A stretch of 64,000 bases of DNA from positions 22,412 to 86,411 of IMG/VR virus record IMGVR_UViG_3300008451_000399. One strand, given 5' to 3'. Shown one piece after another: positions 1-64,000 of the stretch (position 1 is the stretch's first letter; every line of letters begins with the position of its first letter). The position numbers were made by a program, and so were the translations under genes. The notes under the pieces are model-generated. The model was not told the origin of the DNA and made no database searches. It saw nothing but the letters and a program-made list of their open reading frames with translations. Source of the DNA: a virus.

Positions 1-318
1 TCTTTGCCCAAATGCACAGCCGAGTTTCTAGTCCTTTTGTTTTATGAGCTTGGTCTTTCTGGACAGGGTGCGAATGGGGCTACTCCTATTACGTGGCAAG
101 AAATTGAAGCTTTTAACAGAATTGCAGATAAAAGACTTACCCCTTGGGAAGCAGAAATGTTGCACAAGATGAGTGAAGCTTATGTACATGAAGTACATGC
201 AGGAACAGATAAAGGTCGTACAGCTCCATATTCTGATACAGATATGACAGTGGTTAAACGACAAAGCGTAGCAAGTAAATTTAGGGCTTCTATGGAAGCT
301 GCAAAACAAAATAGATAG
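1..318 (+). CDS. Tail assembly chaperone, frameshift extension (gpT-like, partial 5')
   Basis: This frame is open from the window edge and ends nine bases before the tape measure gene. It encodes about 104 residues with a helical segment WQEIEAFNRIADKRLTPWE and no convincing ribosome binding site of its own. A TTG at 4 or an internal ATG would be poor starts. Position directly before the tape measure gene, the length, and the slippery heptamer at 7-13 fit the T domain of a G-T type chaperone that guides tape measure protein and recruits tail tube subunits. It is probably translated only as a fusion by -1 frameshifting. Confidence 0.55.
   Translation, partial: SLPKCTAEFLVLLFYELGLSGQGANGATPITWQEIEAFNRIADKRLTPWEAEMLHKMSEAYVHEVHAGTDKGRTAPYSDTDMTVVKRQSVASKFRASMEAAKQNR
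2..31 (+). CDS. Tail assembly chaperone, zero-frame C-terminus (partial)
   Basis: The second reading frame is open from the window edge and stops at TAG 29-31. Its last residues read LCPNAQPSSF. It contains a heptamer of the form X XXY YYZ just before the stop, so it fits the short (gpG-like) product of a frameshifted tail-assembly chaperone gene lying upstream of the tape measure gene. Only ten codons are in the window, so identity rests on context and on the frameshift signal. Confidence 0.4.
   Translation, partial: LCPNAQPSF
7..13 (+). promoter_or_regulatory. Candidate -1 ribosomal frameshift site (CCCAAAT)
   Basis: CCCAAAT fits the X XXY YYZ slippery pattern when read as C CCA AAT in the frame that stops at 29-31. 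Slipping back by one base gives CCC AAA and continues in the frame that runs to 318. Lambda-like phages make the G and G-T tail chaperones this way, at the same place relative to the tape measure gene. The A-site AAT to AAA change leaves a third-position mismatch, so efficiency may be low. Confidence 0.5.
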
Positions 319-326
319 GGTTTAAT

Positions 327-3300
327 ATGGGAATGACAACGAGCGAACTGTCAATGAAAGTTAAGTCAGAGGGTATTGCACAAGCTGCCATTGACTTAGG
401 TAATCTCGCTAAAGCAGCGTCTTCTGTTGACGCAGAAACTCGCTCGTTTATTGTTTCACAACAGAAGATGAACTCTTCGAGTGATAAATCTGCTAAAGCT
501 TCTGAATTATTAGATTTAAAAATAACTAAACAAAAACTCTCTATTCAAGCTCTAATTGAGAGAACAGAGCGTCTAGCAGCAGCGAACACTTCTTTGCAAG
601 CAAAGCAAGAACAAATTGCTAATAGCAAGCTTGCTGCTGAATTGGAGAGACAAGCTTCTGCAGCGCAAAAAGCAGCTCAATCTGCTGAGGCTCATGAACG
701 TGCAATGACCAAGCAACACATTCAAGCTTTGAAAATGAATGAAGCTTTTGACAAGCAAGCAAAAGGGTTGGATGAAGTCAATCGTAGAGGTAATGTTTAT
801 GTCAACACATTACGTTCTATGGCTACAGCAGCTTTAGCTTATGTTGGTGTGAATTTCTTCACTGATGTTGTGAAACAAGCTGACGCTTGGAGTTTAGCGC
901 AATCTAAATTAAAACTCGCTGTCGGAAGTATGGAAGGTGCTATTGTAGCACAAAAAGACTTGTATGAGATTTCTCAAAAACTTCGTGTGCCATTAGAAGA
1001 TACGACAAAGTTATTCACTCGTATGATGGTTCCATTACAGAAGATGGGGAAAACCAGCTCAGATGCTAAAGAAATGGTTTCTGCATTTTCCACAGCCCTA
1101 AAGCTGTCTGGTGCTACAGGGCAAGAAGCAGCTTCAGCTATGCTACAGTTCTCTCAGTCCTTAAACGCTGGACGTTTAAATGGTGGTGAGTTTAATTCCA
1201 TTGCAGAAGCTTCTCCTAATATTCTACGTGCAGTAGAAGCTGAATTCAAACGTCTTGGAGTCAGTGTAGAAGGTACTTCTGGTGGCTTGAAGAAATTAGC
1301 TGCAGACGGCAAAATCACCACAGAGATTCTTTACAATGCAATTAAGAACGCTTCCCCAAAATGGGCTAAAGAGTTTGAAACACTTCCATTGACAGTAGAT
1401 GGTGCATTAACACGTATTAAGAATGCTTGGGGCAAAGCGATTGGTGAACTTGGGCAGGACACAAAGTTCAATGAGAAAATGGCAGCTTCTCTTAAGAAGC
1501 TTGAAGAAATGTTGCCGAGTATTGCTAAAGCCATTGTAGGTGTATTTTCATTTATAGTAGATAATGGGGATGTAATTCTCAAAGTGTTTGCTGGTATTGC
1601 ATCAGCTACAGTGTTGTTTAATATTGGTAGTTTAGCTACAAAGATGTGGTTAGCTTATCAAAGTGTTGTTGCTGTCACAGGCGCAGTTGGTGGCTTGACT
1701 AAAGCTTTTGCGTTGATTGGTATTACTCCTGTTGGCGCAGCTTTGGTTGTGCTAGGTACGATTATAGCAGGTGGTATTGCACTTTGGAACAATTGGAACA
1801 AGGAAGTATCTGACTCTGAAAAAGCTCGTAAGAAAATAATAGAGGATTCTGATAGTATTGTTTCAAAAATCAATGCTGAGAACAATGAGATTAAAAAACA
1901 AATTGACTTATTACTATTAGCAACAGGACAGCAAGCTAGATATAACATTGAGAAGAATGGTGGTTCCGCAAGTAAGACAGACGTAGATACACAATTTGTT
2001 ACTGCAACTGAAGCTTATAAGAACTATGCTAAAGCAGAAAAAGACTTAAGTGACGCGATAAAAGCAAAAGGAAGGGTTCCATTTCAACTTTACGAAGATG
2101 TTAGGAAAAACAGAGATATTGCTTATGCTGCTAATATAAAGTATGAGAATGCATTGGCAGGTTTCAGAGAACAGCAAGCTTTGAAAGTTGAACAACAAGA
2201 TCGTCTTGCTATAAAAAATAGACAAGAAATTCAAGAAACTCAATTAAAAGCTCTAATGAGCGAAGCGGAACTTGCAAAAAAAGTTAGGCAAGACAGTTTA
2301 AAGCAACTAGAGGATGATGCTAAAAAAGAAGCTTGGCTTCCTAGCATGGTGGCTAATCAGAAGTTGATTATCGAGAAAAAATATCGGGAAGACCTTGAAA
2401 AAATAAAAACTCCAAAATCAGAGAAAGAAGCTGACAAAAACTTAAAAGCGCATCTTGACAGAATGACAGAGATGGCAGATAAGCTTCGTAACATGCGTAC
2501 AGAACTTGAGGGTATGCAAAAGTTTGGTGTTGATTGGGATAAGATGCTTCCAGAGGAAAAAGCTTTTGCTGATATTTCTAACAATATGAGTTCTTTAATA
2601 TCTAAAATTGGTGCTAAGAGAGCTGAGGAAGAGAAAGCTAGAGCTGGCGAAATAGAAGCTGCTGCTAAAGAGAAAAGAAGCTTAGAAGAGAAAGTAGCTA
2701 ATCAATTGAAAGGTATTGAACTAGCTAAGTCTGGTATGCAATCAGCCCAAGATGAATTAACCAGAAATGAAGCTTTATTAGAGTCTGAAGAAAAACGTGC
2801 AGAAGTTTTGGCTAAGATTGCTGCAGTCAAGGCTTACGATGAGTATCAAACAAAACAACTTGACCCAACTGTTCATGAAAAAGAGTTGGCATTTCTTTAT
2901 GAGAGATACCTTCTGCTTCAGAAGAATGCAGAAGTAGTGAATAAAAAAGTTGAGAAGGACGAAACTAATAAAGCAGATGAAGAAGCTAAAAAACTCTTAG
3001 ATGCTATGTTTGACACAACCAAAATAGATAAGTGGGAAACTGCTTCGTCTAAAGCTATGAAGGGAATGTTGAAAGGTGTTGTTGACTTAACCAAAGCATT
3101 TGATAAATTGAATGCCAAGAAAGAGACTTTAGCAGAGGCTGAAAAAGCTAACGAGAAGAGATTTAAGACAAATAAAATCTCCGAGATTGAGTATGAACAA
3201 AACAAAGCTAAGTTACAAGAAAAATCTACAGAGTATTACTTATCTTCCCTTGCTGAAATGACTGATGCTTCTAAGAACTTTTTTGACGAGGGTTCTAAGG

Positions 3301-5852
3301 GTTATAAAACGCTTGATGGTATTTCTAAAATTGTACACACTGCACAAATGGCTCGTAATCTAGTTGAAATGGGTCAGATGGCTATTAAAGCTGTGATGAA
3401 TCAAGCTAGTGGCGATCCATACTCTGCATGGGTTAGAATGGGTGCAATGGCGGCAGCAATGGCAGCGTTAGGTTTTGCTGTTGGTGGAGGTTTTAGTAGT
3501 TCTGGTAGTGGTGGCATGAAAGCTGCTGACGTACAGAAAGCACAAGGTTCTGGTAGTGTGTTTGGAGACTCTGAAGCTAAGTCTGATAGTGTTAGGAAAT
3601 CATTAGAACTTCTTAAATCAAGTTTTGACAAGCTTTATCCTGTCAATCAAGGTATGTTGAAAGCTTTACAATCTATTGAGAATAGTATGACAGGTTTGAC
3701 TAATCTTGTTGTACGCTCAGGAGGTGTTGCTGAAGGCACAAACATGGGGATTAAAGAAGGTGTTACATCTAAGAGTAGTATTGGCTGGATTCCTTCTATA
3801 ATATTAGGTGGTGTGACAGCTCCTGTAATTAAATTCTTAGGAAACTTATGGGGCAAAACTACACAAAACATTGTTGACTCTGGTATTCAGTTTGGTGGTA
3901 GTTTAGCTGGAATGAAACAAGGTCAAGGCTTTAATCAGTATGCCTCTGTTGATACAACTAAATCATCTTGGTTTGGTTTGAAAAAAGACACAACAAATAC
4001 TGTGCAAACTCAAGGTTTGAATGAAGAAATCTCTAAACAATTAGGTATGGTGTTTGGCAATATGCAGACAGCATTAGAAGAAGCTGGTAAAGCATTGTTT
4101 GGTTCCTCAGACGGAATTACAAAAGCTCTTGATGCCTTAGTGTTGACTACAAATAAAATCTCTTTGAAAGGATTGACAGGTCAAGCTTTAACAGACGCTA
4201 TCAACGCTGTAGTTTCTAAGGGCTTAGATGAAATGGCTTCTGCTGCTTTTAAAGGTTTTGAAGAGTTTCAAAAAGTTGGTGAAGGTATGGCACAAACAGT
4301 GCTTCGTGTTGCAAATAACTTTGCCACAATGAATGCTACTTTAGCTAAACTCAATTTGACAACATTTGAAACATCTATGGCTGGTGTAAAGGCTTCAGAT
4401 TCATTCTTGAAGTTGTTTGACAGTTTAGAAGATTTCCAATCAGCATCATCAGCTTACTACGACAAGTTCTTCACAGAAGCAGAGAAGAATGAAAAAGTTA
4501 TGAATGCTTTGAAGATTCAATTCCAAGGGATGAATTTAGAGCTTCCTAATTCTATCAAAGCGTATCGACAGCTTGTAGAAACTACTACAGACCCTGTTAA
4601 ATTAGCAGCATTATTAAAACTATCTGGTGCTTTTGCAGAATTGTTTGGAACTGCTTCAGCAGGTACAGAGAAGATGAGGGAAGCTATTGACGAGACAGCT
4701 AAATCAGCAGAGCGTTGGCTGAGTATTCGTAATCAAGCAGCATCTTTACAAGACTCTATTAACTCTGCAATGGGTAATCCTGAGCGTGACCCTGCTGTAC
4801 GAATGAAGAAGTTGTGGGACGATATGGCTGCTGACATTACTCCTGAACAAAAACTTGCATTAGCTGGTGAATTGAAAGATTTAATATTAGCTAAGTATCA
4901 AGTTGAAAAAGAAGCAATGACAAAGCTAATTGAGTTTGGTAAGCAACTAAGAAGTTATGTAGAAAGCTTGAAAGTTGGTAGCTTGTCTCCACTAACATTG
5001 CAAGAGAAATTGTTAGAAGCTAAGAAACAATATGAGGCAACTTTAGCTAAAGCCCAAGGCGGAGATGTTACAGCACAAGGAGCTTTACAAGGTAAATCTG
5101 ACACGTATTTGCAATTAGCTCAAACAGCTTTGGCATCAAGTGGACAATACCAAGAAGTATTTAACTCTGTGACAAACAGCTTAGATGCATTAGGTGTTGA
5201 AAGCATGTCTGCTGCTGAACGTGCAACACAGATTGCTAACAGTCAACTTGAGCAATTGCAAAAGTTAAAAGATTACGCTAACTCAATTGAAATTACTTCT
5301 GATAGGTATTACAATGAAAGCATTGTCAAACTTTCTTCTCAAGTGATGTTGCTAGACTCTATGAACAAGAAAATGGGTGTGTTCGACACGATTGCTGTTA
5401 CATTGGCTGGCATGTCTGCTCAGATAGCTGCTGCTGTAGCTGGTAAAACAGGTAGTGGTGTTACAACAGGTATTACAGGAACAACTCAAGACTTTATCAC
5501 ATCATTGTACCAACAATACGCTGGTAAGTCTGCTTCTCAAATTGATGTTGGTGGTATGGAGTATTGGAAACAAGAGTTGTTACAATACGGAAAAGACTAT
5601 GTAACTAAGGCTTTTGCTGAATCTGTTAAAGCTCCTGCTCCAACACAAAGTAATGCTGCACTTATTGATGAAATAAAAGCACTCCGAGAAGAAGTAGTTG
5701 GATTACGTGCGGATAGTGGAGTCAATACAACTAACACAATTCAAGCCGTTATTATGTCTAACAACGACAATGCTAAACAAGTTGTTGATGGTACAAATCA
5801 AAATAGACAAACACAATCGTGGGTAGAATCTAATTCTCCTGCTTTAGTTTAA
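327..5852 (+). CDS. Tail tape measure protein
   Basis: At 1841 residues this is the longest gene in the window, the hallmark of a tape measure protein, whose length sets tail length. Residues about 20-150 are an Ala/Lys/Glu-rich coiled coil. Residues about 190-380 match the conserved tape-measure N-terminal domain (segments such as LRVPLEDTTKLFTRMM and LNGGEFNSIAEASPNILRA). Hydrophobic stretches lie at about 392-490, 1035-1050 and 1150-1170, in keeping with a role in DNA passage through the host membrane. Further coiled coils fill about 600-980. Nearby genes are a chaperone upstream and tail-tip proteins downstream. Start ATG 327 follows the chaperone stop by nine bases. Confidence 0.93.
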   Translation: MGMTTSELSMKVKSEGIAQAAIDLGNLAKAASSVDAETRSFIVSQQKMNSSSDKSAKASELLDLKITKQKLSIQALIERTERLAAANTSLQAKQEQIANSKLAAELERQASAAQKAAQSAEAHERAMTKQHIQALKMNEAFDKQAKGLDEVNRRGNVYVNTLRSMATAALAYVGVNFFTDVVKQADAWSLAQSKLKLAVGSMEGAIVAQKDLYEISQKLRVPLEDTTKLFTRMMVPLQKMGKTSSDAKEMVSAFSTALKLSGATGQEAASAMLQFSQSLNAGRLNGGEFNSIAEASPNILRAVEAEFKRLGVSVEGTSGGLKKLAADGKITTEILYNAIKNASPKWAKEFETLPLTVDGALTRIKNAWGKAIGELGQDTKFNEKMAASLKKLEEMLPSIAKAIVGVFSFIVDNGDVILKVFAGIASATVLFNIGSLATKMWLAYQSVVAVTGAVGGLTKAFALIGITPVGAALVVLGTIIAGGIALWNNWNKEVSDSEKARKKIIEDSDSIVSKINAENNEIKKQIDLLLLATGQQARYNIEKNGGSASKTDVDTQFVTATEAYKNYAKAEKDLSDAIKAKGRVPFQLYEDVRKNRDIAYAANIKYENALAGFREQQALKVEQQDRLAIKNRQEIQETQLKALMSEAELAKKVRQDSLKQLEDDAKKEAWLPSMVANQKLIIEKKYREDLEKIKTPKSEKEADKNLKAHLDRMTEMADKLRNMRTELEGMQKFGVDWDKMLPEEKAFADISNNMSSLISKIGAKRAEEEKARAGEIEAAAKEKRSLEEKVANQLKGIELAKSGMQSAQDELTRNEALLESEEKRAEVLAKIAAVKAYDEYQTKQLDPTVHEKELAFLYERYLLLQKNAEVVNKKVEKDETNKADEEAKKLLDAMFDTTKIDKWETASSKAMKGMLKGVVDLTKAFDKLNAKKETLAEAEKANEKRFKTNKISEIEYEQNKAKLQEKSTEYYLSSLAEMTDASKNFFDEGSKGYKTLDGISKIVHTAQMARNLVEMGQMAIKAVMNQASGDPYSAWVRMGAMAAAMAALGFAVGGGFSSSGSGGMKAADVQKAQGSGSVFGDSEAKSDSVRKSLELLKSSFDKLYPVNQGMLKALQSIENSMTGLTNLVVRSGGVAEGTNMGIKEGVTSKSSIGWIPSIILGGVTAPVIKFLGNLWGKTTQNIVDSGIQFGGSLAGMKQGQGFNQYASVDTTKSSWFGLKKDTTNTVQTQGLNEEISKQLGMVFGNMQTALEEAGKALFGSSDGITKALDALVLTTNKISLKGLTGQALTDAINAVVSKGLDEMASAAFKGFEEFQKVGEGMAQTVLRVANNFATMNATLAKLNLTTFETSMAGVKASDSFLKLFDSLEDFQSASSAYYDKFFTEAEKNEKVMNALKIQFQGMNLELPNSIKAYRQLVETTTDPVKLAALLKLSGAFAELFGTASAGTEKMREAIDETAKSAERWLSIRNQAASLQDSINSAMGNPERDPAVRMKKLWDDMAADITPEQKLALAGELKDLILAKYQVEKEAMTKLIEFGKQLRSYVESLKVGSLSPLTLQEKLLEAKKQYEATLAKAQGGDVTAQGALQGKSDTYLQLAQTALASSGQYQEVFNSVTNSLDALGVESMSAAERATQIANSQLEQLQKLKDYANSIEITSDRYYNESIVKLSSQVMLLDSMNKKMGVFDTIAVTLAGMSAQIAAAVAGKTGSGVTTGITGTTQDFITSLYQQYAGKSASQIDVGGMEYWKQELLQYGKDYVTKAFAESVKAPAPTQSNAALIDEIKALREEVVGLRADSGVNTTNTIQAVIMSNNDNAKQVVDGTNQNRQTQSWVESNSPALV

Positions 5853-5867
5853 TTAAAGGAAATAAAT

Positions 5868-7343
5868 ATGGCAATTTCAGACAGTGAATACATCTCTTGG
5901 CTTTCTTCTCCATCTGCTATCAGATGTATTCTTGTCGAAGCCAAATGTAATTCTGGCGGTACAGAGGTAACTCGTTATTTATCTAATCGAGGTTATGTAA
6001 CAAGTCCATCTTCAACTCCAGCTAACACTGAATACAAAGGTGTTATCAAAGCTGGAGTTAAGCTGACAGAAACCCTTTCTCTGGAATCTAACGCAACCCT
6101 TTCTTACGGGGATATTGAGCTAGATAATACATCAGGAGAATTAGATTCTTGGCTTGACGATGTGTGGGACAATAGAGATGTAGCTGTATTTTATGGAGAT
6201 GTGAAATGGGAACGAGCTGACTTCAGACTTGTATTTGACGGAGTGTTGTCAGGTGTTGGTAGCTCTTCACGTACATCCCTTAATCTAATGTTAAGAGACA
6301 ATTTACAGAAACTCAACACCCCTATTTCGGATGTAAAGCTTGGTGGAAGCTCTACTAACAAGGATAGACTTATTCCTATTACTATCGGGGAATGTCACAA
6401 TGTAAGTCCTTTGTTGACAGACGCTGTAAATCATGAGTATCAAGTACACACTGGAGCTATTGAGTCTATTATTGAAGTGAGGGATAACGGTGCTCCTATC
6501 ACAGTGACACCCCTCTTGTCAACAGGGAAATTTAGATTAACATCTTCCCCCGTTGGAACAATTACTTGCTCAATCCAAGGTGCAAAATCATCCACATACA
6601 GTAATCAAATTGTGGATGCTATTAAATTGTTAGTCAAGTCTTTTGGCACACCGGCAAACAGGTTGACAGATTCAGATTTAGATGGTACAAATCTTTCAAG
6701 CTTTGCTTCTTCAAATACAGCTCCAATAGGGTTTTATCAATCTGACAGGATTAACTTATTAGAAGCTATTCAACAATTAGCTGGAAGTGTTGGGGGACAG
6801 ATAACTACATCTAGGGCTGGATTATTGAAAATACTTCGTATTGATTTTCCTCCTTCTGGAACTCCTGTGCTTATTAATACGGATCACATTGTAGAGAAAT
6901 CATTCGGGGTAGACAGCAGACTCCCTATTCAATCTTCTGTTAAGATTGGTTATTGTAAAAACTATACAGTAGAAAACAATCTTCAAACCGTTATTCCAGA
7001 AGAGCATAAGAGTTTATATGAACAGGAATGGCTTACTATAACACAATCTGACAGTACAGTGGCTACTAAGTATAAACAAATAGCAGAGCCTGTGCAGAAA
7101 GACACTTTGTTATTAACTACAGCTACAGCAACAACAGAAGCAACAAGACGTTTGAATATTGTCAAGCAACAACGTACTGTATACAAGATGACTTGTTTTG
7201 CAAGTATGTTTAATTTAGAACTTGGTCAGGCTGTTACTTTGAAACACCCTCGTTTTGGACTCAGTTCTGGAGTATTAGGGGTTGTTGTAGGGCTAGAACC
7301 AGATTGGATAAATGCAAGAATAACAGTGAAAGTAATGGTGTAA
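5868..7343 (+). CDS. Tail hub / distal tail structural protein
   Basis: The protein has 491 residues and no signal peptide. It follows the tape measure gene by 15 bases behind the ribosome site AAAGGAAATAAAT. The N-terminal part (ISDSEYISWLSS; then LSYGDIELDNTSGELDSWLDD at about 78-98, rich in beta structure) resembles siphophage baseplate/hub proteins placed directly after the tape measure gene. The C-terminal part (CFASMFNLELGQAVTLKHPR) resembles the beta-rich hub modules that follow. The family assignment comes mainly from gene order and fold-like features, so exact role (distal tail or hub) is not settled. Confidence 0.6.
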   Translation: MAISDSEYISWLSSPSAIRCILVEAKCNSGGTEVTRYLSNRGYVTSPSSTPANTEYKGVIKAGVKLTETLSLESNATLSYGDIELDNTSGELDSWLDDVWDNRDVAVFYGDVKWERADFRLVFDGVLSGVGSSSRTSLNLMLRDNLQKLNTPISDVKLGGSSTNKDRLIPITIGECHNVSPLLTDAVNHEYQVHTGAIESIIEVRDNGAPITVTPLLSTGKFRLTSSPVGTITCSIQGAKSSTYSNQIVDAIKLLVKSFGTPANRLTDSDLDGTNLSSFASSNTAPIGFYQSDRINLLEAIQQLAGSVGGQITTSRAGLLKILRIDFPPSGTPVLINTDHIVEKSFGVDSRLPIQSSVKIGYCKNYTVENNLQTVIPEEHKSLYEQEWLTITQSDSTVATKYKQIAEPVQKDTLLLTTATATTEATRRLNIVKQQRTVYKMTCFASMFNLELGQAVTLKHPRFGLSSGVLGVVVGLEPDWINARITVKVMV

Positions 7344-7344
7344 T

Positions 7345-8997
7345 ATGGCAACAGTTGTAAATACAAGAGATGTATTGTTATTAGCAGCTTCTCCGCGTTT
7401 GTTGTGGACTGGTGTTCGTGGAGTAAAGATAACAGCAGATTCTACTACATTTAAAGTGACAGCCGCTGGTTCACCTACGCCTTCTACAATTAACCTAACA
7501 AGTGCATTGAATGGTGTTTCAGGAACAGTGAATTGGACTGTCACATTTGGCACTGCAACATTGTCAAGTTCTACAGGAGCTACAACATCTCTTGTATATA
7601 GCAACATGACCACAAGTGTTGTTACTATCAAAGCAACTGTAACGGATGGTGGAGTTGCATACACAGACACTATTACTTTATCTAAAGTTGTTGATGGCGC
7701 AACAGGGGCTACAGGAGCCACAGGTTCAGCAGGTGCTGCAGGAGATCAAGGAGCAAGTTCTCGTATTGCTTACACTTTAATAGATGGAAATAGCTTAAAC
7801 TCGACACCGACAAGTGTTACAGTTTCTGGTGATTCTAAACCCTCTTCTGGAACTTGGGGAGAAACTAGATCATGGACTAATTCACCAAGTAGTCCCTCTG
7901 CAGGTCAAGCTGTTTTCCAATCTACAGGAACTTATAATCCTACTACGAATCAGACAGTTTGGGTGGTTCCTTACTTGAGCAATTTAAAAGTTGGGCAACT
8001 ATCAGCTATTACAGCAGACATTGGTACAATAACAGCAGGGAGTTTAACAGCTAATGTGACTATTGTTTCCAATGGGAATATTAAAGCAAGTGGACAGAAC
8101 TCTAACTTATCAAGTGTATGGGGAGATAACCCGAATACGAATAGTTATGGCGTAGCTGGAACTTGCAATACAACAGGAGGTACTGGAGTATTTGGTGTTG
8201 GGACAGCTCAAGGTGTCTATGGTTCTAGCCCATCAGGAAAGGCTATTTATGGGAATACCGACACAGGGTATGCTGTATATGGTATTTCAAGTAGTTCGTC
8301 TGGTGTAGGTGGATACTTCACCGCAGTAACAGGCTACGCTTTGCAAACAAGTGGTAAAAGCTTATTCCAAGAGTTTGATGCTATTACACTGACTTCAGAA
8401 TGCAGCTCATCTAGCTATTCATCAGGTGTATTTAGAAATACAAGTAGTGGTAAAGTTATTTCATTAGGTGGCGGTAGTTATGCTGCTTACAGTGGAAGTG
8501 GTGATGGCAAGATTTATGCTGTAGATGGTTTTACTCCTTTTACTGGAAGCCACAATGGGCTAATACTGAAACGACAGTTTCCAGAAGTAGGTGATATTGT
8601 ATGTGATGTTGCTACAATATTCAAGCATGATGTAAGCAATACATTAAGTGAAATTGCTTGTAGTTCTGTTGCTAATGATAAAAGAGTTATTGGAGTATTT
8701 GTATCAGAAGAACATGATAATCCTCTTGACATTCCTGATGAAGAATGGTATAATTACAAGGAAAAATATTCTTTAATTTCTTTCAATGCAGTTGGTGAAG
8801 GATGTATCAATGTATGTGGAGAGAATGGCAATATTGAAATAGGTGATTTAATTGTAACATCCTCTCAATCTGGAAAAGGTATGAAACAATCAGATGATAT
8901 TGTACGAAACATAACTGTAGCAAAATCCAGAGAAGATGTCAAGTTCGATTCACCTACGCAAATTAAACAAATAGCATGTATTTATATGTGCGGATAA
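7345..8997 (+). CDS. Tail tip/fibre protein with collagen-like segment
   Basis: The 550-residue protein begins one base after the previous stop. Residues about 25-115 look like an Ig-like beta domain (VNWTVTFGTATLSS). A Gly-X-Y collagen-like run at about 116-134 (GATGATGATGSAGAAGDQGA) suggests a trimer. A repetitive Gly/Ser/Thr-rich middle follows. The C-terminal about 160 residues (GDIVCDVATIFKHD, then VGEGCINVCGENGNIEIGDL) form a distinct globular domain, possibly a folding or tip domain. It probably forms the central tail spike or a fibre that contacts the cell. Receptor specificity cannot be read from the sequence. Confidence 0.6.
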   Translation: MATVVNTRDVLLLAASPRLLWTGVRGVKITADSTTFKVTAAGSPTPSTINLTSALNGVSGTVNWTVTFGTATLSSSTGATTSLVYSNMTTSVVTIKATVTDGGVAYTDTITLSKVVDGATGATGATGSAGAAGDQGASSRIAYTLIDGNSLNSTPTSVTVSGDSKPSSGTWGETRSWTNSPSSPSAGQAVFQSTGTYNPTTNQTVWVVPYLSNLKVGQLSAITADIGTITAGSLTANVTIVSNGNIKASGQNSNLSSVWGDNPNTNSYGVAGTCNTTGGTGVFGVGTAQGVYGSSPSGKAIYGNTDTGYAVYGISSSSSGVGGYFTAVTGYALQTSGKSLFQEFDAITLTSECSSSSYSSGVFRNTSSGKVISLGGGSYAAYSGSGDGKIYAVDGFTPFTGSHNGLILKRQFPEVGDIVCDVATIFKHDVSNTLSEIACSSVANDKRVIGVFVSEEHDNPLDIPDEEWYNYKEKYSLISFNAVGEGCINVCGENGNIEIGDLIVTSSQSGKGMKQSDDIVRNITVAKSREDVKFDSPTQIKQIACIYMCG

Positions 8998-9009
8998 TAA
9001 GAGGTTTTA

Positions 9010-9840
9010 GTGAGTAATATTAGAATTGTTTACAACAATGCAGCAGACAGAGCTACTATTACAGCTTCTTCAACAGCAGGTAGTTTAGCAGCTTCTAATT
9101 TAAAGACAGATTTTAAGTCTGCTATCTACCGTAGCACAGGAACAACTACAACAATTACACTAACTTGGACAACTGCTGAATTTGTTGGTATGGTGGCATT
9201 ACCTTTTAGTAATCTTACAAGTCCTGCAACACTTCAAGTAAAGTGCTACACAGAGTCTACAGATGTTTCTCCTGTGTTAGATACAGGTGTTGTTAGTGCT
9301 TGTGCAGCAGCTCCGCTAGGAGCTTGGGATTGGGGTAATGTTCCATTAGGTGTTAATGCATATTCGTATGTAGGTAGTGCTTATGGTAGAGCTTGGTTCG
9401 AAACAAATGCTATTAAGAAAATGGAAGTGATTATCTCAGATACAACAAATCCTTCAGGATACATTGAAGCATCTCGTATTGTGTGTGGAGCCTATTTTGA
9501 GCCAATTAACAATGCAGAGTTAAATGCTCAATGGGCTGTCAATGAGACTAGCACAAATACACGTAATGATAGCTCAGATTTGATTACAGATTTAGGTAGT
9601 AAGAGTAAGAAGATTTCTTTCAGTTTGGAACATATGACTCCTTCAGATAGAGCTTCTGTGACCAATATCCTGAGAGGTAATGGTATTGCGCGTCCTGTAT
9701 TCTTAAGTTTGTTTCCTGAAGACAGTGATGCTAGTCAAGAACAACTATATCAAGTGTATGGTAAATTAAGTCAACAATCTGCTGTGAGTATTGCCTATTG
9801 GAATGCATATAGTAGTACATTAGAAGTGGAGGAAAGTTAA
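9010..9840 (+). CDS. Minor tail protein, unknown
   Basis: The start is GTG 9010, chosen because AAGAGG lies seven bases upstream and no ATG fits. The 276 residues are beta-rich with Thr-rich strands (TITLTWTTAEFVGMVALPF) and resemble the jelly-roll, discoidin-like accessory tail proteins common between siphophage hub and fibre genes. Its stop overlaps the ATG of the fibre gene (TAATG), so the two are translationally coupled. A role in the tail tip is inferred from position only. Confidence 0.5.
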   Translation: MSNIRIVYNNAADRATITASSTAGSLAASNLKTDFKSAIYRSTGTTTTITLTWTTAEFVGMVALPFSNLTSPATLQVKCYTESTDVSPVLDTGVVSACAAAPLGAWDWGNVPLGVNAYSYVGSAYGRAWFETNAIKKMEVIISDTTNPSGYIEASRIVCGAYFEPINNAELNAQWAVNETSTNTRNDSSDLITDLGSKSKKISFSLEHMTPSDRASVTNILRGNGIARPVFLSLFPEDSDASQEQLYQVYGKLSQQSAVSIAYWNAYSSTLEVEES

Positions 9841-12677
9841 TGCCTACATCAGTTTTTTATGCAGGTCAAGCAGATTATATCCCTAAGTTGAACGCTTTGT
9901 GGGACAGAGGAACAGCCTCATTGTACGGCACAAGTACAGATAGCGAAACACTTTCATTAGGTGCTAAAACCTTGACAACACAGACAGGGTTGCAGTTCTA
10001 TACGGGCAGTCAGATTACAATTACTTATGCTAGTGATTTGACGAAATATATGTCAGGAGTTGTGTCTGATTATGACTCAGAAACAGGGGTTTTAGATATA
10101 AACATCACCTCAGTAAGTGGTAGTGGTACATTTGCAAACTGGACTCTCACTCTGTCTGGTGCAGCAGGAGCTGCTGGTATTGCTGATAATATCAGTATCG
10201 GTACAGTTGCACAAGGGGTAACAGCTTCGGCAAATATTACAGGCACAAGTCCTGATAAGTATTTAAACTTAGTGTTACAAAAAGGTGACAAAGGAGATAA
10301 AGGGGACACTGGTAACGTAGGTGCTCCTAACGTATTAACTATTGGTACAGTTGCTCAAGGTACTGCTGCAGCTTCTATCACAGGAACAAGTCCATCTCAA
10401 GTGCTGAACTTAACTCTCCCAAAAGGGGATAAAGGAGATACGGGTGACACAGGGGCAGCAGGTCTTGTTGCTAAAGGCGCTTGGAATAGCGCAACAAATT
10501 ATGCACAGAATGATTGGGTTACTTATTCAGGCTCATCTTACTATCGCAAAGTAGCAGGTACAACTGGTACAGACCCTGCAACGGACACAACCAATTGGGG
10601 TATACTAGCACAAAAAGGAGCTGATGGTACAGGAGCTGTTTCTAGTGTTACAGCTAGTGCTCCTTTGTCTAGTTCTGGTGGCGCAACTCCTAACATTACT
10701 ATTGCAACAGCAGATACATCTACTACAGGTGTATTGACAAGTGCAGATTGGAATACATTCAACAGTAAACTTGGAAGTATCCCTAATACAACAGTTTCAG
10801 TGGGTTCTTATGGTAGTGCTACACAATCTCCTACATTCACAGTTGGTGCAGATGGTAGGCTAACTGTAGCGAGTAACGTTACAGTTACACCTGCATGGAC
10901 TTCTGTGACAGGTAAGCCAACGTTTGCAACTGTTGCAACAACGGGGGCTTATAGTGACTTAACAGGCACACCTGCTGCATACAGCTTACCGACAGCCTCC
11001 ACAACTATATTAGGTGGTGTTAAGGTTGATGGCACAAGTATTACAATTAGTAGTGGTGTGATTAGTGCGTCAGGTGGTGGTATAGTTGTAACAGATGTCT
11101 CTACTACCGAGTATGGGCAACTTACAACACTTCCTGATGCTACAACACTATCTGTAGGTCAAACTTATACTTACATGAACAATGGAGAGTTTCCTAGAAG
11201 GGTGAATGACTTTAGCGGTAAATTGTTAGGGTTCATTCCTTCCAAAGATGCTTCTATAATCACACTGCAAGATAATTCTACAACAACAGGTGTTTGGTCT
11301 TGTAATAACATAGATGTGTTTGCTGTATCTGCACAGTTTAGCAGTCAAGTGGCTCTAGGAGGAGGTACATCTATTAGTGTAAACTTTATTGTAGACATTG
11401 ACTCTGATAGACAATTATTTATATTCTCTGGTGGTATAACAACTTGTTACGGTATTGTGTACGATAGGTCTAGTAACACGTGGGGAACACCCACCCTCAT
11501 TAGAAATGCTAATTGTTCTGTGTCTGCAATTTTGTATGACACAAATAAAGTAGTAGTTATTACAAATGCAGCTTCAACTGCAATGGAAGCAGTAATGTTA
11601 TCTATTTCAGGAGTTAGCATCACTGTAGGAACTGCTGCAACTCAGACAGCGACAGTCTCGCCAACTTTCTTCGGTATTGTTGTTTGTAGCGGAAAAGTAG
11701 TCTTAAGCACACAAGAAACTGCTGGTACTCTCAGAGTTATCGATGTTAGTGGTACAACTTTGAGTTGGGCTTCCTCGACTACTTCTGGCACTGGCGCTCA
11801 GAAAAGATTATTTAAAGTTTCTGAAACGCAAATACTCACGATTGCATGGAATACTAATATTTATGCAACTCCATTCTCTTTGTCAGGAACTACGTTAACA
11901 TTAGGTACAGAGGTTAATACAACTACTACAACTAACCCGTTTAGAGCTGTTCAGATGTCTGATGGCACAGTTTTGGTGGTTGCTACTAACACTAATACAA
12001 TGGCATGTTTAGCTTCAGTGACTTCAAATGTAGCAAATTTGTCGGTGGTTCAAGACGTTATCGCAAATGCCCTATCAAGCAATGTGACAACATTTTTGGA
12101 TTGGTCAATAATATCTGCTGATAAAATACTAGTAGTTGGTCAAACTACTACAACAGGTTATCGTGCTAATATCATCAGTAAATCAGGAAATTCCATAACA
12201 AAAGGCACTGAGCTAACTGTTTCGGGAGCGACTGTTTCAGGAAGTGCTAATTGGGGTATCGCTCATACAACCTCTTCAATTGCTTATCTGCAAGCATCTT
12301 GGGCTGGTTCATCCAGTAGAATATCTCTGAATATATCAGGAACATCTCCTACTCTAGCTAAGATTGACAGAGCTTTTGAAGGGACTACCTATAAACCTTT
12401 GACAGTAAGTAATTCTTTTTACCAAGGGAATAGTGGGAATATGGGTATTTTTCCAGCAGAAGGTATTCTAAAAACTTCACAAGGGTCTTTAGCTTATTCG
12501 CAAACTACATCTGCGCCAGAAGCAACTTTAGTCACATCCAGTGGAATAACCTCTATACCAGCTAAATTTTATAGGGCTTCATTCAACAGAGCAAGAGGAA
12601 ACAGGTTAAATGAGGAGTGGATTATTTCTGGCTACGGGGATGGATTTACATTGCAGAAAGTTGAGACAAGTTTATGA
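9840..12677 (+). CDS. Tail fibre, collagen-like and carbohydrate-binding-like segments
   Basis: A 945-residue protein. Two Gly-X-Y collagen-like runs (GDKGDKGDTG near residue 148 and GDKGDTGDTGAAG near residue 198) indicate a trimeric shaft. Next comes GAWNSATNYAQNDWVTYSG at about 213, which looks like a chitin/carbohydrate-binding (CBM5/12-like) module, then repeat-rich shaft (TSADWNTFNSKL). The C-terminal about 570 residues are long beta-rich sequence without a recognised fold and probably form the receptor-binding tip. The next gene is a DUF4376-like fibre assembly protein, which supports the call. Confidence 0.75.
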   Translation: MPTSVFYAGQADYIPKLNALWDRGTASLYGTSTDSETLSLGAKTLTTQTGLQFYTGSQITITYASDLTKYMSGVVSDYDSETGVLDINITSVSGSGTFANWTLTLSGAAGAAGIADNISIGTVAQGVTASANITGTSPDKYLNLVLQKGDKGDKGDTGNVGAPNVLTIGTVAQGTAAASITGTSPSQVLNLTLPKGDKGDTGDTGAAGLVAKGAWNSATNYAQNDWVTYSGSSYYRKVAGTTGTDPATDTTNWGILAQKGADGTGAVSSVTASAPLSSSGGATPNITIATADTSTTGVLTSADWNTFNSKLGSIPNTTVSVGSYGSATQSPTFTVGADGRLTVASNVTVTPAWTSVTGKPTFATVATTGAYSDLTGTPAAYSLPTASTTILGGVKVDGTSITISSGVISASGGGIVVTDVSTTEYGQLTTLPDATTLSVGQTYTYMNNGEFPRRVNDFSGKLLGFIPSKDASIITLQDNSTTTGVWSCNNIDVFAVSAQFSSQVALGGGTSISVNFIVDIDSDRQLFIFSGGITTCYGIVYDRSSNTWGTPTLIRNANCSVSAILYDTNKVVVITNAASTAMEAVMLSISGVSITVGTAATQTATVSPTFFGIVVCSGKVVLSTQETAGTLRVIDVSGTTLSWASSTTSGTGAQKRLFKVSETQILTIAWNTNIYATPFSLSGTTLTLGTEVNTTTTTNPFRAVQMSDGTVLVVATNTNTMACLASVTSNVANLSVVQDVIANALSSNVTTFLDWSIISADKILVVGQTTTTGYRANIISKSGNSITKGTELTVSGATVSGSANWGIAHTTSSIAYLQASWAGSSSRISLNISGTSPTLAKIDRAFEGTTYKPLTVSNSFYQGNSGNMGIFPAEGILKTSQGSLAYSQTTSAPEATLVTSSGITSIPAKFYRASFNRARGNRLNEEWIISGYGDGFTLQKVETSL

Positions 12678-13246
12678 TGTTATTTATCAGTAATAAGTTT
12701 TTTGGCAATTTCAGAGAAATTAATGTTGAATCAGAAGGATTGTCCTGTGATAACAGTTTTCTGCCATTCAGCGTTATTGGAACTAACTATGCAATTGAAG
12801 ATGGCTGGTTTGATAATACAATTGTAAAAACAACAGAAGAAATTAACAAAGAAAAACTTTCTATATGGGAAGATATTAAACTCCACAGAACTAAAATCTT
12901 GGATGGTAATTTCTTTCATAATGGACATTGGTTCCATTGTACAGATAAAGATAAGATTGTATTTAGTAATCTGAAATCAACTGTACTGGAGCGTAGACTG
13001 GATAGCTTACCACTTAATGAAACTGCTACGCATGACGGTACTCCAGTGTATCTCAAGACAGTCGATAATGGGGCGATTACAATCACCTACGAACAGGTTG
13101 GTGGTATTGTAAATGCTTGCACATCTCATGTCAAGAAAACTTACGAGTGTGCAGCATATCATCAGGTTATGTTGAACGCTTCTAACAGTCCCTCCTCTTA
13201 CAATTGGAAAACAGGTTGGCAAATTCAATATGAGGATGAAACATGA
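12674..13246 (+). CDS. DUF4376-like tail fibre assembly protein
   Basis: The 190 residues overlap the fibre stop by four bases (ATGA). The segment EEINKEKLSIWEDIKLHRTK and the following WFHCTDKDKI block match the DUF4376 pattern found at the end of many phage fibre-associated proteins, and the end GWQIQYEDET is also typical of such fibre-associated proteins. Position right after a long fibre gene agrees with a fibre-tip or chaperone role. Function in this phage is inferred. Confidence 0.65.
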   Translation: MMLFISNKFFGNFREINVESEGLSCDNSFLPFSVIGTNYAIEDGWFDNTIVKTTEEINKEKLSIWEDIKLHRTKILDGNFFHNGHWFHCTDKDKIVFSNLKSTVLERRLDSLPLNETATHDGTPVYLKTVDNGAITITYEQVGGIVNACTSHVKKTYECAAYHQVMLNASNSPSSYNWKTGWQIQYEDET

Positions 13247-13794
13247 AGATAGCTTTTTATAAAGGTACTAGGAAAGGACTTGCTGGTATTTACAGTAGAG
13301 GTGTTCGACTTGTCACAAAAGGCAGGTATTCTCATTGTGAAGTTGTATTTAATAATGGTATGAGTGCATCAGCTAGTTTTATTGATAAAGGTGTACGCTT
13401 TAAACGTATTGAGTACGACCCTGCTAATTGGGACTTCTTAGAAATTGATGATAAGTATGAGTTGAACGCTTGGAAGTGGTTTAAAGAACACGAAGGGGAA
13501 AGTTATGACCTTCTAGGGAATATCCACTTCCTTTTACCATTTGTAGGGGATGATAGACACAAATGGAGTTGTGCAGAGAGTGTAGCAGAAGCATTACAAA
13601 TTAGAGACAGTTGGAGAATCCATCCAAATAGTTTGTATGCATTAATTAGTAGTTTTATTGTTGTTAACCCAAAGAAAGAAGATATGAATAAATTTTATAT
13701 GAGTGCTGATACAGAAACACCAACAGACCCTGATGAGCCAGTAAAAGACGCTGGAGATGGTTTGCCACCACGTAAACCGCCAACGAATCCATAA
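13243..13794 (+). CDS. Permuted NlpC/P60-like (YiiX-type) cysteine hydrolase
   Basis: A 183-residue protein overlapping the previous stop by four bases. It shows the circularly permuted papain-like order: a histidine strand first (GRYSHCEVVFNNG, about 28-40), the nucleophile later (WSCAESVAEALQI, about 107-119). Such proteins cleave or modify amide or ester bonds. In phage tails related domains act on peptidoglycan or on tail-tip assembly. Residues 150-183 form a charged Pro-rich tail without a fold. It is placed between fibre assembly and lysis genes. Substrate unknown. Confidence 0.55.
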   Translation: MKIAFYKGTRKGLAGIYSRGVRLVTKGRYSHCEVVFNNGMSASASFIDKGVRFKRIEYDPANWDFLEIDDKYELNAWKWFKEHEGESYDLLGNIHFLLPFVGDDRHKWSCAESVAEALQIRDSWRIHPNSLYALISSFIVVNPKKEDMNKFYMSADTETPTDPDEPVKDAGDGLPPRKPPTNP

Positions 13795-13796
13795 TC

Positions 13797-14198
13797 ATGA
13801 TTGCAGCTATTCTTATAGTAGCTGCTTTCCTTTTAAATATTAGAGACTTAAAATCTTTATTGTTATTAGGAGTCATCACAAGTATTGTATACGCACCTTT
13901 CAGCTATATCGAGGATTACCGTATTTGGTATTTGTCTTGCATAGCAGCGGATTGTTTTATAGCAGTTTTAAGTTATTATTTGAAGTCACAATCTTCTATC
14001 ATACTCATTCCAGCTTGTGTAGTGTTGGTATGTTCACACATCGCTTCGTGGTTATCTACAAGCATGTTTAATTACCACACAGTAGCTGTCACGTTGGAGT
14101 TACTACAAATAATCTCTTTAATCATAACTTCTCCAATCGTCTTATCTTTCTTGACGAATGCCATAATTAAACTAATAAAAATAAGGGGATTTAAGTGA
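13797..14198 (+). CDS. Polytopic membrane protein, holin or antiholin candidate
   Basis: Its 133 residues are strongly hydrophobic with about four predicted membrane spans (near 1-14/22-38, 46-62, 66-85 and 95-120) and a basic C-terminus (KLIKIRGFK). It is the first membrane protein of the lysis block and overlaps the next gene by a GTGA junction. Position suggests a holin or antiholin, but no family signature is recognisable and a second holin candidate lies at 15045-15350. Confidence 0.45.
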   Translation: MIAAILIVAAFLLNIRDLKSLLLLGVITSIVYAPFSYIEDYRIWYLSCIAADCFIAVLSYYLKSQSSIILIPACVVLVCSHIASWLSTSMFNYHTVAVTLELLQIISLIITSPIVLSFLTNAIIKLIKIRGFK

Positions 14199-14566
14199 GT
14201 GACACTAATATCTGGTTAGCATTGCTGTCTGGAGCAGTTGCTTTTGTAATAGGCTTAGTAAAAATAATATACAATCGAGTTCAACAAGAGCTTGACGTTC
14301 AACGAGAAGATATTAAGAAAAAAGCTGATAAAGAAAAACTTCAAGAGTGTGATGACAGATTTATCAGAGAGATAAAACGTATTGAGGATAGACATGATAG
14401 AGATATTGAAATTCTTGTAAGTCGTCAAGAAAGAGAAGTGGATAACTTAAAAAAGGATTTAACAGATCAAATGTCTGCTGTCAGAGATCAAATGAGTTCA
14501 ATGCGAGATGATTTAATGGCTCAAATGAAGCTCATGATGGAAATGATGAAAGGAACTAATAGATGA
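14195..14566 (+). CDS. Candidate inner-membrane spanin (Rz-like)
   Basis: Start GTG 14195, with AAGGGG upstream, overlapping the previous stop. The 123 residues have one N-terminal membrane anchor (about 6-26, IWLALLSGAVAFVIGLVKII) and a long highly charged coiled coil ending in a Met-rich tail. This is the topology of an i-spanin: a periplasmic coiled coil anchored in the inner membrane that pairs with an outer-membrane lipoprotein to fuse membranes at lysis. A suitable lipoprotein is encoded at 15193-15489. The gene order is unusual because endolysin and holin lie between the pair. Confidence 0.5.
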   Translation: MSDTNIWLALLSGAVAFVIGLVKIIYNRVQQELDVQREDIKKKADKEKLQECDDRFIREIKRIEDRHDRDIEILVSRQEREVDNLKKDLTDQMSAVRDQMSSMRDDLMAQMKLMMEMMKGTNR

Positions 14567-15030
14567 GTGATATGTTATCTGAACATTTCTCATTAAAAGA
14601 ACTTACACATTCTGATAAAGCTATTAAGCTTAAGATTGACAACACCCCAACACCTAATGCTTTAGCTTCGTTATACATCTTAGCAAGCACTCTAGAACTT
14701 ATTAGAAAGGCTGTTGGCAAGCCTATGAAGATTTCTAGTGGGTATAGATGTCCTGAACTTAACGCTGCTATTGGAGGCTCTAAAACGTCAGCGCATTGTC
14801 TAGGATTAGCTGCGGATTTTACTGTAGCAGGTATGACTCCAAGACAAGTTGCTGAGAAGATTGTTGCATCTGATATTATTTTCGATCAGTGCATTTTGGA
14901 AAATATTTCAGCAACAAATCCTGACGGTGTGTGGGTTCATGTAGGACTCTCTACAACAAAGAACAGACAAGAAGTATTAACAAAGAAAGTTGGAGATAAG
15001 AAGTATTACTCTGGACTTATCCACTATTAA
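14563..15030 (+). CDS. Endolysin, M15-type L-Ala-D-Glu/D-Ala peptidase
   Basis: 155 residues. The zinc-peptidase pattern SAHCLGLAADF (about 74-84) gives the H-x-x-G-x-A-x-D ligands, and VWVHVGL near 126 supplies the second histidine, as in peptidase M15_3 (VanY/T5 endolysin-like) enzymes that cut peptidoglycan cross-links. There is no signal peptide, so access to the wall should depend on a holin. It overlaps the spanin candidate by four bases and precedes a two-span membrane protein. Confidence 0.85.
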   Translation: MSDMLSEHFSLKELTHSDKAIKLKIDNTPTPNALASLYILASTLELIRKAVGKPMKISSGYRCPELNAAIGGSKTSAHCLGLAADFTVAGMTPRQVAEKIVASDIIFDQCILENISATNPDGVWVHVGLSTTKNRQEVLTKKVGDKKYYSGLIHY

Positions 15031-15044
15031 ATAAAGGAACCATT

Positions 15045-15350
15045 ATGTTTGAAAAATTAAAATCATTCTTTGACTTATTCCGTAAAGGTCAGGAAATCAG
15101 TAACGCAGAAGCATGGAAGAAAGGTACTATTTCTGTATCAGCTCTTTCTGCATTCTTATATGCTATTGTAAAATTAACTAAAGGGACACAATATGAAGTT
15201 CCTCTCGATGAAGCATCTGTTGAAGCTTTCTCTGGTGCTGTGCTTACTCTTGCAGCTACAGTCATGCACATTATCACCTCAAAGAAAGCTGGTGTATTAC
15301 CAGCCAAAGCTCCAATCGAGGAACATAGTTATCCCTCCCTCGACAAATAA
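15045..15350 (+). CDS. Holin candidate, two membrane spans
   Basis: A 101-residue protein directly after the endolysin, with ribosome site AAAGGAACC. Two hydrophobic segments, about 28-46 (ISVSALSAFLYAIVKL) and 63-80 (AFSGAVLTLAATVMHI), are joined by a polar loop, as in small class II holins. Neighbourhood strongly favours a holin that releases the M15 endolysin. Its last half also encodes a lipoprotein in another frame, so sequence changes here are constrained by both proteins. Confidence 0.6.
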   Translation: MFEKLKSFFDLFRKGQEISNAEAWKKGTISVSALSAFLYAIVKLTKGTQYEVPLDEASVEAFSGAVLTLAATVMHIITSKKAGVLPAKAPIEEHSYPSLDK

Positions 15351-15489
15351 GTGTAACATAAAAATAAAGCCTTCTATCACTCTTTCACCTTTGCTAGAGG
15401 TAATTGAGCAAGAGAAGGCTTTGAATAATACAGAAATTGTAAAAGACTCTTTCAAGGGAATTGATTTTACAATTGTATGTAGAATATAA
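15193..15489 (+). CDS. Embedded outer-membrane spanin lipoprotein (Rz1-like)
   Basis: This 98-residue frame begins inside the holin candidate (+1 relative frame) and ends past it. It starts with Lys-rich MKFLSMKHLLKLS, then a hydrophobic core LVLCLLLQ and a lipobox LQSC with Cys25, the classic signal peptidase II signal. The mature part is about 74 residues with SPQRKLVYYQP after the lipid site. ATG 15193 or ATG 15208 could start it. A lipobox protein embedded in a lysis gene is typical of o-spanins of phages infecting Gram-negative bacteria. Outer-membrane location is inferred from residue +2 not being Asp (it is Thr). Confidence 0.7.
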   Translation: MKFLSMKHLLKLSLVLCLLLQLQSCTLSPQRKLVYYQPKLQSRNIVIPPSTNKCNIKIKPSITLSPLLEVIEQEKALNNTEIVKDSFKGIDFTIVCRI

Positions 15490-15515
15490 ATAGAGTTTTA
15501 GTCTGAGAGGACTTT

Positions 15516-15549
15516 AGAGAGCTATCCTGAAAAGGACGCTCTCTTTTTT
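15516..15549 (+). terminator. Rho-independent terminator of the late operon
   Basis: AGAGAGC (15516-15522) pairs with GCTCTCT (15538-15544), with an inner TCCT-GAAA-AGGA stem-loop and a following run of T residues. It ends the plus-strand late genes just before the converging minus-strand genes. The reverse strand lacks a T run after the stem, so it is probably one-directional. Confidence 0.85.
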
Positions 15550-15558
15550 ATTGTCTAG

Positions 15559-15813
15559 TTATTTGCCACTAAAGAAGCCAGTAGCTTTCATAATAGATGT
15601 AGCTACAGCAATAGCTTTGTTGAAAGCTGTAGCATAGTTCTCTTGACTCACATCTGTAGCCACAGAAGATACATCTGACAACATCTCTTGCAATAATTTC
15701 ATCTTAGTAGCACCTTGTCCTTGAGCTGGAATTTGTGTTTCCAATACCTTCATAGCTTCAATTACAATTGGAATGAGTTGTAATACTAACTTAATAATCT
15801 GTAAAAAATTCAT
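15559..15813 (-). CDS. Small hydrophobic-N-terminus protein, unknown
   Basis: 84 residues with good ribosome site AAAGGAG upstream. Residues 4-23 are hydrophobic and may be amphipathic or membrane-associated (LQIIKLVLQLIPIVIEAM); the rest is Ala/Ser-rich helix. It is the last gene of the long minus-strand region and converges on the late terminator. No family recognised. Confidence 0.6.
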   Translation of the reverse strand: MNFLQIIKLVLQLIPIVIEAMKVLETQIPAQGQGATKMKLLQEMLSDVSSVATDVSQENYATAFNKAIAVATSIMKATGFFSGK

Positions 15814-15825
15814 TTTGATTCTCCT

Positions 15826-16188
15826 TTAATTAAATTTACTCTCAAGGAAAGCAAAAGCATTCCCCTTCTCTTTTACCACTGCGACTGCCTCATCACTTTT
15901 GATAGCTGCTTTAACATACTGTTTAGTGACAGCAGGTTTAAAACTGAAGTCCTTAGACACAATCTTAGCAGCCTTACCAAACTCTTTGGACAACTCTTTA
16001 ATCTCATTTGTCAGAGCAAAGATTTCTGTATCAGCAGCAATAGCAGCTTTGCGCTTATCTTGCAATTCTTTAATCTCTGCGTCAATTGTTTGCACAGCTT
16101 CTAATTGTGCAATGTAGTCCTTCAACAATTCTTGTTTCTTGTTGAGTTCTACTGCACGTTGTTTCAAATCATCAAATACGTTTGTCAT
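15826..16188 (-). CDS. Coiled-coil protein, unknown
   Basis: 120 residues. Residues about 5-75 are Lys/Glu/Leu-rich heptads (IKELQDKRKAAIAADTE), a strong coiled coil, followed by a basic region (VTKQYVKAAIKSD). AAGGAGAAATAACA precedes ATG 16188. Twelve bases separate it from the Acb2-like gene upstream, so they are probably co-transcribed. Function not recognised. Confidence 0.7.
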   Translation of the reverse strand: MTNVFDDLKQRAVELNKKQELLKDYIAQLEAVQTIDAEIKELQDKRKAAIAADTEIFALTNEIKELSKEFGKAAKIVSKDFSFKPAVTKQYVKAAIKSDEAVAVVKEKGNAFAFLESKFN

Positions 16189-16200
16189 TGTTATTTCTCC

Positions 16201-16497
16201 TTAAAATGTTGTTGGTTTAGCTACAGCACGAGTGAGCTGCATAAAGCCTAATTTCAAATCTTTCTTACCTGCCAAAACCCACCCGTATGCATCTTCACAG
16301 GACTCATAATAGTCTTCTGTATCTGGATTGTAATCAAAAACATCAGAAGCTTTGGTAAATTCATCAGCAGCTTTATCTTCTAATTCCTTAACAAGCTCAC
16401 CCACTTGCTCTGCTAAAGCTTTAATCTTATTCATCAAGTCGATTTCCTCTTGTGATAAGTCTCGATAGCCCTTAATTTGTTTGTGTTGATCTTTCAC
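16201..16497 (-). CDS. acb2: Acb2-like cyclic-nucleotide sponge (anti-CBASS/anti-Thoeris)
   Basis: 98 residues beginning at GTG 16497. The helix GYRDLSQEEIDLMNKIKAL (10-28) and the end GFMQLTRAVAKPTTF (84-98) follow the Acb2 helical-hairpin pattern. Acb2 hexamers bind CBASS cyclic di- and trinucleotides and related Thoeris signals and so block immune signalling. From memory, Tyr11 and Lys26 are ligand residues of the characterised Pseudomonas phage protein, and here residues 11 and 26 are also Tyr and Lys. The loop between the helices is longer than usual, acidic and aromatic (about 45-70). Its start overlaps the stop of a seven-codon leader frame. Confidence 0.75.
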   Translation of the reverse strand: MKDQHKQIKGYRDLSQEEIDLMNKIKALAEQVGELVKELEDKAADEFTKASDVFDYNPDTEDYYESCEDAYGWVLAGKKDLKLGFMQLTRAVAKPTTF

Positions 16498-16517
16498 TTA
16501 CGTTCACCTTTGTCCAT
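16494..16517 (-). CDS. Seven-codon leader frame (MDKGERK) before acb2-like gene
   Basis: ATG 16517 follows GGAGAATTGA and reads MDKGERK then TGA 16494-16496. The stop shares GTGA with the GTG start of the Acb2-like gene, whose own upstream sequence lacks a strong ribosome site. This arrangement suggests translation of the sponge is coupled to the leader. Confidence 0.45.
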   Translation of the reverse strand: MDKGERK

Positions 16518-16527
16518 TCAATTCTCC

Positions 16528-16842
16528 TTATAAATCCTCTGTCATTAACAAGCCATAATTGGCTCCACGTTTTACTACAATAAACTCTGAACACACAACA
16601 CCTTGAGTAGTTTGTTTCATAAAACTATCAAAGCTATTTCGCATCAGAGAGTATGTTACACCAGTTTTGATGTCTTGTACAATAAATCGTACACTGCTAC
16701 GTCCTTGCTGAAATCCTTTATACTCTAACGTAGCAAAGAAAGGTTTCATGTCGAGCCAAGTTACTGAGCCATTCTGATACCCTAGATAATCAATCATATC
16801 TCCAGACGCATCTACAGGGTATTTACCTTTTGTGTCAGACAT
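16528..16842 (-). CDS. Hypothetical protein
   Basis: 104 residues from ATG 16842, preferred because GGAG lies five bases upstream. The sequence alternates short beta-like segments (WLDMKPFFATLEYKGF, SSVRFIVQDIKTGVTYSL) and looks like one small beta-rich domain. It lies just before the acb2 leader and overlaps the gene upstream by one base. No family recognised. Confidence 0.65.
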   Translation of the reverse strand: MSDTKGKYPVDASGDMIDYLGYQNGSVTWLDMKPFFATLEYKGFQQGRSSVRFIVQDIKTGVTYSLMRNSFDSFMKQTTQGVVCSEFIVVKRGANYGLLMTEDL

Positions 16843-17021
16843 CAATTCTCCTTAAAAGTTTCAGCTTCTTTGCGTTCAACAGCTTCATTAACTAACACTA
16901 ATGTTTCCATAAGCTGTTTGATTCCCCATTTCCATAAAACAATCACAGACCAACCCACTGTAGCTACTACAAATAATCCTCCGATTGCGATAGCAGCAAC
17001 TAACGTCATAAAATCATACAT
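16842..17021 (-). CDS. Small single-span membrane protein
   Basis: 59 residues from ATG 17021 (GGAG seven bases upstream). Residues about 5-30 are hydrophobic (LVAAIAIGGLFVVATVGW), followed by a charged C-terminal tail (EAVERKEAETFKEN). It overlaps both neighbours by one to three bases. Unknown role in the host inner membrane. Confidence 0.65.
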   Translation of the reverse strand: MYDFMTLVAAIAIGGLFVVATVGWSVIVLWKWGIKQLMETLVLVNEAVERKEAETFKEN

Positions 17022-17431
17022 CACTCATCTCCTTTCTTGTACTTTCTGTACTTATTAGGCTTAAACACTTCTAACCGCTTCTCCCACTCCAGTCGTTGCA
17101 AATCACCCATCTTCACTACAATCTTAGCTGTATCAGATGACTCTGTAGACACAAAGAAGTATTCTCCACAATGACTGACCTCTGCTACATATTTAGTAAA
17201 GCTAACCCCACTCCCTTGGTCTGGATTACCATTCCTATCTTCATTCAACAGCTTAAATCGAAACTTCTGTGGAAAGTGTGGATTGTTCTTCATAGATAAT
17301 ATCTGATACTCTAAAGCATTGCATTGTTCTATGAACATATTAGCAATACGCTCTTTAGCAATCCTATGCGACTCTTTAAATTGCTCAACGTTTTCAGGAT
17401 TGCTAAACCACTCCGTTGCTCTCTTGTTCAT
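17021..17431 (-). CDS. Hypothetical protein
   Basis: 136 residues. A helical N-terminus (FKESHRIAKERIANMFIEQ) is followed by beta-like segments and a basic end (KPNKYRKYKKGDE). The gene overlaps the one upstream by 29 bases and ends at the start of the small membrane protein. No recognised family. Confidence 0.65.
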   Translation of the reverse strand: MNKRATEWFSNPENVEQFKESHRIAKERIANMFIEQCNALEYQILSMKNNPHFPQKFRFKLLNEDRNGNPDQGSGVSFTKYVAEVSHCGEYFFVSTESSDTAKIVVKMGDLQRLEWEKRLEVFKPNKYRKYKKGDE

Positions 17432-17618
17432 CTTCAGATTCCTCTATTAAATCAAACAAACCTTTACTAAGTCCAATATCAATTACATCTGGTGCATAAT
17501 AACGTGCAAACACTTCAGGAGTTCCTCTATGTCTTATTACCAATACAGCAGGAACTCCTTCTACTAATACATGTTCGTAATCAACAATTTCCCCTGTCTC
17601 ATTAAATATAAATTTCAT
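17403..17618 (-). CDS. Hypothetical protein
   Basis: 71 residues if translation begins at ATG 17618 (MKFIFNETGEIVDYEHV), which follows the previous stop closely. The C-terminus is acidic (LFDLIEESEDEQESN). Longer upstream frame lacks a ribosome site. No recognised family. Confidence 0.6.
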   Translation of the reverse strand: MKFIFNETGEIVDYEHVLVEGVPAVLVIRHRGTPEVFARYYAPDVIDIGLSKGLFDLIEESEDEQESNGVV

Positions 17619-17800
17619 GATAGACGTTTCCAAAGACCGCGATTGATAAGAGCACACACTTCGTTATATTCAAATAGTGAGAAGTAAATGTCTTCTATAA
17701 AGCTAATACGAAATGTATCTGAGTAAGCATCGTATTCTGCTTTACAGAGTTTATCATCTTCATTTGTAAACTTAAATGGTTCAATGTCGAATATATCCAT
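17615..17800 (-). CDS. Hypothetical protein
   Basis: 61 residues from ATG 17800, behind AAAGGAGAGTAAT. Acidic and aromatic (MDIFDIEPFKFTNEDDKL). It overlaps the next gene by four bases. Unknown. Confidence 0.6.
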   Translation of the reverse strand: MDIFDIEPFKFTNEDDKLCKAEYDAYSDTFRISFIEDIYFSLFEYNEVCALINRGLWKRLS

Positions 17801-17801
17801 A

Positions 17802-17984
17802 TTACTCTCCTTTGACACACATATTCAAATGTACAGTGTATCCTTTACTTTCAGCTTGACGAATGAGTGCTCTCTGAGCAATCATACAAGCTTCAACTGT
17901 TTTGAATGATGGAACTACAGTTGTGGATAGATTTACAGCACTGGCATGTGTGTATAACGAAAATACAAATACTAATGTCCACAT
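17802..17984 (-). CDS. Small secreted protein with signal peptide
   Basis: 60 residues. MWTLVFVFSLYTHASA is a plausible short signal peptide with cleavage after ASA, leaving about 44 residues with two Cys (EACMIAQRALIRQ, LNMCVKGE) that could form a disulphide in the periplasm. It lies directly downstream of a strong promoter at 18016-18044. Possible roles are superinfection exclusion or envelope modification, but this is guesswork. Confidence 0.6.
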   Translation of the reverse strand: MWTLVFVFSLYTHASAVNLSTTVVPSFKTVEACMIAQRALIRQAESKGYTVHLNMCVKGE

Positions 17985-18015
17985 ACTTTTCTCCTTTAGT
18001 GATGTAGAAGCCTAC

Positions 18016-18044
18016 ATTGTAGACCTCTACGGTTTGATTGTCAA
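18016..18044 (-). promoter_or_regulatory. Sigma-70 promoter TTGACA-17-TACAAT with palindromes
   Basis: On the minus strand TTGACA (18039-18044), 17 bases and TACAAT (18016-18021). It drives 17984 and downstream genes. GTAGAGGTCTAC overlaps the spacer and -10, and a second near-palindrome GTAGGCTTCTAC follows three bases later, which looks like a pair of operator sites. Confidence 0.75.
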
Positions 18045-18047
18045 CAA

Positions 18048-18272
18048 TTATTTCAACATTTCTTGAAGTCCTTTAAATCCATTCTGCACATATAAATTAC
18101 CTTGGCTATCAAAGATTTGAGGAAAGCTGCGAAGACCTTGCGACACAATGAAATCAAAAGAATCCCAATCTTCATCACAATTTTTTACCACAAATTCAAT
18201 ACCACGACTTGATAATAAAGCTTTAGCACTTTCACATGATTGGCAATTATTTTTACTATAGACTGTCAGCAT
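18048..18272 (-). CDS. Glutaredoxin-like protein
   Basis: 74 residues with the redox site CQSC at 10-13 after a first strand MLTVYSKNN, and the SFPQIF segment containing the cis-Pro typical of glutaredoxin/NrdH. It should reduce the phage ribonucleotide reductase, whose genes lie just upstream in the same operon (18632-21422). AAGGAGATG precedes the start. It overlaps the upstream gene by 17 bases. Confidence 0.85.
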   Translation of the reverse strand: MLTVYSKNNCQSCESAKALLSSRGIEFVVKNCDEDWDSFDFIVSQGLRSFPQIFDSQGNLYVQNGFKGLQEMLK

Positions 18273-18630
18273 AATATTTCATCTCCTTGTAACGTAACTC
18301 TTGACTATGGAAGGAATTTCTCAAAGCCATTGATAAAACAAATAATCTATGTTGATTGTGTCTATCACCCTCATACAGTATCTGCATCTCATCTAGTAGC
18401 AGTTCTAGATTTAGTTCTTCTTTGCCGAATTCCTCATCATCTTTTACAATATCTTCATCATCAAGTGCCAATAAGAACACAATGTCTAATGCTAAGTTAC
18501 TTACAAACGTAATATCACACAAAGTACTATTCTCATAGTTTTGACTCAAATAATTTCCTAGTTCCTTAATACAATGTTCTAACGTGTTATGTGCTTCTTG
18601 TGCATCTTTTATCGCGAACAAATCTCCCAT
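18256..18630 (-). CDS. Hypothetical protein between nrdB and glutaredoxin
   Basis: 124 mostly helical acidic residues (LDIVFLLALDDEDIVKDDEEF). It sits one base after nrdB in the reductase operon and may support nucleotide reduction, but no family is recognised. Confidence 0.65.
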   Translation of the reverse strand: MGDLFAIKDAQEAHNTLEHCIKELGNYLSQNYENSTLCDITFVSNLALDIVFLLALDDEDIVKDDEEFGKEELNLELLLDEMQILYEGDRHNQHRLFVLSMALRNSFHSQELRYKEMKYYADSL

Positions 18631-18631
18631 A

Positions 18632-19588
18632 TTAATACTCCCATTCTCCAGTTAATGATTGTTTACTATAAGCTGTGATTGTACTTTCAAAGAAGTTACC
18701 AAACACGCCATCCCCTGTAATTTCTTCAATGAAAGGTAAAGGATTTTTCTCTACGTTAAATTGAGGTTTAAATCCCATCTGTTGCATCCGAATGTCACAA
18801 ACAAATCGAATGTAGTCTTTCAAATCTTTCTTTAACAACTTCTCATTATCCTCGATGTTGTAGCACAAGTCAATGAAATCATCTTCAAGTTTTACAACTG
18901 TTCGAGCTGTCTCGTAGATTGTTTTCTTGAATTCCTCATTTACAACAGAAGGGTTCTCAGCAACAAATATCTTGAACAACTCAGACAACCCTTGTACGTG
19001 AAGCTGCTCGTCAATAATCGACCATTGGTTAATACTTACAAGTCCTGACAACTGTCCTTGACGAGAGAAGTTTAAAAGCATTGCAAAGGACGCGAATAAC
19101 GAAACTCCTTCTAACAGAATCTGTTTAGCTAAATATTCAGCAATGCCTTTATTAGACCTCATGTTTGATTGCTCAATAAAGAATGTGTGCTTATCCGCCA
19201 TCTCTTTATATTGCAAGAACTCAGACATAAAAGCTTCTGTGTCATACCCAAGTGTGTCATTTAATCGTTTATACGCTTTAATGTGTGTCACTTCACGACT
19301 AGCAAATGACAACAACATCATACGAGCGTCTGCTTGCTTAAATACTGGTAACAGCTTCTCAACATAACCTGAGCATACATCCGTATCTGCTTGAGTGAAC
19401 AAACGTAGAATCATCTTAACAAACTCTTTACGTTGTGGGGCAATGCTTCCATCTTTCCACTGTGTAACATCTTGAGCCATGTCAGCTTCATCTTCAATCC
19501 AATGACTTCGCTCGTGCTTTCCTAACAGCTCTTGCAGTACGTGGTACTTTGGTACAAAAATCTCTGTGGCTTCTGTAATCTTACTCAT
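18632..19588 (-). CDS. nrdB: Ribonucleotide reductase class I beta subunit
   Basis: 318 residues from ATG 19588 (GAAGG seven bases upstream). The diiron and radical motif REVTHIKAY places ligands Glu99 and His102 and the radical Tyr106 with the same spacing as E. coli Glu115/His118/Tyr122. LEGVSLFASF and DEQLHVQG supply the second Glu and the E-x-x-H pair. It generates the tyrosyl radical used by NrdA to reduce ribonucleoside diphosphates. Somewhat shorter than the E. coli subunit. The stop of nrdA overlaps or abuts this start, so the two are co-translated. Confidence 0.95.
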   Translation of the reverse strand: MSKITEATEIFVPKYHVLQELLGKHERSHWIEDEADMAQDVTQWKDGSIAPQRKEFVKMILRLFTQADTDVCSGYVEKLLPVFKQADARMMLLSFASREVTHIKAYKRLNDTLGYDTEAFMSEFLQYKEMADKHTFFIEQSNMRSNKGIAEYLAKQILLEGVSLFASFAMLLNFSRQGQLSGLVSINQWSIIDEQLHVQGLSELFKIFVAENPSVVNEEFKKTIYETARTVVKLEDDFIDLCYNIEDNEKLLKKDLKDYIRFVCDIRMQQMGFKPQFNVEKNPLPFIEEITGDGVFGNFFESTITAYSKQSLTGEWEY

Positions 19589-19589
19589 A

Positions 19590-21422
19590 TTATCCTTCAC
19601 AACTTAAACATGTTGACTTTGTAGGGTCTTGCCAATCGACAAGAGCTTTACGTTCAATTTTCTGTGCAATGTCGATATTACCCTCTCGTTCTGTTCGGAA
19701 GTAGTACAGGGTGAGCACATTAGGACTATGCAAGAACTTACGATGCACAGAATTAACATACTTACGACTACTACCAAATGGGAAGAACAAGTTCAAGCTA
19801 CTTGCTTGACATACACTCTTACCTCGTGCTTCCGCAATTTCAATCAACCAATGTTGGTCAATCTCCATAGCCGTAGCATACACTTTCTTCTCGTGATCTG
19901 TCAAGAACTCTAAGTGACTTACCCGACCTTCATTATCTTGAATACTCTTCCACACTTCATCTGTATCCATATCATGTTTCTTCAACACATTTACAAGATT
20001 GCCATTCTTCACTGTAAATGTACCAGCACGAGAGCTTTGTAAGAATACATTACGGAAGTATGGTTCAATACTCGGACTTGTATTTAAGATAGAAGCACTG
20101 TTAGAGTTTGGTGCAACTGCCATTAATCGACTGTTACGCAATCCAGTTCCAACCATATCATCAGGTTCACCTCGCTCTTTAGCAAGACGTTTACTTTCTT
20201 CCACAGCACGTTTCTTAATCAATCCAAACAATCGTTCTGTCATTGTTACAGCATTGTTTAAGCTGTCAGCTCCCTCTAAAGGAATTCCTTTGTTTTGCAA
20301 ATAACTATGAAACCCCAAAGTACCTAACCCTAAACCACGTTCAGATTTAGCAGAGAATCGGGCTTTAGACAATGTAGCAGGAGCGTTATCAATAAAACTC
20401 TGCAATACATTGTCTAAGAATCGAATCAAATCTTCTACAATCTTTGTATCTTTCCATTCATCAAACTTCTCCAAATTCAAGCTAGATAGACAGCAAACAA
20501 ATGTGCGATTCTCGTCTGTTGGCATGAGGATTTCTGAACATAAGTTGCTACCGCGAATCTTCAACCCTTTTGCTTTCTGTGTCTCTGGAAGCTTACGATT
20601 AGCTTCATCAATCTTCAATAAATATGGCTCACCTGTCAATGCACGATTCTCTAAGATTGTTTCCCACACTTCACGAGCACGTAGTTCTTCATATACACGA
20701 CCACTGTGAGGGCATACTAACGGGTATGTGCTGTCAGATTCTACTGCTGCAATAAACTCATCTGTAAGATTCACAGCAGAATGGTATTGTTGTCGGTTAT
20801 CACTACGTCTTTTTGCGTCTCCTCCAGCTTTACGGAAGTTGATGTGTTCTATAATGTCAGGATGATCTACATTGCAATAAGCTGCAATTGCACCACGTCT
20901 ATTTTGTTGTCGGAAATAACCAATTGCAGAATCCATTACTTTCTGGTAAGGAATATTGCCAACAGCCTTACCGCCTACTCCACGAATACTCAAATGAGCA
21001 CCTGTACCCCCACCACTCATAGACAACGTTGCAAGCTCTTGAATTGCCTCAACTTGACCTTGTGCTGTATCAGGTACATCAAATGCAAAACAACTAATAG
21101 GTAGTCCACGGGCTTTTTCTTCTGCAATAAATGTGCTTGTGTACCAATAATGTTTACCTTGTTTCTCAGGGTCTTCTACCCACTTACCTTTTGCTGCATT
21201 ACTCAATACAGGACTTGCATACATAAACCAACCATTGTACACATATTCATAAATTCTTTGTGCCAATTCATAATCACCATAACAATACGCTGCTGCAGGT
21301 CTTGCTAAAGCCATTGGGATAGTTTCATCATCTCGTTTATAAAAACCATCTAATAATGTTTTTGAGAACTCTGTAATGTATGAAGGGTCTTTCTCGTGAA
21401 TCTTAATTCCCAAATATTCCAT
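19590..21422 (-). CDS. nrdA: Ribonucleotide reductase class I alpha subunit
   Basis: 610 residues from ATG 21422 (AGGAAGTT upstream); a longer 628-residue frame from 21476 has a weaker site. Catalytic features are seen: SCFAFDV (first redox Cys), NLCSEI (thiyl radical Cys and neighbouring Glu), FVCCLSSLNL (second redox Cys), the GTGAHLS segment, and a C-terminal CLSC pair for re-reduction by glutaredoxin. It is shorter than E. coli NrdA and starts directly with the helical domain, so the N-terminal ATP cone that gives dATP feedback inhibition appears to be missing. It makes dNDPs for phage DNA. Confidence 0.95.
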   Translation of the reverse strand: MEYLGIKIHEKDPSYITEFSKTLLDGFYKRDDETIPMALARPAAAYCYGDYELAQRIYEYVYNGWFMYASPVLSNAAKGKWVEDPEKQGKHYWYTSTFIAEEKARGLPISCFAFDVPDTAQGQVEAIQELATLSMSGGGTGAHLSIRGVGGKAVGNIPYQKVMDSAIGYFRQQNRRGAIAAYCNVDHPDIIEHINFRKAGGDAKRRSDNRQQYHSAVNLTDEFIAAVESDSTYPLVCPHSGRVYEELRAREVWETILENRALTGEPYLLKIDEANRKLPETQKAKGLKIRGSNLCSEILMPTDENRTFVCCLSSLNLEKFDEWKDTKIVEDLIRFLDNVLQSFIDNAPATLSKARFSAKSERGLGLGTLGFHSYLQNKGIPLEGADSLNNAVTMTERLFGLIKKRAVEESKRLAKERGEPDDMVGTGLRNSRLMAVAPNSNSASILNTSPSIEPYFRNVFLQSSRAGTFTVKNGNLVNVLKKHDMDTDEVWKSIQDNEGRVSHLEFLTDHEKKVYATAMEIDQHWLIEIAEARGKSVCQASSLNLFFPFGSSRKYVNSVHRKFLHSPNVLTLYYFRTEREGNIDIAQKIERKALVDWQDPTKSTCLSCEG

Positions 21423-21496
21423 AACTTCCTTTCTATTTATATATTCTGAAGAACGAAACAATAGTATATCATCCATCCTTCAGAATTGCAACAATC

Positions 21497-22030
21497 TTAC
21501 ACTGCAGGCTTTAAACTTTCTTGCCACTCTTGATAAACCTTCAATCCACCATTCTCCCCAATACTACAGCCCCGAATATGTGTAGCTAAATCATTGAGCA
21601 TATCAATTTGCTTCTCAACAGCTTTATAACCATCTTCAAAGCTATCTTGATAATCTCGATCATTTTCTACATCTTCATCAGCGTCTTTGCCATAGCTGAA
21701 ATTACCTCCTTGCAGCTTCTGTAGTTCTTGTACAAGTGTAACGTCCTGTCGCAAATTCGACAGAGTGCGTAATTCTGCTGTACATAAACTGCTATTACGA
21801 AACTCCTTGTCATTACGAATCTCGCCAATCAGACGATAGCCAATGACAGGTTGATTCTTGATATTGAGGTGTTGAGATGCTTCATACTTGAACCCCTGAG
21901 TAATGTCCATCCCGACTGTGAAAGCTTCTTGTAGCACATCGTAGTCGTTCTTAGGGTGAATTAACTCAGCTTCATTCATGTGTTTGAACTTATCTACTTT
22001 AAGAATATCTGATACTGATATTGACATCAT
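21497..22030 (-). CDS. Hypothetical protein next to nrdA
   Basis: 177 residues from ATG 22030, chosen because AAGG lies upstream and the ATG follows the MazG-like stop by one base. A middle segment ELRTLSNLRQDVTLVQELQKL is helical and an acidic stretch (DADEDVENDRDY) follows. It lies between a MazG-like gene and nrdA. No recognised family. Confidence 0.65.
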   Translation of the reverse strand: MMSISVSDILKVDKFKHMNEAELIHPKNDYDVLQEAFTVGMDITQGFKYEASQHLNIKNQPVIGYRLIGEIRNDKEFRNSSLCTAELRTLSNLRQDVTLVQELQKLQGGNFSYGKDADEDVENDRDYQDSFEDGYKAVEKQIDMLNDLATHIRGCSIGENGGLKVYQEWQESLKPAV

Positions 22031-22031
22031 A

Positions 22032-22400
22032 TTAATAAGCCTTTCCACCGACAGCTTCTCGGTTTTCTTTTTTGTGGTCTGCACGATTAGCGTTATACTT
22101 TAATTTTTCTACAATAGCCCCACCTAAGTCCATGTTATAAGCTCCAGCTAAATCAAAGATACGGATAACAGCATCTGCCAACTCTACTTCTCGCATATCT
22201 CGGTGCGGTAGTTTATCATCCATGCTGTCTTTACGATCACCTTCCATTGCCTCAGCAATCTCTGACACAATCAGCATAAGTTTCTGACTAAAACACATAG
22301 GATTTGTTCGTGTATCATATCCTTCTTTATCAACCCACCAACCTGCATCATAAGAAGCTTTGTGACAAATATCTACTACATCATTAATTTTATATTTCAA
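22032..22400 (-). CDS. MazG-like nucleotide pyrophosphohydrolase
   Basis: 122 residues. The helices SEIAEAMEGDRKD and MREVELADAVIRIFDL give the paired E-x-x-E and E-x-x-D acidic metal ligands of the MazG/all-alpha NTP pyrophosphohydrolase fold. The enzyme would hydrolyse (d)NTPs to monophosphates. Its place beside ribonucleotide reductase suggests pool cleaning; an effect on ppGpp is a published idea for MazG but unproven for this protein. Confidence 0.8.
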   Translation of the reverse strand: MKYKINDVVDICHKASYDAGWWVDKEGYDTRTNPMCFSQKLMLIVSEIAEAMEGDRKDSMDDKLPHRDMREVELADAVIRIFDLAGAYNMDLGGAIVEKLKYNANRADHKKENREAVGGKAY

Positions 22401-22401
22401 T

Positions 22402-22569
22402 TTAAATCTCCTTGTCCGTTAATTCTTCTACATTTAACACTTGTAAATTGTGTGGCTCCCACTCACTGCCATCGTAAGGTAGGTATTGAATAAGTGTATT
22501 TACTGCATCCTCTGGTATATCATTATACCCTACATCTATTGTGCAGAGTACCCTGAATGTTTTATTCAC
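22402..22569 (-). CDS. Small hypothetical protein
   Basis: 55 residues from GTG 22569 with GGAGAAATA upstream; begins MNKTFRVLCTIDVGYN and ends VEELTDKEI. It fits tightly between two genes (one base to the MazG-like start, one base after the previous stop). Unknown. Confidence 0.6.
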   Translation of the reverse strand: MNKTFRVLCTIDVGYNDIPEDAVNTLIQYLPYDGSEWEPHNLQVLNVEELTDKEI

Positions 22570-22570
22570 A

Positions 22571-22771
22571 CTATTTCTCCTTAAACATATAACTAAAAGC
22601 AGCTTTAGTTTTTATTTCATTAATCTTGCGTTTATCTTCATCTTCCATTGAGTTCCAGACATCAGGTGAGATGTAGGCTTCTTGGATAGAAACTTTCAAT
22701 CCTTTTCGTTTCATCTCACAAGGACAATAAGTGTCTGTACCAGATGCTCCCATACATGCACATAAGTTCAT
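22571..22771 (-). CDS. Small Cys-rich hypothetical protein
   Basis: 66 residues from ATG 22771, overlapping the upstream stop. MNLCACMGASGTDTYCPCEM holds four Cys near the N-terminus and could bind zinc. A helical C-terminus follows. Unknown. Confidence 0.6.
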   Translation of the reverse strand: MNLCACMGASGTDTYCPCEMKRKGLKVSIQEAYISPDVWNSMEDEDKRKINEIKTKAAFSYMFKEK

Positions 22772-22950
22772 CACACTTCATCCTCACAAATCACTCTACC
22801 CTCTGGGTACATTTTAGCATTGATTGCTTCCCAAGCATCTAATTCTGTTTTAAAACGTCTACGGTCTTGATACCAAATATCTTCCCATACCAGCAAAGCT
22901 TTGTATTGAGCTTTGAACATTCCATAGTTTGCAATAATTCTTACTTTCAT
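22771..22950 (-). CDS. Small hypothetical protein
   Basis: 59 residues with perfect AGGAGG site upstream. MKVRIIANYGMFKAQYKAL starts a beta-strand-like region and a Trp-rich centre follows. Unknown. Confidence 0.65.
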   Translation of the reverse strand: MKVRIIANYGMFKAQYKALLVWEDIWYQDRRRFKTELDAWEAINAKMYPEGRVICEDEV

Positions 22951-22958
22951 AACACCTC

Positions 22959-23267
22959 CTAAAAATTAAAATGAAACCCTTTCATTTGCTCCCTCATTTG
23001 TTTCTCTACAGCAAACTGATTATGAATTACACTGATGTCCAAGTCAAGTGATTTCAAGTAACTTAATAAATCTGGTTCTTGCTTATAGTCAATCATTATA
23101 CCATAGAAGTATTGCTTCACACCTACTGAGAAACCTTTGTCATCATACATTGCAATACCGTCTACAAGAGTTCCAAAGTTTCCTTGTGGTGATAGTGCAA
23201 TCATACCATTCTCAAGGAATGTAATGTTAAGCGGTAGTGTTCCTAAGGGAGTTGTTATTTGTTGCAT
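22959..23267 (-). CDS. Hypothetical protein
   Basis: 102 residues (MQQITTPLGTLPLNITFLEN), beta-rich with a helical end. It overlaps the gene upstream by 13 bases. No recognised family. Confidence 0.65.
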   Translation of the reverse strand: MQQITTPLGTLPLNITFLENGMIALSPQGNFGTLVDGIAMYDDKGFSVGVKQYFYGIMIDYKQEPDLLSYLKSLDLDISVIHNQFAVEKQMREQMKGFHFNF

Positions 23268-23470
23268 ATAACCTCATCGAATAAAACTGTATTAAACCCT
23301 TTAGAATAACCTACTAAATACACTTCTGAATGCCAACTCCATACGTCAATGAAATTTACTTCGTATGTTTCTCCTACAGTTAAATACTCGTTAGCTCTGT
23401 CTTTGCAAGCTTGTAAGCCTTCTTTTGCAGTGTACACTACTTTAGTTCCTTTGGGTGAGTAGATGTTCAT
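23255..23470 (-). CDS. Hypothetical protein
   Basis: 71 residues beginning MNIYSPKGTKVVYTAKEG. Small beta-barrel-like pattern. It overlaps the HNH gene stop by four bases. Unknown. Confidence 0.65.
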   Translation of the reverse strand: MNIYSPKGTKVVYTAKEGLQACKDRANEYLTVGETYEVNFIDVWSWHSEVYLVGYSKGFNTVLFDEVICNK

Positions 23471-24042
23471 TTATTTTCCTTCCCATGACGGTCTGTGTAT
23501 CCTGCACCCTGAGAGTTTAATTCTTCAATCATCTTCTGACGATGGATTACTGCATCTCTGAATGCAACCATGATTCCTAGTTTCTTTACTGAAAATGATT
23601 TTGTCACTTTAGCTCCGTTTGTGAGATTACACCAAGAGGCTCTGACATATAACTCTTTTATCCAATTTTCTTGAAAAGTTACTCCAGTAACACCAGAACT
23701 GTTTCTACTATTCATCTTACAGTTTCTAGCATTCTTAATTAACTCTATCACCCTCAAATTGGTTATAAAATTATTCAGAGAATTTCCGTCTCTATGATCT
23801 ACGAGAAAACCCTCTGGAACTTTTCCTTTGAACATTTCCCAAACAATAATGTGAGCAGGACGTTTAATTCTTTTAACACAATTATACCAATACCCATCTG
23901 TACCGATACTACCAGCAGCATCTCCAGATATAGCTATAAAGTTATTGTGATGTTTTGTATTAGTCCTACTGACTTTCCATCTTAAACAACTAGGAGAAGT
24001 CTCATCATAATAGAACCAATCATTCCAATTAATCTTTTCCAT
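23467..24042 (-). CDS. HNH homing endonuclease with AP2-like domain
   Basis: 191 residues. HIIVWEMFKGKVPEGF then VDHRDGNSLNNFITNLRVI (about 80-98) is an HNH active site; GVTGVTFQENWIKELYVRASW is an AP2-like DNA-binding module. Free-standing nucleases of this type spread by cutting uninserted alleles. It overlaps the metallophosphoesterase start by 14 bases, so it appears to have inserted into an operon without destroying a gene. Confidence 0.85.
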   Translation of the reverse strand: MEKINWNDWFYYDETSPSCLRWKVSRTNTKHHNNFIAISGDAAGSIGTDGYWYNCVKRIKRPAHIIVWEMFKGKVPEGFLVDHRDGNSLNNFITNLRVIELIKNARNCKMNSRNSSGVTGVTFQENWIKELYVRASWCNLTNGAKVTKSFSVKKLGIMVAFRDAVIHRQKMIEELNSQGAGYTDRHGKENK

Positions 24043-25075
24043 ACTGTTCTTTCAGCCAATCAATAGAGACAAACACAGGGTTATAGCTTCCGTTTTTGAC
24101 ACCATGCTTTAATACCACTCCACGCCAATGCTTGTTGCCCTGTACACCCTTGTAATCTTCCTCATGCTCGTAGTAAGAACCACACTGTAAACCCCACTGT
24201 TGCGTACCATCTACTTGTAAGAATCGTGTAGCAACATCTAGCGTCTGTTTGTGCCCAACACTGAACGATTTTCCGATTGTCTTCAGCATTGTGGCTGCAT
24301 TTCCACCAAGCGGTTTGCCATTCATTACATTCTGTAGATAATGAACGTAGTGTACACCACCAACATTAATTGGGGTTAGAAATGGAATCACCTCCCACCC
24401 AAACTCTTCATACTTTAAGTCTGAGATACTTAAAAAGCCATGTAAAGCTGGTGTGGCATCTACATACCGATTAATCCTGTTCTCATGATTTCCCAAAGTC
24501 AGAATAAGTCGTGGTTTGTATTTAATCACTCCAAACTCTTCTAACTCTGCTTGTTGTAAGTTGTATAAAGGTTCTAATAAAGCTTCCATTCCTTCGATAG
24601 CTGAGTTAATATCTTCTTGCACTCGCTTACCTTCAGCAGACTTCTTACCTTTATCGTACTCGGATAAAGACTCCATGTCAGCATGATCGCCAGCATGAAT
24701 AATTACATCTGGTTTCTTGCGCACAATATACTGTCCAAGCCATTTCAGGTAGTCTAAAGAGATATTAGGCTTACATTGTGTGTCTGGAATGAATAAATGA
24801 GTACCTTCTTGTTTTGTCGAGTCTGTGTCAATTTTGAATACCGATTCATAACTAACTGACTCCTTATCAGCAACAACACTAGCTTGTTCATACATCTCAT
24901 CAACCCGCTTAACAGCATCAGTGTCATCATCCACTTTATCACGCATCTTATAATACTCTCGCAAGAAATCTGAACACGTGCTTTTTGGCACATCCAATTC
25001 TCGTGCAATACCACGCCAAGATAATGCGCCAGTTTCCGCTAACTTGATTGCATCTAATTGCCATTCTTTATTCAT
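24029..25075 (-). CDS. Calcineurin-like metallophosphoesterase with N-terminal HTH
   Basis: 348 residues. Residues about 1-40 look like a helix-turn-helix (WRGIARELDVPKSTCSDFLRE). The phosphoesterase core follows: FIPDTQC (D-x-Q/H), IIHAGDHADMES (GDxx), TLGNHENRI (GNHE) and a later HYVHY. Such phage proteins act as phosphatases or nucleases; the HTH suggests a DNA-linked substrate. It lies between replication genes and an HNH insertion. Substrate is not known. Confidence 0.8.
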   Translation of the reverse strand: MNKEWQLDAIKLAETGALSWRGIARELDVPKSTCSDFLREYYKMRDKVDDDTDAVKRVDEMYEQASVVADKESVSYESVFKIDTDSTKQEGTHLFIPDTQCKPNISLDYLKWLGQYIVRKKPDVIIHAGDHADMESLSEYDKGKKSAEGKRVQEDINSAIEGMEALLEPLYNLQQAELEEFGVIKYKPRLILTLGNHENRINRYVDATPALHGFLSISDLKYEEFGWEVIPFLTPINVGGVHYVHYLQNVMNGKPLGGNAATMLKTIGKSFSVGHKQTLDVATRFLQVDGTQQWGLQCGSYYEHEEDYKGVQGNKHWRGVVLKHGVKNGSYNPVFVSIDWLKEQYGKD

Positions 25076-25263
25076 ACATTCTCCTCATCAATAATACAAC
25101 CTAATTCAAACTCATAACTATCTAATGCAGTTAACATAACATCATAAACACTGGCTACAACATATGGGTCACATAAATCAATAGGGTGTTGTAATTCTAT
25201 ACTGGAAGTAACTTCCCCAACAGTCCACGTCTTCTTTACCTTGAAGTATTGCTTATCACTCAT
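25072..25263 (-). CDS. Hypothetical protein
   Basis: 63 residues; begins MSDKQYFKVKKTWTVGEV. Overlaps both neighbours by four bases, which suggests translational coupling. Unknown. Confidence 0.6.
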   Translation of the reverse strand: MSDKQYFKVKKTWTVGEVTSSIELQHPIDLCDPYVVASVYDVMLTALDSYEFELGCIIDEENV

Positions 25264-25835
25264 ACACTTACTCCTTTCAAAATAGCCCTAACAGCTTCCT
25301 TGCGATTTGGGGCATTGTTTGTATTGTACTCGTTATGCCAATTATAGTCAAGTATGAACTGAACAATATCTTCTTTCTTTTCGTTCTTAAAAATAGCTAT
25401 TAGCTCTTTCTCCAGTCTAGCATCTTCAAAAGTAATTCCATGACCTTGCGCATAAGTTATAATCCCGTGGCACTCTTTACAGGCAATACGTAACCAAGAG
25501 TCATCTACATAGTACAAGTGCTTGGCATAAGCTTCAATGTCCTCTATAGACCGTAGAGAACCTTCATCTCCAATATGATCTACTTCAACAGACTTATCAA
25601 ATGGAAACTGCTTCCCACAAATCTCACAGTCGATCTTGTTAATCTCTGGGAACCTTTTCATTGATTTAGGGTTAGTGTTCTTAACTTTATACTTCTTAGA
25701 GTTCTTGTAATTGGTCTTAATAGCATAGTTACTCCAACCTTTTCTCAAAACTCCACGAAGCCAGTTAAGCCACTTACCTTCAGTCTTCCAAGGATTACCT
25801 TCTACTTCCCAAGGGAGGATTTCAGGACGCTTCAT
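25260..25835 (-). CDS. HNH / endonuclease VII-like nuclease
   Basis: 191 residues from ATG 25835. CEICGKQFPF and ACKECHGII give a zinc-ribbon Cys pairs, and VDHIGDEGS supplies the HNH His. This zinc-plus-HNH plan is that of phage recombination endonuclease VII-like enzymes that cut branched DNA or clean up replication intermediates. Its place among SSB, exonuclease and metallophosphoesterase genes fits a T7 gp3-like role. Homing function is the alternative. Confidence 0.7.
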   Translation of the reverse strand: MKRPEILPWEVEGNPWKTEGKWLNWLRGVLRKGWSNYAIKTNYKNSKKYKVKNTNPKSMKRFPEINKIDCEICGKQFPFDKSVEVDHIGDEGSLRSIEDIEAYAKHLYYVDDSWLRIACKECHGIITYAQGHGITFEDARLEKELIAIFKNEKKEDIVQFILDYNWHNEYNTNNAPNRKEAVRAILKGVSV

Positions 25836-26016
25836 AGTTCCAACCACCTTTCTCGTAGCTACTCATACAAGCCTTGTCAATTTCCCACAAATGCTCAGAC
25901 ACTTCTAAAGATATTCCAGCGTTCCATTCTTCAGGCATTGCACATAAGCTCATAGCTTCTCGTTTAGCCATATCTTCAAATAGCATCCATGCAGGTATTA
26001 CGTTGTTCCAGCTCAT
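25822..26016 (-). CDS. Hypothetical protein
   Basis: 64 residues, helical (MSWNNVIPAWMLFEDMAKRE). It overlaps the exonuclease stop by four bases and the nuclease gene by 14. Unknown. Confidence 0.6.
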   Translation of the reverse strand: MSWNNVIPAWMLFEDMAKREAMSLCAMPEEWNAGISLEVSEHLWEIDKACMSSYEKGGWNYEAS

Positions 26017-27008
26017 TGTTGTCCTTTTAGTTTCTTCAACACATCCGAAGCCACAACAACATCACCATCATAACGTAACATTCGACACATGTCAAAACAT
26101 TCGTTCATAACATATTCCCAATCAATAAGAATGTCGTCACCTCTCCAGCCTATTACATTCTTAGGTTCAGGATAAAGCTTCTTAAACACTTTCTCAATAT
26201 TCAGCCAAACTTCTTTATCATTCTTTGATTCATGTAACGCATTGAAAGCAGATACATCAGCCCACTTTAAATCTGAGAAACAGTTAGCAGCATAGTTATC
26301 TGAAGTGTCGTTCGAGCATAGTTGGAAGTAGTTGAACATCCTACCATAACCACGTACATCACCTTTCTCGTTACGCCAAAGTTTGCCAAAACAATCTCCG
26401 TTAATAATACCTTCGTCTACGCGATTAACATTGAAGAATCTGACAGGGCATCCGTAGAAATCTTTATCAACCCCTGTGACAATATTGTTGGGTTGTTTGT
26501 AGGCTTCTTGTACCACTCTATCATCATTCTCAATGTTTGTCACAATCTCTGCATCATATTTCTTTGCGAGGTACTCTGACACATCGTTCAAGAATAGTGC
26601 CTTTAAGGAGTCTGTTCTGTTCCCCTTATACTTCATCAGAGTAGATCGTTGCACACGAAAGCTCTCACCTTTACCTACGAATGCTTTATATTGTGTTGTA
26701 CCTAGATTGTACAGCGCAGCTTCTACCATTGATTTTGCTGTGTGTAGTACATTCTCAATAGGCTCTGGAGTTTGAATATCTGTGATTGTAAAGTCTGTAT
26801 AGAGCCAATCTTTACCTTGAGCCTTGTTGAATTCCCCAAGCCACCCTTCATCTTTAGACTTCTTACGCCCATACATCTCTGTACGTGTTGCAAATTCAAA
26901 CTCATCCCCTGTTGTGTTATGCACAGCTTTAATGCTGCGCTTTTCTCCTACAGAAGCGGCTGTATACTTGCACCAATCTAAGTCCAGAATCGCTGTTAGT
27001 TTAGTCAT
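26013..27008 (-). CDS. 5'-3' exonuclease, T7 gp6-like (FEN family)
   Basis: 331 residues from ATG 27008 (GGAG six bases upstream). LDLDWCKY provides the first metal-binding Asp residues, later ENDDRVV and VTGVDKDFYG the central acidic cluster of FEN/T5 exonuclease-like proteins. It would remove RNA primers and resect ends during replication and recombination, as T7 gp6 does. The neighbours are SSB (27303-27956) and an endonuclease. It is in the typical T7-like order. Confidence 0.8.
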   Translation of the reverse strand: MTKLTAILDLDWCKYTAASVGEKRSIKAVHNTTGDEFEFATRTEMYGRKKSKDEGWLGEFNKAQGKDWLYTDFTITDIQTPEPIENVLHTAKSMVEAALYNLGTTQYKAFVGKGESFRVQRSTLMKYKGNRTDSLKALFLNDVSEYLAKKYDAEIVTNIENDDRVVQEAYKQPNNIVTGVDKDFYGCPVRFFNVNRVDEGIINGDCFGKLWRNEKGDVRGYGRMFNYFQLCSNDTSDNYAANCFSDLKWADVSAFNALHESKNDKEVWLNIEKVFKKLYPEPKNVIGWRGDDILIDWEYVMNECFDMCRMLRYDGDVVVASDVLKKLKGQQ

Positions 27009-27219
27009 CATCATCTCCAAACAATTCTTCCTGAGTAAAACTCTCCTTGATAAACCACTTCAACGCTTCGCTTCCAACCAACTCTCGCACAGCATCGAAC
27101 ATATCTGAGCCTAAACTTCTAGCTTCATCATTGTTCAATAAACCTGATTCAATTGTTGCACGAAACTCTGAAACCTTAAGCTCTAAATAACCACTACACT
27201 GAATAACATCAAATTCCAT
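27001..27219 (-). CDS. Hypothetical acidic small protein
   Basis: 72 residues with an acidic tail ending in GDDDD. It overlaps the exonuclease start by eight bases, so translation is likely coupled. Placed after an SSB terminator. Unknown, possibly an exonuclease partner. Confidence 0.6.
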   Translation of the reverse strand: MEFDVIQCSGYLELKVSEFRATIESGLLNNDEARSLGSDMFDAVRELVGSEALKWFIKESFTQEELFGDDDD

Positions 27220-27233
27220 ATTCTTCTCCTTAT

Positions 27234-27272
27234 AAAACTAAAAGCCCCCACCCCACGAGGAGCAAGGGCTTT
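27234..27272 (-). terminator. Rho-independent terminator after SSB gene
   Basis: On the minus strand AAAGCCC (27266-27272) pairs with GGGCTTT (27241-27247), followed by TTAGTTTT. It lies downstream of the SSB stop at 27303 and upstream of 27219. Readthrough would be needed for downstream genes unless they have a promoter. None is evident within the gap. Confidence 0.7.
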
Positions 27273-27302
27273 GTCAAGCTACATCAAATAGTTGTTATAA
27301 TA

Positions 27303-27956
27303 CTAAAACGGTGCTAGTTCATCGTCTGTATCTACAGGAACTTCTTTAGCTTTCTTAGCTGGAGCAGCCTTCTCAGGACGTGCTTCAAGAACTTCTTTAC
27401 GAGGAGCTTCTGTCTTCACTGGCTTAGAGCCAAACTCATCACCCGCCTTACCACTACCACCTGAAGATTCATACTCAATGAAATTATCCTCTTCCATTAA
27501 AACATTCTGCAAACGAGCAAATGTACCGAAGTCATTTGTAGAGATGTAATACGACACTTTACCAAATGAGCCATTAGCAATCAAACGACTTTGACCAATC
27601 TCTGTACGATTGCCTTCTGCGTCATCTACAAACACCTTTGGACGGAACTCTTCATCCACTGGCACACCATCATTTGTAGCTTGACGTTTGAGTTTAATGC
27701 CAAAGACATTCTTCTCATTCTTCAAAGAATCAGGTACAGGAATCTTGTATTTAGCTTCAAATTCAGAAGATTTAATCTTCTTAGCTGGTTGCTTTTTAAA
27801 TTGCTCATTCCATTCATCTGCTGTATCTTCATCTACGATAACTTCAATACTCCACTCTTTGTCTGTACTCTGGTATTTTGTATCTGGCTGTCCCACTTTA
27901 GCGTAGACGAAAGTACCTTCGATAGTACCATATTGAGATTTTTGTTTAGTTGCCAT
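27303..27956 (-). CDS. Single-stranded DNA-binding protein, T7 gp2.5-like
   Basis: 217 residues. The N-terminal about 150 residues are beta-rich OB-like sequence (GTIEGTFVYAKVGQPDTKY). The C-terminus is Lys/Ala/Glu-rich linker and ends in acidic DTDDELAPF with a terminal Phe, the hallmark of T7-type and other SSBs that recruit polymerase and primase-helicase. Gene order with exonuclease and polymerase fits. Followed by its own terminator. Confidence 0.85.
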   Translation of the reverse strand: MATKQKSQYGTIEGTFVYAKVGQPDTKYQSTDKEWSIEVIVDEDTADEWNEQFKKQPAKKIKSSEFEAKYKIPVPDSLKNEKNVFGIKLKRQATNDGVPVDEEFRPKVFVDDAEGNRTEIGQSRLIANGSFGKVSYYISTNDFGTFARLQNVLMEEDNFIEYESSGGSGKAGDEFGSKPVKTEAPRKEVLEARPEKAAPAKKAKEVPVDTDDELAPF

Positions 27957-28037
27957 TATTTAGTTTCCTTTATAGAAATTGCTTATTAGATTTTCGTAGA
28001 GCACTTGCCTAAAGACACTACGCTGCCTTGTTAATTC

Positions 28038-28114
28038 TGGTGTACCGTGTGTGATTTGAACACACGACCTTGGTGTTATGAGCACCCTGCTACTGACCTC
28101 TGAGCTAACGGTAC
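28038..28114 (-). tRNA. tRNA with anticodon CAU (Met or Ile)
   Basis: 77 bases with CCA encoded. Acceptor GTACCGT pairs with ACGGTAC; D-stem GCTC/GAGG-like; TPsiC arm with TTCAAAT loop. The anticodon stem GGGTG/CACCA has a possible mismatch at the base, and the loop reads CTCATAA, giving CAU. An elongator Met or a lysidine-modified Ile tRNA are both possible. Confidence 0.8.
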
Positions 28115-28116
28115 AA

Positions 28117-28194
28117 TGGTGACACTGGCAGGAGTCGAACCTGCGACCTATGGAGTAGAAATCCACTGCTCTAAATCCTCTGAGCTACAGTGCC
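28117..28194 (-). tRNA. tRNA-Arg (UCU)
   Basis: 78 bases with CCA encoded. Acceptor GGCACTG pairs with CAGTGTC (one G-T), anticodon stem GTGGA/TCCAT and loop TTTCTAC give anticodon UCU, reading AGA. GCAGG/CCTGC forms the T stem. The AT-rich phage uses AGA, so the tRNA supplements the host. Confidence 0.9.
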
Positions 28195-28205
28195 ATTGAA
28201 ACGAT

Positions 28206-28234
28206 ATTATATACCACCTAAAAATTATTTGCAA
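28206..28234 (-). promoter_or_regulatory. Promoter TTGCAA-17-TATAAT for the tRNA pair
   Basis: Minus-strand TTGCAA (28229-28234), 17 bases, TATAAT (28206-28211), about 12 bases from the 5' end of tRNA-Arg. It fits a dedicated tRNA promoter that reads on into the SSB gene. Confidence 0.75.
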
Positions 28235-28247
28235 GCTTTATTTCACT

Positions 28248-28550
28248 TTAATTGCTGTAAGCACCGATGCGTTTCTCAAATTTATTTTTTAATCGTTCAT
28301 ACTCTTTTCGTTCATTCTCCTGAATACGTACTAGGAGTTCCATCTCCTTACGGGATACCTCTTCAACTTCCTCTTTAGTTTGTTCTCGCTCTAATTCAAT
28401 ACAAAAAGATGTGTCGTAGTCCCAACGAAAGAGGAAGTCTATTCTGGCATTTTCATCATACCTTTGCAAAACTTCTACAGCTTGCTTAATCGTCATTGAG
28501 TTAATTGACAAATCTTCTGCTAATACTGACTTAATCATTTCTGGTTTCAT
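28248..28550 (-). CDS. Hypothetical protein
   Basis: 100 residues. Glu/Lys-rich helical C-terminal half (EVEEVSRKEMELLVRIQEN). It ends before the tRNA promoter. Unknown. Confidence 0.6.
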   Translation of the reverse strand: MKPEMIKSVLAEDLSINSMTIKQAVEVLQRYDENARIDFLFRWDYDTSFCIELEREQTKEEVEEVSRKEMELLVRIQENERKEYERLKNKFEKRIGAYSN

Positions 28551-28738
28551 GCTAGCTCCTTTACTATTTTATTCAAAACATCATCTACAGATTGTCCTAA
28601 TACATCACAAGCATTAAATTGGAAGTAAATTGGGTTGAGTGAGATACAGGCATCTTTCTCCCACAGGTCAATGTCAGTTATGGTTAGACGTGATAGGAGG
28701 TAGTTGTACTTGACTTCTATAGTTGGTTTAGTATTCAT
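28547..28738 (-). CDS. Hypothetical protein
   Basis: 63 residues, beginning MNTKPTIEVKYNYLLSRL. Overlaps neighbours by four bases and 11 bases. Unknown. Confidence 0.55.
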   Translation of the reverse strand: MNTKPTIEVKYNYLLSRLTITDIDLWEKDACISLNPIYFQFNACDVLGQSVDDVLNKIVKELA

Positions 28739-28976
28739 CAGGTACTTTCATGTCAACAGTGATATCTGTGTCAAACATTTTTAATCGTTTGTCTCCACGA
28801 TTTGTAATGTAATCTAATACAATCCCATAAGCTTGAAACACTTTATCCTGATATACTAACTGTTCATTCACTGTCGTATTAGGGATTTTAACTCTGGAAG
28901 CATCTGCAAACAACTTAGCACGGACGATTTCTTCCATTATATCTTCATTTGAATGTTTTGTAAAATCAATTTTCAT
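28728..28976 (-). CDS. Hypothetical protein
   Basis: 82 residues behind AAGGAGAAAGT. Beginning MKIDFTKHSNEDIMEEIV. Helical and mixed. Unknown. Confidence 0.6.
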   Translation of the reverse strand: MKIDFTKHSNEDIMEEIVRAKLFADASRVKIPNTTVNEQLVYQDKVFQAYGIVLDYITNRGDKRLKMFDTDITVDMKVPDEY

Positions 28977-28997
28977 ACTTTCTCCTTAATATGTCTG

Positions 28998-29273
28998 TCA
29001 TGTAAATATACTGTGAACAATAATAACATTATTGTTAAACTCTAAGTGGAACTTACTTATAGAATTAAACACAGATGTCCAGCTTTTAGGTATATCCTCT
29101 CCATTCTGTAAAGCTATCCTCACAAAAGCACTAGGACGTAGTGCAGGATGTTGAAGTATATCAGTGAATACTTTGTCTGTCACAACATACGCACCCTCTG
29201 GAAGTTTTTCAAAATAATCTAAAGCATTGAATGTACACTTCTTTAAATTTTCTCCAAGTTCTTCAACATTCAT
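28998..29273 (-). CDS. Hypothetical protein
   Basis: 91 residues (MNVEELGENLKKCTFNALDY). It shares four bases with the membrane-protein gene upstream. No recognised family. Confidence 0.6.
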   Translation of the reverse strand: MNVEELGENLKKCTFNALDYFEKLPEGAYVVTDKVFTDILQHPALRPSAFVRIALQNGEDIPKSWTSVFNSISKFHLEFNNNVIIVHSIFT

Positions 29274-29542
29274 GGCTTCTCCTTCGTAATAAACCTACTA
29301 TGAATCCACATACCCAACATTGCCCCAAGCCCACTTCCAGTGCCTATCCAAAACACTAACCAACCCCATCCATGCTTGCTAATTACTGTAATAGTCCAAA
29401 CTTCAAGTGCTCCCATCATTAGAGATACTGGAAGGATTAGCATGTAGTGTTTACCAGCGACTGATAATTGTTGAAATGCTTTGAGTGCAACGAAGCAGAA
29501 GCTTGCAAAGAATGCTAGGAAGTACATTGCAGGTGGATTCAT
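29270..29542 (-). CDS. Membrane protein, about three spans
   Basis: 90 residues with hydrophobic stretches near 5-20 (FLAFFASFCFVALKAF), 33-50 and 58-80 (GWLVFWIGTGSGLGAMLG). Overlaps both neighbours by four bases. Role unknown. Confidence 0.6.
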   Translation of the reverse strand: MNPPAMYFLAFFASFCFVALKAFQQLSVAGKHYMLILPVSLMMGALEVWTITVISKHGWGWLVFWIGTGSGLGAMLGMWIHSRFITKEKP

Positions 29543-30240
29543 TTAAAATCCTTAGCATAATAATGTCTAGGGTTCTTCTCCTTGTGCAACTCCTTCAACT
29601 GCTTCACCATTGGAGTAAGAGCCTTGTAAGCCTCTAATTGCCCTGTACACAGTGGTCGATCATCAATCAATGTACCTGCTGCTTGTGCTGATAAAATGAT
29701 GTCACAATTAGCTCCAATCGCGCCAAAGTGATTTACACCATCGACTTCATCCACCACTTCACCCATCTTAATCTTATCAAGGTGACGTTGAATAGCATCT
29801 AAGTAGATTGACATAACAACTTCTGTTCCAATGTAGTTTGCCAAACCGTACTTCTCAGCTCCGTTCAATTTTCCAAGGGCTACATGAGCTGAAAACAAAG
29901 GACTAATCATTCCCATTGGGAGTGCATGTGAGCCTATTTGTGCTTTGGGATTCACTGCGTTAGAGTTTACTTCCACTTGCTCAGGTGTTCCTGTTCCAAA
30001 ATTCTTTAATAACACAAATCCTTGACTTTCCAAGTATTTCTCATAAGTAATTACCTTTGAGTCATATTCTCGCACATAGAATCTCTTAGGTGAATATTCT
30101 GGATGATCTCCACCAATAGATATACAACACTCGTCTGTGTAAGGTAGTGATTCAAACTTATTTTTAATACCACATTCAAGAAACCACACTTGATTAGCTT
30201 CTTCTACTGTATCTACTCGTACTACTGTGTCGTAATTCAT
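29539..30240 (-). CDS. DUF5664-like (dATP/dGTP pyrophosphohydrolase-type) protein
   Basis: 233 residues from ATG 30240 (AGGAGG upstream). The region GAEKYGLANYIGTEVVMSIY followed by YLDAIQRHLDKI, GEVVDEVDGVNHFGAIGANC matches the DUF5664/MazZ-like pattern of helices with acidic residues. Homologues hydrolyse dNTPs. The first 100 residues are an additional domain of unknown kind. With MazG-like and NrdAB proteins it may adjust phage nucleotide pools. Family call from pattern only. Confidence 0.5.
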   Translation of the reverse strand: MNYDTVVRVDTVEEANQVWFLECGIKNKFESLPYTDECCISIGGDHPEYSPKRFYVREYDSKVITYEKYLESQGFVLLKNFGTGTPEQVEVNSNAVNPKAQIGSHALPMGMISPLFSAHVALGKLNGAEKYGLANYIGTEVVMSIYLDAIQRHLDKIKMGEVVDEVDGVNHFGAIGANCDIILSAQAAGTLIDDRPLCTGQLEAYKALTPMVKQLKELHKEKNPRHYYAKDFK

Positions 30241-30251
30241 AATTCCTCCTA

Positions 30252-30560
30252 TTAATTCCAACTACGGTGACGTTCTTTTACAGATTCCAGACCATCGTAA
30301 TCGTCAATCTCCCACTCGATACCATCTGGAATTTCTACAACTCTTAACTCAGCATGATCACCACTTGCCTCATTAACACCCAGAGACTCTACAGCTTCTA
30401 CTAATAGGGGATCATTTCGTTCTGTCTCGTGGAGATATCCATAGAATTCTTTCTGACTCAACATTTCAATGGCTTCCTTACTACCACGATTTGCCATATA
30501 TTGCACAGCTTCTTTTGATAGTGAGAAGCCTCCAAAACACCGATTGATAACTACTTTCAT
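30252..30560 (-). CDS. Hypothetical phage protein (CFGGFSLS family)
   Basis: 102 residues from ATG 30560 (GGAG upstream). MKVVINRCFGGFSLSKEAVQ resembles a recurrent start seen in phage hypothetical proteins of unknown role, a helix-rich N-terminus with Cys and Gly. The last part is acidic. No function assigned. Confidence 0.65.
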   Translation of the reverse strand: MKVVINRCFGGFSLSKEAVQYMANRGSKEAIEMLSQKEFYGYLHETERNDPLLVEAVESLGVNEASGDHAELRVVEIPDGIEWEIDDYDGLESVKERHRSWN

Positions 30561-30573
30561 AATTTCTCCTACT

Positions 30574-30759
30574 TTATTTAAATAAACTTTTAATGTTCTC
30601 ACAATCTATCAACTTAGGAGTGCGAATCGGATTGTTAGAGTATAACTCAAAGTACATCCGTTGCTTTGCAAACAGCCTCTGTTCAGGTGTAACTTCTTCG
30701 TAAGGTACATTGAATAATTCTGATGCATGTTGTCGGTGCAAGTCTATATGTTCACTCAT
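30574..30759 (-). CDS. Hypothetical protein
   Basis: 61 residues behind AAGGAGG. The helical segment EQRLFAKQRMYFELYSNN looks like a conserved phage motif. It is the first gene after promoter 30791-30819. Unknown. Confidence 0.6.
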   Translation of the reverse strand: MSEHIDLHRQHASELFNVPYEEVTPEQRLFAKQRMYFELYSNNPIRTPKLIDCENIKSLFK

Positions 30760-30790
30760 AATTCCTCCTTCTGTTTAGTTAATAAATGAC

Positions 30791-30819
30791 ATTATAGAGC
30801 GTTTTCATGGGTGTGTCAA
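30791..30819 (-). promoter_or_regulatory. Consensus sigma-70 promoter TTGACA-17-TATAAT
   Basis: Minus-strand TTGACA (30814-30819), 17 bases and TATAAT (30791-30796), an exact consensus with ideal spacing. It sits between the DNA polymerase second exon and gene 30759 and should start strong transcription by host RNA polymerase towards the SSB region. Confidence 0.9.
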
Positions 30820-30825
30820 GCAATA

Positions 30826-33528
30826 TCAATGACATGTAGCCCAATTCGTCCCAATCATGTAACCTGCTGTCAGTTCCACATTCAACTTGTAATACTCTCC
30901 AGCTAGTCTTACAGCTTTAGTTGCAAGCTCCCCTGCACGATTATATGCTACATAGTACATCTTATCTGTGTGCATGACATCACTCCACACTCTGTCAGTT
31001 TGTGCCTCTTTAAATGCTTTAGCAGCAGCTTCTGCCTTCTTTTCGGCTTGCTTTCTCAACTCTTTATCACTACCTTCATACTCTATTTTAAACGTCTTAA
31101 ATTCAACGTCAGAGCGTCTTACCTCGTACTGCGCTTCGTCCTTGTAATTGTACACTCGTTACGTGTTTCGTTATTTTCATAACTAATTGGACTATATCAC
31201 CACCCTGACAGGGTGCTCACCGTTTCGAGTTCACTTGAACCCTACTCCATCTCTGGATAGTCTCTGGGCATTTAGGAAGCAAGCTTCCATTTAGCACAGT
31301 GGTTAGCGTAGCTCCCGCCTTAGCTTTCCCTGTTTAGATGAGTTATCATTTACAGATTACTCTGTAAAGCCACAACAATGTTTATGGTACGCAATAAGCT
31401 GTTGACAGAAGTTTTTATTCTTCCAATCGTCCTTAAAGAAATCCACACTAAGCCCTTCATCCTTCAGCATCTTATCGTGGAGCACCATCGCACGTTTGGC
31501 AGCAATAACACCACAACTTTGAAACTGACTATTAACTACATTTCCTTTAGATCGAATAGGTAGCTTACGTCCATCAATACCGAGTAAGAATTTCTTCTGC
31601 CCAGTAGTCTCCCAATACTTCTGCATGTTCTCTTTCAACTGCTTTAGAGGATATGCTTGAGTCCAGAAAGCATTAAAAATAATATTACCTGTTTCTAAGT
31701 CGCAACCTACTGTCTTCGCTACTCGCTTTGGTTGAGCATTATAACTGCAACCGTACTTTACATTCTTAGCTGTTCCACGAGGAAATGGTCTTCCTAGTAA
31801 TTCAGTAATACTTGCAGCAAGCACAGAATGACAGTCATTAGGTTTCTCTGCTGTCAAGCTGTAACCGTACTCCTTGCCTCCTTCATACTTGTAAACAAAG
31901 GAAGCTTCAACTTTAGCCTCAAGGCTGTCGAAATCAAAAGCCATCTGAAGGAACCCGTCTTTAACATCCACTCCGAACAAACTGCGCATCTCCTTACCAT
32001 AAATACTTGTCGTTCTGCTAATATTTGCAACTTTACGGTGCTTGAACCTAGAAGTCCCAGCTCCGCAAGTATCAGCAGGTGTTGGAATCCTATGATCTAA
32101 GTTCAATCGCGGCTCACTTAGAAAACCCTTCTCAGGCTCTTCGTCATCTGCGTCAGGGTCTACACCTCCTCCAAGAATACTGTTACGTCTGTGAGTGTAC
32201 GTGAAGTAATCAGACACCAACTTAGCATGAGGAAACTTATCAGCAATCTCTAGCAAGTTAGGGTCAATCTCTTTCTCTTGCCCTACTGTCAGTGTCGGGT
32301 TAGTATAAACCTTCAAAGGACGTGAGATGTCATGCTTCATTAACTTCTCTCGCAGCTTCTTAGGAGTTGTCTCCAACTCATCACAACGGTCTTTACAGAA
32401 AGGACTACTTAAAGTCTGCTCTACGTACTTCTCAACTGCTGCTTCAAATTTCTCTCTACTAATCTTTTTCTTCTTTGAGTCACAAGTAAGGTCACGCTCC
32501 TTGTACTGCGTTGGAACCCATTTAAATTCTTGCACTAGCCACCCTTTAATGTGAGAGCTGTCTGCTGCACTGCTACTCAACTTACCAGCTTCGGTTGAAA
32601 TTAAAGGCTCACATGGAATTGGTAATGCCATACTCTTATCAAAGATTGTTGCTACCCACTTTCCATCTACTTCCTCTAGAGTTCCATTGTGCTTGCTAAT
32701 AAAGTTTTTAATGTGTGTACTAGGTTGCCCACTTTTCAAGAATTGAGTATTAGGTGGAGTGTACTCTTTCTGCTTCGTCTTCGGTAGAGACTTAGGTGGA
32801 ATAAGAGGTTCAACAATGTCACGTATTGTATCCATCTTTTCGTCTAAATCTCGTACACAGTCTTCGGCTTTATCTTTATCAAACCAGAAGCCTCTGTGCT
32901 GTTGTCGTGTAATGATTTCAGCAACAGCTTGTTCCAACTTAAAAGCATCAGTCCAATTCCAATCACCCCACTCTTTCATCAGAGCTTTATAGACTAAGTG
33001 ATTAACTTCTACGTCTCGAATGTTATACACAAGCATTTCTGGATGGTACTGTTTAAATTCATCTCCGTCAGAAGCATCCTTTCCAATCAGTCCCATCTCA
33101 ATAGCCTTGCTTCGCCAGTCAATCTTCTCAAGTCCTAGTGTCTTACCCCAAGCATCAATACTATGACCTCCATAGCGGTCTGGATTAAGAGCTTTTGACA
33201 AAATTAGGGTATCCCATATCTCTACAGGCTTACCATCTATCTTGTCAATGTCTCCTATTTCGTAGTCAATACCTAAGTACAATTTAATAGCCAACAAGTC
33301 AAAGTTGATTTGGTTGTGAGCAATAACCATTGTAGCTTGTTTAAAGAAAGCTGGAAACTTAGTTTTCACTTCGTCTTCTACGAATGTGTAAATCTTGCCA
33401 GTGTCTATGTCTTTAGCAGCTATACAGTGAATCTTAAACGTGTCTAAGAGTTTGTAAGGGCTGCTAGTATAGTCTACACTCGTGTGGTCGATGAAGCCAT
33501 TGCTCTCAATATCCCATACAATTCTCAT
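30826..33528 (-). CDS. DNA polymerase, T7 gp5-like, split by a group I intron
   Basis: Exon 1 is 33528-31384 (715 codons), exon 2 is 31140-30826 (104 codons plus stop), spliced length 819 residues. The N-terminal 3'-5' exonuclease shows DIESNG (Asp6/Glu8), IAHNQINFD and NIRDVEVN. Polymerase motif A is FDFDSLEAKVEAS, motif B is KNVKYGCSYNAQPKR, and motif C is rebuilt only by splicing: LIAYH from exon 1 plus DEAQYEV from exon 2 gives HDE. The end MIGTNWATCH matches the T7 gp5 C-terminus. Unspliced, the upstream frame runs into the intron and stops after KHCCGFTE, making a truncated inactive enzyme. ATG 33528 has AAAGGAG upstream. It copies phage DNA with gp4-like primase-helicase. Confidence 0.93.
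31141..31383 (-). other. Group I intron in the DNA polymerase gene (243 bases)
   Basis: The intron begins after the U of exon CAT and ends in G (ACAAG) before exon GAC. P1 forms between exon CCAU and internal guide GUGG (31370-31373) with the conserved U-G at the splice site, extended by AAC/GUU. P2 is the perfect hairpin at 31349-31368. Core elements are R (CAGAGACTATCC, 31255-31266) and S (GATATAGTCC, 31189-31198), which pair as P7, and stem-loops GGAAGC/GCTTCC (31275-31288) and CACCC/GGGTG (31201-31215). It has no internal reading frame long enough for a nuclease. Confidence 0.88.
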
Positions 33529-33530
33529 AA

Positions 33531-34355
33531 TTACTCCTTTATAAATCCATAGTATTTAAGTTCTGCTTCTTCTCTTGCTTTTACCGCGCTATCATAACTG
33601 TGGAAAGTCCCTAAGTGGATTAACTTGTCCTCTGCACCAATAGCTGCAGTCCATGTGTTAGGTTTTACACAGTATACTCCTGTCCTACCAGATGTATTAT
33701 TTATTCTGATATTGGTATTGTAACCCTGCATATTTTTTGAGTCCCAGACACAATTTTCTTTGCAGTAGTTTCCATTGCAATCTTTTCTTTCTATAGTAAG
33801 ACCTTCTGGGCAATCACCCATGTCTTTGTAGAACTGTTCAAAATTATTTAACCACTCATCACATACTTTAATACCTCTTGCTCCGTACCTGTGATAATTA
33901 TCCTTATTAGGGTCATAACACCTTTGCTTCATTGCAGCCCATATTCCATACTCTTTTGTGCCTGTCTTTCCGTGTGTCTTATTTACTTCTCTAACAACTT
34001 CATCTCTAAAACATCCGCACGAAGTTGTGTGCCCTGAAGTTAATGCTATAGTTGTAGGATAACTGGTGTTACCACAGTCACATATGCACTCCCATTTAGT
34101 ATTAGCAGCTCCTGACTGTGAAACTCTCTTTACCACGGTTAGGCGGTTAAACTTATCCCCTGTAGATATTACTGCTTTCTTCTTAGACTTTAACGAATTA
34201 TTACGGATACTCTTGTAGTCCGTTATGCGTGTTACGCCTGAATCAAGAAATTGAATCTTAACACCTCCAGTTTTTACGCTGCAACTAATTATCTCTAGTA
34301 TAACGTAAGATTCGCCTCCGTTTGTTATTCTAATATCGCCTACTTTAAAACCCAC
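33531..34355 (-). CDS. HNH-type homing endonuclease with zinc and AP2-like domains
   Basis: 274 residues. The middle (WECICDCGNTSYP, TSCGCFRDEVV) holds a treble-clef/zinc ribbon, then GIWAAMKQRCYDPNKDNY and EGLTIERKDCNGNYCKENC form the nuclease-like part, and SGRTGVYCVKPNTWTAAIG is AP2-like DNA binding. It lies directly upstream of the intron-split polymerase, two bases from its start, with its own promoter at 34381-34409. It may mobilise the intron (see findings). Confidence 0.8.
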   Translation of the reverse strand: MGFKVGDIRITNGGESYVILEIISCSVKTGGVKIQFLDSGVTRITDYKSIRNNSLKSKKKAVISTGDKFNRLTVVKRVSQSGAANTKWECICDCGNTSYPTTIALTSGHTTSCGCFRDEVVREVNKTHGKTGTKEYGIWAAMKQRCYDPNKDNYHRYGARGIKVCDEWLNNFEQFYKDMGDCPEGLTIERKDCNGNYCKENCVWDSKNMQGYNTNIRINNTSGRTGVYCVKPNTWTAAIGAEDKLIHLGTFHSYDSAVKAREEAELKYYGFIKE

Positions 34356-34380
34356 TATATACTCCTTGTGTCAAAATATA

Positions 34381-34409
34381 ATTATAGCATATTTAGGATG
34401 CCAAGTCAA
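34381..34409 (-). promoter_or_regulatory. Promoter TTGACT-17-TATAAT
   Basis: Minus-strand TTGACT (34404-34409), 17 bases, TATAAT (34381-34386), 26 bases upstream of gene 34355. It should read through the homing endonuclease into the DNA polymerase. Confidence 0.8.
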
Positions 34410-34428
34410 CTGTATTATCGTAACTTAA

Positions 34429-34662
34429 TTATTCATTATCCAAATTCCCAAGCAAAAGCTCTACCAAAGGCTCTAACAACTCCTCAGCAGCTTCTTCCCA
34501 AGCTTCGTCTAAAGAACTTTCATTACCATAAGTGTAGAATACCTTTTGTCGAAATTCAAAAGCATATCTAGCAGAGTGACAACCTAATCCAAAGTTAGTA
34601 GGTGCTTCGCTGATAAACTTAAGTCCAAGTGCTTCTGCAATATCTACTTTAGTTAGTTTCAT
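34429..34662 (-). CDS. Hypothetical acidic protein
   Basis: 77 residues from ATG 34662 (TTGGAG seven bases upstream) overlapping the previous stop. Begins MKLTKVDIAEALGLKF, which could be a short helix-turn-helix, with an acidic helical end (EAWEEAAEELLEPLVELLL). Unknown. Confidence 0.6.
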   Translation of the reverse strand: MKLTKVDIAEALGLKFISEAPTNFGLGCHSARYAFEFRQKVFYTYGNESSLDEAWEEAAEELLEPLVELLLGNLDNE

Positions 34663-34822
34663 TATCACTCTCCAATAGTTTAAGTAGAAGCGTAATATTA
34701 CTCGCTAAATGGTTTCCATCAACAGAATATCTCTGAGAAGGAGGGATGTTGTCATTTTCTTCGTATTTTGAAGTTTCTTGCAAAGAAAGCTCCAAAAATT
34801 GCTTAATTTGTTGTACGTTCAT
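34649..34822 (-). CDS. Small hypothetical protein
   Basis: 57 residues behind GAGGAG; begins MNVQQIKQFLELSLQETSKY. Overlaps both neighbours. Unknown. Confidence 0.55.
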   Translation of the reverse strand: MNVQQIKQFLELSLQETSKYEENDNIPPSQRYSVDGNHLASNITLLLKLLESDNETN

Positions 34823-34968
34823 TTCTTCTCCTCAATAGTATAACACATAAATTCCATATAGAAAGCTTCTACAAGAAAATAAGTAGCTTTGGTATAATTG
34901 TCTGTGTATGCGTAATAGGCTCCAGAGAATAAGCAGACAATGTTTAAGATTTTGAATAAGTGGTACAT
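34819..34968 (-). CDS. Small membrane protein
   Basis: 49 residues starting at ATG 34968 that overlaps the upstream stop (TAATG). One hydrophobic stretch (FKILNIVCLFSGAYYAY). Ends with the ATGA overlap to the next gene. Unknown. Confidence 0.5.
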   Translation of the reverse strand: MYHLFKILNIVCLFSGAYYAYTDNYTKATYFLVEAFYMEFMCYTIEEKK

Positions 34969-35261
34969 TATTTGTTGTCCACTAACTCAAAATCATTAAT
35001 CCATCTCCCACGCTCTACACCCAAACGCTTCATGACAACAGCCATTACAGCGTCTTCAAATTCTTGTTGTGATGAGAATACAATCATGTCAGGAATTTCG
35101 TAAGACTCTTCAAATCTCGTATGCTCAAACCATCTATTTACACCTTCATCAGATCGTATCATGTAGTTCAATCCATCGTTGTGCAATACTTTATAGGAAT
35201 TATCGCTAGTTAAATCGCCATCCCAACCACTACTATCAATACACTTCACGTATTTAGCCAT
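34968..35261 (-). CDS. Hypothetical protein
   Basis: 97 residues behind AAGGAGG. MAKYVKCIDSSGWDGDLTSD starts a small beta-rich region (SH3-like spacing). Unknown. Confidence 0.65.
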   Translation of the reverse strand: MAKYVKCIDSSGWDGDLTSDNSYKVLHNDGLNYMIRSDEGVNRWFEHTRFEESYEIPDMIVFSSQQEFEDAVMAVVMKRLGVERGRWINDFELVDNK

Positions 35262-35574
35262 TTTGTTTAGCCTCCTTAATTAACATTTCCAAGTGAGCTG
35301 CCATGTCTTCGTAGGTATAATATTTACCAGCTTTTTCATCATCCGTATAGCTGGTCGGTTCTCCAATATCCCTCATACCCTGATTAGCAAACTCCAAAGC
35401 TTTCTTCAACATTTCCTCTGCTGAGGGTTTTGGAGGCTTACATTTCGGCATAGGAGGGTAGTGCGTAGGTGATGGCACAGAGAATTCCAATGTGGCTCTA
35501 TCATCATGTACACAAAGATCACCTCTGTCAGTATCACCTATACTGTGTAATTTATTTACTTTCATGTAGTCCAT
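35254..35574 (-). CDS. Hypothetical protein
   Basis: 106 residues. Pro-rich centre (HYPPMPKCKPPKPSAEEM) then a helical C-terminus. TAGGAG upstream of ATG 35574. Unknown. Confidence 0.65.
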   Translation of the reverse strand: MDYMKVNKLHSIGDTDRGDLCVHDDRATLEFSVPSPTHYPPMPKCKPPKPSAEEMLKKALEFANQGMRDIGEPTSYTDDEKAGKYYTYEDMAAHLEMLIKEAKQNG

Positions 35575-35587
35575 GTCAGTTAATCTC

Positions 35588-36151
35588 CTAGTCTAAAATT
35601 GTTTTAGCCATTGCATCGAAGCTTCCATAATACGTCATCTCAGGAAACTTAGCAAGAATTTTCTGAATATATTGATGCTCATTGTTGTAAATGTCATTCG
35701 TTTTGTAAATAGCTTTAAACTTCACAGAACGTAAGAAGTCTTTACCGTAATGAGCTTTACCATTCTTCCACCAAGCTTTACAAATACTCAAAGGAAACTT
35801 ATCTATGACACTGTTCCACGTTGGCTTACTCATACGCATAAGTTGTACCTTAACACCGTGAATAGAAGTTTCATACACAGCTTTTAGGTAAGGATTTTTC
35901 TTATACCACTCTGGGATATTCCCTCCAAGTTTTGTCTCAGTGATTTCAAAACCAGCTTTCTTTAACATATCTTCCATACGATACATAGTAGAAACTTGTG
36001 GACAATGAAAGAACAAGTCAATATCAGAAGCTTCTTTATCAAAGTACCAATCACGCACAGCTCCTCCAGCTACGATGCTGTAAGGGTCTATTAAATACAT
36101 CATGTCAAGTGCTTTGTTGGCTGCTTCTTTTTGTATATCTATTGTATTCAT
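35588..36151 (-). CDS. Nucleotidyltransferase (poly(A) polymerase head-like)
   Basis: 187 residues. VAGGAVRDWYFDKEASDIDL carries the G-G-x-V-R-D and D-I-D signatures of the polymerase-beta superfamily head domain found in CCA-adding enzymes and poly(A) polymerases. Only the head domain plus about 90 residues is present, so tRNA 3'-end repair is unlikely to be complete. RNA or protein modification, or a toxin-like role, are open options. Overlaps the upstream gene by four bases. Confidence 0.7.
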   Translation of the reverse strand: MNTIDIQKEAANKALDMMYLIDPYSIVAGGAVRDWYFDKEASDIDLFFHCPQVSTMYRMEDMLKKAGFEITETKLGGNIPEWYKKNPYLKAVYETSIHGVKVQLMRMSKPTWNSVIDKFPLSICKAWWKNGKAHYGKDFLRSVKFKAIYKTNDIYNNEHQYIQKILAKFPEMTYYGSFDAMAKTILD

Positions 36152-36489
36152 AAAATCTCCAAAAGTCTAGTATTATTACGATAGTATTCTGCTACCCACT
36201 CTTTAGGAATCTCTTTACCAGCTTCCAAATAACGTATCACAGCTTCTTGTATTTCTTTCTGACGATGTTCTAAAACAATGAATTCTGGTCGTAGTCCTAG
36301 TGGTGGCTTCTCAACTACGTCATTTGACAAAACTTCCTCAAATCTCTCTTTAAAGAATGTAGACTCTTTGCCCCCATCGTCAACTATCCAAATACAACCT
36401 TGATTTCCTAAGTATGGTTTGCTCTCTTTGTAAATCTTACCTTTTGTGATAAGACCTTCGTGAGTTTCTAGTGCTTTAAATTGTCGCAT
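36148..36489 (-). CDS. Hypothetical protein
   Basis: 113 residues (MRQFKALETHEGLITKGKI). The first half resembles small beta domains (GCIWIVDDGGKES), the second is a helical Glu-rich segment. It overlaps the nucleotidyltransferase start by four bases. Unknown. Confidence 0.6.
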   Translation of the reverse strand: MRQFKALETHEGLITKGKIYKESKPYLGNQGCIWIVDDGGKESTFFKERFEEVLSNDVVEKPPLGLRPEFIVLEHRQKEIQEAVIRYLEAGKEIPKEWVAEYYRNNTRLLEIL

Positions 36490-36490
36490 A

Positions 36491-36799
36491 TCAATCCTTC
36501 TTAACTAACATTAATAAATAACTATCTCTACTATCATTCATCCTAATCTCCTCTTTAATAGCCTTCTGAATTGCTGCTAATTGTTTGAGGGATTTGGAGT
36601 TCTTTTGAACACTCTCTAGTTTCCTAGTTTTGTCTGCGTAGAGAGCTTTAAGATACATAGAGTTATCTCCAAGACATAAATCTGAAATCTCCATGTTAAT
36701 CAATCTGAGTTTATCTTTTAATACACCTTGATTATATGTTAACTCGTTAATAAGCTCTTTATTCCTTGCAAGCATTGATTGTAATATGCTAGTTTTCAT
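36491..36799 (-). CDS. Coiled-coil hypothetical protein
   Basis: 102 residues, nearly all helical and Lys/Leu-rich (LARNKELINELTYNQG). Unknown. It follows the radical SAM gene by nine bases in the same operon. Confidence 0.6.
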   Translation of the reverse strand: MKTSILQSMLARNKELINELTYNQGVLKDKLRLINMEISDLCLGDNSMYLKALYADKTRKLESVQKNSKSLKQLAAIQKAIKEEIRMNDSRDSYLLMLVKKD

Positions 36800-36808
36800 T
36801 TGTTCTCC

Positions 36809-37705
36809 TTATTTATTAAACTCAGGGAATATTGTAGCGAAATATTCTTTGATTGTCAAATTATTTTGTCCATAATAAACAGTATCACCACTCCTACTGC
36901 TTGGTGCAAAGTATCTCTGAACAGCATTAATATAAAAACTGTATTCATGTTGATATGTGGTATCCCAATCCTTTACGAATCGCTTCACATTTAATTGTTC
37001 TAGAGCAAGGTTATCGAATGAGACAATATCAAAAATCTTAAACAACTCGTGTATTTGTCTGTACCATTTACGATGCGAAGCAGAAACAATTTTGACTTTA
37101 CCTAAATTGAACCCAAAATCTTTCTCTCCTAATACAAGAATCTTCTTAACTCCATTGTCACGTAATTTCTTAACATCTTCGATGTCATCAATACCAGCAA
37201 TTACGTGCACAACCATGTTAGAGTATTGCGTCAAAGCTACTGGAATATCTCTCATACCTTTACGATAACTGATACCTAAGCCTTTTACAGCTTTACTGAG
37301 AATTGCCAAGTGAATGTTGATAATATCTCTGTGTACCAACCCTTGATTAACTGTCAGATTCACAACAAAGCCCTTATCTCGACATTTATACAAAAACTTA
37401 AGTAATTCATCTGTAACTTCGTTAGCTCCAATAGCAAGCTCTATGCCAGATGGAAGGTTTTTAAGAACTTCAAACAACTCTGTAAGATTAGCATCACTAC
37501 CATCTGTTGTTGCAGATTCATGACAGAATCCACAAATAGCTTTTCCTGTAGATTTGTTCAAACCAAATGCGCATTTCTCTGACACTCGTATATCAATGTT
37601 TAAAGGATATGTAAGTTTAATATCTCCCTCACACTCAATAACACGAGTACCATCATTGTACAATTTAATATCTGCGTTTCCATTTTGGTAGTGATGTAAC
37701 AACAT
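36809..37705 (-). CDS. Radical SAM protein
   Basis: 298 residues. IDIRVSEKC at 37-45, then CGFC at 58-61 give a Cys-X12-Cys-X2-Cys cluster, a longer first spacing than the usual CX3CX2C but similar to variants in radical SAM enzymes. Downstream segments have strand/helix repeats (VKKLRDNGVKKILVLGEKD) typical of a TIM-like barrel. It would cleave SAM to a 5'-deoxyadenosyl radical and modify a substrate. The next gene upstream encodes a FETNSSSCHS protein that could be a partner. Confidence 0.7.
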   Translation of the reverse strand: MLLHHYQNGNADIKLYNDGTRVIECEGDIKLTYPLNIDIRVSEKCAFGLNKSTGKAICGFCHESATTDGSDANLTELFEVLKNLPSGIELAIGANEVTDELLKFLYKCRDKGFVVNLTVNQGLVHRDIINIHLAILSKAVKGLGISYRKGMRDIPVALTQYSNMVVHVIAGIDDIEDVKKLRDNGVKKILVLGEKDFGFNLGKVKIVSASHRKWYRQIHELFKIFDIVSFDNLALEQLNVKRFVKDWDTTYQHEYSFYINAVQRYFAPSSRSGDTVYYGQNNLTIKEYFATIFPEFNK

Positions 37706-37722
37706 TATTTCTCCTCTCTCTA

Positions 37723-38172
37723 TTAATGGTTGTCGTTGTCAGTTTCAATCCAAGAACTACTATCAAAGATAAATGACTTCAATAATGATTTATCTTCAAA
37801 AATGTAGTGCAAGTCAGCACTTTCTACAGATTGGTGGTCAATATACCCGTAGCCATCGTTCCATTTCTTCCCAAATACTTCATGCGTTACAGCACCAGCT
37901 CCTGTGTGCTCACATACAACCTCTTGCAAAGTTTTTATAAACTCATCCCTCTTGTCTCCACTCCAATCCATCGCATAAATGTAAGCGTATGCTAAACGAG
38001 CTTCGGGATATGAATATGTTTCTTGACTCCAACCAAACTCATGAGAATCGTCTACAATAATTAGATTATCCTCATTTGGTGTGATTCCATCGTAAGTTCC
38101 ACTTGCACCAATTGACAGACTGTGGCATGAGCTACTGTTTGTTTCAAATACTCCGTGACGTACTAATTTCAT
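37723..38172 (-). CDS. FETNSSSCHS-motif protein
   Basis: 149 residues. The start MKLVRHGVFETNSSSCHSLS matches a recurrent Ser-rich N-terminal motif seen in phage and bacterial hypothetical proteins. The rest is acidic and aromatic. It ends 17 bases before the radical SAM gene, a neighbour that might modify the Ser/Cys/His-rich start. Function unknown. Confidence 0.65.
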   Translation of the reverse strand: MKLVRHGVFETNSSSCHSLSIGASGTYDGITPNEDNLIIVDDSHEFGWSQETYSYPEARLAYAYIYAMDWSGDKRDEFIKTLQEVVCEHTGAGAVTHEVFGKKWNDGYGYIDHQSVESADLHYIFEDKSLLKSFIFDSSSWIETDNDNH

Positions 38173-38182
38173 TATTTTCTCC

Positions 38183-38506
38183 TTATTTCAATTCTTTAGG
38201 AATCTTGGGGCAGTTATTATGTTCCCACCATTCACTACCGTCATATTCTCCACGACTACTCCAAGTACCACCTACATACCAGATCGTGCCATATAACTCT
38301 TGTCCACCAAACCCTGAGTCATACACAAAATCTAAAGAGGACAAGAATTTCTCGTAATCTTCGTCTGAGTAACCAACCTTCAATCGACATACATCTATGT
38401 CTTCATCGTCGTAGATGTAGCCAATCTGTACTTCAGCAGCTTTAACTATCTTCTTGGAATCTTTTATGTGCATTAAAAACTCTTCTTTAGCATTTTTGTC
38501 ACTCAT
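38183..38506 (-). CDS. Hypothetical protein
   Basis: 107 residues, acidic and aromatic (TWSSRGEYDGSEWWEHNN). Co-oriented with the next gene by ten bases. Unknown. Confidence 0.6.
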   Translation of the reverse strand: MSDKNAKEEFLMHIKDSKKIVKAAEVQIGYIYDDEDIDVCRLKVGYSDEDYEKFLSSLDFVYDSGFGGQELYGTIWYVGGTWSSRGEYDGSEWWEHNNCPKIPKELK

Positions 38507-38516
38507 TATATTCTCC

Positions 38517-38720
38517 TCAGTCTGTCACAACAATCTTCAAACCATCGAACCCATAAACTGCAGGGAATCTATCCATACAGTCACTAGAAACCACTTTTGT
38601 AATGTCTGTAATAGTGATGTTCTTTGGAGTATATCCTAAGTCTTGAATAACAAGTTGCTTTAATTGCTCCATGTTTAAAGTGAATGTTTTAGTTGTTCCT
38701 ACGCTATTTAAAATTGACAT
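38517..38720 (-). CDS. Hypothetical protein
   Basis: 67 residues behind AAGGAG; beta/alpha pattern (LTIN-like KTFTLNMEQLKQLVIQDLG). Unknown. Confidence 0.55.
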   Translation of the reverse strand: MSILNSVGTTKTFTLNMEQLKQLVIQDLGYTPKNITITDITKVVSSDCMDRFPAVYGFDGLKIVVTD

Positions 38721-38732
38721 TTGTTTTCTCCT

Positions 38733-39143
38733 TTATTCCGCTAATAAATTCATCTGCTTAGAATACTTCAAAACACGCTTCATGTCAAGTCGTTTCAAGC
38801 TTTCATTTAAATTGCATTGTGTGTCATGCATCTTGACAATCTTGGCAAGAGCATTCCCTTTCACCTTAGCAATGTAGTCTTCGTAGCTTTCGTCAGCTAC
38901 TTTTGTAATAGCTCGCACAGCATTAACAACATTATCTTCAAACAATCCGTACAATACATCTAAGCTACAATTCGTATCTTCAAGAATATCATGGAGAATA
39001 GCAATAATTGGGAGTCTGTCGTCAACGTGACAGCTCACACTATCTGCTACAGCTAGTAGATGCACAGTATAAGGCTCATTGCCATACTTTTGTCCAGAGT
39101 GAAATTTTGTTGCGATTGTTAGGGCTAGTTCGTAGTCTGTCAT
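38733..39143 (-). CDS. HD-domain (p)ppGpp hydrolase-like protein (SpoT/MESH1 type)
   Basis: 136 residues from ATG 39143 (AGGAGA eight bases upstream; an upstream extension lacks a site and overlaps the promoter). The metal site is visible: His28 (YTVHLLAVA), His51-Asp52 and Glu55-Asp56 in ILHDILEDT, and a later HDTQCNLNE with the D-x-x-x-N pair. This is the pattern of the Mesh1/SpoT hydrolase domain, and no synthetase domain follows. It should remove 3'-pyrophosphate from ppGpp and related alarmones. A promoter lies at 39174-39200. Confidence 0.8.
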   Translation of the reverse strand: MTDYELALTIATKFHSGQKYGNEPYTVHLLAVADSVSCHVDDRLPIIAILHDILEDTNCSLDVLYGLFEDNVVNAVRAITKVADESYEDYIAKVKGNALAKIVKMHDTQCNLNESLKRLDMKRVLKYSKQMNLLAE

Positions 39144-39173
39144 GATGTCTCCTGTAAATTGAACAGACTCTAC

Positions 39174-39200
39174 TTTATAGGAGTTGGTAGAATCTGTCAA
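39174..39200 (-). promoter_or_regulatory. Promoter TTGACA-15-TATAAA upstream of HD hydrolase
   Basis: Minus-strand TTGACA (39195-39200) and TATAAA (39174-39179), spacing 15, or TAAAGT at 17. The spacer and -10 carry an inverted repeat AGATTCTAC/GTAGAGTCT, possibly an operator. Confidence 0.6.
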
Positions 39201-39209
39201 GAGGTTTGT

Positions 39210-40982
39210 TTAGAATGTTGCAGGGTTGGCTTCCAAATAATCATCCAAGTCCCATAACTTATGCTTCTCATTCTCATAGTAATACTTACCAACAATTCCA
39301 GTATCTCCGACACCACGTGCCTTAGATAACTTCATTAATGTTGTATTCTTATCTAAATCAGAATCTGCTTCTTTATCTCGCATAATAATAATGTTGATGC
39401 CACCAGATTTGAAAATAGTAGAGCTTCCCATAATATCTTCCTCTGATAAGTCTGCACCTTTAGAATTAGCCTTCTGTCCTTGTCCATTCTTGCGAACGTG
39501 ATTTACATTGACAAACATTACTCCTGTCTTCATCCAACCTTTCATCCAACCCATGAACTTCGCTTGTTCATCCTCTCCAAGCATATCAAACACATCTTGC
39601 AGTGGGTCAATGATAATTATCTTACAACCTAGACTAACAATCAAATACTCGATACGATCTTTCATTGTTTCAGCTTCAGCATCAAGAATGTAGAAACGAG
39701 GGTTCCCATCACTGTCATAAAACAACTCATCTTGTAATTGAACAATATCTTCTGAGTCAATGAAGTTAAGACGGTCTTCTACTGTCTCAAATAAATTCAT
39801 TTTGACTTCGGCGTAGGATGACAGAAGATTTACTCCATACTCACCATCTCCCGTTTCCATTGGGACAATTCCAACCTTACTATTTTCATTCATAATCCAA
39901 TGCAAGATCATTGCATCTACATAAGTCGATTTTCCAGTACCTGAGGCAGAAATTAGGTTTAGGATACAAGATGCTGGAATTCCTCCTCGTAGCTTCTTCT
40001 GTAACTTGTGCATAAAAGGTGGAAGCGTAATACGAGGCATACTCAGAAACTCTCGCATTTTATCTTTGATGTCCGTACTAGCTGTTACACCTGAAGGTAC
40101 ATACTTCTTAGCTTTCAAGAAGTCTTGGATAAACTCTTGTTGCTTGCCAGCTTTAACATAATCATCAGCATCCTTGTAACGCATACGCATCACCCAAGCC
40201 TTACCTTTAGGTAAAACTTTAATGATTTGTTCTGTAGCTTTCTGTCCAGCTTCATCTTCATCCATACACACAATAATCTTCTTGAATTGATTAAAGAATT
40301 CATACTGAGCTTGCACTTGCTTGTGTGCTCCGCTTTCTCCTAGTGTAGAACATACAACTGCAGTTGTTTCATACTGCAAAGCATTACGTTGTGTCTGATT
40401 GTCCAAAAGCATTTGATATGTGCTCAAAGCCTTCGTTTCACCTCCTGTAATGATACAAGTGTTTGTGTGTGTCTTGAAACGGAATTGAAACACCATATCG
40501 CATTCCTTCCCAACCTGTCCTACAGGATGTGAGAAATCTTTGGGGAATGTGCGAGTGCGATAACCTGATAATTCCCCGCCAATTGTTGTTGGAACATATT
40601 GCTTAACAGGCTCACCTGTCTCTTCATCATACGAATAACGCACTCCGAAGAAATTGTTTGTGGCTGTCTTAATACCTCTGTACCCTTTACCATCTGTGCC
40701 AGTGTATCCCTTAATACGTTCATTCTCTTCTGGTGTAATTTTCTCTCTTGTACTCACTTCACTCTCCTCATAATAATCCTCTTCCTCATCCCATCCCATA
40801 GCGTCACGATGCTCTTGACTAGCAATAGTCCAGCCACAACTCCAACAGTGGGCAGACTCTGTACTGGCATAGACATGTAAATTGTTTCTGGAATTATCTC
40901 TGCCTTCTCGTATACAACGAGGACAACCTGTTTTGTGCTCTCGTGTTAAATCAATTCCATACTTCTCTGCTATTGCTGACAT
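39210..40982 (-). CDS. Primase-helicase, T7 gp4-like
   Basis: 590 residues. A zinc domain CPRCIREGRD...SAHCWSCGW (about 19-52) is followed by TOPRIM segments (CIITGGETKALSTYQ, IVCMDEDEAGQ) and a RecA-like helicase with Walker A SASGTGKST and Walker B IIIIDPLQD. It primes the lagging strand and unwinds DNA with the T7-like polymerase and SSB. Length close to T7 gp4 (566). The start ATG 40982 is at a clear N-terminal Met (MSAIAEKYGIDLTREHK). Confidence 0.95.
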   Translation of the reverse strand: MSAIAEKYGIDLTREHKTGCPRCIREGRDNSRNNLHVYASTESAHCWSCGWTIASQEHRDAMGWDEEEDYYEESEVSTREKITPEENERIKGYTGTDGKGYRGIKTATNNFFGVRYSYDEETGEPVKQYVPTTIGGELSGYRTRTFPKDFSHPVGQVGKECDMVFQFRFKTHTNTCIITGGETKALSTYQMLLDNQTQRNALQYETTAVVCSTLGESGAHKQVQAQYEFFNQFKKIIVCMDEDEAGQKATEQIIKVLPKGKAWVMRMRYKDADDYVKAGKQQEFIQDFLKAKKYVPSGVTASTDIKDKMREFLSMPRITLPPFMHKLQKKLRGGIPASCILNLISASGTGKSTYVDAMILHWIMNENSKVGIVPMETGDGEYGVNLLSSYAEVKMNLFETVEDRLNFIDSEDIVQLQDELFYDSDGNPRFYILDAEAETMKDRIEYLIVSLGCKIIIIDPLQDVFDMLGEDEQAKFMGWMKGWMKTGVMFVNVNHVRKNGQGQKANSKGADLSEEDIMGSSTIFKSGGINIIIMRDKEADSDLDKNTTLMKLSKARGVGDTGIVGKYYYENEKHKLWDLDDYLEANPATF

Positions 40983-40991
40983 TATCTCTCC

Positions 40992-41174
40992 TCAACAAAC
41001 GTACCAATATCCAATTCCAACATCGTCAAGAACATGTTCATCACTGAATAAGAAATCTTCAGCTTCATCTCCTAGTTCATTTACAGACCTGACTTCTATG
41101 AAGCTACCTCCGTAAGTGTCTCGCACAGATTTTGTTGACAACATTTCATATACGTAATATTTCTTGAAGCCCAT
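40992..41174 (-). CDS. Hypothetical protein
   Basis: 60 residues from ATG 41174 behind GGGGGG; starts MGFKKYYVYEMLSTKSV, ends with YWYVC. Unknown. Immediately upstream of the primase-helicase. Confidence 0.55.
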   Translation of the reverse strand: MGFKKYYVYEMLSTKSVRDTYGGSFIEVRSVNELGDEAEDFLFSDEHVLDDVGIGYWYVC

Positions 41175-41176
41175 AT

Positions 41177-41539
41177 TCAATAATCCCCCCATCGTTCTAC
41201 ATGCCATCGGTGATATACTCCAATAGGTTCCTTCAGTGTTTTAGCAGTCCTTAACTTGCTTCGCAAATATGCATAAACATCGTTATCCACAATATCCGCT
41301 AAAAATAAGTGTGTAATTTGCATTCCACCCCACTTACCGCAACATTCATGATGATTTATTGGAGTAATTCCAAACACTATTGTACCAAGACTTTTATAAA
41401 TACCTTCACACTTATTAGTCATATTAGATTTTATTTTTACATACGCTTCCACATTATGCACAAGAAATAGTATATAAGCATTCTCATCATTGTCTACAAT
41501 ACTCTTCGCGTATTCTAACATCTCTTCAGTTGTTTTCAT
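41177..41539 (-). CDS. Hypothetical protein
   Basis: 120 residues from ATG 41539 (GGGAG upstream). Begins MKTTEEMLEYAKSIVDN. A histidine/cysteine cluster INHHECCGKWGG may bind metal. Unknown. Confidence 0.55.
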   Translation of the reverse strand: MKTTEEMLEYAKSIVDNDENAYILFLVHNVEAYVKIKSNMTNKCEGIYKSLGTIVFGITPINHHECCGKWGGMQITHLFLADIVDNDVYAYLRSKLRTAKTLKEPIGVYHRWHVERWGDY

Positions 41540-41543
41540 AAAC

Positions 41544-41726
41544 TCAATTCTCCCGATCATCATAGACATCTTCCAGATTGCAACCCGACATCTTTGCAAC
41601 AACTTTCAGTCTACTGATATATCTGTTAGCTTTATATAAATTCTCTCTTTGAGTTTCTATGATATTTGAAAACATAGCTATCACACCAAGACAACAAATT
41701 AACCAGACACTTAACATGAATATCAT
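41544..41726 (-). CDS. Small single-span membrane protein
   Basis: 60 residues from ATG 41726 (GGAAAGGGATAAT upstream). MIFMLSVWLICCLGVIAMF is a membrane anchor followed by a basic/polar segment. Unknown. Confidence 0.6.
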   Translation of the reverse strand: MIFMLSVWLICCLGVIAMFSNIIETQRENLYKANRYISRLKVVAKMSGCNLEDVYDDREN

Positions 41727-41751
41727 ATTATCCCTTTCCTCATTATTTCTC

Positions 41752-42015
41752 CTAATTATCTTCACAAGGTATTCCATCTATCAGTAATTCACGCAACTCT
41801 TTCAACTCCCTCTCGTCAACTATCAATTGTCGAAGGAGTTGCTTATCAACTTTCTGATCTTCTCCTAAAGCATTAGCACGCTCCTTGATAAAATAAATAT
41901 AGCCAAAACTGGTAAAATCCCCAAGAGATTGATACTTCTTCCATAGGATTTTTAAATCATTTCTACGCTTTGCAATCCTACTCTGCAACACACTCATCAA
42001 CTTTAATTTTGACAT
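41752..42015 (-). CDS. Hypothetical helical protein, paralogue of 42003-42272
   Basis: 87 residues. SVLQSRIAKRRNDLKILWKK and LGEDQKVDKQLLRQL are shared with the gene upstream, indicating tandem duplication. Helical. The C-terminus (DGIPCEDN) differs. Overlaps its paralogue by 13 bases. Confidence 0.65.
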   Translation of the reverse strand: MSKLKLMSVLQSRIAKRRNDLKILWKKYQSLGDFTSFGYIYFIKERANALGEDQKVDKQLLRQLIVDERELKELRELLIDGIPCEDN

Positions 42016-42272
42016 TCACAAGCCTCCAATGTAAATTTAACATCCTTGCAAGCATCTTGATATCCAACAGCATATCCTGCGTCGAAAGGAGATTGTAGCA
42101 TCTTTAGCAGAGCTTTGTCAACTTTCTGTTCGTAGCCTAGTTGTTGTGCAGTATCTTTGTCAATTGTGTAGAGACGCTTATACTTCTCGTATTCTCTCCA
42201 GAAGAATGTGATAACAGCTTTTCTCTCTGCAATCCTACTTTGTAGTGCGCTAATTAGTTTTTGTTTGTTCAT
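42003..42272 (-). CDS. Hypothetical helical protein, paralogue of 41752-42015
   Basis: 89 residues from ATG 42272 (a GTG at 42287 is the longer alternative). ISALQSRIAERKAVITFFWR and LGYEQKVDKALLKML match the downstream neighbour. Its C-terminus differs (GYQDACKDVKFTLEACEC). No recognised family. Confidence 0.65.
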   Translation of the reverse strand: MNKQKLISALQSRIAERKAVITFFWREYEKYKRLYTIDKDTAQQLGYEQKVDKALLKMLQSPFDAGYAVGYQDACKDVKFTLEACECQN

Positions 42273-42502
42273 AATGAATACCACCAATCTCCACGTTTAA
42301 CTCTGCAACCTACTTCCCTGCCATAAAACACCTTCTCACTAGGATTTTCTTTCTTGAAAGCTTCGCAAGATTGTTGTTGGTAATTGTAGTCTCTTTCCTT
42401 CTTCAAATAAAAAGAGTATTCCATACTTCCGATTAATGCACCAGCAAGCAACACCCCTGTCAATACCGCAGATAATATAAATTTGTTTGTGCTGTCCATC
42501 AT
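42269..42502 (-). CDS. Single-span membrane protein
   Basis: 77 residues behind GAGGAGGATAT. One transmembrane helix (FILSAVLTGVLLAGALIG, 8-26) then a polar domain with two Cys (SCEAFKK, GCRVKRGD). Probably periplasmic C-terminus with a possible disulphide. Unknown. Confidence 0.6.
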   Translation of the reverse strand: MMDSTNKFILSAVLTGVLLAGALIGSMEYSFYLKKERDYNYQQQSCEAFKKENPSEKVFYGREVGCRVKRGDWWYSL

Positions 42503-42825
42503 ATATCCTCCTCAAAACACTTCCAATATTCTTCTTGACTAACCCATAAGAAATCGTCAGTTGCGATGTATCCATCAAAAAGAATATCTAACTGAACACT
42601 CTCAGGATTCTCAAAATCCTTGGTATCCTCTTCGCCTTCATAGCAATAGGCATTCCCATTAGGTGCTCCATCTTCGTCTAATGCTGTCCATTGGTACTCT
42701 GCTTGTATTTCTCTAGGTTCAAATCCTTCCATATCAAAGCAGGAAGTTTTTCTCAACCAGATAATATCCTCTTGATGTTGCGGCTTCTTCTCAGAAATCT
42801 TGTAAAACGTAATTGTTACTGGCAT
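42499..42825 (-). CDS. Hypothetical acidic protein
   Basis: 108 residues. MPVTITFYKISEKKPQHQED, a compact beta-rich phage domain with acidic middle (EGEEDTKDFENPES). Its ATG lies inside the stop region of the 52-residue gene upstream. Unknown. Confidence 0.6.
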   Translation of the reverse strand: MPVTITFYKISEKKPQHQEDIIWLRKTSCFDMEGFEPREIQAEYQWTALDEDGAPNGNAYCYEGEEDTKDFENPESVQLDILFDGYIATDDFLWVSQEEYWKCFEEDI

Positions 42826-42974
42826 TGTACATTCTCCTCAATAAACCTGTCATACTCATCAGTGCCAAACTCAAGTACATAATAGTCATCACTCTTCCAA
42901 ATACTGTCGTACCAATCTTCACGATACATCCAGCTACCGTCTGCCCACACAAATATATCTTCTAGACTTGTCAT
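42816..42974 (-). CDS. Small acidic Trp/Tyr-rich protein
   Basis: 52 residues. MTSLEDIFVWADGSWMYRED and FGTDEYDRFIEENV look like a conserved small phage protein. It overlaps 42825 by ten bases in another frame and begins four bases after the ligase stop region. The ribosome site is weak. Unknown. Confidence 0.6.
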   Translation of the reverse strand: MTSLEDIFVWADGSWMYREDWYDSIWKSDDYYVLEFGTDEYDRFIEENVQCQ

Positions 42975-42977
42975 AGG

Positions 42978-43889
42978 TTATTCACTCATGTCAGTTTCAG
43001 AGCGCATACTAACAAATCTTGGGAAACGAGGCTTATCTTTTACTCCCGTATCCATACTCTCATATTTAATAAACTTCCCAATAATCTCAGAAGGATTATT
43101 CCAGTAATGCTCTCTATCAGAATGTTCCATTTTACCAGCTCCTACTGTAATTGTGTTACCTGTTGCAACATCTTTACAAATTAAACTTCCAACCATACCT
43201 TTGCCAATTTTATTTTCTTTATGAGAACTACGTTCTGTATGCCCAAGTTCATTCACTTTAGCTTGGTTAAGGTTTTGCATAGCTTCTGTCAATTCTAACA
43301 CAATAGCCTCTTTATCTGAAGATGGTTTTAATCGAAAGTAAGAAGCTTCTTTCTCAGTTGCTCTTCCGTTTTTGTGTTTACCAATACAACTACGACCAAT
43401 CAATCCTTCATATCCCTCTTTTAGCCATTCTTGGTAATTACTCTCAACCTCTTCTTTATCGTTAGCTATACGATAAGGTACTACATAAATGTTTTGAGAG
43501 TTCAGTCCTTTTTCTGCAACGTAATCATTCAGCAATTTCCAGCGAGTTTCGTAAGGTAGATGAATAACATCTCCTCGAAGGAAGTCAAAGACAAACCAAG
43601 TAGATTCATCTCCACCTTCTATTGTGTTTACTAGACTTGTTGTTAGATTACACAACAATTTCTTCTTAGGGTCGTATCCAGCAATAAGCTCACCGTCAAA
43701 ACCTGAATACTCTTCTTTAGAATATTTCTTAGTTAATGCTCTGTTGTCGAATTGTTTAAGCGAACGTCCAACTGAGTTTCCGTTAATATTCAACATACGA
43801 ACACCATCAATTTTTGTCATTGTGATTGCTGGAAATTTCACTTTATCAAGATTTCCGTCACAGCATAAATGCGGTTTAAAATTGCTCAT
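42978..43889 (-). CDS. ATP-dependent DNA ligase, T7-like
   Basis: 303 residues from ATG 43889 (GGAG eight bases upstream). TKIDGVRML gives motif I with Lys26, FVFDFL motif III, EGLIGR motif IV and FRLKP motif V. The nucleotidyltransferase and OB domains (GMVGSLICKDVATGN) make a small phage ligase close to T7 gp1.3. It seals Okazaki fragments. The ATG lies inside the preceding stop region, so it is translationally coupled. Confidence 0.9.
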   Translation of the reverse strand: MSNFKPHLCCDGNLDKVKFPAITMTKIDGVRMLNINGNSVGRSLKQFDNRALTKKYSKEEYSGFDGELIAGYDPKKKLLCNLTTSLVNTIEGGDESTWFVFDFLRGDVIHLPYETRWKLLNDYVAEKGLNSQNIYVVPYRIANDKEEVESNYQEWLKEGYEGLIGRSCIGKHKNGRATEKEASYFRLKPSSDKEAIVLELTEAMQNLNQAKVNELGHTERSSHKENKIGKGMVGSLICKDVATGNTITVGAGKMEHSDREHYWNNPSEIIGKFIKYESMDTGVKDKPRFPRFVSMRSETDMSE

Positions 43890-44049
43890 TAACAATTCTC
43901 CACCCAAGGTTATTATTTATTTTAAAAACTGCTCGTGGTAATTCAGAAAAGTAGTCCTCTTCCCACACAATACCATCAGAGTCTACCATATATTCATCTT
44001 GATAAGGTTTTTTCTCTCCTGTTTCTTTATTATAGAATTCAATCTTCAT
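43876..44049 (-). CDS. Small hypothetical protein
   Basis: 57 residues from ATG 44049 (GGAGGGTGAT upstream). MKIEFYNKETGEKKPYQDEY; ends near the ligase start, overlapping it. Unknown. Confidence 0.6.
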   Translation of the reverse strand: MKIEFYNKETGEKKPYQDEYMVDSDGIVWEEDYFSELPRAVFKINNNLGWRIVNEQF

Positions 44050-44050
44050 A

Positions 44051-44260
44051 TCACCCTCCAAAATAAATACAATCTTGAGTCTCTGACTCAACAATTTCAA
44101 ATTCCATTAAAATGTCTGGCAAGCTCTTGCCGTTTTCATTTACACGTAACACCGTCAATAGATTCTTACTGATATAAAGTGTTGTTGGACGTTCACACCA
44201 AGCTCTCCAATAATCATTATGCTTCCTACTGAGTTCCTTGGTAATTTCATACTTTGTCAT
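44051..44260 (-). CDS. Hypothetical protein
   Basis: 69 residues behind AAGGAGAGAAT; MTKYEITKELSRKHNDYWRA. First gene after promoter 44297-44325. Unknown. Confidence 0.6.
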   Translation of the reverse strand: MTKYEITKELSRKHNDYWRAWCERPTTLYISKNLLTVLRVNENGKSLPDILMEFEIVESETQDCIYFGG

Positions 44261-44273
44261 ATTCTCTCCTTAT

Positions 44274-44318
44274 GTAATAAAAGCCTCAGAACGCTCATAA
44301 TAAGACATTCCAAGGCTT
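44274..44318 (-). terminator. Terminator nested with promoter
   Basis: On the minus strand AAGCCT (44313-44318) and AGGCTT (44281-44286) form a stem, followed by TTTTATT. It ends transcripts from 44333 upstream genes. The -10 element of the promoter at 44297-44302 lies inside the hairpin loop. Confidence 0.55.
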
Positions 44319-44325
44319 CTGTCAA
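44297..44325 (-). promoter_or_regulatory. Promoter TTGACA-17-TATTAT
   Basis: Minus-strand TTGACA (44320-44325), 17 bases, TATTAT (44297-44302), upstream of gene 44260. Near-consensus sigma-70 site that restarts transcription across the terminator at 44274-44318. Confidence 0.8.
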
Positions 44326-44332
44326 GCATCTT

Positions 44333-44539
44333 TTAAAGAATTACAAACTTACTTTCATATTCCTCAGCTTCTTCTTCGTAAGAAGTCCAATCCTCCCAAA
44401 GTGAGTGGCTTAATTCATTAGTGTATGCTACAGACGGAGTAGAAGTTTTCTCAGGGGATTGTCCGTGGTCGCAATAGGAATATACTTCTAAATCTTGTGG
44501 CATTTCTTTCAGTAATTCAATTAGTTCAAAAACTTTCAT
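44333..44539 (-). CDS. Hypothetical protein
   Basis: 68 residues. MKVFELIELLKEMPQDLEVY resembles a common small phage domain; the end is acidic (EEEAEEYESK). It overlaps the ThyX-like stop by four bases and is followed by a terminator. Unknown. Confidence 0.6.
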   Translation of the reverse strand: MKVFELIELLKEMPQDLEVYSYCDHGQSPEKTSTPSVAYTNELSHSLWEDWTSYEEEAEEYESKFVIL

Positions 44540-45477
44540 GTTGTTCCTCCTTTATAGCATTCCCCATCAATTGTTTTACGATGTTGGATAAATCCTTTGA
44601 AATTACCACTCCATAAATTACCACAACGATCTACGTGAGAGATACCTTTTTCCCATGTGCGAGAACAAATAGGTACATTTTTTGCAGTTTCAAAATTAGA
44701 CACAGTGTTTGCAATAGGCGTTGCTTGGTGTTCCAAAGCAGAGCTATGCTTACGTTCATCACCTACAAGACGCTCATACAATTGCAAACACTTCTCTAAA
44801 CCGTAGTCTTCATTGCGATAAGATACAGCAGCGCAACGTGCAGCAGACACTTTGATTGCGTCTTGTAAACTAATTCCTTGAAATAAACCTTTAACAACTT
44901 CAATCTCGTAAGTTTGTTTGCCATCTTCTGTGTAGTATTTTGTATCAACGTAAGGTAAGTGCCACTCTCCAGCTTTCAACAACTGAGGAGTGCTATTGTC
45001 GTAAGCCTCTTTCATCTTACGTGCAAGCTCTGCAATTGTAGGGTCTGCCATAACATCATCTCTAAGCCAGAAGAAGTTGCTATACTCTGTTGCTGACACA
45101 ATAGCTTTAATCATTTGAAATGGTTCAGTCAAGCGATTGTAGATTTGCTTATGGTATCCGTAATCCTTGAGACTACGAGAATATGCAATTGCAGAATGTT
45201 TAGCATGATTCCAAATAGCACGAGGGTCGATAGTTGTTACATGCTCTTCTAAACTATCTTGCATACCTTTCTGTGCAGCTCCAAAGCGGCTAGGAGTTCC
45301 ATTAAGCTGCTCTAACATCTTATCAAATGGAATAGCTCGTGAGCTTGCAGCATTGCGTGAGAACTGTCTGTGTGTCATGAATTCCGACCAAATTATACGA
45401 GGCACTTCAATCTCGAATGTTGTTAGGCGATTACCATTCTCGTTAATACTGTCTGCTAAAATTTTTCCTTTAATCAT
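44536..45477 (-). CDS. thyX: ThyX-like FAD-dependent thymidylate synthase family protein
   Basis: 313 residues from ATG 45477 (GGAGG upstream). EFMTHRQFSRNAASSRAIPF resembles the ThyX signature region RHR-x2-S-x-N-x2-S-x-R, but is a variant (T-H-R, R-N-A-A). The later FQMIKAIVSATEYSNFFWLR and RCAAVSYRNEDYGLEK are shared by phage ThyX-like proteins. Canonical ThyX makes dTMP from dUMP using methylenetetrahydrofolate and FADH2. Whether this divergent form is active is uncertain, yet its place with NrdAB, MazG-like and DUF5664-like proteins fits. Confidence 0.75.
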   Translation of the reverse strand: MIKGKILADSINENGNRLTTFEIEVPRIIWSEFMTHRQFSRNAASSRAIPFDKMLEQLNGTPSRFGAAQKGMQDSLEEHVTTIDPRAIWNHAKHSAIAYSRSLKDYGYHKQIYNRLTEPFQMIKAIVSATEYSNFFWLRDDVMADPTIAELARKMKEAYDNSTPQLLKAGEWHLPYVDTKYYTEDGKQTYEIEVVKGLFQGISLQDAIKVSAARCAAVSYRNEDYGLEKCLQLYERLVGDERKHSSALEHQATPIANTVSNFETAKNVPICSRTWEKGISHVDRCGNLWSGNFKGFIQHRKTIDGECYKGGTT

Positions 45478-45641
45478 CAATCCTCCATGTCTTCTACAAT
45501 TTGCACCAACAATAACAACCCTTCCAGAATCTCACTATCATCTAGGAAATCCTTTAGTGGTGCTCCACAACTCTCACTCTTCAATACACCCTTCTTAATA
45601 CGTGTATAGAGAGCTTTCTGTTCTTTTGTTTTAAATACCAT
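45477..45641 (-). CDS. Small hypothetical protein
   Basis: 54 residues starting MVFKTKEQKALYTRIKKG and ending VQIVEDMED; its stop (TGA) overlaps the ThyX-like start (TGATG). The ribosome site is weak; coupling to the previous gene's stop is likely. Unknown. Confidence 0.55.
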   Translation of the reverse strand: MVFKTKEQKALYTRIKKGVLKSESCGAPLKDFLDDSEILEGLLLLVQIVEDMED

Positions 45642-45958
45642 CAGTCGTCCCTGTCACTTTCTAAGTCATTCAAATATTCTTCAGATTCCTCTTCCTCTGA
45701 CAAGTAATGGAAAGGATTATAACCAGATTCTAGACACACTCTAATCTTAGCAGCCATACTAATAAACTCTTGGTTGTCTGTGACAAGTTTAATATCACCT
45801 TCATCCATACGCCCGTAAATTTCACTGTGTTTGCCTAGAATTTCACCAAAATACACTTCTTTGTTAGTAATATTTTCAACGTCTTCTGCAGTTGCTAAGA
45901 AACGCCCACAAACATTTCCACCGCGAAAGCTCCATTCAAATTCGTATAAGTTTTTCAT
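45641..45958 (-). CDS. Hypothetical acidic protein
   Basis: 105 residues. MKNLYEFEWSFRGGNVCGRF; C-terminus highly acidic (EEEESEEYLNDLESDRDD). Beta-alpha arrangement in the centre. Unknown. Confidence 0.6.
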   Translation of the reverse strand: MKNLYEFEWSFRGGNVCGRFLATAEDVENITNKEVYFGEILGKHSEIYGRMDEGDIKLVTDNQEFISMAAKIRVCLESGYNPFHYLSEEEESEEYLNDLESDRDD

Positions 45959-45966
45959 AATTCCTC

Positions 45967-46104
45967 CTATTCAATAACAATCCGAATACTCTTAGCTGTG
46001 AAAGAATCAACCACTCCAAAGTTTAAAGACATATATCCTTTAGAAGCATAAGCCACTTTGTCACCCACTTTAACCTCTTTTCCTGCAGCATCTTTAATTG
46101 TCAT
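45967..46104 (-). CDS. Small KOW-like hypothetical protein
   Basis: 45 residues behind GAGGAGAATTAAT. MTIKDAAGKEVKVGDKVAYA is a small beta-barrel-like pattern (V-x-V-G-D-K-V) seen in minor phage proteins. Unknown. Confidence 0.6.
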   Translation of the reverse strand: MTIKDAAGKEVKVGDKVAYASKGYMSLNFGVVDSFTAKSIRIVIE

Positions 46105-46115
46105 ATTAATTCTCC

Positions 46116-46451
46116 TCAACTAATTTGCACAGTATAAACAACTCCTGCTTCCACATTTGGAAATAAAGCTTTCCAGCTATTCTCAGCTTGTACAATACTA
46201 TCTGCCAATCCTTCTAGTTTATGTGGATACACTCCAAATCCTACCCAATAATAGTCTCCAGAATAATAGTTTAAACAGTCTACATTCAGCTTAGATGAAT
46301 GTCCTGACATAAACTCAATAATACCATCTTCACTGATTTCTTCATGATCTTTCTCGGAAATAATGCCCTGCTCTTCCAAGAATTCTACAACTTCGCATCG
46401 ACTATCAAACTCTAAACCAATACCTAAGATTGGTGTGTAATCTACTCCCAT
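46116..46451 (-). CDS. Hypothetical protein
   Basis: 111 residues from ATG 46451 (GAGGAGGATTAAT upstream). MGVDYTPILGIGLEFDSRC is a recurrent start of an unknown phage family. Later beta-rich part WKALFPNVEAGVVYTVQIS. Unknown. Confidence 0.65.
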   Translation of the reverse strand: MGVDYTPILGIGLEFDSRCEVVEFLEEQGIISEKDHEEISEDGIIEFMSGHSSKLNVDCLNYYSGDYYWVGFGVYPHKLEGLADSIVQAENSWKALFPNVEAGVVYTVQIS

Positions 46452-46462
46452 ATTAATCCTCC

Positions 46463-46610
46463 TCAATATTCAATAATAACATCATAACCCCACCCTTGCA
46501 ACAACAGCTTGAAAGCATCTTCAATCTCATACGTTGCACCTCCATAGCAGTGTACCACAACACTCACAATCGTCTATCTCTATTGTGCGTATAATTTTAA
46601 CTTGGTTCAT
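46463..46610 (-). pseudogene. Small gene with apparent frameshift
   Basis: ATG 46610 follows the good site GAGGGA and reads MNQVKIIRTIEIDDCECCG, ending in frame after 27 residues at 46527. From about 46567 the neighbouring frame continues with a protein-like sequence (VVVHCYGGATYEIEDAF, ending in a stop at 46463). The two parts joined would make a roughly 50-residue protein. It may be a decayed gene, a frameshift or two small unrelated frames. Low certainty. Confidence 0.3.
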
Positions 46611-46773
46611 TTGTTCCCTCTAAATCGTCCTCATCAGGACAACCATCTTTATACCGTTGTTCTCTTAACTCTACAACTCTCTTCATTAAGTTCATCTTAC
46701 GCTGAGCCTCATAATTTGGGCAAGCTTCGCAAGGCTGAAACTCTCGTAATAATGAACATTCGCAGCACACCAT
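46597..46773 (-). CDS. Small Cys-rich hypothetical protein
   Basis: 58 residues behind AAGGAGA. MVCCECSLLREFQPCEACPN has five Cys near the N-terminus, likely a zinc site, followed by a helix (QRKMNLMKRVVELREQR). It overlaps the next gene by about 14 bases. Unknown. Confidence 0.6.
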   Translation of the reverse strand: MVCCECSLLREFQPCEACPNYEAQRKMNLMKRVVELREQRYKDGCPDEDDLEGTNEPS

Positions 46774-46774
46774 G

Positions 46775-47215
46775 TTATTTCTCCTTTTCCCTAGAAAACA
46801 CTAAATTTCCAATACGTCTGTGCTTTGTAGCCCATTGATGCTTATTCTTATAATCATTAAAGAAGATATACTCATTACTCAACACAGGAGCCATTATAAG
46901 CGCATTCCAGAATTTCGTCAAGAACTTCTTATCATTCACTTTACGAATACCTGTACGGGTTATATAAGGGAACTGATTAGGTTTGCGAACCGTTACTAAA
47001 ATCGTTTCACGATTCTTCTTAGCCCTATTAAGCACAACGTCTAAGACAGCCCTAATCGTCACAATACTTTCTCCTCTTGCTTCCTTGTAAGCTATCCACT
47101 GAAGCGTCTGAATATCTGTAGGAGATTTTATTGCATAATTTTTTATGCTAGAGGTATTAGCTGCAACAGAGCTGCATATGATAGAGAGGATTATTGCAGC
47201 TAATAAGTTTCTCAT
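46775..47215 (-). CDS. SleB-like cell wall hydrolase, secreted
   Basis: 146 residues. A signal peptide (LLAAIILSIICSSVAA, about 4-19) is followed by a Hydrolase_2/SleB-like domain: WIAYKEARGE with a Glu after a strand-turn, AVLDVVLNRAKK and PNQFPYIT. Such domains cleave the glycan strands of peptidoglycan. Secretion by the host Sec pathway means it can reach the periplasm without a holin. It is far from the lysis cassette and in an early/middle operon, so a role in superinfection exclusion or envelope remodelling is possible. Confidence 0.7.
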   Translation of the reverse strand: MRNLLAAIILSIICSSVAANTSSIKNYAIKSPTDIQTLQWIAYKEARGESIVTIRAVLDVVLNRAKKNRETILVTVRKPNQFPYITRTGIRKVNDKKFLTKFWNALIMAPVLSNEYIFFNDYKNKHQWATKHRRIGNLVFSREKEK

Positions 47216-47556
47216 AAGATTTTCTCATTAAATCTATTAGCAATTGCCATTGCGGAGCCAATACTCAACTTCTCATTCTCTTGTAAGCAATCAAAAATAT
47301 CTGCCCACTTTACTTTCTTGTTGGAGTTGATGTATTTAGTAGATTCACATCCCCTTGTTGTTTTAGCTTGTTGAAAGAGTTTATTCTCAAGCTCATCATT
47401 AATCTCTTTCAGCTTACGAAAACAATACTGAGCATTCTCTTTATCTGTTTGTAGCTGCTCATTCTCAGCTTTCAACTGAGAAATCTCCATCTGATACTGA
47501 CGACAAAACTCACGCAGACATTCCAGCTCTCGTAAATGTTCTCCATTTAAACTCAT
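47212..47556 (-). CDS. Coiled-coil hypothetical protein
   Basis: 114 residues from ATG 47556 (GGAGGGGGTT upstream). Long helical heptad segment (EISQLKAENEQLQTDK). It overlaps the SleB-like gene start by four bases. Unknown. Confidence 0.6.
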   Translation of the reverse strand: MSLNGEHLRELECLREFCRQYQMEISQLKAENEQLQTDKENAQYCFRKLKEINDELENKLFQQAKTTRGCESTKYINSNKKVKWADIFDCLQENEKLSIGSAMAIANRFNEKIL

Positions 47557-47588
47557 AACCCCCTCCAATCAATTAAGAAGCCTCTATA

Positions 47589-47798
47589 TTAAACACTTCC
47601 AATTCCTTTGTCAACATTTCTTTTAAATTTCTCTGGTACGTAACAATTCCATAACGTATAATCTGTGTCGTACAACTTTTGCATACGTATAATTTGTTTT
47701 CGCTTAATATTCCAAGCATCCCACACACGGAAGTCATCTGAATAGTCGTCATCCCAAGAGAATTGCTCTAAAGCTTGGATGTAGAGGGCTATTGACAT
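47589..47798 (-). CDS. Hypothetical acidic protein
   Basis: 69 residues from ATG 47798 (MSIALYIQALEQFSW). Acidic centre and basic end. A longer start at 47810 is possible. Unknown. Confidence 0.5.
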   Translation of the reverse strand: MSIALYIQALEQFSWDDDYSDDFRVWDAWNIKRKQIIRMQKLYDTDYTLWNCYVPEKFKRNVDKGIGSV

Positions 47799-48082
47799 GA
47801 TTGTTCCCATTCTGTTAGTTTGATTAAAACACTCTGCCAAGAGAGTTTATCACAGGATTGTCCTAATTCGTATTGATACTTATCAGGGTCTTCTATTCTT
47901 TGTCTGTTGTCTAGTTTGAAAGCATATTGCAATTCACGCAGAATAAGCTTCTTAGTTTTCTCAGGAATTTCTTCAAAATGCTCTGAGAAAGCTTCTTCAA
48001 AATCTGATACAATATAAGAGCTTCTTCCTAAGCAATAACGGAAGGAACAGAACCAGAGTGTTTCTAAGTGTTTTTGTTTCAT
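47789..48082 (-). CDS. Hypothetical protein
   Basis: 97 residues (MKQKHLETLWFCSFRYCLG). Helical, aromatic; overlaps neighbours by ten and four bases. Unknown. Confidence 0.6.
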   Translation of the reverse strand: MKQKHLETLWFCSFRYCLGRSSYIVSDFEEAFSEHFEEIPEKTKKLILRELQYAFKLDNRQRIEDPDKYQYELGQSCDKLSWQSVLIKLTEWEQSCQ

Positions 48083-48231
48083 AATGCATCCTCCATTTGA
48101 TATTTAGCTACGTCAGCAAGCCTTGTTAAAGCATTATACATTTCTTCTGGTGTATAACAATCAACATCTCGCAATATCCTAGACAAGTTTTCTCTAAAAT
48201 ACCTTAAATCAAGTCCATATTCATTTGTCAT
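48079..48231 (-). CDS. Small hypothetical protein
   Basis: 50 residues from ATG 48231 (AGAGG six bases upstream). MTNEYGLDLRYFRENLSRIL, helical. Unknown. Confidence 0.5.
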   Translation of the reverse strand: MTNEYGLDLRYFRENLSRILRDVDCYTPEEMYNALTRLADVAKYQMEDAL

Positions 48232-48475
48232 TGTCATCCTCTTTTGGCTCTGTACAATACTCGTCAAAGTATCTATCTATGTAACTTCTTTGATCTCCAA
48301 AATTTGATTCTATGACCTTCCAGACTACATCACCTAAATAGTAGCACATACAAACCGAGTATACAGAAGCTACCGCATACAAAACATACCAACCGTATTT
48401 TACAACAACTACCAATGAAAGTAAAATTACCATTACAACCGAGAACCCTATAATAAATTTCAATATGTGTTTCAT
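48221..48475 (-). CDS. Membrane protein, two spans
   Basis: 84 residues from ATG 48475 (GGAG eight bases upstream). Hydrophobic stretches at about 4-24 (ILKFIIGFSVVMVILLSLV) and 30-50 flank a short loop, with an acidic C-terminal tail. Unknown. Confidence 0.6.
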   Translation of the reverse strand: MKHILKFIIGFSVVMVILLSLVVVVKYGWYVLYAVASVYSVCMCYYLGDVVWKVIESNFGDQRSYIDRYFDEYCTEPKEDDNDK

Positions 48476-48477
48476 AA

Positions 48478-48771
48478 TCACCACTCCACTTTCTGTTGAC
48501 TCTTCTCCCAATTCTTCATTTGTTCCTCCGTCATTTCATCTGGACAGTACTCTATCATAAGTTTATCAATTTGATATTGCAGATATTCATTCTCAGCTTC
48601 TAATTCCATATTCTTCAAACTAATCTGTAAATTCCATTCGTGGCAGATTCTAGCAGAATTCTCGTAAGCTTTGCTTTCTTCTTGGAGTTGTTCGATTTGT
48701 TTAGTTTTATTAGAAGGGAATAATTTTGCAATTTTGTCATAAAAGCTTTTATCCATATCTGAATCTTTCAT
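48478..48771 (-). CDS. Hypothetical coiled-coil protein
   Basis: 97 residues, mostly helical (LQISLKNMELEAENEYLQY). Ends close to the membrane protein gene. Unknown. Confidence 0.6.
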   Translation of the reverse strand: MKDSDMDKSFYDKIAKLFPSNKTKQIEQLQEESKAYENSARICHEWNLQISLKNMELEAENEYLQYQIDKLMIEYCPDEMTEEQMKNWEKSQQKVEW

Positions 48772-48932
48772 TATTTCCCCTCAAATTTCTTTAACCATTT
48801 ACCATATGCTCGTAAGGAACAATCTTCATCATCGTGCAATCTTACTTTGAATACATTTTTGAAATTGTAATTGTTCCAATATGTGCCTTCACGCTTATTA
48901 CGTGAGATTAAATATCGTTTGTTGTCTTTCAT
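48771..48932 (-). CDS. Small basic hypothetical protein
   Basis: 53 residues behind GGAGG; MKDNKRYLISRNKREGTYW. Its start overlaps the preceding stop. The charge and size would suit nucleic-acid contact, but no family is recognised. Confidence 0.6.
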   Translation of the reverse strand: MKDNKRYLISRNKREGTYWNNYNFKNVFKVRLHDDEDCSLRAYGKWLKKFEGK

Positions 48933-49126
48933 AAATTCCTCCAAGTTCTAACAAATTCAGGCGGATTCAACCCAAGACAGTGTTGGTCTAAATATTGATT
49001 CTTTCCACAACCACAGGAGCGAGTTGCTGGAGTTGTTGGCATTTCAAGTTCAATTTCAAAAGCATTGCTGTAGACAGCTTTTGTGTAACTCCACTTGTGA
49101 ATACCAATTCTACACAAGAATCTCAT
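48929..49126 (-). CDS. DUF1660-like zinc protein
   Basis: 65 residues. MRFLCRIGIHKWSY start, then RSCGCGKNQY, fits the small phage DUF1660 pattern with a Cys/His zinc cluster. Function unknown; overlaps both neighbours by four bases. Confidence 0.65.
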   Translation of the reverse strand: MRFLCRIGIHKWSYTKAVYSNAFEIELEMPTTPATRSCGCGKNQYLDQHCLGLNPPEFVRTWRNL

Positions 49127-49326
49127 ACACCCTCCTTACGACCAATAGAATGCGCTGGATGAAGAATGTACAATGTTCCCATAGCTTCCTTCACAGCAGC
49201 TAGACGTTCTTCATTACGTTGTTGTAGCTCTGTTAATGTTGACACAGCATACATGGAATTTGTAATTGTGTGTGCGTTGTCATCGCTTGTCATGCATTTT
49301 GTTTTGAAATAGTTTAGAATGCTCAT
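49123..49326 (-). CDS. Hypothetical protein
   Basis: 67 residues from ATG 49326 (MSILNYFKTKCMTSDD). Helical middle (LTELQQRNEERLAAVKEAM). First gene downstream of promoter 49391-49419. Unknown. Confidence 0.55.
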   Translation of the reverse strand: MSILNYFKTKCMTSDDNAHTITNSMYAVSTLTELQQRNEERLAAVKEAMGTLYILHPAHSIGRKEGV

Positions 49327-49390
49327 ATTAAATCCTCCCAATTAAGTTATTCAGTAGTTTACTAGGCTTCACATCCACAGAAGATGTAAT

Positions 49391-49419
49391 AATATTCCCA
49401 TTTTCAATTCGTGTCAAGA
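49391..49419 (-). promoter_or_regulatory. Promoter TTGACA-17-TATTAT
   Basis: Minus-strand TTGACA (49414-49419), 17 bases, TATTAT (49391-49396). It overlaps the end of the serine recombinase gene and reads into 49326 and below. Confidence 0.8.
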
Positions 49420-50061
49420 TGTCTTAGCAGAAATTTGTTGTTGCAGCTTTTCCCACTTAGCTTCAAGCTGCTGGAAAGCCTCAGCACAAGCATATTGCTT
49501 CTTGTATGTACTTACAGTTTTCTCAGAAACTTGGTGACGATATGCTACGTCCATACGAGACACACCTGCTTGTAAGTCTGCTAGGATTGATTTGATTTTG
49601 TCTGGGGAATTTTGCATCTGTCTACCAAGAATTGTCCCTTGAGCTTTAGTACGTGCAAGACCTGCTGTAACACGCTCTATTGTCAAGTTACGCTCCATCT
49701 CAGCTACAGCAGCAAGCATTGTCAATACAAGCTTCCCCATAGAACTTGTCAAGTCAATCATGTCAAGTTGTAACACACGTAGCTTGATCTTGTGCTCCTT
49801 GAAGTATTCAACTGTTTGTAACACATCAGAGGCTGTACGACCAAGCCTGTCAATCATGATACACACAACAGAATCGTTCTCTTGTAACACACCGAGCATT
49901 TCCTTGAAAGCAGGACGTTCAAATGCTGGAGTAGAGCCTGACACACCGACATCTGCAAATACTTTGTCAATTGCAAAGCCAGCGTCTGCAATGAGCTTGT
50001 CTTGATTTTCAGTGGTCTGGGTTAATTTTGTACTTACTCTTGTGTAACTGTAGGTTGCCAT
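49414..50061 (-). CDS. Serine recombinase / resolvase
   Basis: 215 residues from ATG 50061 (GGAGAG upstream). YTRVST places the catalytic Ser at residue 10; ENDSVVCIMIDRLGRTASD and LTMLAAVAEMERNLTIERV are the conserved resolvase segments. A C-terminal helix-turn-helix (SRMDVAYRHQVSEKTVSTY) binds DNA. Small serine resolvases act in dimer resolution or invertible segments. No pair of recombination sites is recognisable. It may be a resolvase for genome multimers, a mobile gene, or a defence-linked enzyme. Confidence 0.85.
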   Translation of the reverse strand: MATYSYTRVSTKLTQTTENQDKLIADAGFAIDKVFADVGVSGSTPAFERPAFKEMLGVLQENDSVVCIMIDRLGRTASDVLQTVEYFKEHKIKLRVLQLDMIDLTSSMGKLVLTMLAAVAEMERNLTIERVTAGLARTKAQGTILGRQMQNSPDKIKSILADLQAGVSRMDVAYRHQVSEKTVSTYKKQYACAEAFQQLEAKWEKLQQQISAKTS

Positions 50062-50074
50062 CAAATCTCTCCGC

Positions 50075-51337
50075 TTAGTAATCAGTAATTGAATAATACT
50101 CTTCATCAGTAACCTTGTCAAGTCTTTGTTCAACAAAATCTAAAAGTAAATCTCTGTCATTTGAAGACACAGCTTCTTTAATAAATCCTGCAACACCCTG
50201 ATCTATTATCTCAAAAGTCCTCTTTATCTCAGATTCTATAGCAAGAACCTGTCTACCTCTTCCTGTAAAAAGATGAGAGTAGTTAATTGTTTTACCATGT
50301 TTTTGCAGATTGTTTCTATGAGTTTTCAACCTCTCAGTTGGACTATTAGTTATTCCAAAACCTACAAAATCTTCCTTCTCTTCTTTATAAATATCTAAAA
50401 TATAGAGATACCCATCTTTACTTGATTTATACCCTCCCATTGATGAACAAGAAGGACAAGTACAAAGCTTATTATCGAAGTTTATACTAGAATAGCTCTT
50501 GACATAATATCCATGAATATCACAGCTAAATATTATTCTGCGGATATTCTTGTGTTTCGTTACTTGGCTGACAATTCCCTCGAACTTACAATGAGTTATT
50601 CCTTTTTCACTGAAAATCTCCTCAATTTTGAATTTAATTTGCGCATCAGTATATTTAAATTTATCAGAACACCTACATGGTTTATTTGCAGATTTAGTTA
50701 AGGTTGTTTTAAATACTCCATCACATAACCCTGCTTGAACAAATTTATCATAACTACAAATTCCACAATTTAAAAACATCACCTTACCTGATCTGTGACC
50801 CTCTTTACTCAGAGGTCTATTGATCTCTGACCTTAGAATAAACGTACCATCTGGAAACTCTTTTAGAACTCCGCTATAGTCTTCTAAATTTTTTGTTTTT
50901 CTACTAGAGATAAACTCCTTTTCACAATCAATGCACATTCCTTTGTGTCTCTCAGATAGAAACGTGTGGATACTTACTGATTCTGTATACGTTCCGTGTG
51001 TGCTGCATCTAGTAGTCAGTTTAGAATCAATTCCGACACTATTATAATCGAAATCCACTAATTCTAAATGTGGAAACTCTTTTAGTTTTCGTCTAACTCT
51101 TATCTCGTATTGCTTAGGAGAGTAGTTAGCAGATTTAGAGCACCCACATGGCAATATTCCTCTTGTAAAATTACTGTAGAAAATTTCAAACTCACCATTT
51201 CCAAACATTTCAGGGTCATTTTGGCATATTTTGCAGGTAACAATAACATGCCTTTCTCGATCTGATAGTCTCAAAATCTCTAAGTTTCCTTTTATCTCGC
51301 CAACCCTATCTACTAATTTCACTCGCTTACTCTTCAT
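50075..51337 (-). CDS. GIY-YIG homing endonuclease with zinc-ribbon repeats
   Basis: 420 residues. N-terminal two-thirds carry Cys-rich treble-clef repeats (TCKICQNDPEMF, PCGCSKSANY, CIDCEKEF, CRCSDKF, CTCPSCSS). The C-terminus has a GIY-YIG nuclease: DGYLYILDI near 308, FVGFGITNSPTERLKTH, and a Glu in AIESEIKRTFE. Such architecture is typical of free-standing homing endonucleases. Start ATG 51337 lies 11 bases inside the previous gene. It ends 13 bases before the recombinase. Confidence 0.8.
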   Translation of the reverse strand: MKSKRVKLVDRVGEIKGNLEILRLSDRERHVIVTCKICQNDPEMFGNGEFEIFYSNFTRGILPCGCSKSANYSPKQYEIRVRRKLKEFPHLELVDFDYNSVGIDSKLTTRCSTHGTYTESVSIHTFLSERHKGMCIDCEKEFISSRKTKNLEDYSGVLKEFPDGTFILRSEINRPLSKEGHRSGKVMFLNCGICSYDKFVQAGLCDGVFKTTLTKSANKPCRCSDKFKYTDAQIKFKIEEIFSEKGITHCKFEGIVSQVTKHKNIRRIIFSCDIHGYYVKSYSSINFDNKLCTCPSCSSMGGYKSSKDGYLYILDIYKEEKEDFVGFGITNSPTERLKTHRNNLQKHGKTINYSHLFTGRGRQVLAIESEIKRTFEIIDQGVAGFIKEAVSSNDRDLLLDFVEQRLDKVTDEEYYSITDY

Positions 51338-51596
51338 TTATCACTCTCACATCACAAACATAAAAAACACCTTTGTACCAATACCCTGAGACACTTCCAC
51401 CATCTTCACCATATTCAAACTTAACACCATATTGTGCAGCTTCATCAAACTTTTCTTGAGGTGTGGGTTGAATTACCTTAGTGAGGTTCTTATCTTCAAT
51501 AACATCGATTCCAAAATCTTGTAACTTCTTTTTAATTTCCTCTTTACTTAAGTTACTCAGTATGTTTTTAGCTTTTTCTAGTAGATATTCATTCAT
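51327..51596 (-). CDS. Hypothetical protein
   Basis: 89 residues (MNEYLLEKAKNILSNLSKEE). Helical N-terminus, beta-rich C-terminus with Gly/Ser/Tyr (GSVSGYWYKGVFYV). Overlaps the neighbour by four bases. Unknown. Confidence 0.6.
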   Translation of the reverse strand: MNEYLLEKAKNILSNLSKEEIKKKLQDFGIDVIEDKNLTKVIQPTPQEKFDEAAQYGVKFEYGEDGGSVSGYWYKGVFYVCDVRVINEE

Positions 51597-52120
51597 TCTT
51601 CCTGCTCCGTAGTGTTTTCTTGTTCCAAGATGTAACGCTTAACAGCCTCGTTAGCAATAGCTCGATATTGATCTGCAGAGCACAAAGCGTCAGCTTGGCA
51701 ATACACTTCAATCAAATCATCATCTGTCATGTTTGTTGTAGGAAACACACGTTCAGGCTCCTCTGGCTTGAAGCGATAGCGTTTCAAAGGGTTCCATGTT
51801 GGGCTATTAGCAGGACAGTCATACCAATCTTCTTCTCCAGAAACGGTATTGAATACGTCATACTGAACGACACGAGAGGGATTAGCAACCCATTGTACAA
51901 TCATGTCATAATGGATGTGTTTCTTGTTGTTTGAATCTTGTTCAACTTCTACAAGCTCAAAATCATCTGGGTATTTGTCCATAGTGTAATTCCAGTCATC
52001 ATAACTCTTTCCAAAAACAAGCTGGCAATTTCTGGAGTCCTCGTCATACCCTATAGCTGTTTCTTTGACTCGTACTTTGTCACCGACTTTAAATTTACCA
52101 CTTGATTGTAAGTTACCCAT
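51593..52120 (-). CDS. Hypothetical protein with small beta-barrel N-terminus
   Basis: 175 residues from ATG 52120 (GGAGGTGTGAT upstream). SSGKFKVGDKVRVKETAIGY is SH3/KOW-like; the rest is acidic and Trp-rich. Unknown. Confidence 0.6.
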   Translation of the reverse strand: MGNLQSSGKFKVGDKVRVKETAIGYDEDSRNCQLVFGKSYDDWNYTMDKYPDDFELVEVEQDSNNKKHIHYDMIVQWVANPSRVVQYDVFNTVSGEEDWYDCPANSPTWNPLKRYRFKPEEPERVFPTTNMTDDDLIEVYCQADALCSADQYRAIANEAVKRYILEQENTTEQEE

Positions 52121-52121
52121 A

Positions 52122-52571
52122 TCACACCTCCAACACATCATAATGACGATTAACAGAATCTTGAATATACTCCTTCAAATCAGCCTTAAGAGCTTTCATT
52201 GTAGCTTCTGGAAGATGTTCTTTCACATTACGCTCGATAAGCTCTTTATTATCCAGCAAAGCCTTCTCAAGAATCTGATACGCTGAATTGCTTTCACGAC
52301 TCCAAGCGTCAGGCTTCTTGAACAAGTGGAACCAATCCATTTTGTTGATGATTTGTACAATGTTGGCTTCTAAAGTTAAATCTAAACCGAAATGGAATTG
52401 TTCGTCAACTAGCTTATAAACAATGTCATAAGCTGAGTTACTGATAATACGTTTTACAGAGTCTTCATCCTTGAAGTGCATAAAGCAAGCCTGTTGGAAA
52501 GCTTCCTTAGTAATCTCCTTCTTCTCTTCCTCTGTAATGTAGTCGTCAATGTTAATTTCTAGTGTGCTCAT
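52122..52571 (-). CDS. Hypothetical helical protein
   Basis: 149 residues, mostly helical (EEKKEITKEAFQQACFMHFK). Followed by TGAT overlap to the next gene. Unknown. Confidence 0.6.
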   Translation of the reverse strand: MSTLEINIDDYITEEEKKEITKEAFQQACFMHFKDEDSVKRIISNSAYDIVYKLVDEQFHFGLDLTLEANIVQIINKMDWFHLFKKPDAWSRESNSAYQILEKALLDNKELIERNVKEHLPEATMKALKADLKEYIQDSVNRHYDVLEV

Positions 52572-52801
52572 AATTTCTTCTCCTTAGTTAAAATAGCAAG
52601 TCTACTCTCAGCAATCTCTAACGCAAAATCCTTCTCAGCAATTTTCTTTCTGTTAGCCATCACACCAATCCAAATAGCTACATCCTTCTCAGCTTCTGGT
52701 TCAGGATAATCTGAGTTCTTAATAAGTTGCAACCCTTGCCAATATGCATTGTATAGGGCTTTTAGTTCTGTGTCTTGTTGGTCTTCTTCAGTCATTTCCA
52801 C
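52568..52801 (-). CDS. Hypothetical helical protein
   Basis: 77 residues (MEMTEEDQQDTELKALYNAY). Overlaps both neighbours. Unknown. Confidence 0.55.
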   Translation of the reverse strand: MEMTEEDQQDTELKALYNAYWQGLQLIKNSDYPEPEAEKDVAIWIGVMANRKKIAEKDFALEIAESRLAILTKEKKL

Positions 52802-52991
52802 CCTCCCAAGTTCCTAAATTGATTTCTATACTATCAGCCACAAGTTCTCCGTCTTCGAATACAGGATAAGCATAAATAATTATAGAATGATCTTCTGAAT
52901 AACCTCTCGTAACTGTCTCAATAGAAATCTCAGCATTATACTCGCGTAATAGAGCTTTAAATTTATCTAGGAATTCATCTTTTCGTGTCAT
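52788..52991 (-). CDS. Hypothetical protein
   Basis: 67 residues behind AGGAGAAATGAT. Beta-alpha pattern with acidic Gly-rich end (LGTWEGGND). Unknown. Confidence 0.55.
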   Translation of the reverse strand: MTRKDEFLDKFKALLREYNAEISIETVTRGYSEDHSIIIYAYPVFEDGELVADSIEINLGTWEGGND

Positions 52992-53004
52992 ATCATTTCT
53001 CCTT

Positions 53005-53370
53005 TTAATTAATTAACTCAACAAAGTCTCCAGCAGTTAATTTTACTTGATAATACCCATCACTACCAGAATGTTCCCAAGCCAGCTCAAACAACTTCTT
53101 ACGCTTAGGGTGATTTGTGATGCCAAGTTCTTCAAATAAATCTTGTTTGAATTCATTGTGAAGCTTGGACTTCTCTGCATAATGTTCTTTTTGTTGTTCT
53201 TTGAAACTGTCCTCATCTAAGACAGTTTCTTTTACAGTATAACTTGTAGGGGTGATTCTATCCTTTGAACTTCCGACACAAACTCCAGCTTTGTAATAAT
53301 ATGTTGTTTGGTGATTCTTTCTGTCTGGATAAGTTGTTGTCATTGTGGTGTAATAACTGATGTCTTTCAT
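53005..53370 (-). CDS. Hypothetical protein
   Basis: 121 residues behind AAGGAG. Begins MKDISYYTTMTTTYPDRKNH. Charged helical middle. Unknown. Confidence 0.6.
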   Translation of the reverse strand: MKDISYYTTMTTTYPDRKNHQTTYYYKAGVCVGSSKDRITPTSYTVKETVLDEDSFKEQQKEHYAEKSKLHNEFKQDLFEELGITNHPKRKKLFELAWEHSGSDGYYQVKLTAGDFVELIN

Positions 53371-53379
53371 GATTTCTCC

Positions 53380-53547
53380 TTAATGTGTTGATGAAATAAT
53401 CTCTGAAACAGAGTATACAGGAATTCCAATAAAATACCAAGTAGTTTTTAATATTTTTTGTTTTGGCGCAAAAGAAGATTTTGTCTTTTCACCAGTCAAA
53501 TAATCTGATCGTTGGTTAAACAATACTTGTTTCTTGTGAATTAGCAT
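53380..53547 (-). CDS. Small hypothetical protein
   Basis: 55 residues behind GGAGAAC. MLIHKKQVLFNQRSDYLTGE, basic. Fits between two good genes. Unknown. Confidence 0.55.
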   Translation of the reverse strand: MLIHKKQVLFNQRSDYLTGEKTKSSFAPKQKILKTTWYFIGIPVYSVSEIISSTH

Positions 53548-53563
53548 TTTAGTTCTCCTCTAA

Positions 53564-53833
53564 TTAAACTTTAGCTCGTTTCATCTTCTCAATAATGGCT
53601 TGATTAATTGTGTTTACATACAATTCAGCCATCCTCTTAGCTACTTCAATATCTGAATGAAGACAGCTACTCATATGCACTTTCAAATCACCTTTAGGAT
53701 TATCATTAGAGATTACAATCACTTTATCATAATAATCTCCAACAGGGTTAATCTTTCCCTCAACTCGGAAATACTCTGGGTTCTGTGAGCATTCAATAAC
53801 ATCAATACGTGTCAGTATTTCTGGTGTGTACAT
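53564..53833 (-). CDS. Hypothetical protein
   Basis: 89 residues (MYTPEILTRIDVIECSQNPE). Mixed alpha/beta. Immediately downstream of the first gene of the operon. Unknown. Confidence 0.6.
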   Translation of the reverse strand: MYTPEILTRIDVIECSQNPEYFRVEGKINPVGDYYDKVIVISNDNPKGDLKVHMSSCLHSDIEVAKRMAELYVNTINQAIIEKMKRAKV

Positions 53834-54043
53834 TTAGTTCTCCTCGTTTAAGATTATCTGGATTAATAATGTCTTAATGTCTTTTATTGTCTCTGCTTTA
53901 TGAATACAAGCAATTTTCAAATCTTTGTTTTCAGCTTTAATCTGTGTATTTGCAATAACCAATGCTTCTTGTAAGCTACAATCTTGCTCAAGTCGTATTT
54001 TATTAACCAAGGCTCCATCTACCTTCATAGGTTTGTACTCCAT
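53834..54043 (-). CDS. Hypothetical protein, first gene of the minus-strand operon
   Basis: 69 residues behind GGGGAATTAAT. MEYKPMKVDGALVNKIRLEQ, helical. Follows promoter at 54075-54103. Unknown. Confidence 0.6.
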   Translation of the reverse strand: MEYKPMKVDGALVNKIRLEQDCSLQEALVIANTQIKAENKDLKIACIHKAETIKDIKTLLIQIILNEEN

Positions 54044-54074
54044 ATTAATTCCCCTGTTTGTTTAACATGTAGCC

Positions 54075-54103
54075 ATTATTACGCATTTAGAATTTGTTGT
54101 CAA
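54075..54103 (-). promoter_or_regulatory. Promoter TTGACA with AATAAT
   Basis: Minus-strand TTGACA (54098-54103) and AATAAT (54075-54080) at spacing 17, or TAATAA at 16. It sits 32 bases before gene 54043 and starts the minus-strand operon. Confidence 0.75.
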
Positions 54104-54169
54104 GGCTTTTGTTGAAGTATTTTGTGTAGGAATTTGAGTTATATGAAATAAGCATATCTCTATTATGTA

Positions 54170-54188
54170 TTATCAATTGTAGTGATAA
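54170..54188. repeat. Inverted repeat TTATCA/TGATAA
   Basis: Perfect 6-base inverted repeat with 7-base spacer, just upstream of the plus-strand promoter at 54203-54231. Might be an operator for divergent transcription; function unknown. Confidence 0.35.
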
Positions 54189-54202
54189 CTGTGAATAATA
54201 AC

Positions 54203-54231
54203 TTGCAATTCTACAATGTGTTTGCTATAAT
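54203..54231 (+). promoter_or_regulatory. Promoter TTGCAA-17-TATAAT (plus)
   Basis: TTGCAA (54203-54208), 17 bases, TATAAT (54226-54231). It points into a region without genes, so it probably makes an untranslated RNA ending at the terminator near 54530. Confidence 0.75.
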
Positions 54232-54237
54232 TCTAAA

Positions 54238-54538
54238 TGCGGGGCTTGTGAGTAGTAGAGTGGAATAGTTAGGGACGGGGATGATTGCATTAACATGCTT
54301 GATTCATTCTTTTTATCCTACCCATTTGCTACATATCTTCATTCTACATGATTGTAGTTTGGGGTAGGGGGCTTATGAGTAGCGAGTAAAAAGTTATAAC
54401 AAGGATGATATGTGTTCTACTGTAAATGATACTGAGATAGATACTGTAAAGTACACTTAGTTCGTTCCACTGAAGTAATGCATGGATAAATAAGATACAG
54501 AGAGCTAGTTCCTTAATTGGGATTAGCTCTTTTCGTTT
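54238..54538 (+). ncRNA. Candidate untranslated RNA, about 300 bases
   Basis: The stretch from promoter 54203-54231 to terminator 54501-54538 has no gene of useful size; only a weak 28-codon frame (MIALTCLIHSFYPTHLLHIF) appears. Two related blocks, GGGGCTTGTGAGTAG near 54241 and GGGGCTTATGAGTAG near 54368, lie about 128 bases apart. A promoter, a terminator and a repeated block suggest a small RNA, or a regulatory leader. No known RNA family identified. Confidence 0.45.
54501..54538 (+). terminator. Rho-independent terminator (plus)
   Basis: AGAGCTA (54501-54507) pairs with TAGCTCT (54524-54530), with a small inner pairing and TTTTCGTTT following. It would end a plus-strand transcript upstream of gene 54631. 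Confidence 0.75.
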
Positions 54539-54556
54539 ATGGAGAGAAGAAATGTG

Positions 54557-54585
54557 TTGACATACAAAATTAGATGAGATATTAT
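54557..54585 (+). promoter_or_regulatory. Promoter TTGACA-17-TATTAT (plus)
   Basis: TTGACA (54557-54562), 17 bases, TATTAT (54580-54585), 45 bases before gene 54631. First strong promoter of the early plus-strand operon. Confidence 0.8.
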
Positions 54586-54630
54586 TCATCTTGTCGTAGG
54601 GAATGTGATTAACAAATTAAGGAGAATTAA

Positions 54631-55177
54631 ATGAAACAATTTAAAGCTGGTGATCGTGTGGTGAGAGTTGGTAGTACGGAATTTTGTGCTGACAACGATT
54701 TTATGAGAGTTGGAAATGAGTATGTGGTACGCAAGCACAACCAAGGTTGCCTGTACTTGGAGGGTAGTAATTTTGAATACAAGGATGAAGCTTTTAAACT
54801 TGCAGAAGAAAAACCAACATTCAAAGCCATGAAATTCAAAGTGACCTCTCCAGAACAATCTAAAGAGATTCAGGAAGCTTTGTTTTCTATGGGGTATGTG
54901 TGGGGGGTCAGGAGCAAAAGAAATTAAGTTTGAGAATGATACAGGTCTTTTTGTTGCTCAGGAAGATGGGAAGTTCTCAATGTACGATGATAAGTTCACT
55001 TACCCTAGTACATTAGGCGGAATAGACGCTCAAGAATACACAATCAAAACTACAAAATCCTGCGAGTTTATTCCTGTGGAAAATGAAGCTCCAGAAGAAC
55101 TAGTAGAGTTAATGGGACAGAAATATTCCAAGAAAGAATTGGAGGATGCTTTGCGTAGCTTGAAGCCTGTGAATTAG
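54631..55177 (+). pseudogene. Split gene with frameshift at G-tract
   Basis: ATG 54631 opens a 98-residue frame that passes a run of six G (54902-54907) and stops at 54925-54927. The continuing frame, shifted +1, reads SGAKEIKFENDTGLFVAQED to 55177. Joined by removing one G the protein is about 181 residues and the two parts fit smoothly (VTSPEQSKEIQEALFSMGYV then WG-SGAKEI). N-terminal half looks SH3-like (FKAGDRVVRVGS). It may be a real frameshift mutation, a slipped homopolymer, or a sequencing error. Function unknown. Confidence 0.6.
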
Positions 55178-55252
55178 GAAAACCAATTATTTAGGAAATC
55201 GTCTGAAACCTTTATTTTACTTTTGGCTTGGAAAATAGGAATTCCATTTGCC

Positions 55253-55280
55253 TTGGAAAACGTAATTTGAGAATTATAAT
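55253..55280 (+). promoter_or_regulatory. Weak promoter TTGGAA-16-TATAAT (plus)
   Basis: TTGGAA (55253-55258) and TATAAT (55275-55280), spacing 16, in the gap between 55177 and 55406. No protein-like frame is seen in the gap apart from these bases. Confidence 0.5.
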
Positions 55281-55405
55281 GGGAGTCAGAGCTGATATTA
55301 TATTGGTTATTTACAAATTATAATTGGTACAATGTAGATGGGTGCATATGTGCAACAATTTATGAATTATGATGTAAATATGCATCCACAAACTAAGGAG
55401 AAAGT

Positions 55406-55657
55406 ATGGAGAAATTGTATTATAATGGGAAGGAAGTGGTTGCTATTACCTCTCCTAATGATATGTCAAGTTGTCAAGGTTGTGTGTTTGATGATAAGAT
55501 TGTATGTGAGCTTTTATATATGGTGCAGAGTGGAAGCTATGAGAAGAAGTGGAGTTGTGTTAAGAAGGACAAGTACATTATTTATGTTAATAAGGAGAAA
55601 TGGATATATGAAGAAAATTTACCAAACAAGCCATACTGTTGGCGGTGTGAGAACTAA
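55406..55657 (+). CDS. Small Cys-rich hypothetical protein
   Basis: 83 residues behind AAGGAGAAAGT. SPNDMSSCQGCVFDDKIVC and YCWRCEN give Cys pairs, likely a zinc fold. It overlaps the homing nuclease gene by 50 bases. Unknown. Confidence 0.6.
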   Translation: MEKLYYNGKEVVAITSPNDMSSCQGCVFDDKIVCELLYMVQSGSYEKKWSCVKKDKYIIYVNKEKWIYEENLPNKPYCWRCEN

Positions 55658-56150
55658 AACTCGTGAGAGTATTTTGTGGTATGGTATTAAGAATCGTTGT
55701 TATGGTGGTAGACATAAGAGTTATGCTGGATGCTCAATGTCAGAAAATTTCCTAGATTTTCAGTATTTTGCTGAATGGTGCAACAATCAGATTGGATGGA
55801 ATGACGATGGTTGGCATTTAGATAAAGACTTCTTAATAGAAGGTAATAAAATCTATGGCGAGGATACTTGCTTATTTGTACCAAGAGTTGTAAACAACAT
55901 CTTCTTAGACACTCCTGGGAATAGTAGTGGACTCACAGGTGCTGTATGGATTTCTCATAGTAATAAGTACCAAGCTAGATGCAATGAGTTTGGTAAGCAA
56001 TACACCTATGGATTGTACTCTACAGCAGAAGAAGCTCATAATGTGTGGGTTGAGAAGAAGAATGAGTATGTTCAGAAAGTGGCTGAAATGTATAAGGGCA
56101 GAGTCAGGGATGAAGTGTACCAGAGGCTTGTGAATTTCAGGGCAAAATAA
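55608..56150 (+). CDS. Homing endonuclease-like protein (HNH/AP2 type)
   Basis: 180 residues from ATG 55608 (AAGGAG upstream; the longer upstream frame lacks a site and overlaps a better-supported gene). WYGIKNRCYGGRHKSYAGCS, then WHLDKDFLIEGNKIYGEDTC form the nuclease-like part, and SGLTGAVWISHSNKYQARCN a DNA-binding AP2-like part. Same family as 61766-62350. Starts inside the previous gene in another frame. Confidence 0.75.
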   Translation: MKKIYQTSHTVGGVRTKTRESILWYGIKNRCYGGRHKSYAGCSMSENFLDFQYFAEWCNNQIGWNDDGWHLDKDFLIEGNKIYGEDTCLFVPRVVNNIFLDTPGNSSGLTGAVWISHSNKYQARCNEFGKQYTYGLYSTAEEAHNVWVEKKNEYVQKVAEMYKGRVRDEVYQRLVNFRAK

Positions 56151-56668
56151 TTTAAATTTTAAAAATATTTATAAAAAATTTTAAACGCAATCTGAGCAGT
56201 TATATAATCATTTCCCCTCCCCATCAATTCCCAATTCTGCAAATGACGTTTCTTGCCAGAAAATCAACATATTTCTTTTGAACAATGTTTTATTTGCAAG
56301 TAGTTGCTGAAATGTCATGAAACGCATTTAAACACGTTTTGAGCCGTTTTATTAGCTGGACATAGGAAAGCATCGACCAACTGATTTAAATTGATTGTAG
56401 CGAGTTTTGACAAGCTAGAAATGCTCTTGATAAGCTTAAATTGATGCAATGGAAGCTAGAACGAGAAAAGCGCAAAGCGTACAAGAGTACACCCTGCGCC
56501 TATATGTGCAGAATTGAGAAGCCCTTAATAGTCAAACTTAAGAGCTACATTCCTTTGGCTCAGTCTATAAATAGAGGATGACTAGGAATGGACGTTATCA
56601 ATAAAACGGATAACTAAGAAGAAATGAGATTATGGCAGCTTACAAAATTAATTGCAAGCTGATTTTAA
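56151..56668. other. Non-coding AT-rich region
   Basis: No gene found. The first 40 bases are almost pure A/T (AATTTAAATTTTAAAAATAT and continuing), followed by a C-rich run TTTCCCCTCCCC. Later there is no clear hairpin with T run. A replication origin or transcription control segment are possible. Confidence 0.4.
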
Positions 56669-56851
56669 TTAGTCGCAAATAATCCCATTGAAAAATAGTC
56701 TGGGAGATACTTCTTCTAATTGAATTATAAAATTTTGCGCATAAATAGAATTTATTGCTTTCAATGCATCAAATTCATTTTTAGCCCTTACGTGTTGATG
56801 TGATTCAATATTGCTAGTTTTATGAATTAGTTTGTAGATGTATGTTTTCAT
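56669..56851 (-). CDS. Lone minus-strand small protein
   Basis: 60 residues from ATG 56851 (MKTYIYKLIHKTSNIESHQH), running against the plus-strand genes on both sides. RAKNEFDALKAINSIYAQNF is a typical helical phage segment. It has its own promoter at 56890-56919 and a palindrome at the start. May be a regulator; no family recognised. Confidence 0.55.
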   Translation of the reverse strand: MKTYIYKLIHKTSNIESHQHVRAKNEFDALKAINSIYAQNFIIQLEEVSPRLFFNGIICD

Positions 56852-56867
56852 TGTTTGCTTTCGGTTA

Positions 56868-56884
56868 TACAGTAAATCACTGTA
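56868..56884. repeat. Palindrome TACAGT/ACTGTA
   Basis: TACAGT (56868-56873) and ACTGTA (56879-56884) with 5-base spacer. It overlaps the transcription start and leader of 56669-56851, so it may be an operator. Confidence 0.5.
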
Positions 56885-56889
56885 GCGAT

Positions 56890-56919
56890 AATATAGCACG
56901 ATTTTATAAAATGAGACAA
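56890..56919 (-). promoter_or_regulatory. Promoter TTGTCT-18-TATATT for 56851
   Basis: Minus-strand TTGTCT (56914-56919), 18 bases, TATATT (56890-56895), about 38 bases from ATG 56851. Confidence 0.55.
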
Positions 56920-56954
56920 GCATAAATTATTTTCGATTATTTTTAAAAATCGCT

Positions 56955-56982
56955 TTGCATAATTCAGAAATTCTGTAATAAT
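56955..56982 (+). promoter_or_regulatory. Promoter TTGCAT with AATAAT (plus)
   Basis: TTGCAT (56955-56960) and AATAAT (56977-56982), spacing 16. The stretch TTTGCATAATTCAGAAA is shared with the promoter at 58534-58562. Confidence 0.55.
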
Positions 56983-57015
56983 GGAATCACTTGAGCAAAT
57001 TAACTGAGGGTAAAG

Positions 57016-57078
57016 ATGAAAAATCTTGTAAATCCGCACAAAGTTGGTTTTGATTCAAACTGTAAACAGATCAGGTGA
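57016..57078 (+). CDS. Twenty-residue leader peptide candidate
   Basis: ATG 57016, behind GAGGGTAAAG, reads MKNLVNPHKVGFDSNCKQIR then TGA. Preceded by a promoter and followed by a structured stretch, it could be a leader peptide. Too short to assign a function. Confidence 0.35.
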   Translation: MKNLVNPHKVGFDSNCKQIR

Positions 57079-57300
57079 AAAAATGTGCGCTTATTAGTCT
57101 GCTAAACTAATACAGGGGAAGCGAGAACCCACAAAGTAAGCTTAGTCCCAAGGGACTAGGACAAGTAATTAGATTGTATAGTGCAGCATGTGGGGAACTG
57201 TAAAATCACGTTAAAATCCCGCTATACAATTTTACGAAAGCTTGCTATAATGTTGGAAGTTCTTAGTAGTACATTATTTAAATCAATCGAAAGAAACATC
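57079..57300 (+). other. Structured non-coding leader before 57301
   Basis: Contains TAGTCCC-AA-GGGACTA (57143-57158) and the inverted repeat ATTGTATAG (57173-57181) / CTATACAAT (57222-57230). An extended -10 TGCTATAAT (57243-57251) lies just before the next gene. Likely a regulatory leader, possibly an RNA element; no known riboswitch is recognised. Confidence 0.45.
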
Positions 57301-57651
57301 ATGAAAACAACTGTACACAAACAACATTTTATTGATGCATTTATGACATCAAGCAACTATTGTAATAATTTTAGTTATGAAGGCTTAGGTATTCTCTTTG
57401 ATTACTTGGAGCAATTGGAAGACGATTGCGGTGAGGAACTAGAATTCGATTTAGTTGCGATAGCTTGTGAATACGCTGAGTATTCTGCTGCCAATGTCAT
57501 TAACGACTACAAAATAGACATTGACGATGACGCAGAAGACGATGAAATAGTGGATACTGTACGCGAGTATTTGCAAGATAATACATCGCTTTGCGGTGAA
57601 TACACTGAAGACGACGGAACAGTTATGTTTGTGTTTTGTACTTCATTCTAA
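57301..57651 (+). CDS. Hypothetical acidic protein
   Basis: 116 residues from ATG 57301, after GAAAGAAACATC, a leader pattern shared with several early genes. MKTTVHKQHFIDAFMTSSNY then very acidic centre (DIDDDAEDDEIVDTV), which would suit DNA mimicry; this is inference only. Unknown. Confidence 0.65.
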   Translation: MKTTVHKQHFIDAFMTSSNYCNNFSYEGLGILFDYLEQLEDDCGEELEFDLVAIACEYAEYSAANVINDYKIDIDDDAEDDEIVDTVREYLQDNTSLCGEYTEDDGTVMFVFCTSF

Positions 57652-57659
57652 GGGATAAT

Positions 57660-57812
57660 ATGCAATTACAATTTGAAATTATATTCAACCCCCTAGCTTG
57701 TCAAAAGTGGCAAGCAATTGATTCTAGTGGTAAAGTGTGGAAAAGTCACATATACAAAAAAGGCTTGATTGACTGGGTTCGAGCGCAACATGCAGGTATT
57801 AAAACTAATTAA
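57660..57812 (+). CDS. Small hypothetical protein
   Basis: 50 residues (MQLQFEIIFNPLACQKWQAI). Eight bases after the previous stop. Short basic/aromatic. Unknown. Confidence 0.55.
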   Translation: MQLQFEIIFNPLACQKWQAIDSSGKVWKSHIYKKGLIDWVRAQHAGIKTN

Positions 57813-57830
57813 TTTTTAAGAGGGAATAAA

Positions 57831-58136
57831 ATGGAATTAACATATAAACTCAGTGAAGATAACAAAGCAAGAATTATAGAAGGTGTTAGGCATTCTTTGG
57901 ATAAACAGGGTAAACATTGGATTTGGTGCGAGTCATTAGAGCATAATTTAGCATATAAATCAGAAACATTCGAAAATGCTTTGTTATCTAGTATCGCAAG
58001 TTTGCTTTATACTATCGAGTTAAAGAACGAGCGTATAGCTGATTTACAGAAAATATCTAACTTGGCACAAGCTTTTGCCGATCAAATAAAGCCAGACTGC
58101 CAAGAAGATCAAGATTTTCTCAATTCATACCGTTAA
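57831..58136 (+). CDS. Hypothetical protein
   Basis: 101 residues behind AGAGGGAATAAA. Helical C-terminus (LYTIELKNERIADLQKI). Unknown. Confidence 0.6.
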   Translation: MELTYKLSEDNKARIIEGVRHSLDKQGKHWIWCESLEHNLAYKSETFENALLSSIASLLYTIELKNERIADLQKISNLAQAFADQIKPDCQEDQDFLNSYR

Positions 58137-58155
58137 ACTAATACGAAAGAACATC

Positions 58156-58302
58156 ATGCAAACAAACTTTACAACTATCAAAACTATTCGCAAGCAACAT
58201 AAACAAGAGCAGGGCGATAAGCCTAGCAGCAAGCAAGCTTATAAGGGCAAGACATGGACACGTGACACGAATAAGCGTAATTATGAAGGGGTGATGAAAT
58301 GA
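58156..58302 (+). CDS. Small basic hypothetical protein
   Basis: 48 residues behind GAAAGAACATC. MQTNFTTIKTIRKQHKQEQG, strongly basic, could bind nucleic acid. Overlaps the next gene by four bases. Unknown. Confidence 0.55.
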   Translation: MQTNFTTIKTIRKQHKQEQGDKPSSKQAYKGKTWTRDTNKRNYEGVMK

Positions 58303-58391
58303 TAGTTTTTCATAAATTTAATGGTCATGCAATAATACAAGGTAATTATTACTGGCATGATTTTAGTATTGACAGTTTAAGAGGGGTTTAA
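58299..58391 (+). CDS. Very small hypothetical protein
   Basis: 30 residues (MIVFHKFNGHAIIQGNYYWH), coupled to the previous gene by an ATGA overlap. Kept because of the coupling; unknown. Confidence 0.4.
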   Translation: MIVFHKFNGHAIIQGNYYWHDFSIDSLRGV

Positions 58392-58392
58392 A

Positions 58393-58554
58393 ATGAATTT
58401 ATACGTGATTGATTGCGAGATTGAGCAATTAGAAAATGATTTAGACTTTATTTCTTTTAATTCCGAAGAGGATTTTATTACATACATTGATAAAATACTT
58501 CAGTTGATACAGTTGAAAGTAAAAAGAAATAATTTGCACAATTCAGAAAACTAG
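58393..58554 (+). CDS. Small acidic helical protein
   Basis: 53 residues behind AAGAGGGG. MNLYVIDCEIEQLENDLDFI, mostly acidic helix. Its tail overlaps the promoter at 58534-58562. Unknown. Confidence 0.55.
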   Translation: MNLYVIDCEIEQLENDLDFISFNSEEDFITYIDKILQLIQLKVKRNNLHNSEN

Positions 58555-58562
58555 CGTATATT
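58534..58562 (+). promoter_or_regulatory. Promoter TTGCAC-17-TATATT (plus)
   Basis: TTGCAC (58534-58539), 17 bases, TATATT (58557-58562). It shares AATTCAGAAA with the site at 56955-56982. Confidence 0.65.
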
Positions 58563-58604
58563 GTTATTTATGCGCTAGGGAGTGCAAATAACTTAGGAAA
58601 TATC

Positions 58605-58799
58605 ATGTTTTTACTTACCATCGTTTTACCTGTTTTTGCTGCTAGTTTTGTTACTTGGATTGTTTGCCAATGCTTTACAATTCCAAGTAATAAGATTGAG
58701 ACAGTGTTGAAATTTCCAAGAGTTGAAAGCATTGCAGAATGCACAATGTGGACAAGTGGATTTTCTGCAATATTTATTGGCTATGTTTTACAATTCTAA
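58605..58799 (+). CDS. Small membrane protein
   Basis: 64 residues. MFLLTIVLPVFAASFVTWIV and FSAIFIGYVLQF form two hydrophobic segments. Likely inner membrane. Unknown. Confidence 0.6.
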   Translation: MFLLTIVLPVFAASFVTWIVCQCFTIPSNKIETVLKFPRVESIAECTMWTSGFSAIFIGYVLQF

Positions 58800-58812
58800 T
58801 CGAGGAAGTGCC

Positions 58813-58959
58813 ATGTTTCTGTCATCTTTCGAAAGCTTTATTGTAATTTCACATGCTAAAATGTTATTAGCTAAACATGGTACATTGGCGACTGCTAAGT
58901 ATTTGCATAAAAATAATGTTTGTATTTGTGTGGCTAAACTTTTAATTTTGGGGAAATAA
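58813..58959 (+). CDS. Small hypothetical protein
   Basis: 48 residues starting MFLSSFESFIVISHAKMLLA, hydrophobic with two Cys. Behind GAGGAAGTGCC. Unknown. Confidence 0.5.
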   Translation: MFLSSFESFIVISHAKMLLAKHGTLATAKYLHKNNVCICVAKLLILGK

Positions 58960-58961
58960 TT

Positions 58962-59144
58962 ATGCTAAAATCAAAATCACAAGTTTGGAAAGCTGCGGTT
59001 AAGCTGTCAAAGAGAAAATATTGTAATTCTAAGCCTGTAGCTTTGTCTGAGTGTGGACAATACGTAACAATGCAAAGCCTGATACGCGGTAACACTTGGC
59101 AATATTCACTTAATGAATTATTAACTTTATTGAATAGGAAATAA
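58962..59144 (+). CDS. Small basic hypothetical protein
   Basis: 60 residues (MLKSKSQVWKAAVKLSKRKY), basic N-terminal half and a helical C-terminus. Unknown. Confidence 0.55.
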   Translation: MLKSKSQVWKAAVKLSKRKYCNSKPVALSECGQYVTMQSLIRGNTWQYSLNELLTLLNRK

Positions 59145-59145
59145 T

Positions 59146-59304
59146 ATGTTATTCGATTTATCTACTATTGATTTAGAATTATTAAAACTTCAAAAAGAAG
59201 TTTTATTTGAAGTTATCCCAATCACAGAAGTGAGACAGAGAGAACTGCTGGATGGAGTTTTAAATTTGCTTGACTGTATCCAAGATGAGCTAGAGGGGTT
59301 TTAA
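59146..59304 (+). CDS. Small acidic helical protein
   Basis: 52 residues (MLFDLSTIDLELLKLQKEVL). Leucine-rich helical. Unknown. Confidence 0.5.
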   Translation: MLFDLSTIDLELLKLQKEVLFEVIPITEVRQRELLDGVLNLLDCIQDELEGF

Positions 59305-59306
59305 TT

Positions 59307-59459
59307 ATGTTTGAATCCAACATGTTAGAAAACATGCAAGAAATGCAAGAATGGAAAAACCCATGGCGTTTGCTTGTTAGTGCAGAATTCAAGGAGTTCT
59401 TAGACTCTATGTCTACAAGCAAAAAGGTTGTTAATGTTGATTGTGAGGATGAGTTATAA
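59307..59459 (+). CDS. Small hypothetical protein
   Basis: 50 residues (MFESNMLENMQEMQEWKNPW). Overlaps the next ATG by one base. Acidic C-terminus. Unknown. Confidence 0.5.
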   Translation: MFESNMLENMQEMQEWKNPWRLLVSAEFKEFLDSMSTSKKVVNVDCEDEL

Positions 59460-59647
59460 TGTTAAATAATATTCCAGTACGATTTTTTATCTTTGACTTT
59501 TGCGAAGATGAGCAAGAGTTCGATATAGTTGAAGTAGAAGAAGCAGAGTTTCTAAGCTTTGAGGGTGAAATATCATACGAACGAAACAATATGTTTTTAA
59601 ATGGCTGTAATCAAATTTGCTTAACTAAAGGACTTCCTAAAGGGTGA
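59459..59647 (+). CDS. Small acidic protein
   Basis: 62 residues. Very acidic centre (DFCEDEQEFDIVEVEEAEF), as expected of a DNA mimic or interaction protein but unproven. Unknown. Confidence 0.55.
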   Translation: MLNNIPVRFFIFDFCEDEQEFDIVEVEEAEFLSFEGEISYERNNMFLNGCNQICLTKGLPKG

Positions 59648-59651
59648 GATT

Positions 59652-59846
59652 ATGACACTAGAACAAATAAAGAAAGATAAGCGATACACTGTAGAACGCT
59701 TACCTTATGGATTTTATAGTATGTATGTAGCTTGTTTTGAAGGCAGACAAATAATGGTACATTCACCACTGGAAGACTGTAATGCTTATAATAGTGCTTG
59801 GCATTCTTGTGTAGATCATTTTAATAATCGGTTATCTGGGAGGTGA
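59652..59846 (+). CDS. Small hypothetical protein
   Basis: 64 residues (MTLEQIKKDKRYTVERLPYG). Mixed. Unknown. Confidence 0.55.
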   Translation: MTLEQIKKDKRYTVERLPYGFYSMYVACFEGRQIMVHSPLEDCNAYNSAWHSCVDHFNNRLSGR

Positions 59847-59852
59847 TGCATA

Positions 59853-60152
59853 ATGAAATACGCGCAAATCAGAGAATTAATTAAAACTAGTGAGTGCAAG
59901 CAAATGTTAGTTTTTGTGTATAAACCGAATCTTTCGAGTCTAGTCCACTCAATCGACAGATTAGACGAAACTTTGAATTCATGGAACAATTGGCACGAAG
60001 CGATGGAAAGTTTTCGTCAGAAAGATAGTTTCGCTAATTTCAAAGTATGTAAAAGAATTGTTATTGACGCTTTAAAATCCAATTTCGATTCTAATTTATC
60101 AGAGTATGAAATCACAGTATGTACAGCTTTTTCAGTGTGGTCTTATAATTGA
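59853..60152 (+). CDS. Hypothetical protein
   Basis: 99 residues (MKYAQIRELIKTSECKQMLV). Helical and aromatic. Ends 20 bases before a terminator. Unknown. Confidence 0.6.
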   Translation: MKYAQIRELIKTSECKQMLVFVYKPNLSSLVHSIDRLDETLNSWNNWHEAMESFRQKDSFANFKVCKRIVIDALKSNFDSNLSEYEITVCTAFSVWSYN

Positions 60153-60172
60153 GAAAGTAGCAGCAACATGCA

Positions 60173-60199
60173 AGAACCATTAAATAATGGCTCTTTTTG
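60173..60199 (+). terminator. Terminator after 60152
   Basis: AGAACCATT (60173-60181) pairs with AATGGCTCT (60186-60194) allowing one mismatch and is followed by TTTTTG. It closes the early small-gene block before the next promoter. Confidence 0.75.
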
Positions 60200-60219
60200 T
60201 CGTTTATTCGCTAAAATAC

Positions 60220-60249
60220 TTGCACATTTCTTTTATTCTCGATTATAAT
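60220..60249 (+). promoter_or_regulatory. Promoter TTGCAC-18-TATAAT (plus)
   Basis: TTGCAC (60220-60225), 18 bases, TATAAT (60244-60249), about 47 bases before gene 60296. Again the TTGCA-type -35. Confidence 0.65.
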
Positions 60250-60295
60250 AGAATCTCAGTAGCAGCACACAACAAACGACAAATAAGGAAATATC

Positions 60296-60736
60296 ATGAC
60301 TCAAGTTATCTCTAATAATTCTCTTGGTTTTATGGCTGTACAAAACAAATCAGGTGCTTGGTTTTGTCGCTGGGAGTATAACGATTTTTACGGTGTTAAG
60401 ATGTCTAAATGGACAGCAATAGAGTATATCAAGGTTTTTGCTGATTCTACGATATCAGTAAAGCCAATAGGTAAAGATTTGTTTTGCCAATGTGTTTTTG
60501 CTAGTAGCGATAAAGCCTACAGAGTACCGTCTACAGCTAGCTGCACATCCATCGAATATCCTCTAGATGGCTTATATATAGAAGACAAGTATAACGACTC
60601 AATAGGTGTTTTTGAGTGTGCTTATTTGTGGGTAGGTGGCGAGCTTATCAATAGTGGTGGCAATGCTTACGATCAACATGTTTGCTTTAGAGATATGGCA
60701 GCTAATGATGTTATAGCTTATATCAGTAAGCGATAG
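60296..60736 (+). CDS. Hypothetical protein
   Basis: 146 residues behind AAGGAAATATC. MTQVISNNSLGFMAVQNKSG, beta-rich with several Cys/Trp. It is a single-gene transcription unit with its own promoter and terminator. Unknown. Confidence 0.6.
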   Translation: MTQVISNNSLGFMAVQNKSGAWFCRWEYNDFYGVKMSKWTAIEYIKVFADSTISVKPIGKDLFCQCVFASSDKAYRVPSTASCTSIEYPLDGLYIEDKYNDSIGVFECAYLWVGGELINSGGNAYDQHVCFRDMAANDVIAYISKR

Positions 60737-60763
60737 ATGTGGCAGCATAATCTAGTAGTATTC

Positions 60764-60790
60764 AAAGAGCCTTCATAGGCTCTTTTCTTT
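60764..60790 (+). terminator. Terminator after 60736
   Basis: AAAGAGCC (60764-60771) pairs with GGCTCTTT (60778-60785) through a TTCATA loop; a T-rich TCTTTT tail follows. Strong rho-independent terminator. Confidence 0.85.
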
Positions 60791-61765
60791 TATGTGCAGC
60801 GTACCGAATAGAGCACTATATAGAGGCTTATACAGTGCTCTATACAGTAGTTTATACAGCACTCACAATACTACTGTATAAGTGTACAGTGTCTTATGTG
60901 TTTCTCGCAACCTTGTAAGCATACCACCCGACAAACAAACAAAGTTGTATATACAAGTGACAAATTCTGTCACATTCCAAAGTATTACCAATACCACAAC
61001 ACCTGCACCATTCGAGTGCATAACATAGCGAAATGCTAACAACTAGCACACGCATAGCACCATTCCATACGCTACCCTACCCAGTGACACACTCATAGCA
61101 GTACACTAGCACATCACACAATACCGTTTATAATGGCTATAGCATACCTACAAGGCACGTACTCATGCTGTCCTATACGTGTGCCTAGGTGTACTGTCCA
61201 ATGGGCTTGTAGAGCCTGTACCATGTGACATAAACATGTGATTAGTTCCTATTCATGCGGTTCTTCAAGGAGTGTAGATATTTTAACAACTGTTCCACGC
61301 TTGTTCCACGGGCTAGACGGGGCGTTAAACAACCCTTGCGCCTCTGCCCAATTTTGAAGATGCTTCCAACATCTCCCTCTCAGATATATTTCCAAATAGC
61401 TGAAATTGTTCTGCCAATAAATGTCACTCCATGAAAAATTTTTAGATAAAATTTGACGTTTGAAACACTCTTTGCAGATATTTTCTGTACAGAATAGCAT
61501 CAGAATTGATGCAGATAGCATTATAATGTGTCTCGAATACAACAATATTTTGAAGTTTTCGTTTTTATTGCTATTGGGGAAATTATCGGGGAATATAAAT
61601 AGGGATATTGCAGCCTTTTAATACAGTATAAGGAAGCAACAAAATGGGAATATTACTTGGGAATTAGACGTAAGAAAGCTCTCGAAACACTAAAATGGTG
61701 GTACTATACCATAATACTATTAAGAGAGCTTTTAAGGGTGATTTTGTAAGGATAAGACAGCTACA
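60791..61765. other. Non-coding palindrome-rich region
   Basis: Nearly 1 kb without a convincing gene. It includes AGAGCACT/AGTGCTCT (near 60817-60851), TATACAGTAG/CTACTGTATA (near 60844-60879), paired CATGTG repeats near 61222, and several copies of a CATAGC-like word between about 61022 and 61150. The plus-strand segment 60900-61240 is C-rich. A stem AAAGCTCTC/GAGAGCTTT (near 61677-61735) could end minus-strand transcripts. Could be an origin or packaging/terminal region; untested. Confidence 0.4.
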
Positions 61766-62350
61766 TCAATCAGTAATTTCTACAACATAATTGTTCAAGG
61801 CTTCAATCACTTTAGGATGAACAAGTCCTTCATATTCTTTTGCTAACTGTTTTGCTAAGGCTTCTTTGTAGGTTTTGTAGACAAGGAATGCTTCTTCTGG
61901 AGTGTTGTAGTGCCCTAGTGATTTTCTAATACTTCCTTCATTTACACGTGATGAAAACTTGTTCATTGATTTGTTGAAACTTACACCGATAGGGAATTCA
62001 CCCCTCGAAGTTACACTTTTAGGTAAGAAAGCATTGAGTCTAGCTGGAATAAAGAAACACGTACTTTCAGAATATTGCTTATTTCCCTTGAATACAATAT
62101 CCTTATCTAGTTGATACCCTTCTACACCAAACATTACCTGATTGTGGCACCACCTAGCAAAGAACTGAAAATTCTTAAAATTTTCAGAGACTGAACACCC
62201 AATGTAACTAGGATGCCTTAATTGACATTTGCTAGAATAGCATCTTTGCAGCATACCAATCCATAGTGCATATTCCTTAGTGTTAATTCTGTCTATGCTT
62301 GCAACGTAATTACCTTTCTCATACACACCGACTCCATGCACCAACTTCAT
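61766..62350 (-). CDS. Homing endonuclease-like protein (HNH/AP2 type)
   Basis: 194 residues from ATG 62350 (AAAGGAGGGATT upstream). ALWIGMLQRCYSSKCQLRHP and GYQLDKDIVFKGNKQYSEST match the nuclease-like part of gene 55608-56150, and the C-terminus is an AP2-like module (FPIGVSFNKSMNKFSSRVN). It is at the 3' end of a minus-strand operon. Same mobile family as the gene at 55608-56150. Confidence 0.7.
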   Translation of the reverse strand: MKLVHGVGVYEKGNYVASIDRINTKEYALWIGMLQRCYSSKCQLRHPSYIGCSVSENFKNFQFFARWCHNQVMFGVEGYQLDKDIVFKGNKQYSESTCFFIPARLNAFLPKSVTSRGEFPIGVSFNKSMNKFSSRVNEGSIRKSLGHYNTPEEAFLVYKTYKEALAKQLAKEYEGLVHPKVIEALNNYVVEITD

Positions 62351-62700
62351 AATCCCTCCTTTAACTCTAAAATAACTCCTGCTGCAGCATATGCACTCCA
62401 CGTAGGATTGTTCTCCACAAAATACTTCATTGACGTATAGTGGCTGTTGAAAGTCTCAACCTCCACACCAGCCTTCCTAAGATATTTACGTAGAATCTTC
62501 GCAGAAACACCCTCATCTCGTGAAGGCATTCTCACTTTATACTTAGAAGCCAATCCTTCCCAATATCCCATATCAAGATAGCTTGTCTTGTACAAATGTT
62601 TGTTAGATTGAATATCTAGCTGTTTCTGCTTTCGTGCTTCTTGTGCCTTAGCTAAAGCTTCTGTACGTTGCTCTGCTGTCATGTTTGTTATGAATGTCAT
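62347..62700 (-). CDS. Hypothetical protein
   Basis: 117 residues. Lys/Glu/Gln-rich helical N-terminus (EALAKAQEARKQKQLDIQS) then a mixed domain. It overlaps the homing nuclease ATG by four bases. Unknown. Confidence 0.6.
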   Translation of the reverse strand: MTFITNMTAEQRTEALAKAQEARKQKQLDIQSNKHLYKTSYLDMGYWEGLASKYKVRMPSRDEGVSAKILRKYLRKAGVEVETFNSHYTSMKYFVENNPTWSAYAAAGVILELKEGL

Positions 62701-63035
62701 ATCCCCTCCAATGCACTATCCAATGCTTCATAAAAATCACAACCACCATTGTAATACATCACTTCAAAGCTTATTGTGTCATCATCTAAGCGATGGGCTG
62801 ATGATACGCTGTATGGGTCTAGTTTTTCCTTTTCTACAAGGTACAGATTGTCTTTGTAAATGTGATAGTCTCCAAACTCTCTCAATCTTTCTAGAGCTTC
62901 TTCATAGTCGTCAGATTTACGAACCCATAAGTGATTACCAATCTGAACAAGTTCTGTATTTAGTTGATGCTTTAATAGCATAGAACCATGATATAGCTTT
63001 ATCAGTTTCCCTTTATAATGCACTGTTTCACTCAT
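62697..63035 (-). CDS. Hypothetical protein
   Basis: 112 residues (MSETVHYKGKLIKLYHGSML). Beta-rich. Overlaps both neighbours by four bases. Unknown. Confidence 0.6.
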   Translation of the reverse strand: MSETVHYKGKLIKLYHGSMLLKHQLNTELVQIGNHLWVRKSDDYEEALERLREFGDYHIYKDNLYLVEKEKLDPYSVSSAHRLDDDTISFEVMYYNGGCDFYEALDSALEGI

Positions 63036-63427
63036 TCTCTATCCCCTTCCTTATATGTGATTTTCTTAATTGCTATAAACTGATAACCAAACTGCTGCTT
63101 CATAACTGCTGCCTCCAACTCCTCACGAGAATTATGTACTCCAATCATAACCTTAGCATCTTCACTCCAATGCTTATATCGGAATAGCTCCAACCACACT
63201 GTTTTTTCTTCTGGCTGTTCTATGAGGTCAAGAGGAGAATCATAACCTACATCGTGATTCCCATAACGAGTAAATGTCTCTGGTGTAGACCCCTCTACTA
63301 AAGCTACAACAGGGAAATTTGAACTACGAGCATCAAGACACAATAATCTCACATCACGTCCATCACGAGTTTTATATTTCTTGTCTATAGAAACAGCCTT
63401 TTTAGTTTCATCTGTACTCTTACTCAT
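63032..63427 (-). CDS. Hypothetical protein (KYKTRDGRDVRLL family)
   Basis: 131 residues from ATG 63427 (AGGGGGTATTAAT upstream). DKKYKTRDGRDVRLLCLDA then FPVVALVEGST is a repeated pattern in phage hypothetical proteins with small beta-rich domains. Function unknown. Confidence 0.6.
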   Translation of the reverse strand: MSKSTDETKKAVSIDKKYKTRDGRDVRLLCLDARSSNFPVVALVEGSTPETFTRYGNHDVGYDSPLDLIEQPEEKTVWLELFRYKHWSEDAKVMIGVHNSREELEAAVMKQQFGYQFIAIKKITYKEGDRE

Positions 63428-63428
63428 A

Positions 63429-63770
63429 TTAATACCCCCTATCTGGATTACACGTATTTGCATTTTTCTTAACAGAAGCAATTGCTTCTCCGAACGTCTT
63501 TACATTCATATCTCGAATATCATATCCACCAGATGCAAGCCAGAAATTTCCGTCTAAGTCTCGATAACCAGTTTCAACATCTCGAATACCTGTCCCATAC
63601 CCTGTTTCACGATCTAATACAGTTATAGTTCCTAAGTTTGTGTGCAAAGCCCATTGATAATTTCCGTTAAGTCTACTACTCACTTCATGAAATAATGATG
63701 CATCAAAATCATCACTAATCTCTACTTCTTTGTAGCACTCTTTACCATAGTCATTAATATACTTCTCCAT
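63429..63770 (-). CDS. Hypothetical protein
   Basis: 113 residues (MEKYINDYGKECYKEVEISD). Gly/Tyr/Asp-rich beta pattern with repeated short motifs (ETGYGTGIRDVETGYRDLDG). Unknown. Confidence 0.55.
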   Translation of the reverse strand: MEKYINDYGKECYKEVEISDDFDASLFHEVSSRLNGNYQWALHTNLGTITVLDRETGYGTGIRDVETGYRDLDGNFWLASGGYDIRDMNVKTFGEAIASVKKNANTCNPDRGY

Positions 63771-63982
63771 TAATATTCCTCCTCAATTCTATAAACATCT
63801 TTAACACAAAACAAATACCCATCACTCTTACGCTTTACAGTGTACTTGAAAGGGCTTGTATTGTCAATAGCTTGAACAATACATTCATGAGCATTTCCAT
63901 CCACTGTGTATGCTATTACAGCTTCTCCTTCGTAATGTGGCTCTACGTGTTCTACTTTATTGAGCATATACACAGAAAACAT
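63770..63982 (-). CDS. Hypothetical protein, possibly incomplete at the 5' end
   Basis: 70 residues if started at ATG 63982. The frame has no stop before the window edge, so the true start may lie outside. Beta-rich (GEAVIAYTVDGNAHECIVQ). It overlaps the next gene by one base. Unknown. Confidence 0.45.
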   Translation of the reverse strand: MFSVYMLNKVEHVEPHYEGEAVIAYTVDGNAHECIVQAIDNTSPFKYTVKRKSDGYLFCVKDVYRIEEEY

Positions 63983-64000
63983 AATAAACCCAATAGACGC

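What the first reader, a model, noticed from the sequence alone, without database searches (positions are those of the whole stretch)
30826..33528. DNA polymerase split by a group I intron inserted inside the catalytic HDE motif
Two minus-strand frames of a T7-type polymerase are separated by 243 bases. Exon 1 ends LIAYH at 31384, exon 2 starts DEAQYEV at 31140, so splicing rebuilds His-Asp-Glu of motif C exactly between codons. The exon ends with U, the intron ends with G. The intron shows P1 (CCAU with GUGG, U-G at the site), a perfect P2 hairpin, R (CAGAGACTATCC) and S (GATATAGTCC) core elements. Unspliced, the protein ends after KHCCGFTE and lacks motif C, so splicing is needed for replication.
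Basis: partly seen in the sequence, partly recalled or inferred. Interest (0 to 1): 0.9.

Follow-up and report, generated by a model that had tools for sequence, protein, structure and literature searches.

The report
Group I intron in phage polymerase
A bacterial virus's DNA-copying enzyme gene is interrupted, in the middle of its active-site code, by a short self-splicing RNA; this is real and intact by every sequence test made here, but the same kind of intron at the same codon is already known from other phages.

Summary
Bases 31383-31141 (minus strand, 243 nt) are a group I intron: Rfam RF00028 scores 77.2 bits (cut-off 50). It splits a family-A DNA polymerase between the His and Asp codons of motif C (HDE). 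Joining the exons gives an 819-aa protein that aligns through the junction with uninterrupted relatives (76-85% identical). Thirteen other phage sequences found here carry an insert at exactly this point. Near-identical full and empty sites (L022 against L014 and L016) confirm the boundaries, and compensatory changes support P2, P3, P7.1, P7.2, P8 and P9. P7.1-GUA-P7.2 points to subgroup IA2. Both exons are under strong purifying selection, so the gene is used and splicing is needed for a complete polymerase. Splicing itself was not shown.

It is not a new kind. The site is E. coli Pol I His881; IA2 introns at 'site 881' were reported in T7-like phages PhiI and W31, and genes split at this site lie in public phage genomes (KLEP7, SPA01). 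What differs is the host (an 86-kb, non-T7-like phage record) and the lack of an endonuclease gene in the intron. In passing, relatives carry a group I intron in motif A and a probable intein in motif B.

The parts
31384..33528 (-). Exon 1 of family-A DNA polymerase (residues 1-715: exonuclease part, motifs A and B, up to His of motif C)
   Evidence: Pfam DNA_pol_A 34.4 bits; phrog_17 DNA polymerase 1.1e-92; tblastn to phage polymerases
31141..31383 (-). Group I intron, IA2-like, 243 nt, no endonuclease gene inside; 5' end AAACAUU, 3' end ...UUACAAG
   Evidence: RF00028 77.2 bits; homologous introns at the same site; covariation
31370..31387 (-). P1: exon CCAU plus intron AA (31387-31382) paired with UUGUGG (31375-31370); U.G wobble at the 5' splice site
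   Evidence: Sequence; pairs kept in 11/11 aligned introns; present in the minimum-energy fold
31349..31368 (-). P2 hairpin UUUACAG/CUGUAAA
   Evidence: Perfect 7 bp; five pairs show changes on both sides among relatives
31255..31266 (-). R element CAGAGACUAUCC: P7 5' strand GACUA (31262-31258) and P7.1 5' strand UCC
   Evidence: GACUA pairs with UAGUC at 31194-31190; conserved 11/11
31189..31198 (-). S element GAUAUAGUCC with P7 3' strand
   Evidence: GAUAUAGUC conserved in all aligned introns
30826..31140 (-). Exon 2 of the polymerase (DEAQYEV... residues 716-819, stop codon ends at 30826)
   Evidence: phrog_16667 DNA polymerase I: exon 1 matches model 1-113 and exon 2 matches 114-229, that is, the two exons abut in the model
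33531..34355 (-). Free-standing HNH endonuclease gene ending 2 bases before the polymerase start; possible neighbour element, not part of the intron
   Evidence: phrog_374 HNH endonuclease 5.1e-75; also upstream of intronless polymerases L008, L015 and L029

Best explanation
The 243 bases are a compact, intact group I intron of subgroup IA2 in an essential replication gene of a phage with an 86-kb record. The transcript folds, the exon's CCAU pairs with the intron's guide GUGG, guanosine attacks after that U, and exon 1 then attacks after the terminal G of the intron. This joins His and Asp codons in frame and restores motif C of the polymerase. Unspliced RNA gives a 723-aa protein that lacks motif C. 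The intron is patchily distributed among related phages at one fixed site, so it behaves as a mobile element. This copy has no endonuclease of its own and probably arrived by recombination, or derives from a copy that lost its HNH gene. Shown: anatomy, homology, exact site, covariation and selection on both exons. Inferred: splicing, its necessity in infection, and the route of arrival.
For: Rfam full-length hit well above cut-off. Inserts at the identical H|D site in L002 (KLEP7), L017, L018, L020, L022, L030, L031, L034, L035, L039, L067, L130 and L166 (SPA01). Covariation: 90.9% of cells paired against 36-50% for slid controls; 26 of 47 pairs with changes on both sides. Intronless close relatives L006, L007 and L008 read through HDE. 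Full site L022 against empty sites L014 and L016 shows a clean insertion. 10 of 10 intron-bearing genes (the window's and the nine fetched by protein search) carry TACCAT at the site against 5 of 28 intronless ones. Purifying selection on both exons: pN 0.10-0.18 against pS 0.71-0.95. Presence needs 11 changes on the polymerase tree, no better clustered than shuffled labels. E. coli His881 equivalence.
Against: No RNA data. P4 of this copy carries a bulged A, and P10 is only 3 bp. The third P10 pair is compensated here (G-C instead of A-U) but is broken in SPA01 (sequences, compared by eye), so the P10 support is weak. Related sequences are not independent, so the Fisher p-value and the shuffles overstate significance.
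Confidence: 0.95

Rival explanations
1. The intron is degenerate and no longer splices; the polymerase works as two separately translated chains.
For: A GTG start exists in frame just upstream of exon 2 (31155). No splicing was measured.
Against: No Shine-Dalgarno-like sequence before that GTG. All core helices are intact. The exon-1 chain would end inside motif C. Both exons are under strong purifying selection. The family is conserved across many phages.
Confidence: 0.04
2. The gap is not an RNA intron but a sequencing error, a translational bypass or an intein.
For: A bare frame break alone would allow it.
Against: 243 extra bases with a full group I fold and homologues elsewhere rule out a simple error. 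Inteins lack stop codons, and the ninth codon of this insert is an in-frame TAA. Bypassing does not explain the RF00028 match and the covariation.
Confidence: 0.01
3. The ORF-less intron is mobilised in trans by the free-standing HNH endonuclease encoded directly upstream of the polymerase (collaborative homing). This would add to the main explanation, not replace it.
For: An HNH gene ends 2 bases before the polymerase start (33531-34355). A related HNH gene also lies upstream of intron-bearing L017 and L022.
Against: The same upstream HNH occurs beside intronless polymerases L008, L015 and L029. On the tree the two traits do not go together (in 11 independent pairs the HNH trait differs in about 2, in both directions). 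The HNH target is unknown.
Confidence: 0.12

Closest known systems
Group IA2 introns in DNA polymerase genes of T7-like phages PhiI and W31 (site 881; 2004 report, as cited in PMC3428280)
   Same: Same host enzyme family; same insertion residue in E. coli numbering (His881); same P7.1-GUA-P7.2 mark of IA2.
   Different: Those encode an HNH endonuclease in P6a; this one has only a short P6a hairpin. Different phage group. Their sequence was not in the collection, so base-level identity of the site rests on the paper's numbering.
Introns at the same codon in Pseudaeromonas phage KLEP7 and Pseudomonas phage SPA01
   Same: Exact site, same 5' end (AAAUAA...UUGUGG), same exon ending UACCAU.
   Different: 839 and 792 nt long, with HNH endonuclease genes inside.
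SPO1, SP82, Bastille and Pf-WMP3 DNA polymerase introns (site 674; I-HmuI family)
   Same: Group IA2, family-A polymerase.
   Different: Different site, in the fingers region; they encode endonucleases (PMC3428280).
Aeromonas phage MQM1 polymerase with two putative introns (PMC10410586)
   Same: One of its inserts begins AAAC...UUGUGG after a His codon and is followed by DEIQLQV, so it appears to sit at the same H|DE site.
   Different: Podophage polymerase; introns only suggested by annotation in that paper.

Membership tests
Group I intron (Rfam RF00028) | Covariance-model score at or above the curated cut-off over the full core | tested here: met
   77.2 bits against 50, model positions 1-253
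Group I intron (Rfam RF00028) | U.G pair at the 5' splice site and G as last intron base | tested here: met
   CCAU|AAA...GUGG and ...ACAAG|GAC; the wobble is kept in 11/11
Group I intron (Rfam RF00028) | P3/P7 pseudoknotted core kept in relatives | tested here: met
   P3 and P7 100% paired in 11 sequences; P3 has 3 pairs with changes on both sides; P7 is invariant
Group I intron (Rfam RF00028) | Guanosine-dependent self-splicing | not testable with these tools
   Needs RNA
Subgroup IA2 | P7.1 and P7.2 joined by GUA (criterion in PMC3428280) | tested here: met
   UCC AGAGAU GGA-GUA-GGGUUC AAGU GAACUC
PhiI/W31 site-881 polymerase introns | Insertion at E. coli Pol I residue 881 | tested here: met
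   H715 of the spliced protein aligns with E. coli H881 and T7 H653; the paper gives site 881
PhiI/W31 site-881 polymerase introns | HNH homing endonuclease gene inside P6a | tested here: not met
   243-nt intron with a short P6a hairpin; no frame of 60 aa or more lies inside it
PhiI/W31 site-881 polymerase introns | Sequence relationship to the PhiI/W31 introns themselves | not tested
   AY769989 not held

The most novel reading that the evidence does not exclude
The polymerase active site of this phage group is a shared landing zone in which each of the three catalytic motifs is invaded by its own class of self-removing element (group I intron in motif A, probable intein in motif B, group I intron in motif C), and small endonuclease-free introns at motif C spread between phages with the help of endonucleases encoded elsewhere, such as the HNH gene next to the polymerase.
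Probability: 0.12. Interest if true: 0.5.

Novelty: new member of a known kind. Interest (0 to 1): 0.27.

Why it matters
It extends a known intron site (His881) from T7-like phages to a broad group of larger phages, with about 13 full and 30 empty alleles that could be used to study intron gain, loss and spread without an intron-encoded endonuclease. Any annotation that leaves the intron out would report a truncated polymerase without motif C.

Tried and rejected
P10 covariation as strong proof: the window has G-C where ten relatives have A-U, but this is one event and SPA01 breaks the pair, so it counts only as weak support. Linking the upstream HNH to the intron: rejected as a rule, because it also sits beside intronless genes. 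Comparing directly with the PhiI record: not held. The inserts at residue 594 were first taken for introns; they are open in frame, start with Cys and mostly end before Cys, so they look like inteins.

Full report
What is there. On the minus strand a 723-codon frame (33528-31357) and a second frame (31140-30826, open from 31155) encode the two parts of one polymerase. Removing 31383-31141 joins them into an 819-aa protein with ...CQQLIAYHDEAQYEV.... PHROG family 16667 (DNA polymerase I) shows the break cleanly: exon 1 matches model positions 1-113 and exon 2 matches 114-229. Pfam finds DNA_pol_A in exon 1, and the nearest solved structures are T7 DNA polymerase.

The insert is a group I intron. 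Rfam's Intron_gpI model matches over its full length at 77.2 bits, E 6.9e-18 in the window, the only such hit in the 86-kb record. A free-energy fold of the single strand gives P1, P2, P4, P5, P6, P7, P7.1, P7.2, P8 and P9 unaided. P7.1 and P7.2 are joined by GUA, the mark used for subgroup IA2 in PMC3428280.

Homologues. A protein search of viral contigs gave 40 polymerase relatives. Of these, L017, L018, L020, L022, L030, L031, L034, L035 and L039 have an insert at exactly the same place. The closest relatives, L006 (85%), L007 (78%) and L008 (76%), have none. KLEP7 (L002), SPA01 (L166), L067 and L130 add further occupied sites. Most of these introns are 223-266 nt with no gene inside; KLEP7 (839 nt), L034 (808 nt) and SPA01 (792 nt) carry HNH endonuclease genes. 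Rfam calls eight of the short ones at this site above its cut-off.

Structure across relatives. On 11 introns, a 47-pair structure read from the window copy is paired in 90.9% of cells (slid controls 36-50%), with changes on both sides at 26 pairs (shuffle mean 14.9; 0 of 500 shuffles reach it). P3, P7.2 and P8 are 100% paired; P1 and P7 are invariant. P9.1 does not align well between the window and the rest, and P4 to P6 were not counted because the alignment slips there. P10 is 3 bp; the window's change from A-U to G-C is compensatory but single, and SPA01 does not pair at that position.

Full and empty sites. L022 (intron) and L014 or L016 (none) are about 90% identical around the site, and the insertion falls cleanly between CAY and GAY. 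All 10 intron-bearing genes counted (the window's and the nine fetched by protein search) have TACCAT before the intron, against 5 of 28 intronless genes (Fisher p about 6e-6, inflated by relatedness). This fits the need for U.G in P1, or co-conversion. On a 44-row polymerase tree the presence of this intron needs 11 changes, no fewer than for shuffled labels, which fits repeated gain and loss.

Function of the gene. Against L006, L007 and L008 both exons show pN far below pS (exon 2: 0.12-0.15 against 0.71-0.95). So the downstream exon is still selected as protein, which is expected only if it is joined to exon 1 or otherwise used. There is no ribosome-binding sequence at the possible GTG start of exon 2. 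Splicing itself remains an inference.

Known or new. His715 here equals E. coli Pol I His881 and T7 His653. PMC3428280 states that the PhiI and W31 introns are 'at the site 881' and that the polymerase introns it compares belong to IA2. MQM1's published genome already annotates putative introns in its polymerase, and the sequence suggests that one of them is at the same H|DE site. Therefore: new member of a known kind, notable for the phage group and for lacking an endonuclease gene.

Neighbouring elements. A free-standing HNH gene ends 2 bases upstream of the polymerase start. Related HNH genes sit at the same spot next to polymerases with and without the intron, and the two traits do not track each other, so a role in moving the intron is possible but unsupported.

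Noticed in passing
L005, L031, L038, L041 (polymerase residue about 594, motif B): An in-frame insert after KYG, starting with Cys and open throughout; in L038 and L041 it ends ...N before CSYN. Weak Hint and LAGLIDADG matches below cut-off. Probably an intein in motif B of the same polymerase family.
   Followed up: partly
L004 4696-5094 and L035 4760-5574 (polymerase residue about 536, motif A): Group I intron matches inside motif A, just after DFDSL (Rfam 61.6 bits in L004; 34.6 bits, below cut-off, in L035). L035 carries introns in both motif A and motif C.
   Followed up: partly
33531-34355 (-), 55338-56150 (+), 61766-62401 (-): Three free-standing HNH endonuclease genes in the window.
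   Followed up: partly
28038-28194 (-): Two adjacent tRNA genes, Met (CAT) and Arg (TCT).
   Followed up: no
L062, L075, L085, L112, L127, L145, L151, L153: P1-like intron starts (CAT|AAA..TTGTGGC) in frames of other, unidentified genes; possibly the same intron family elsewhere.
   Followed up: no
L172 1054-4377 (Aeromonas phage phiA009): Polymerase frame followed by an HNH-like gene and a short frame, as in an intron-split gene, but of a more distant polymerase; site not resolved.
   Followed up: partly
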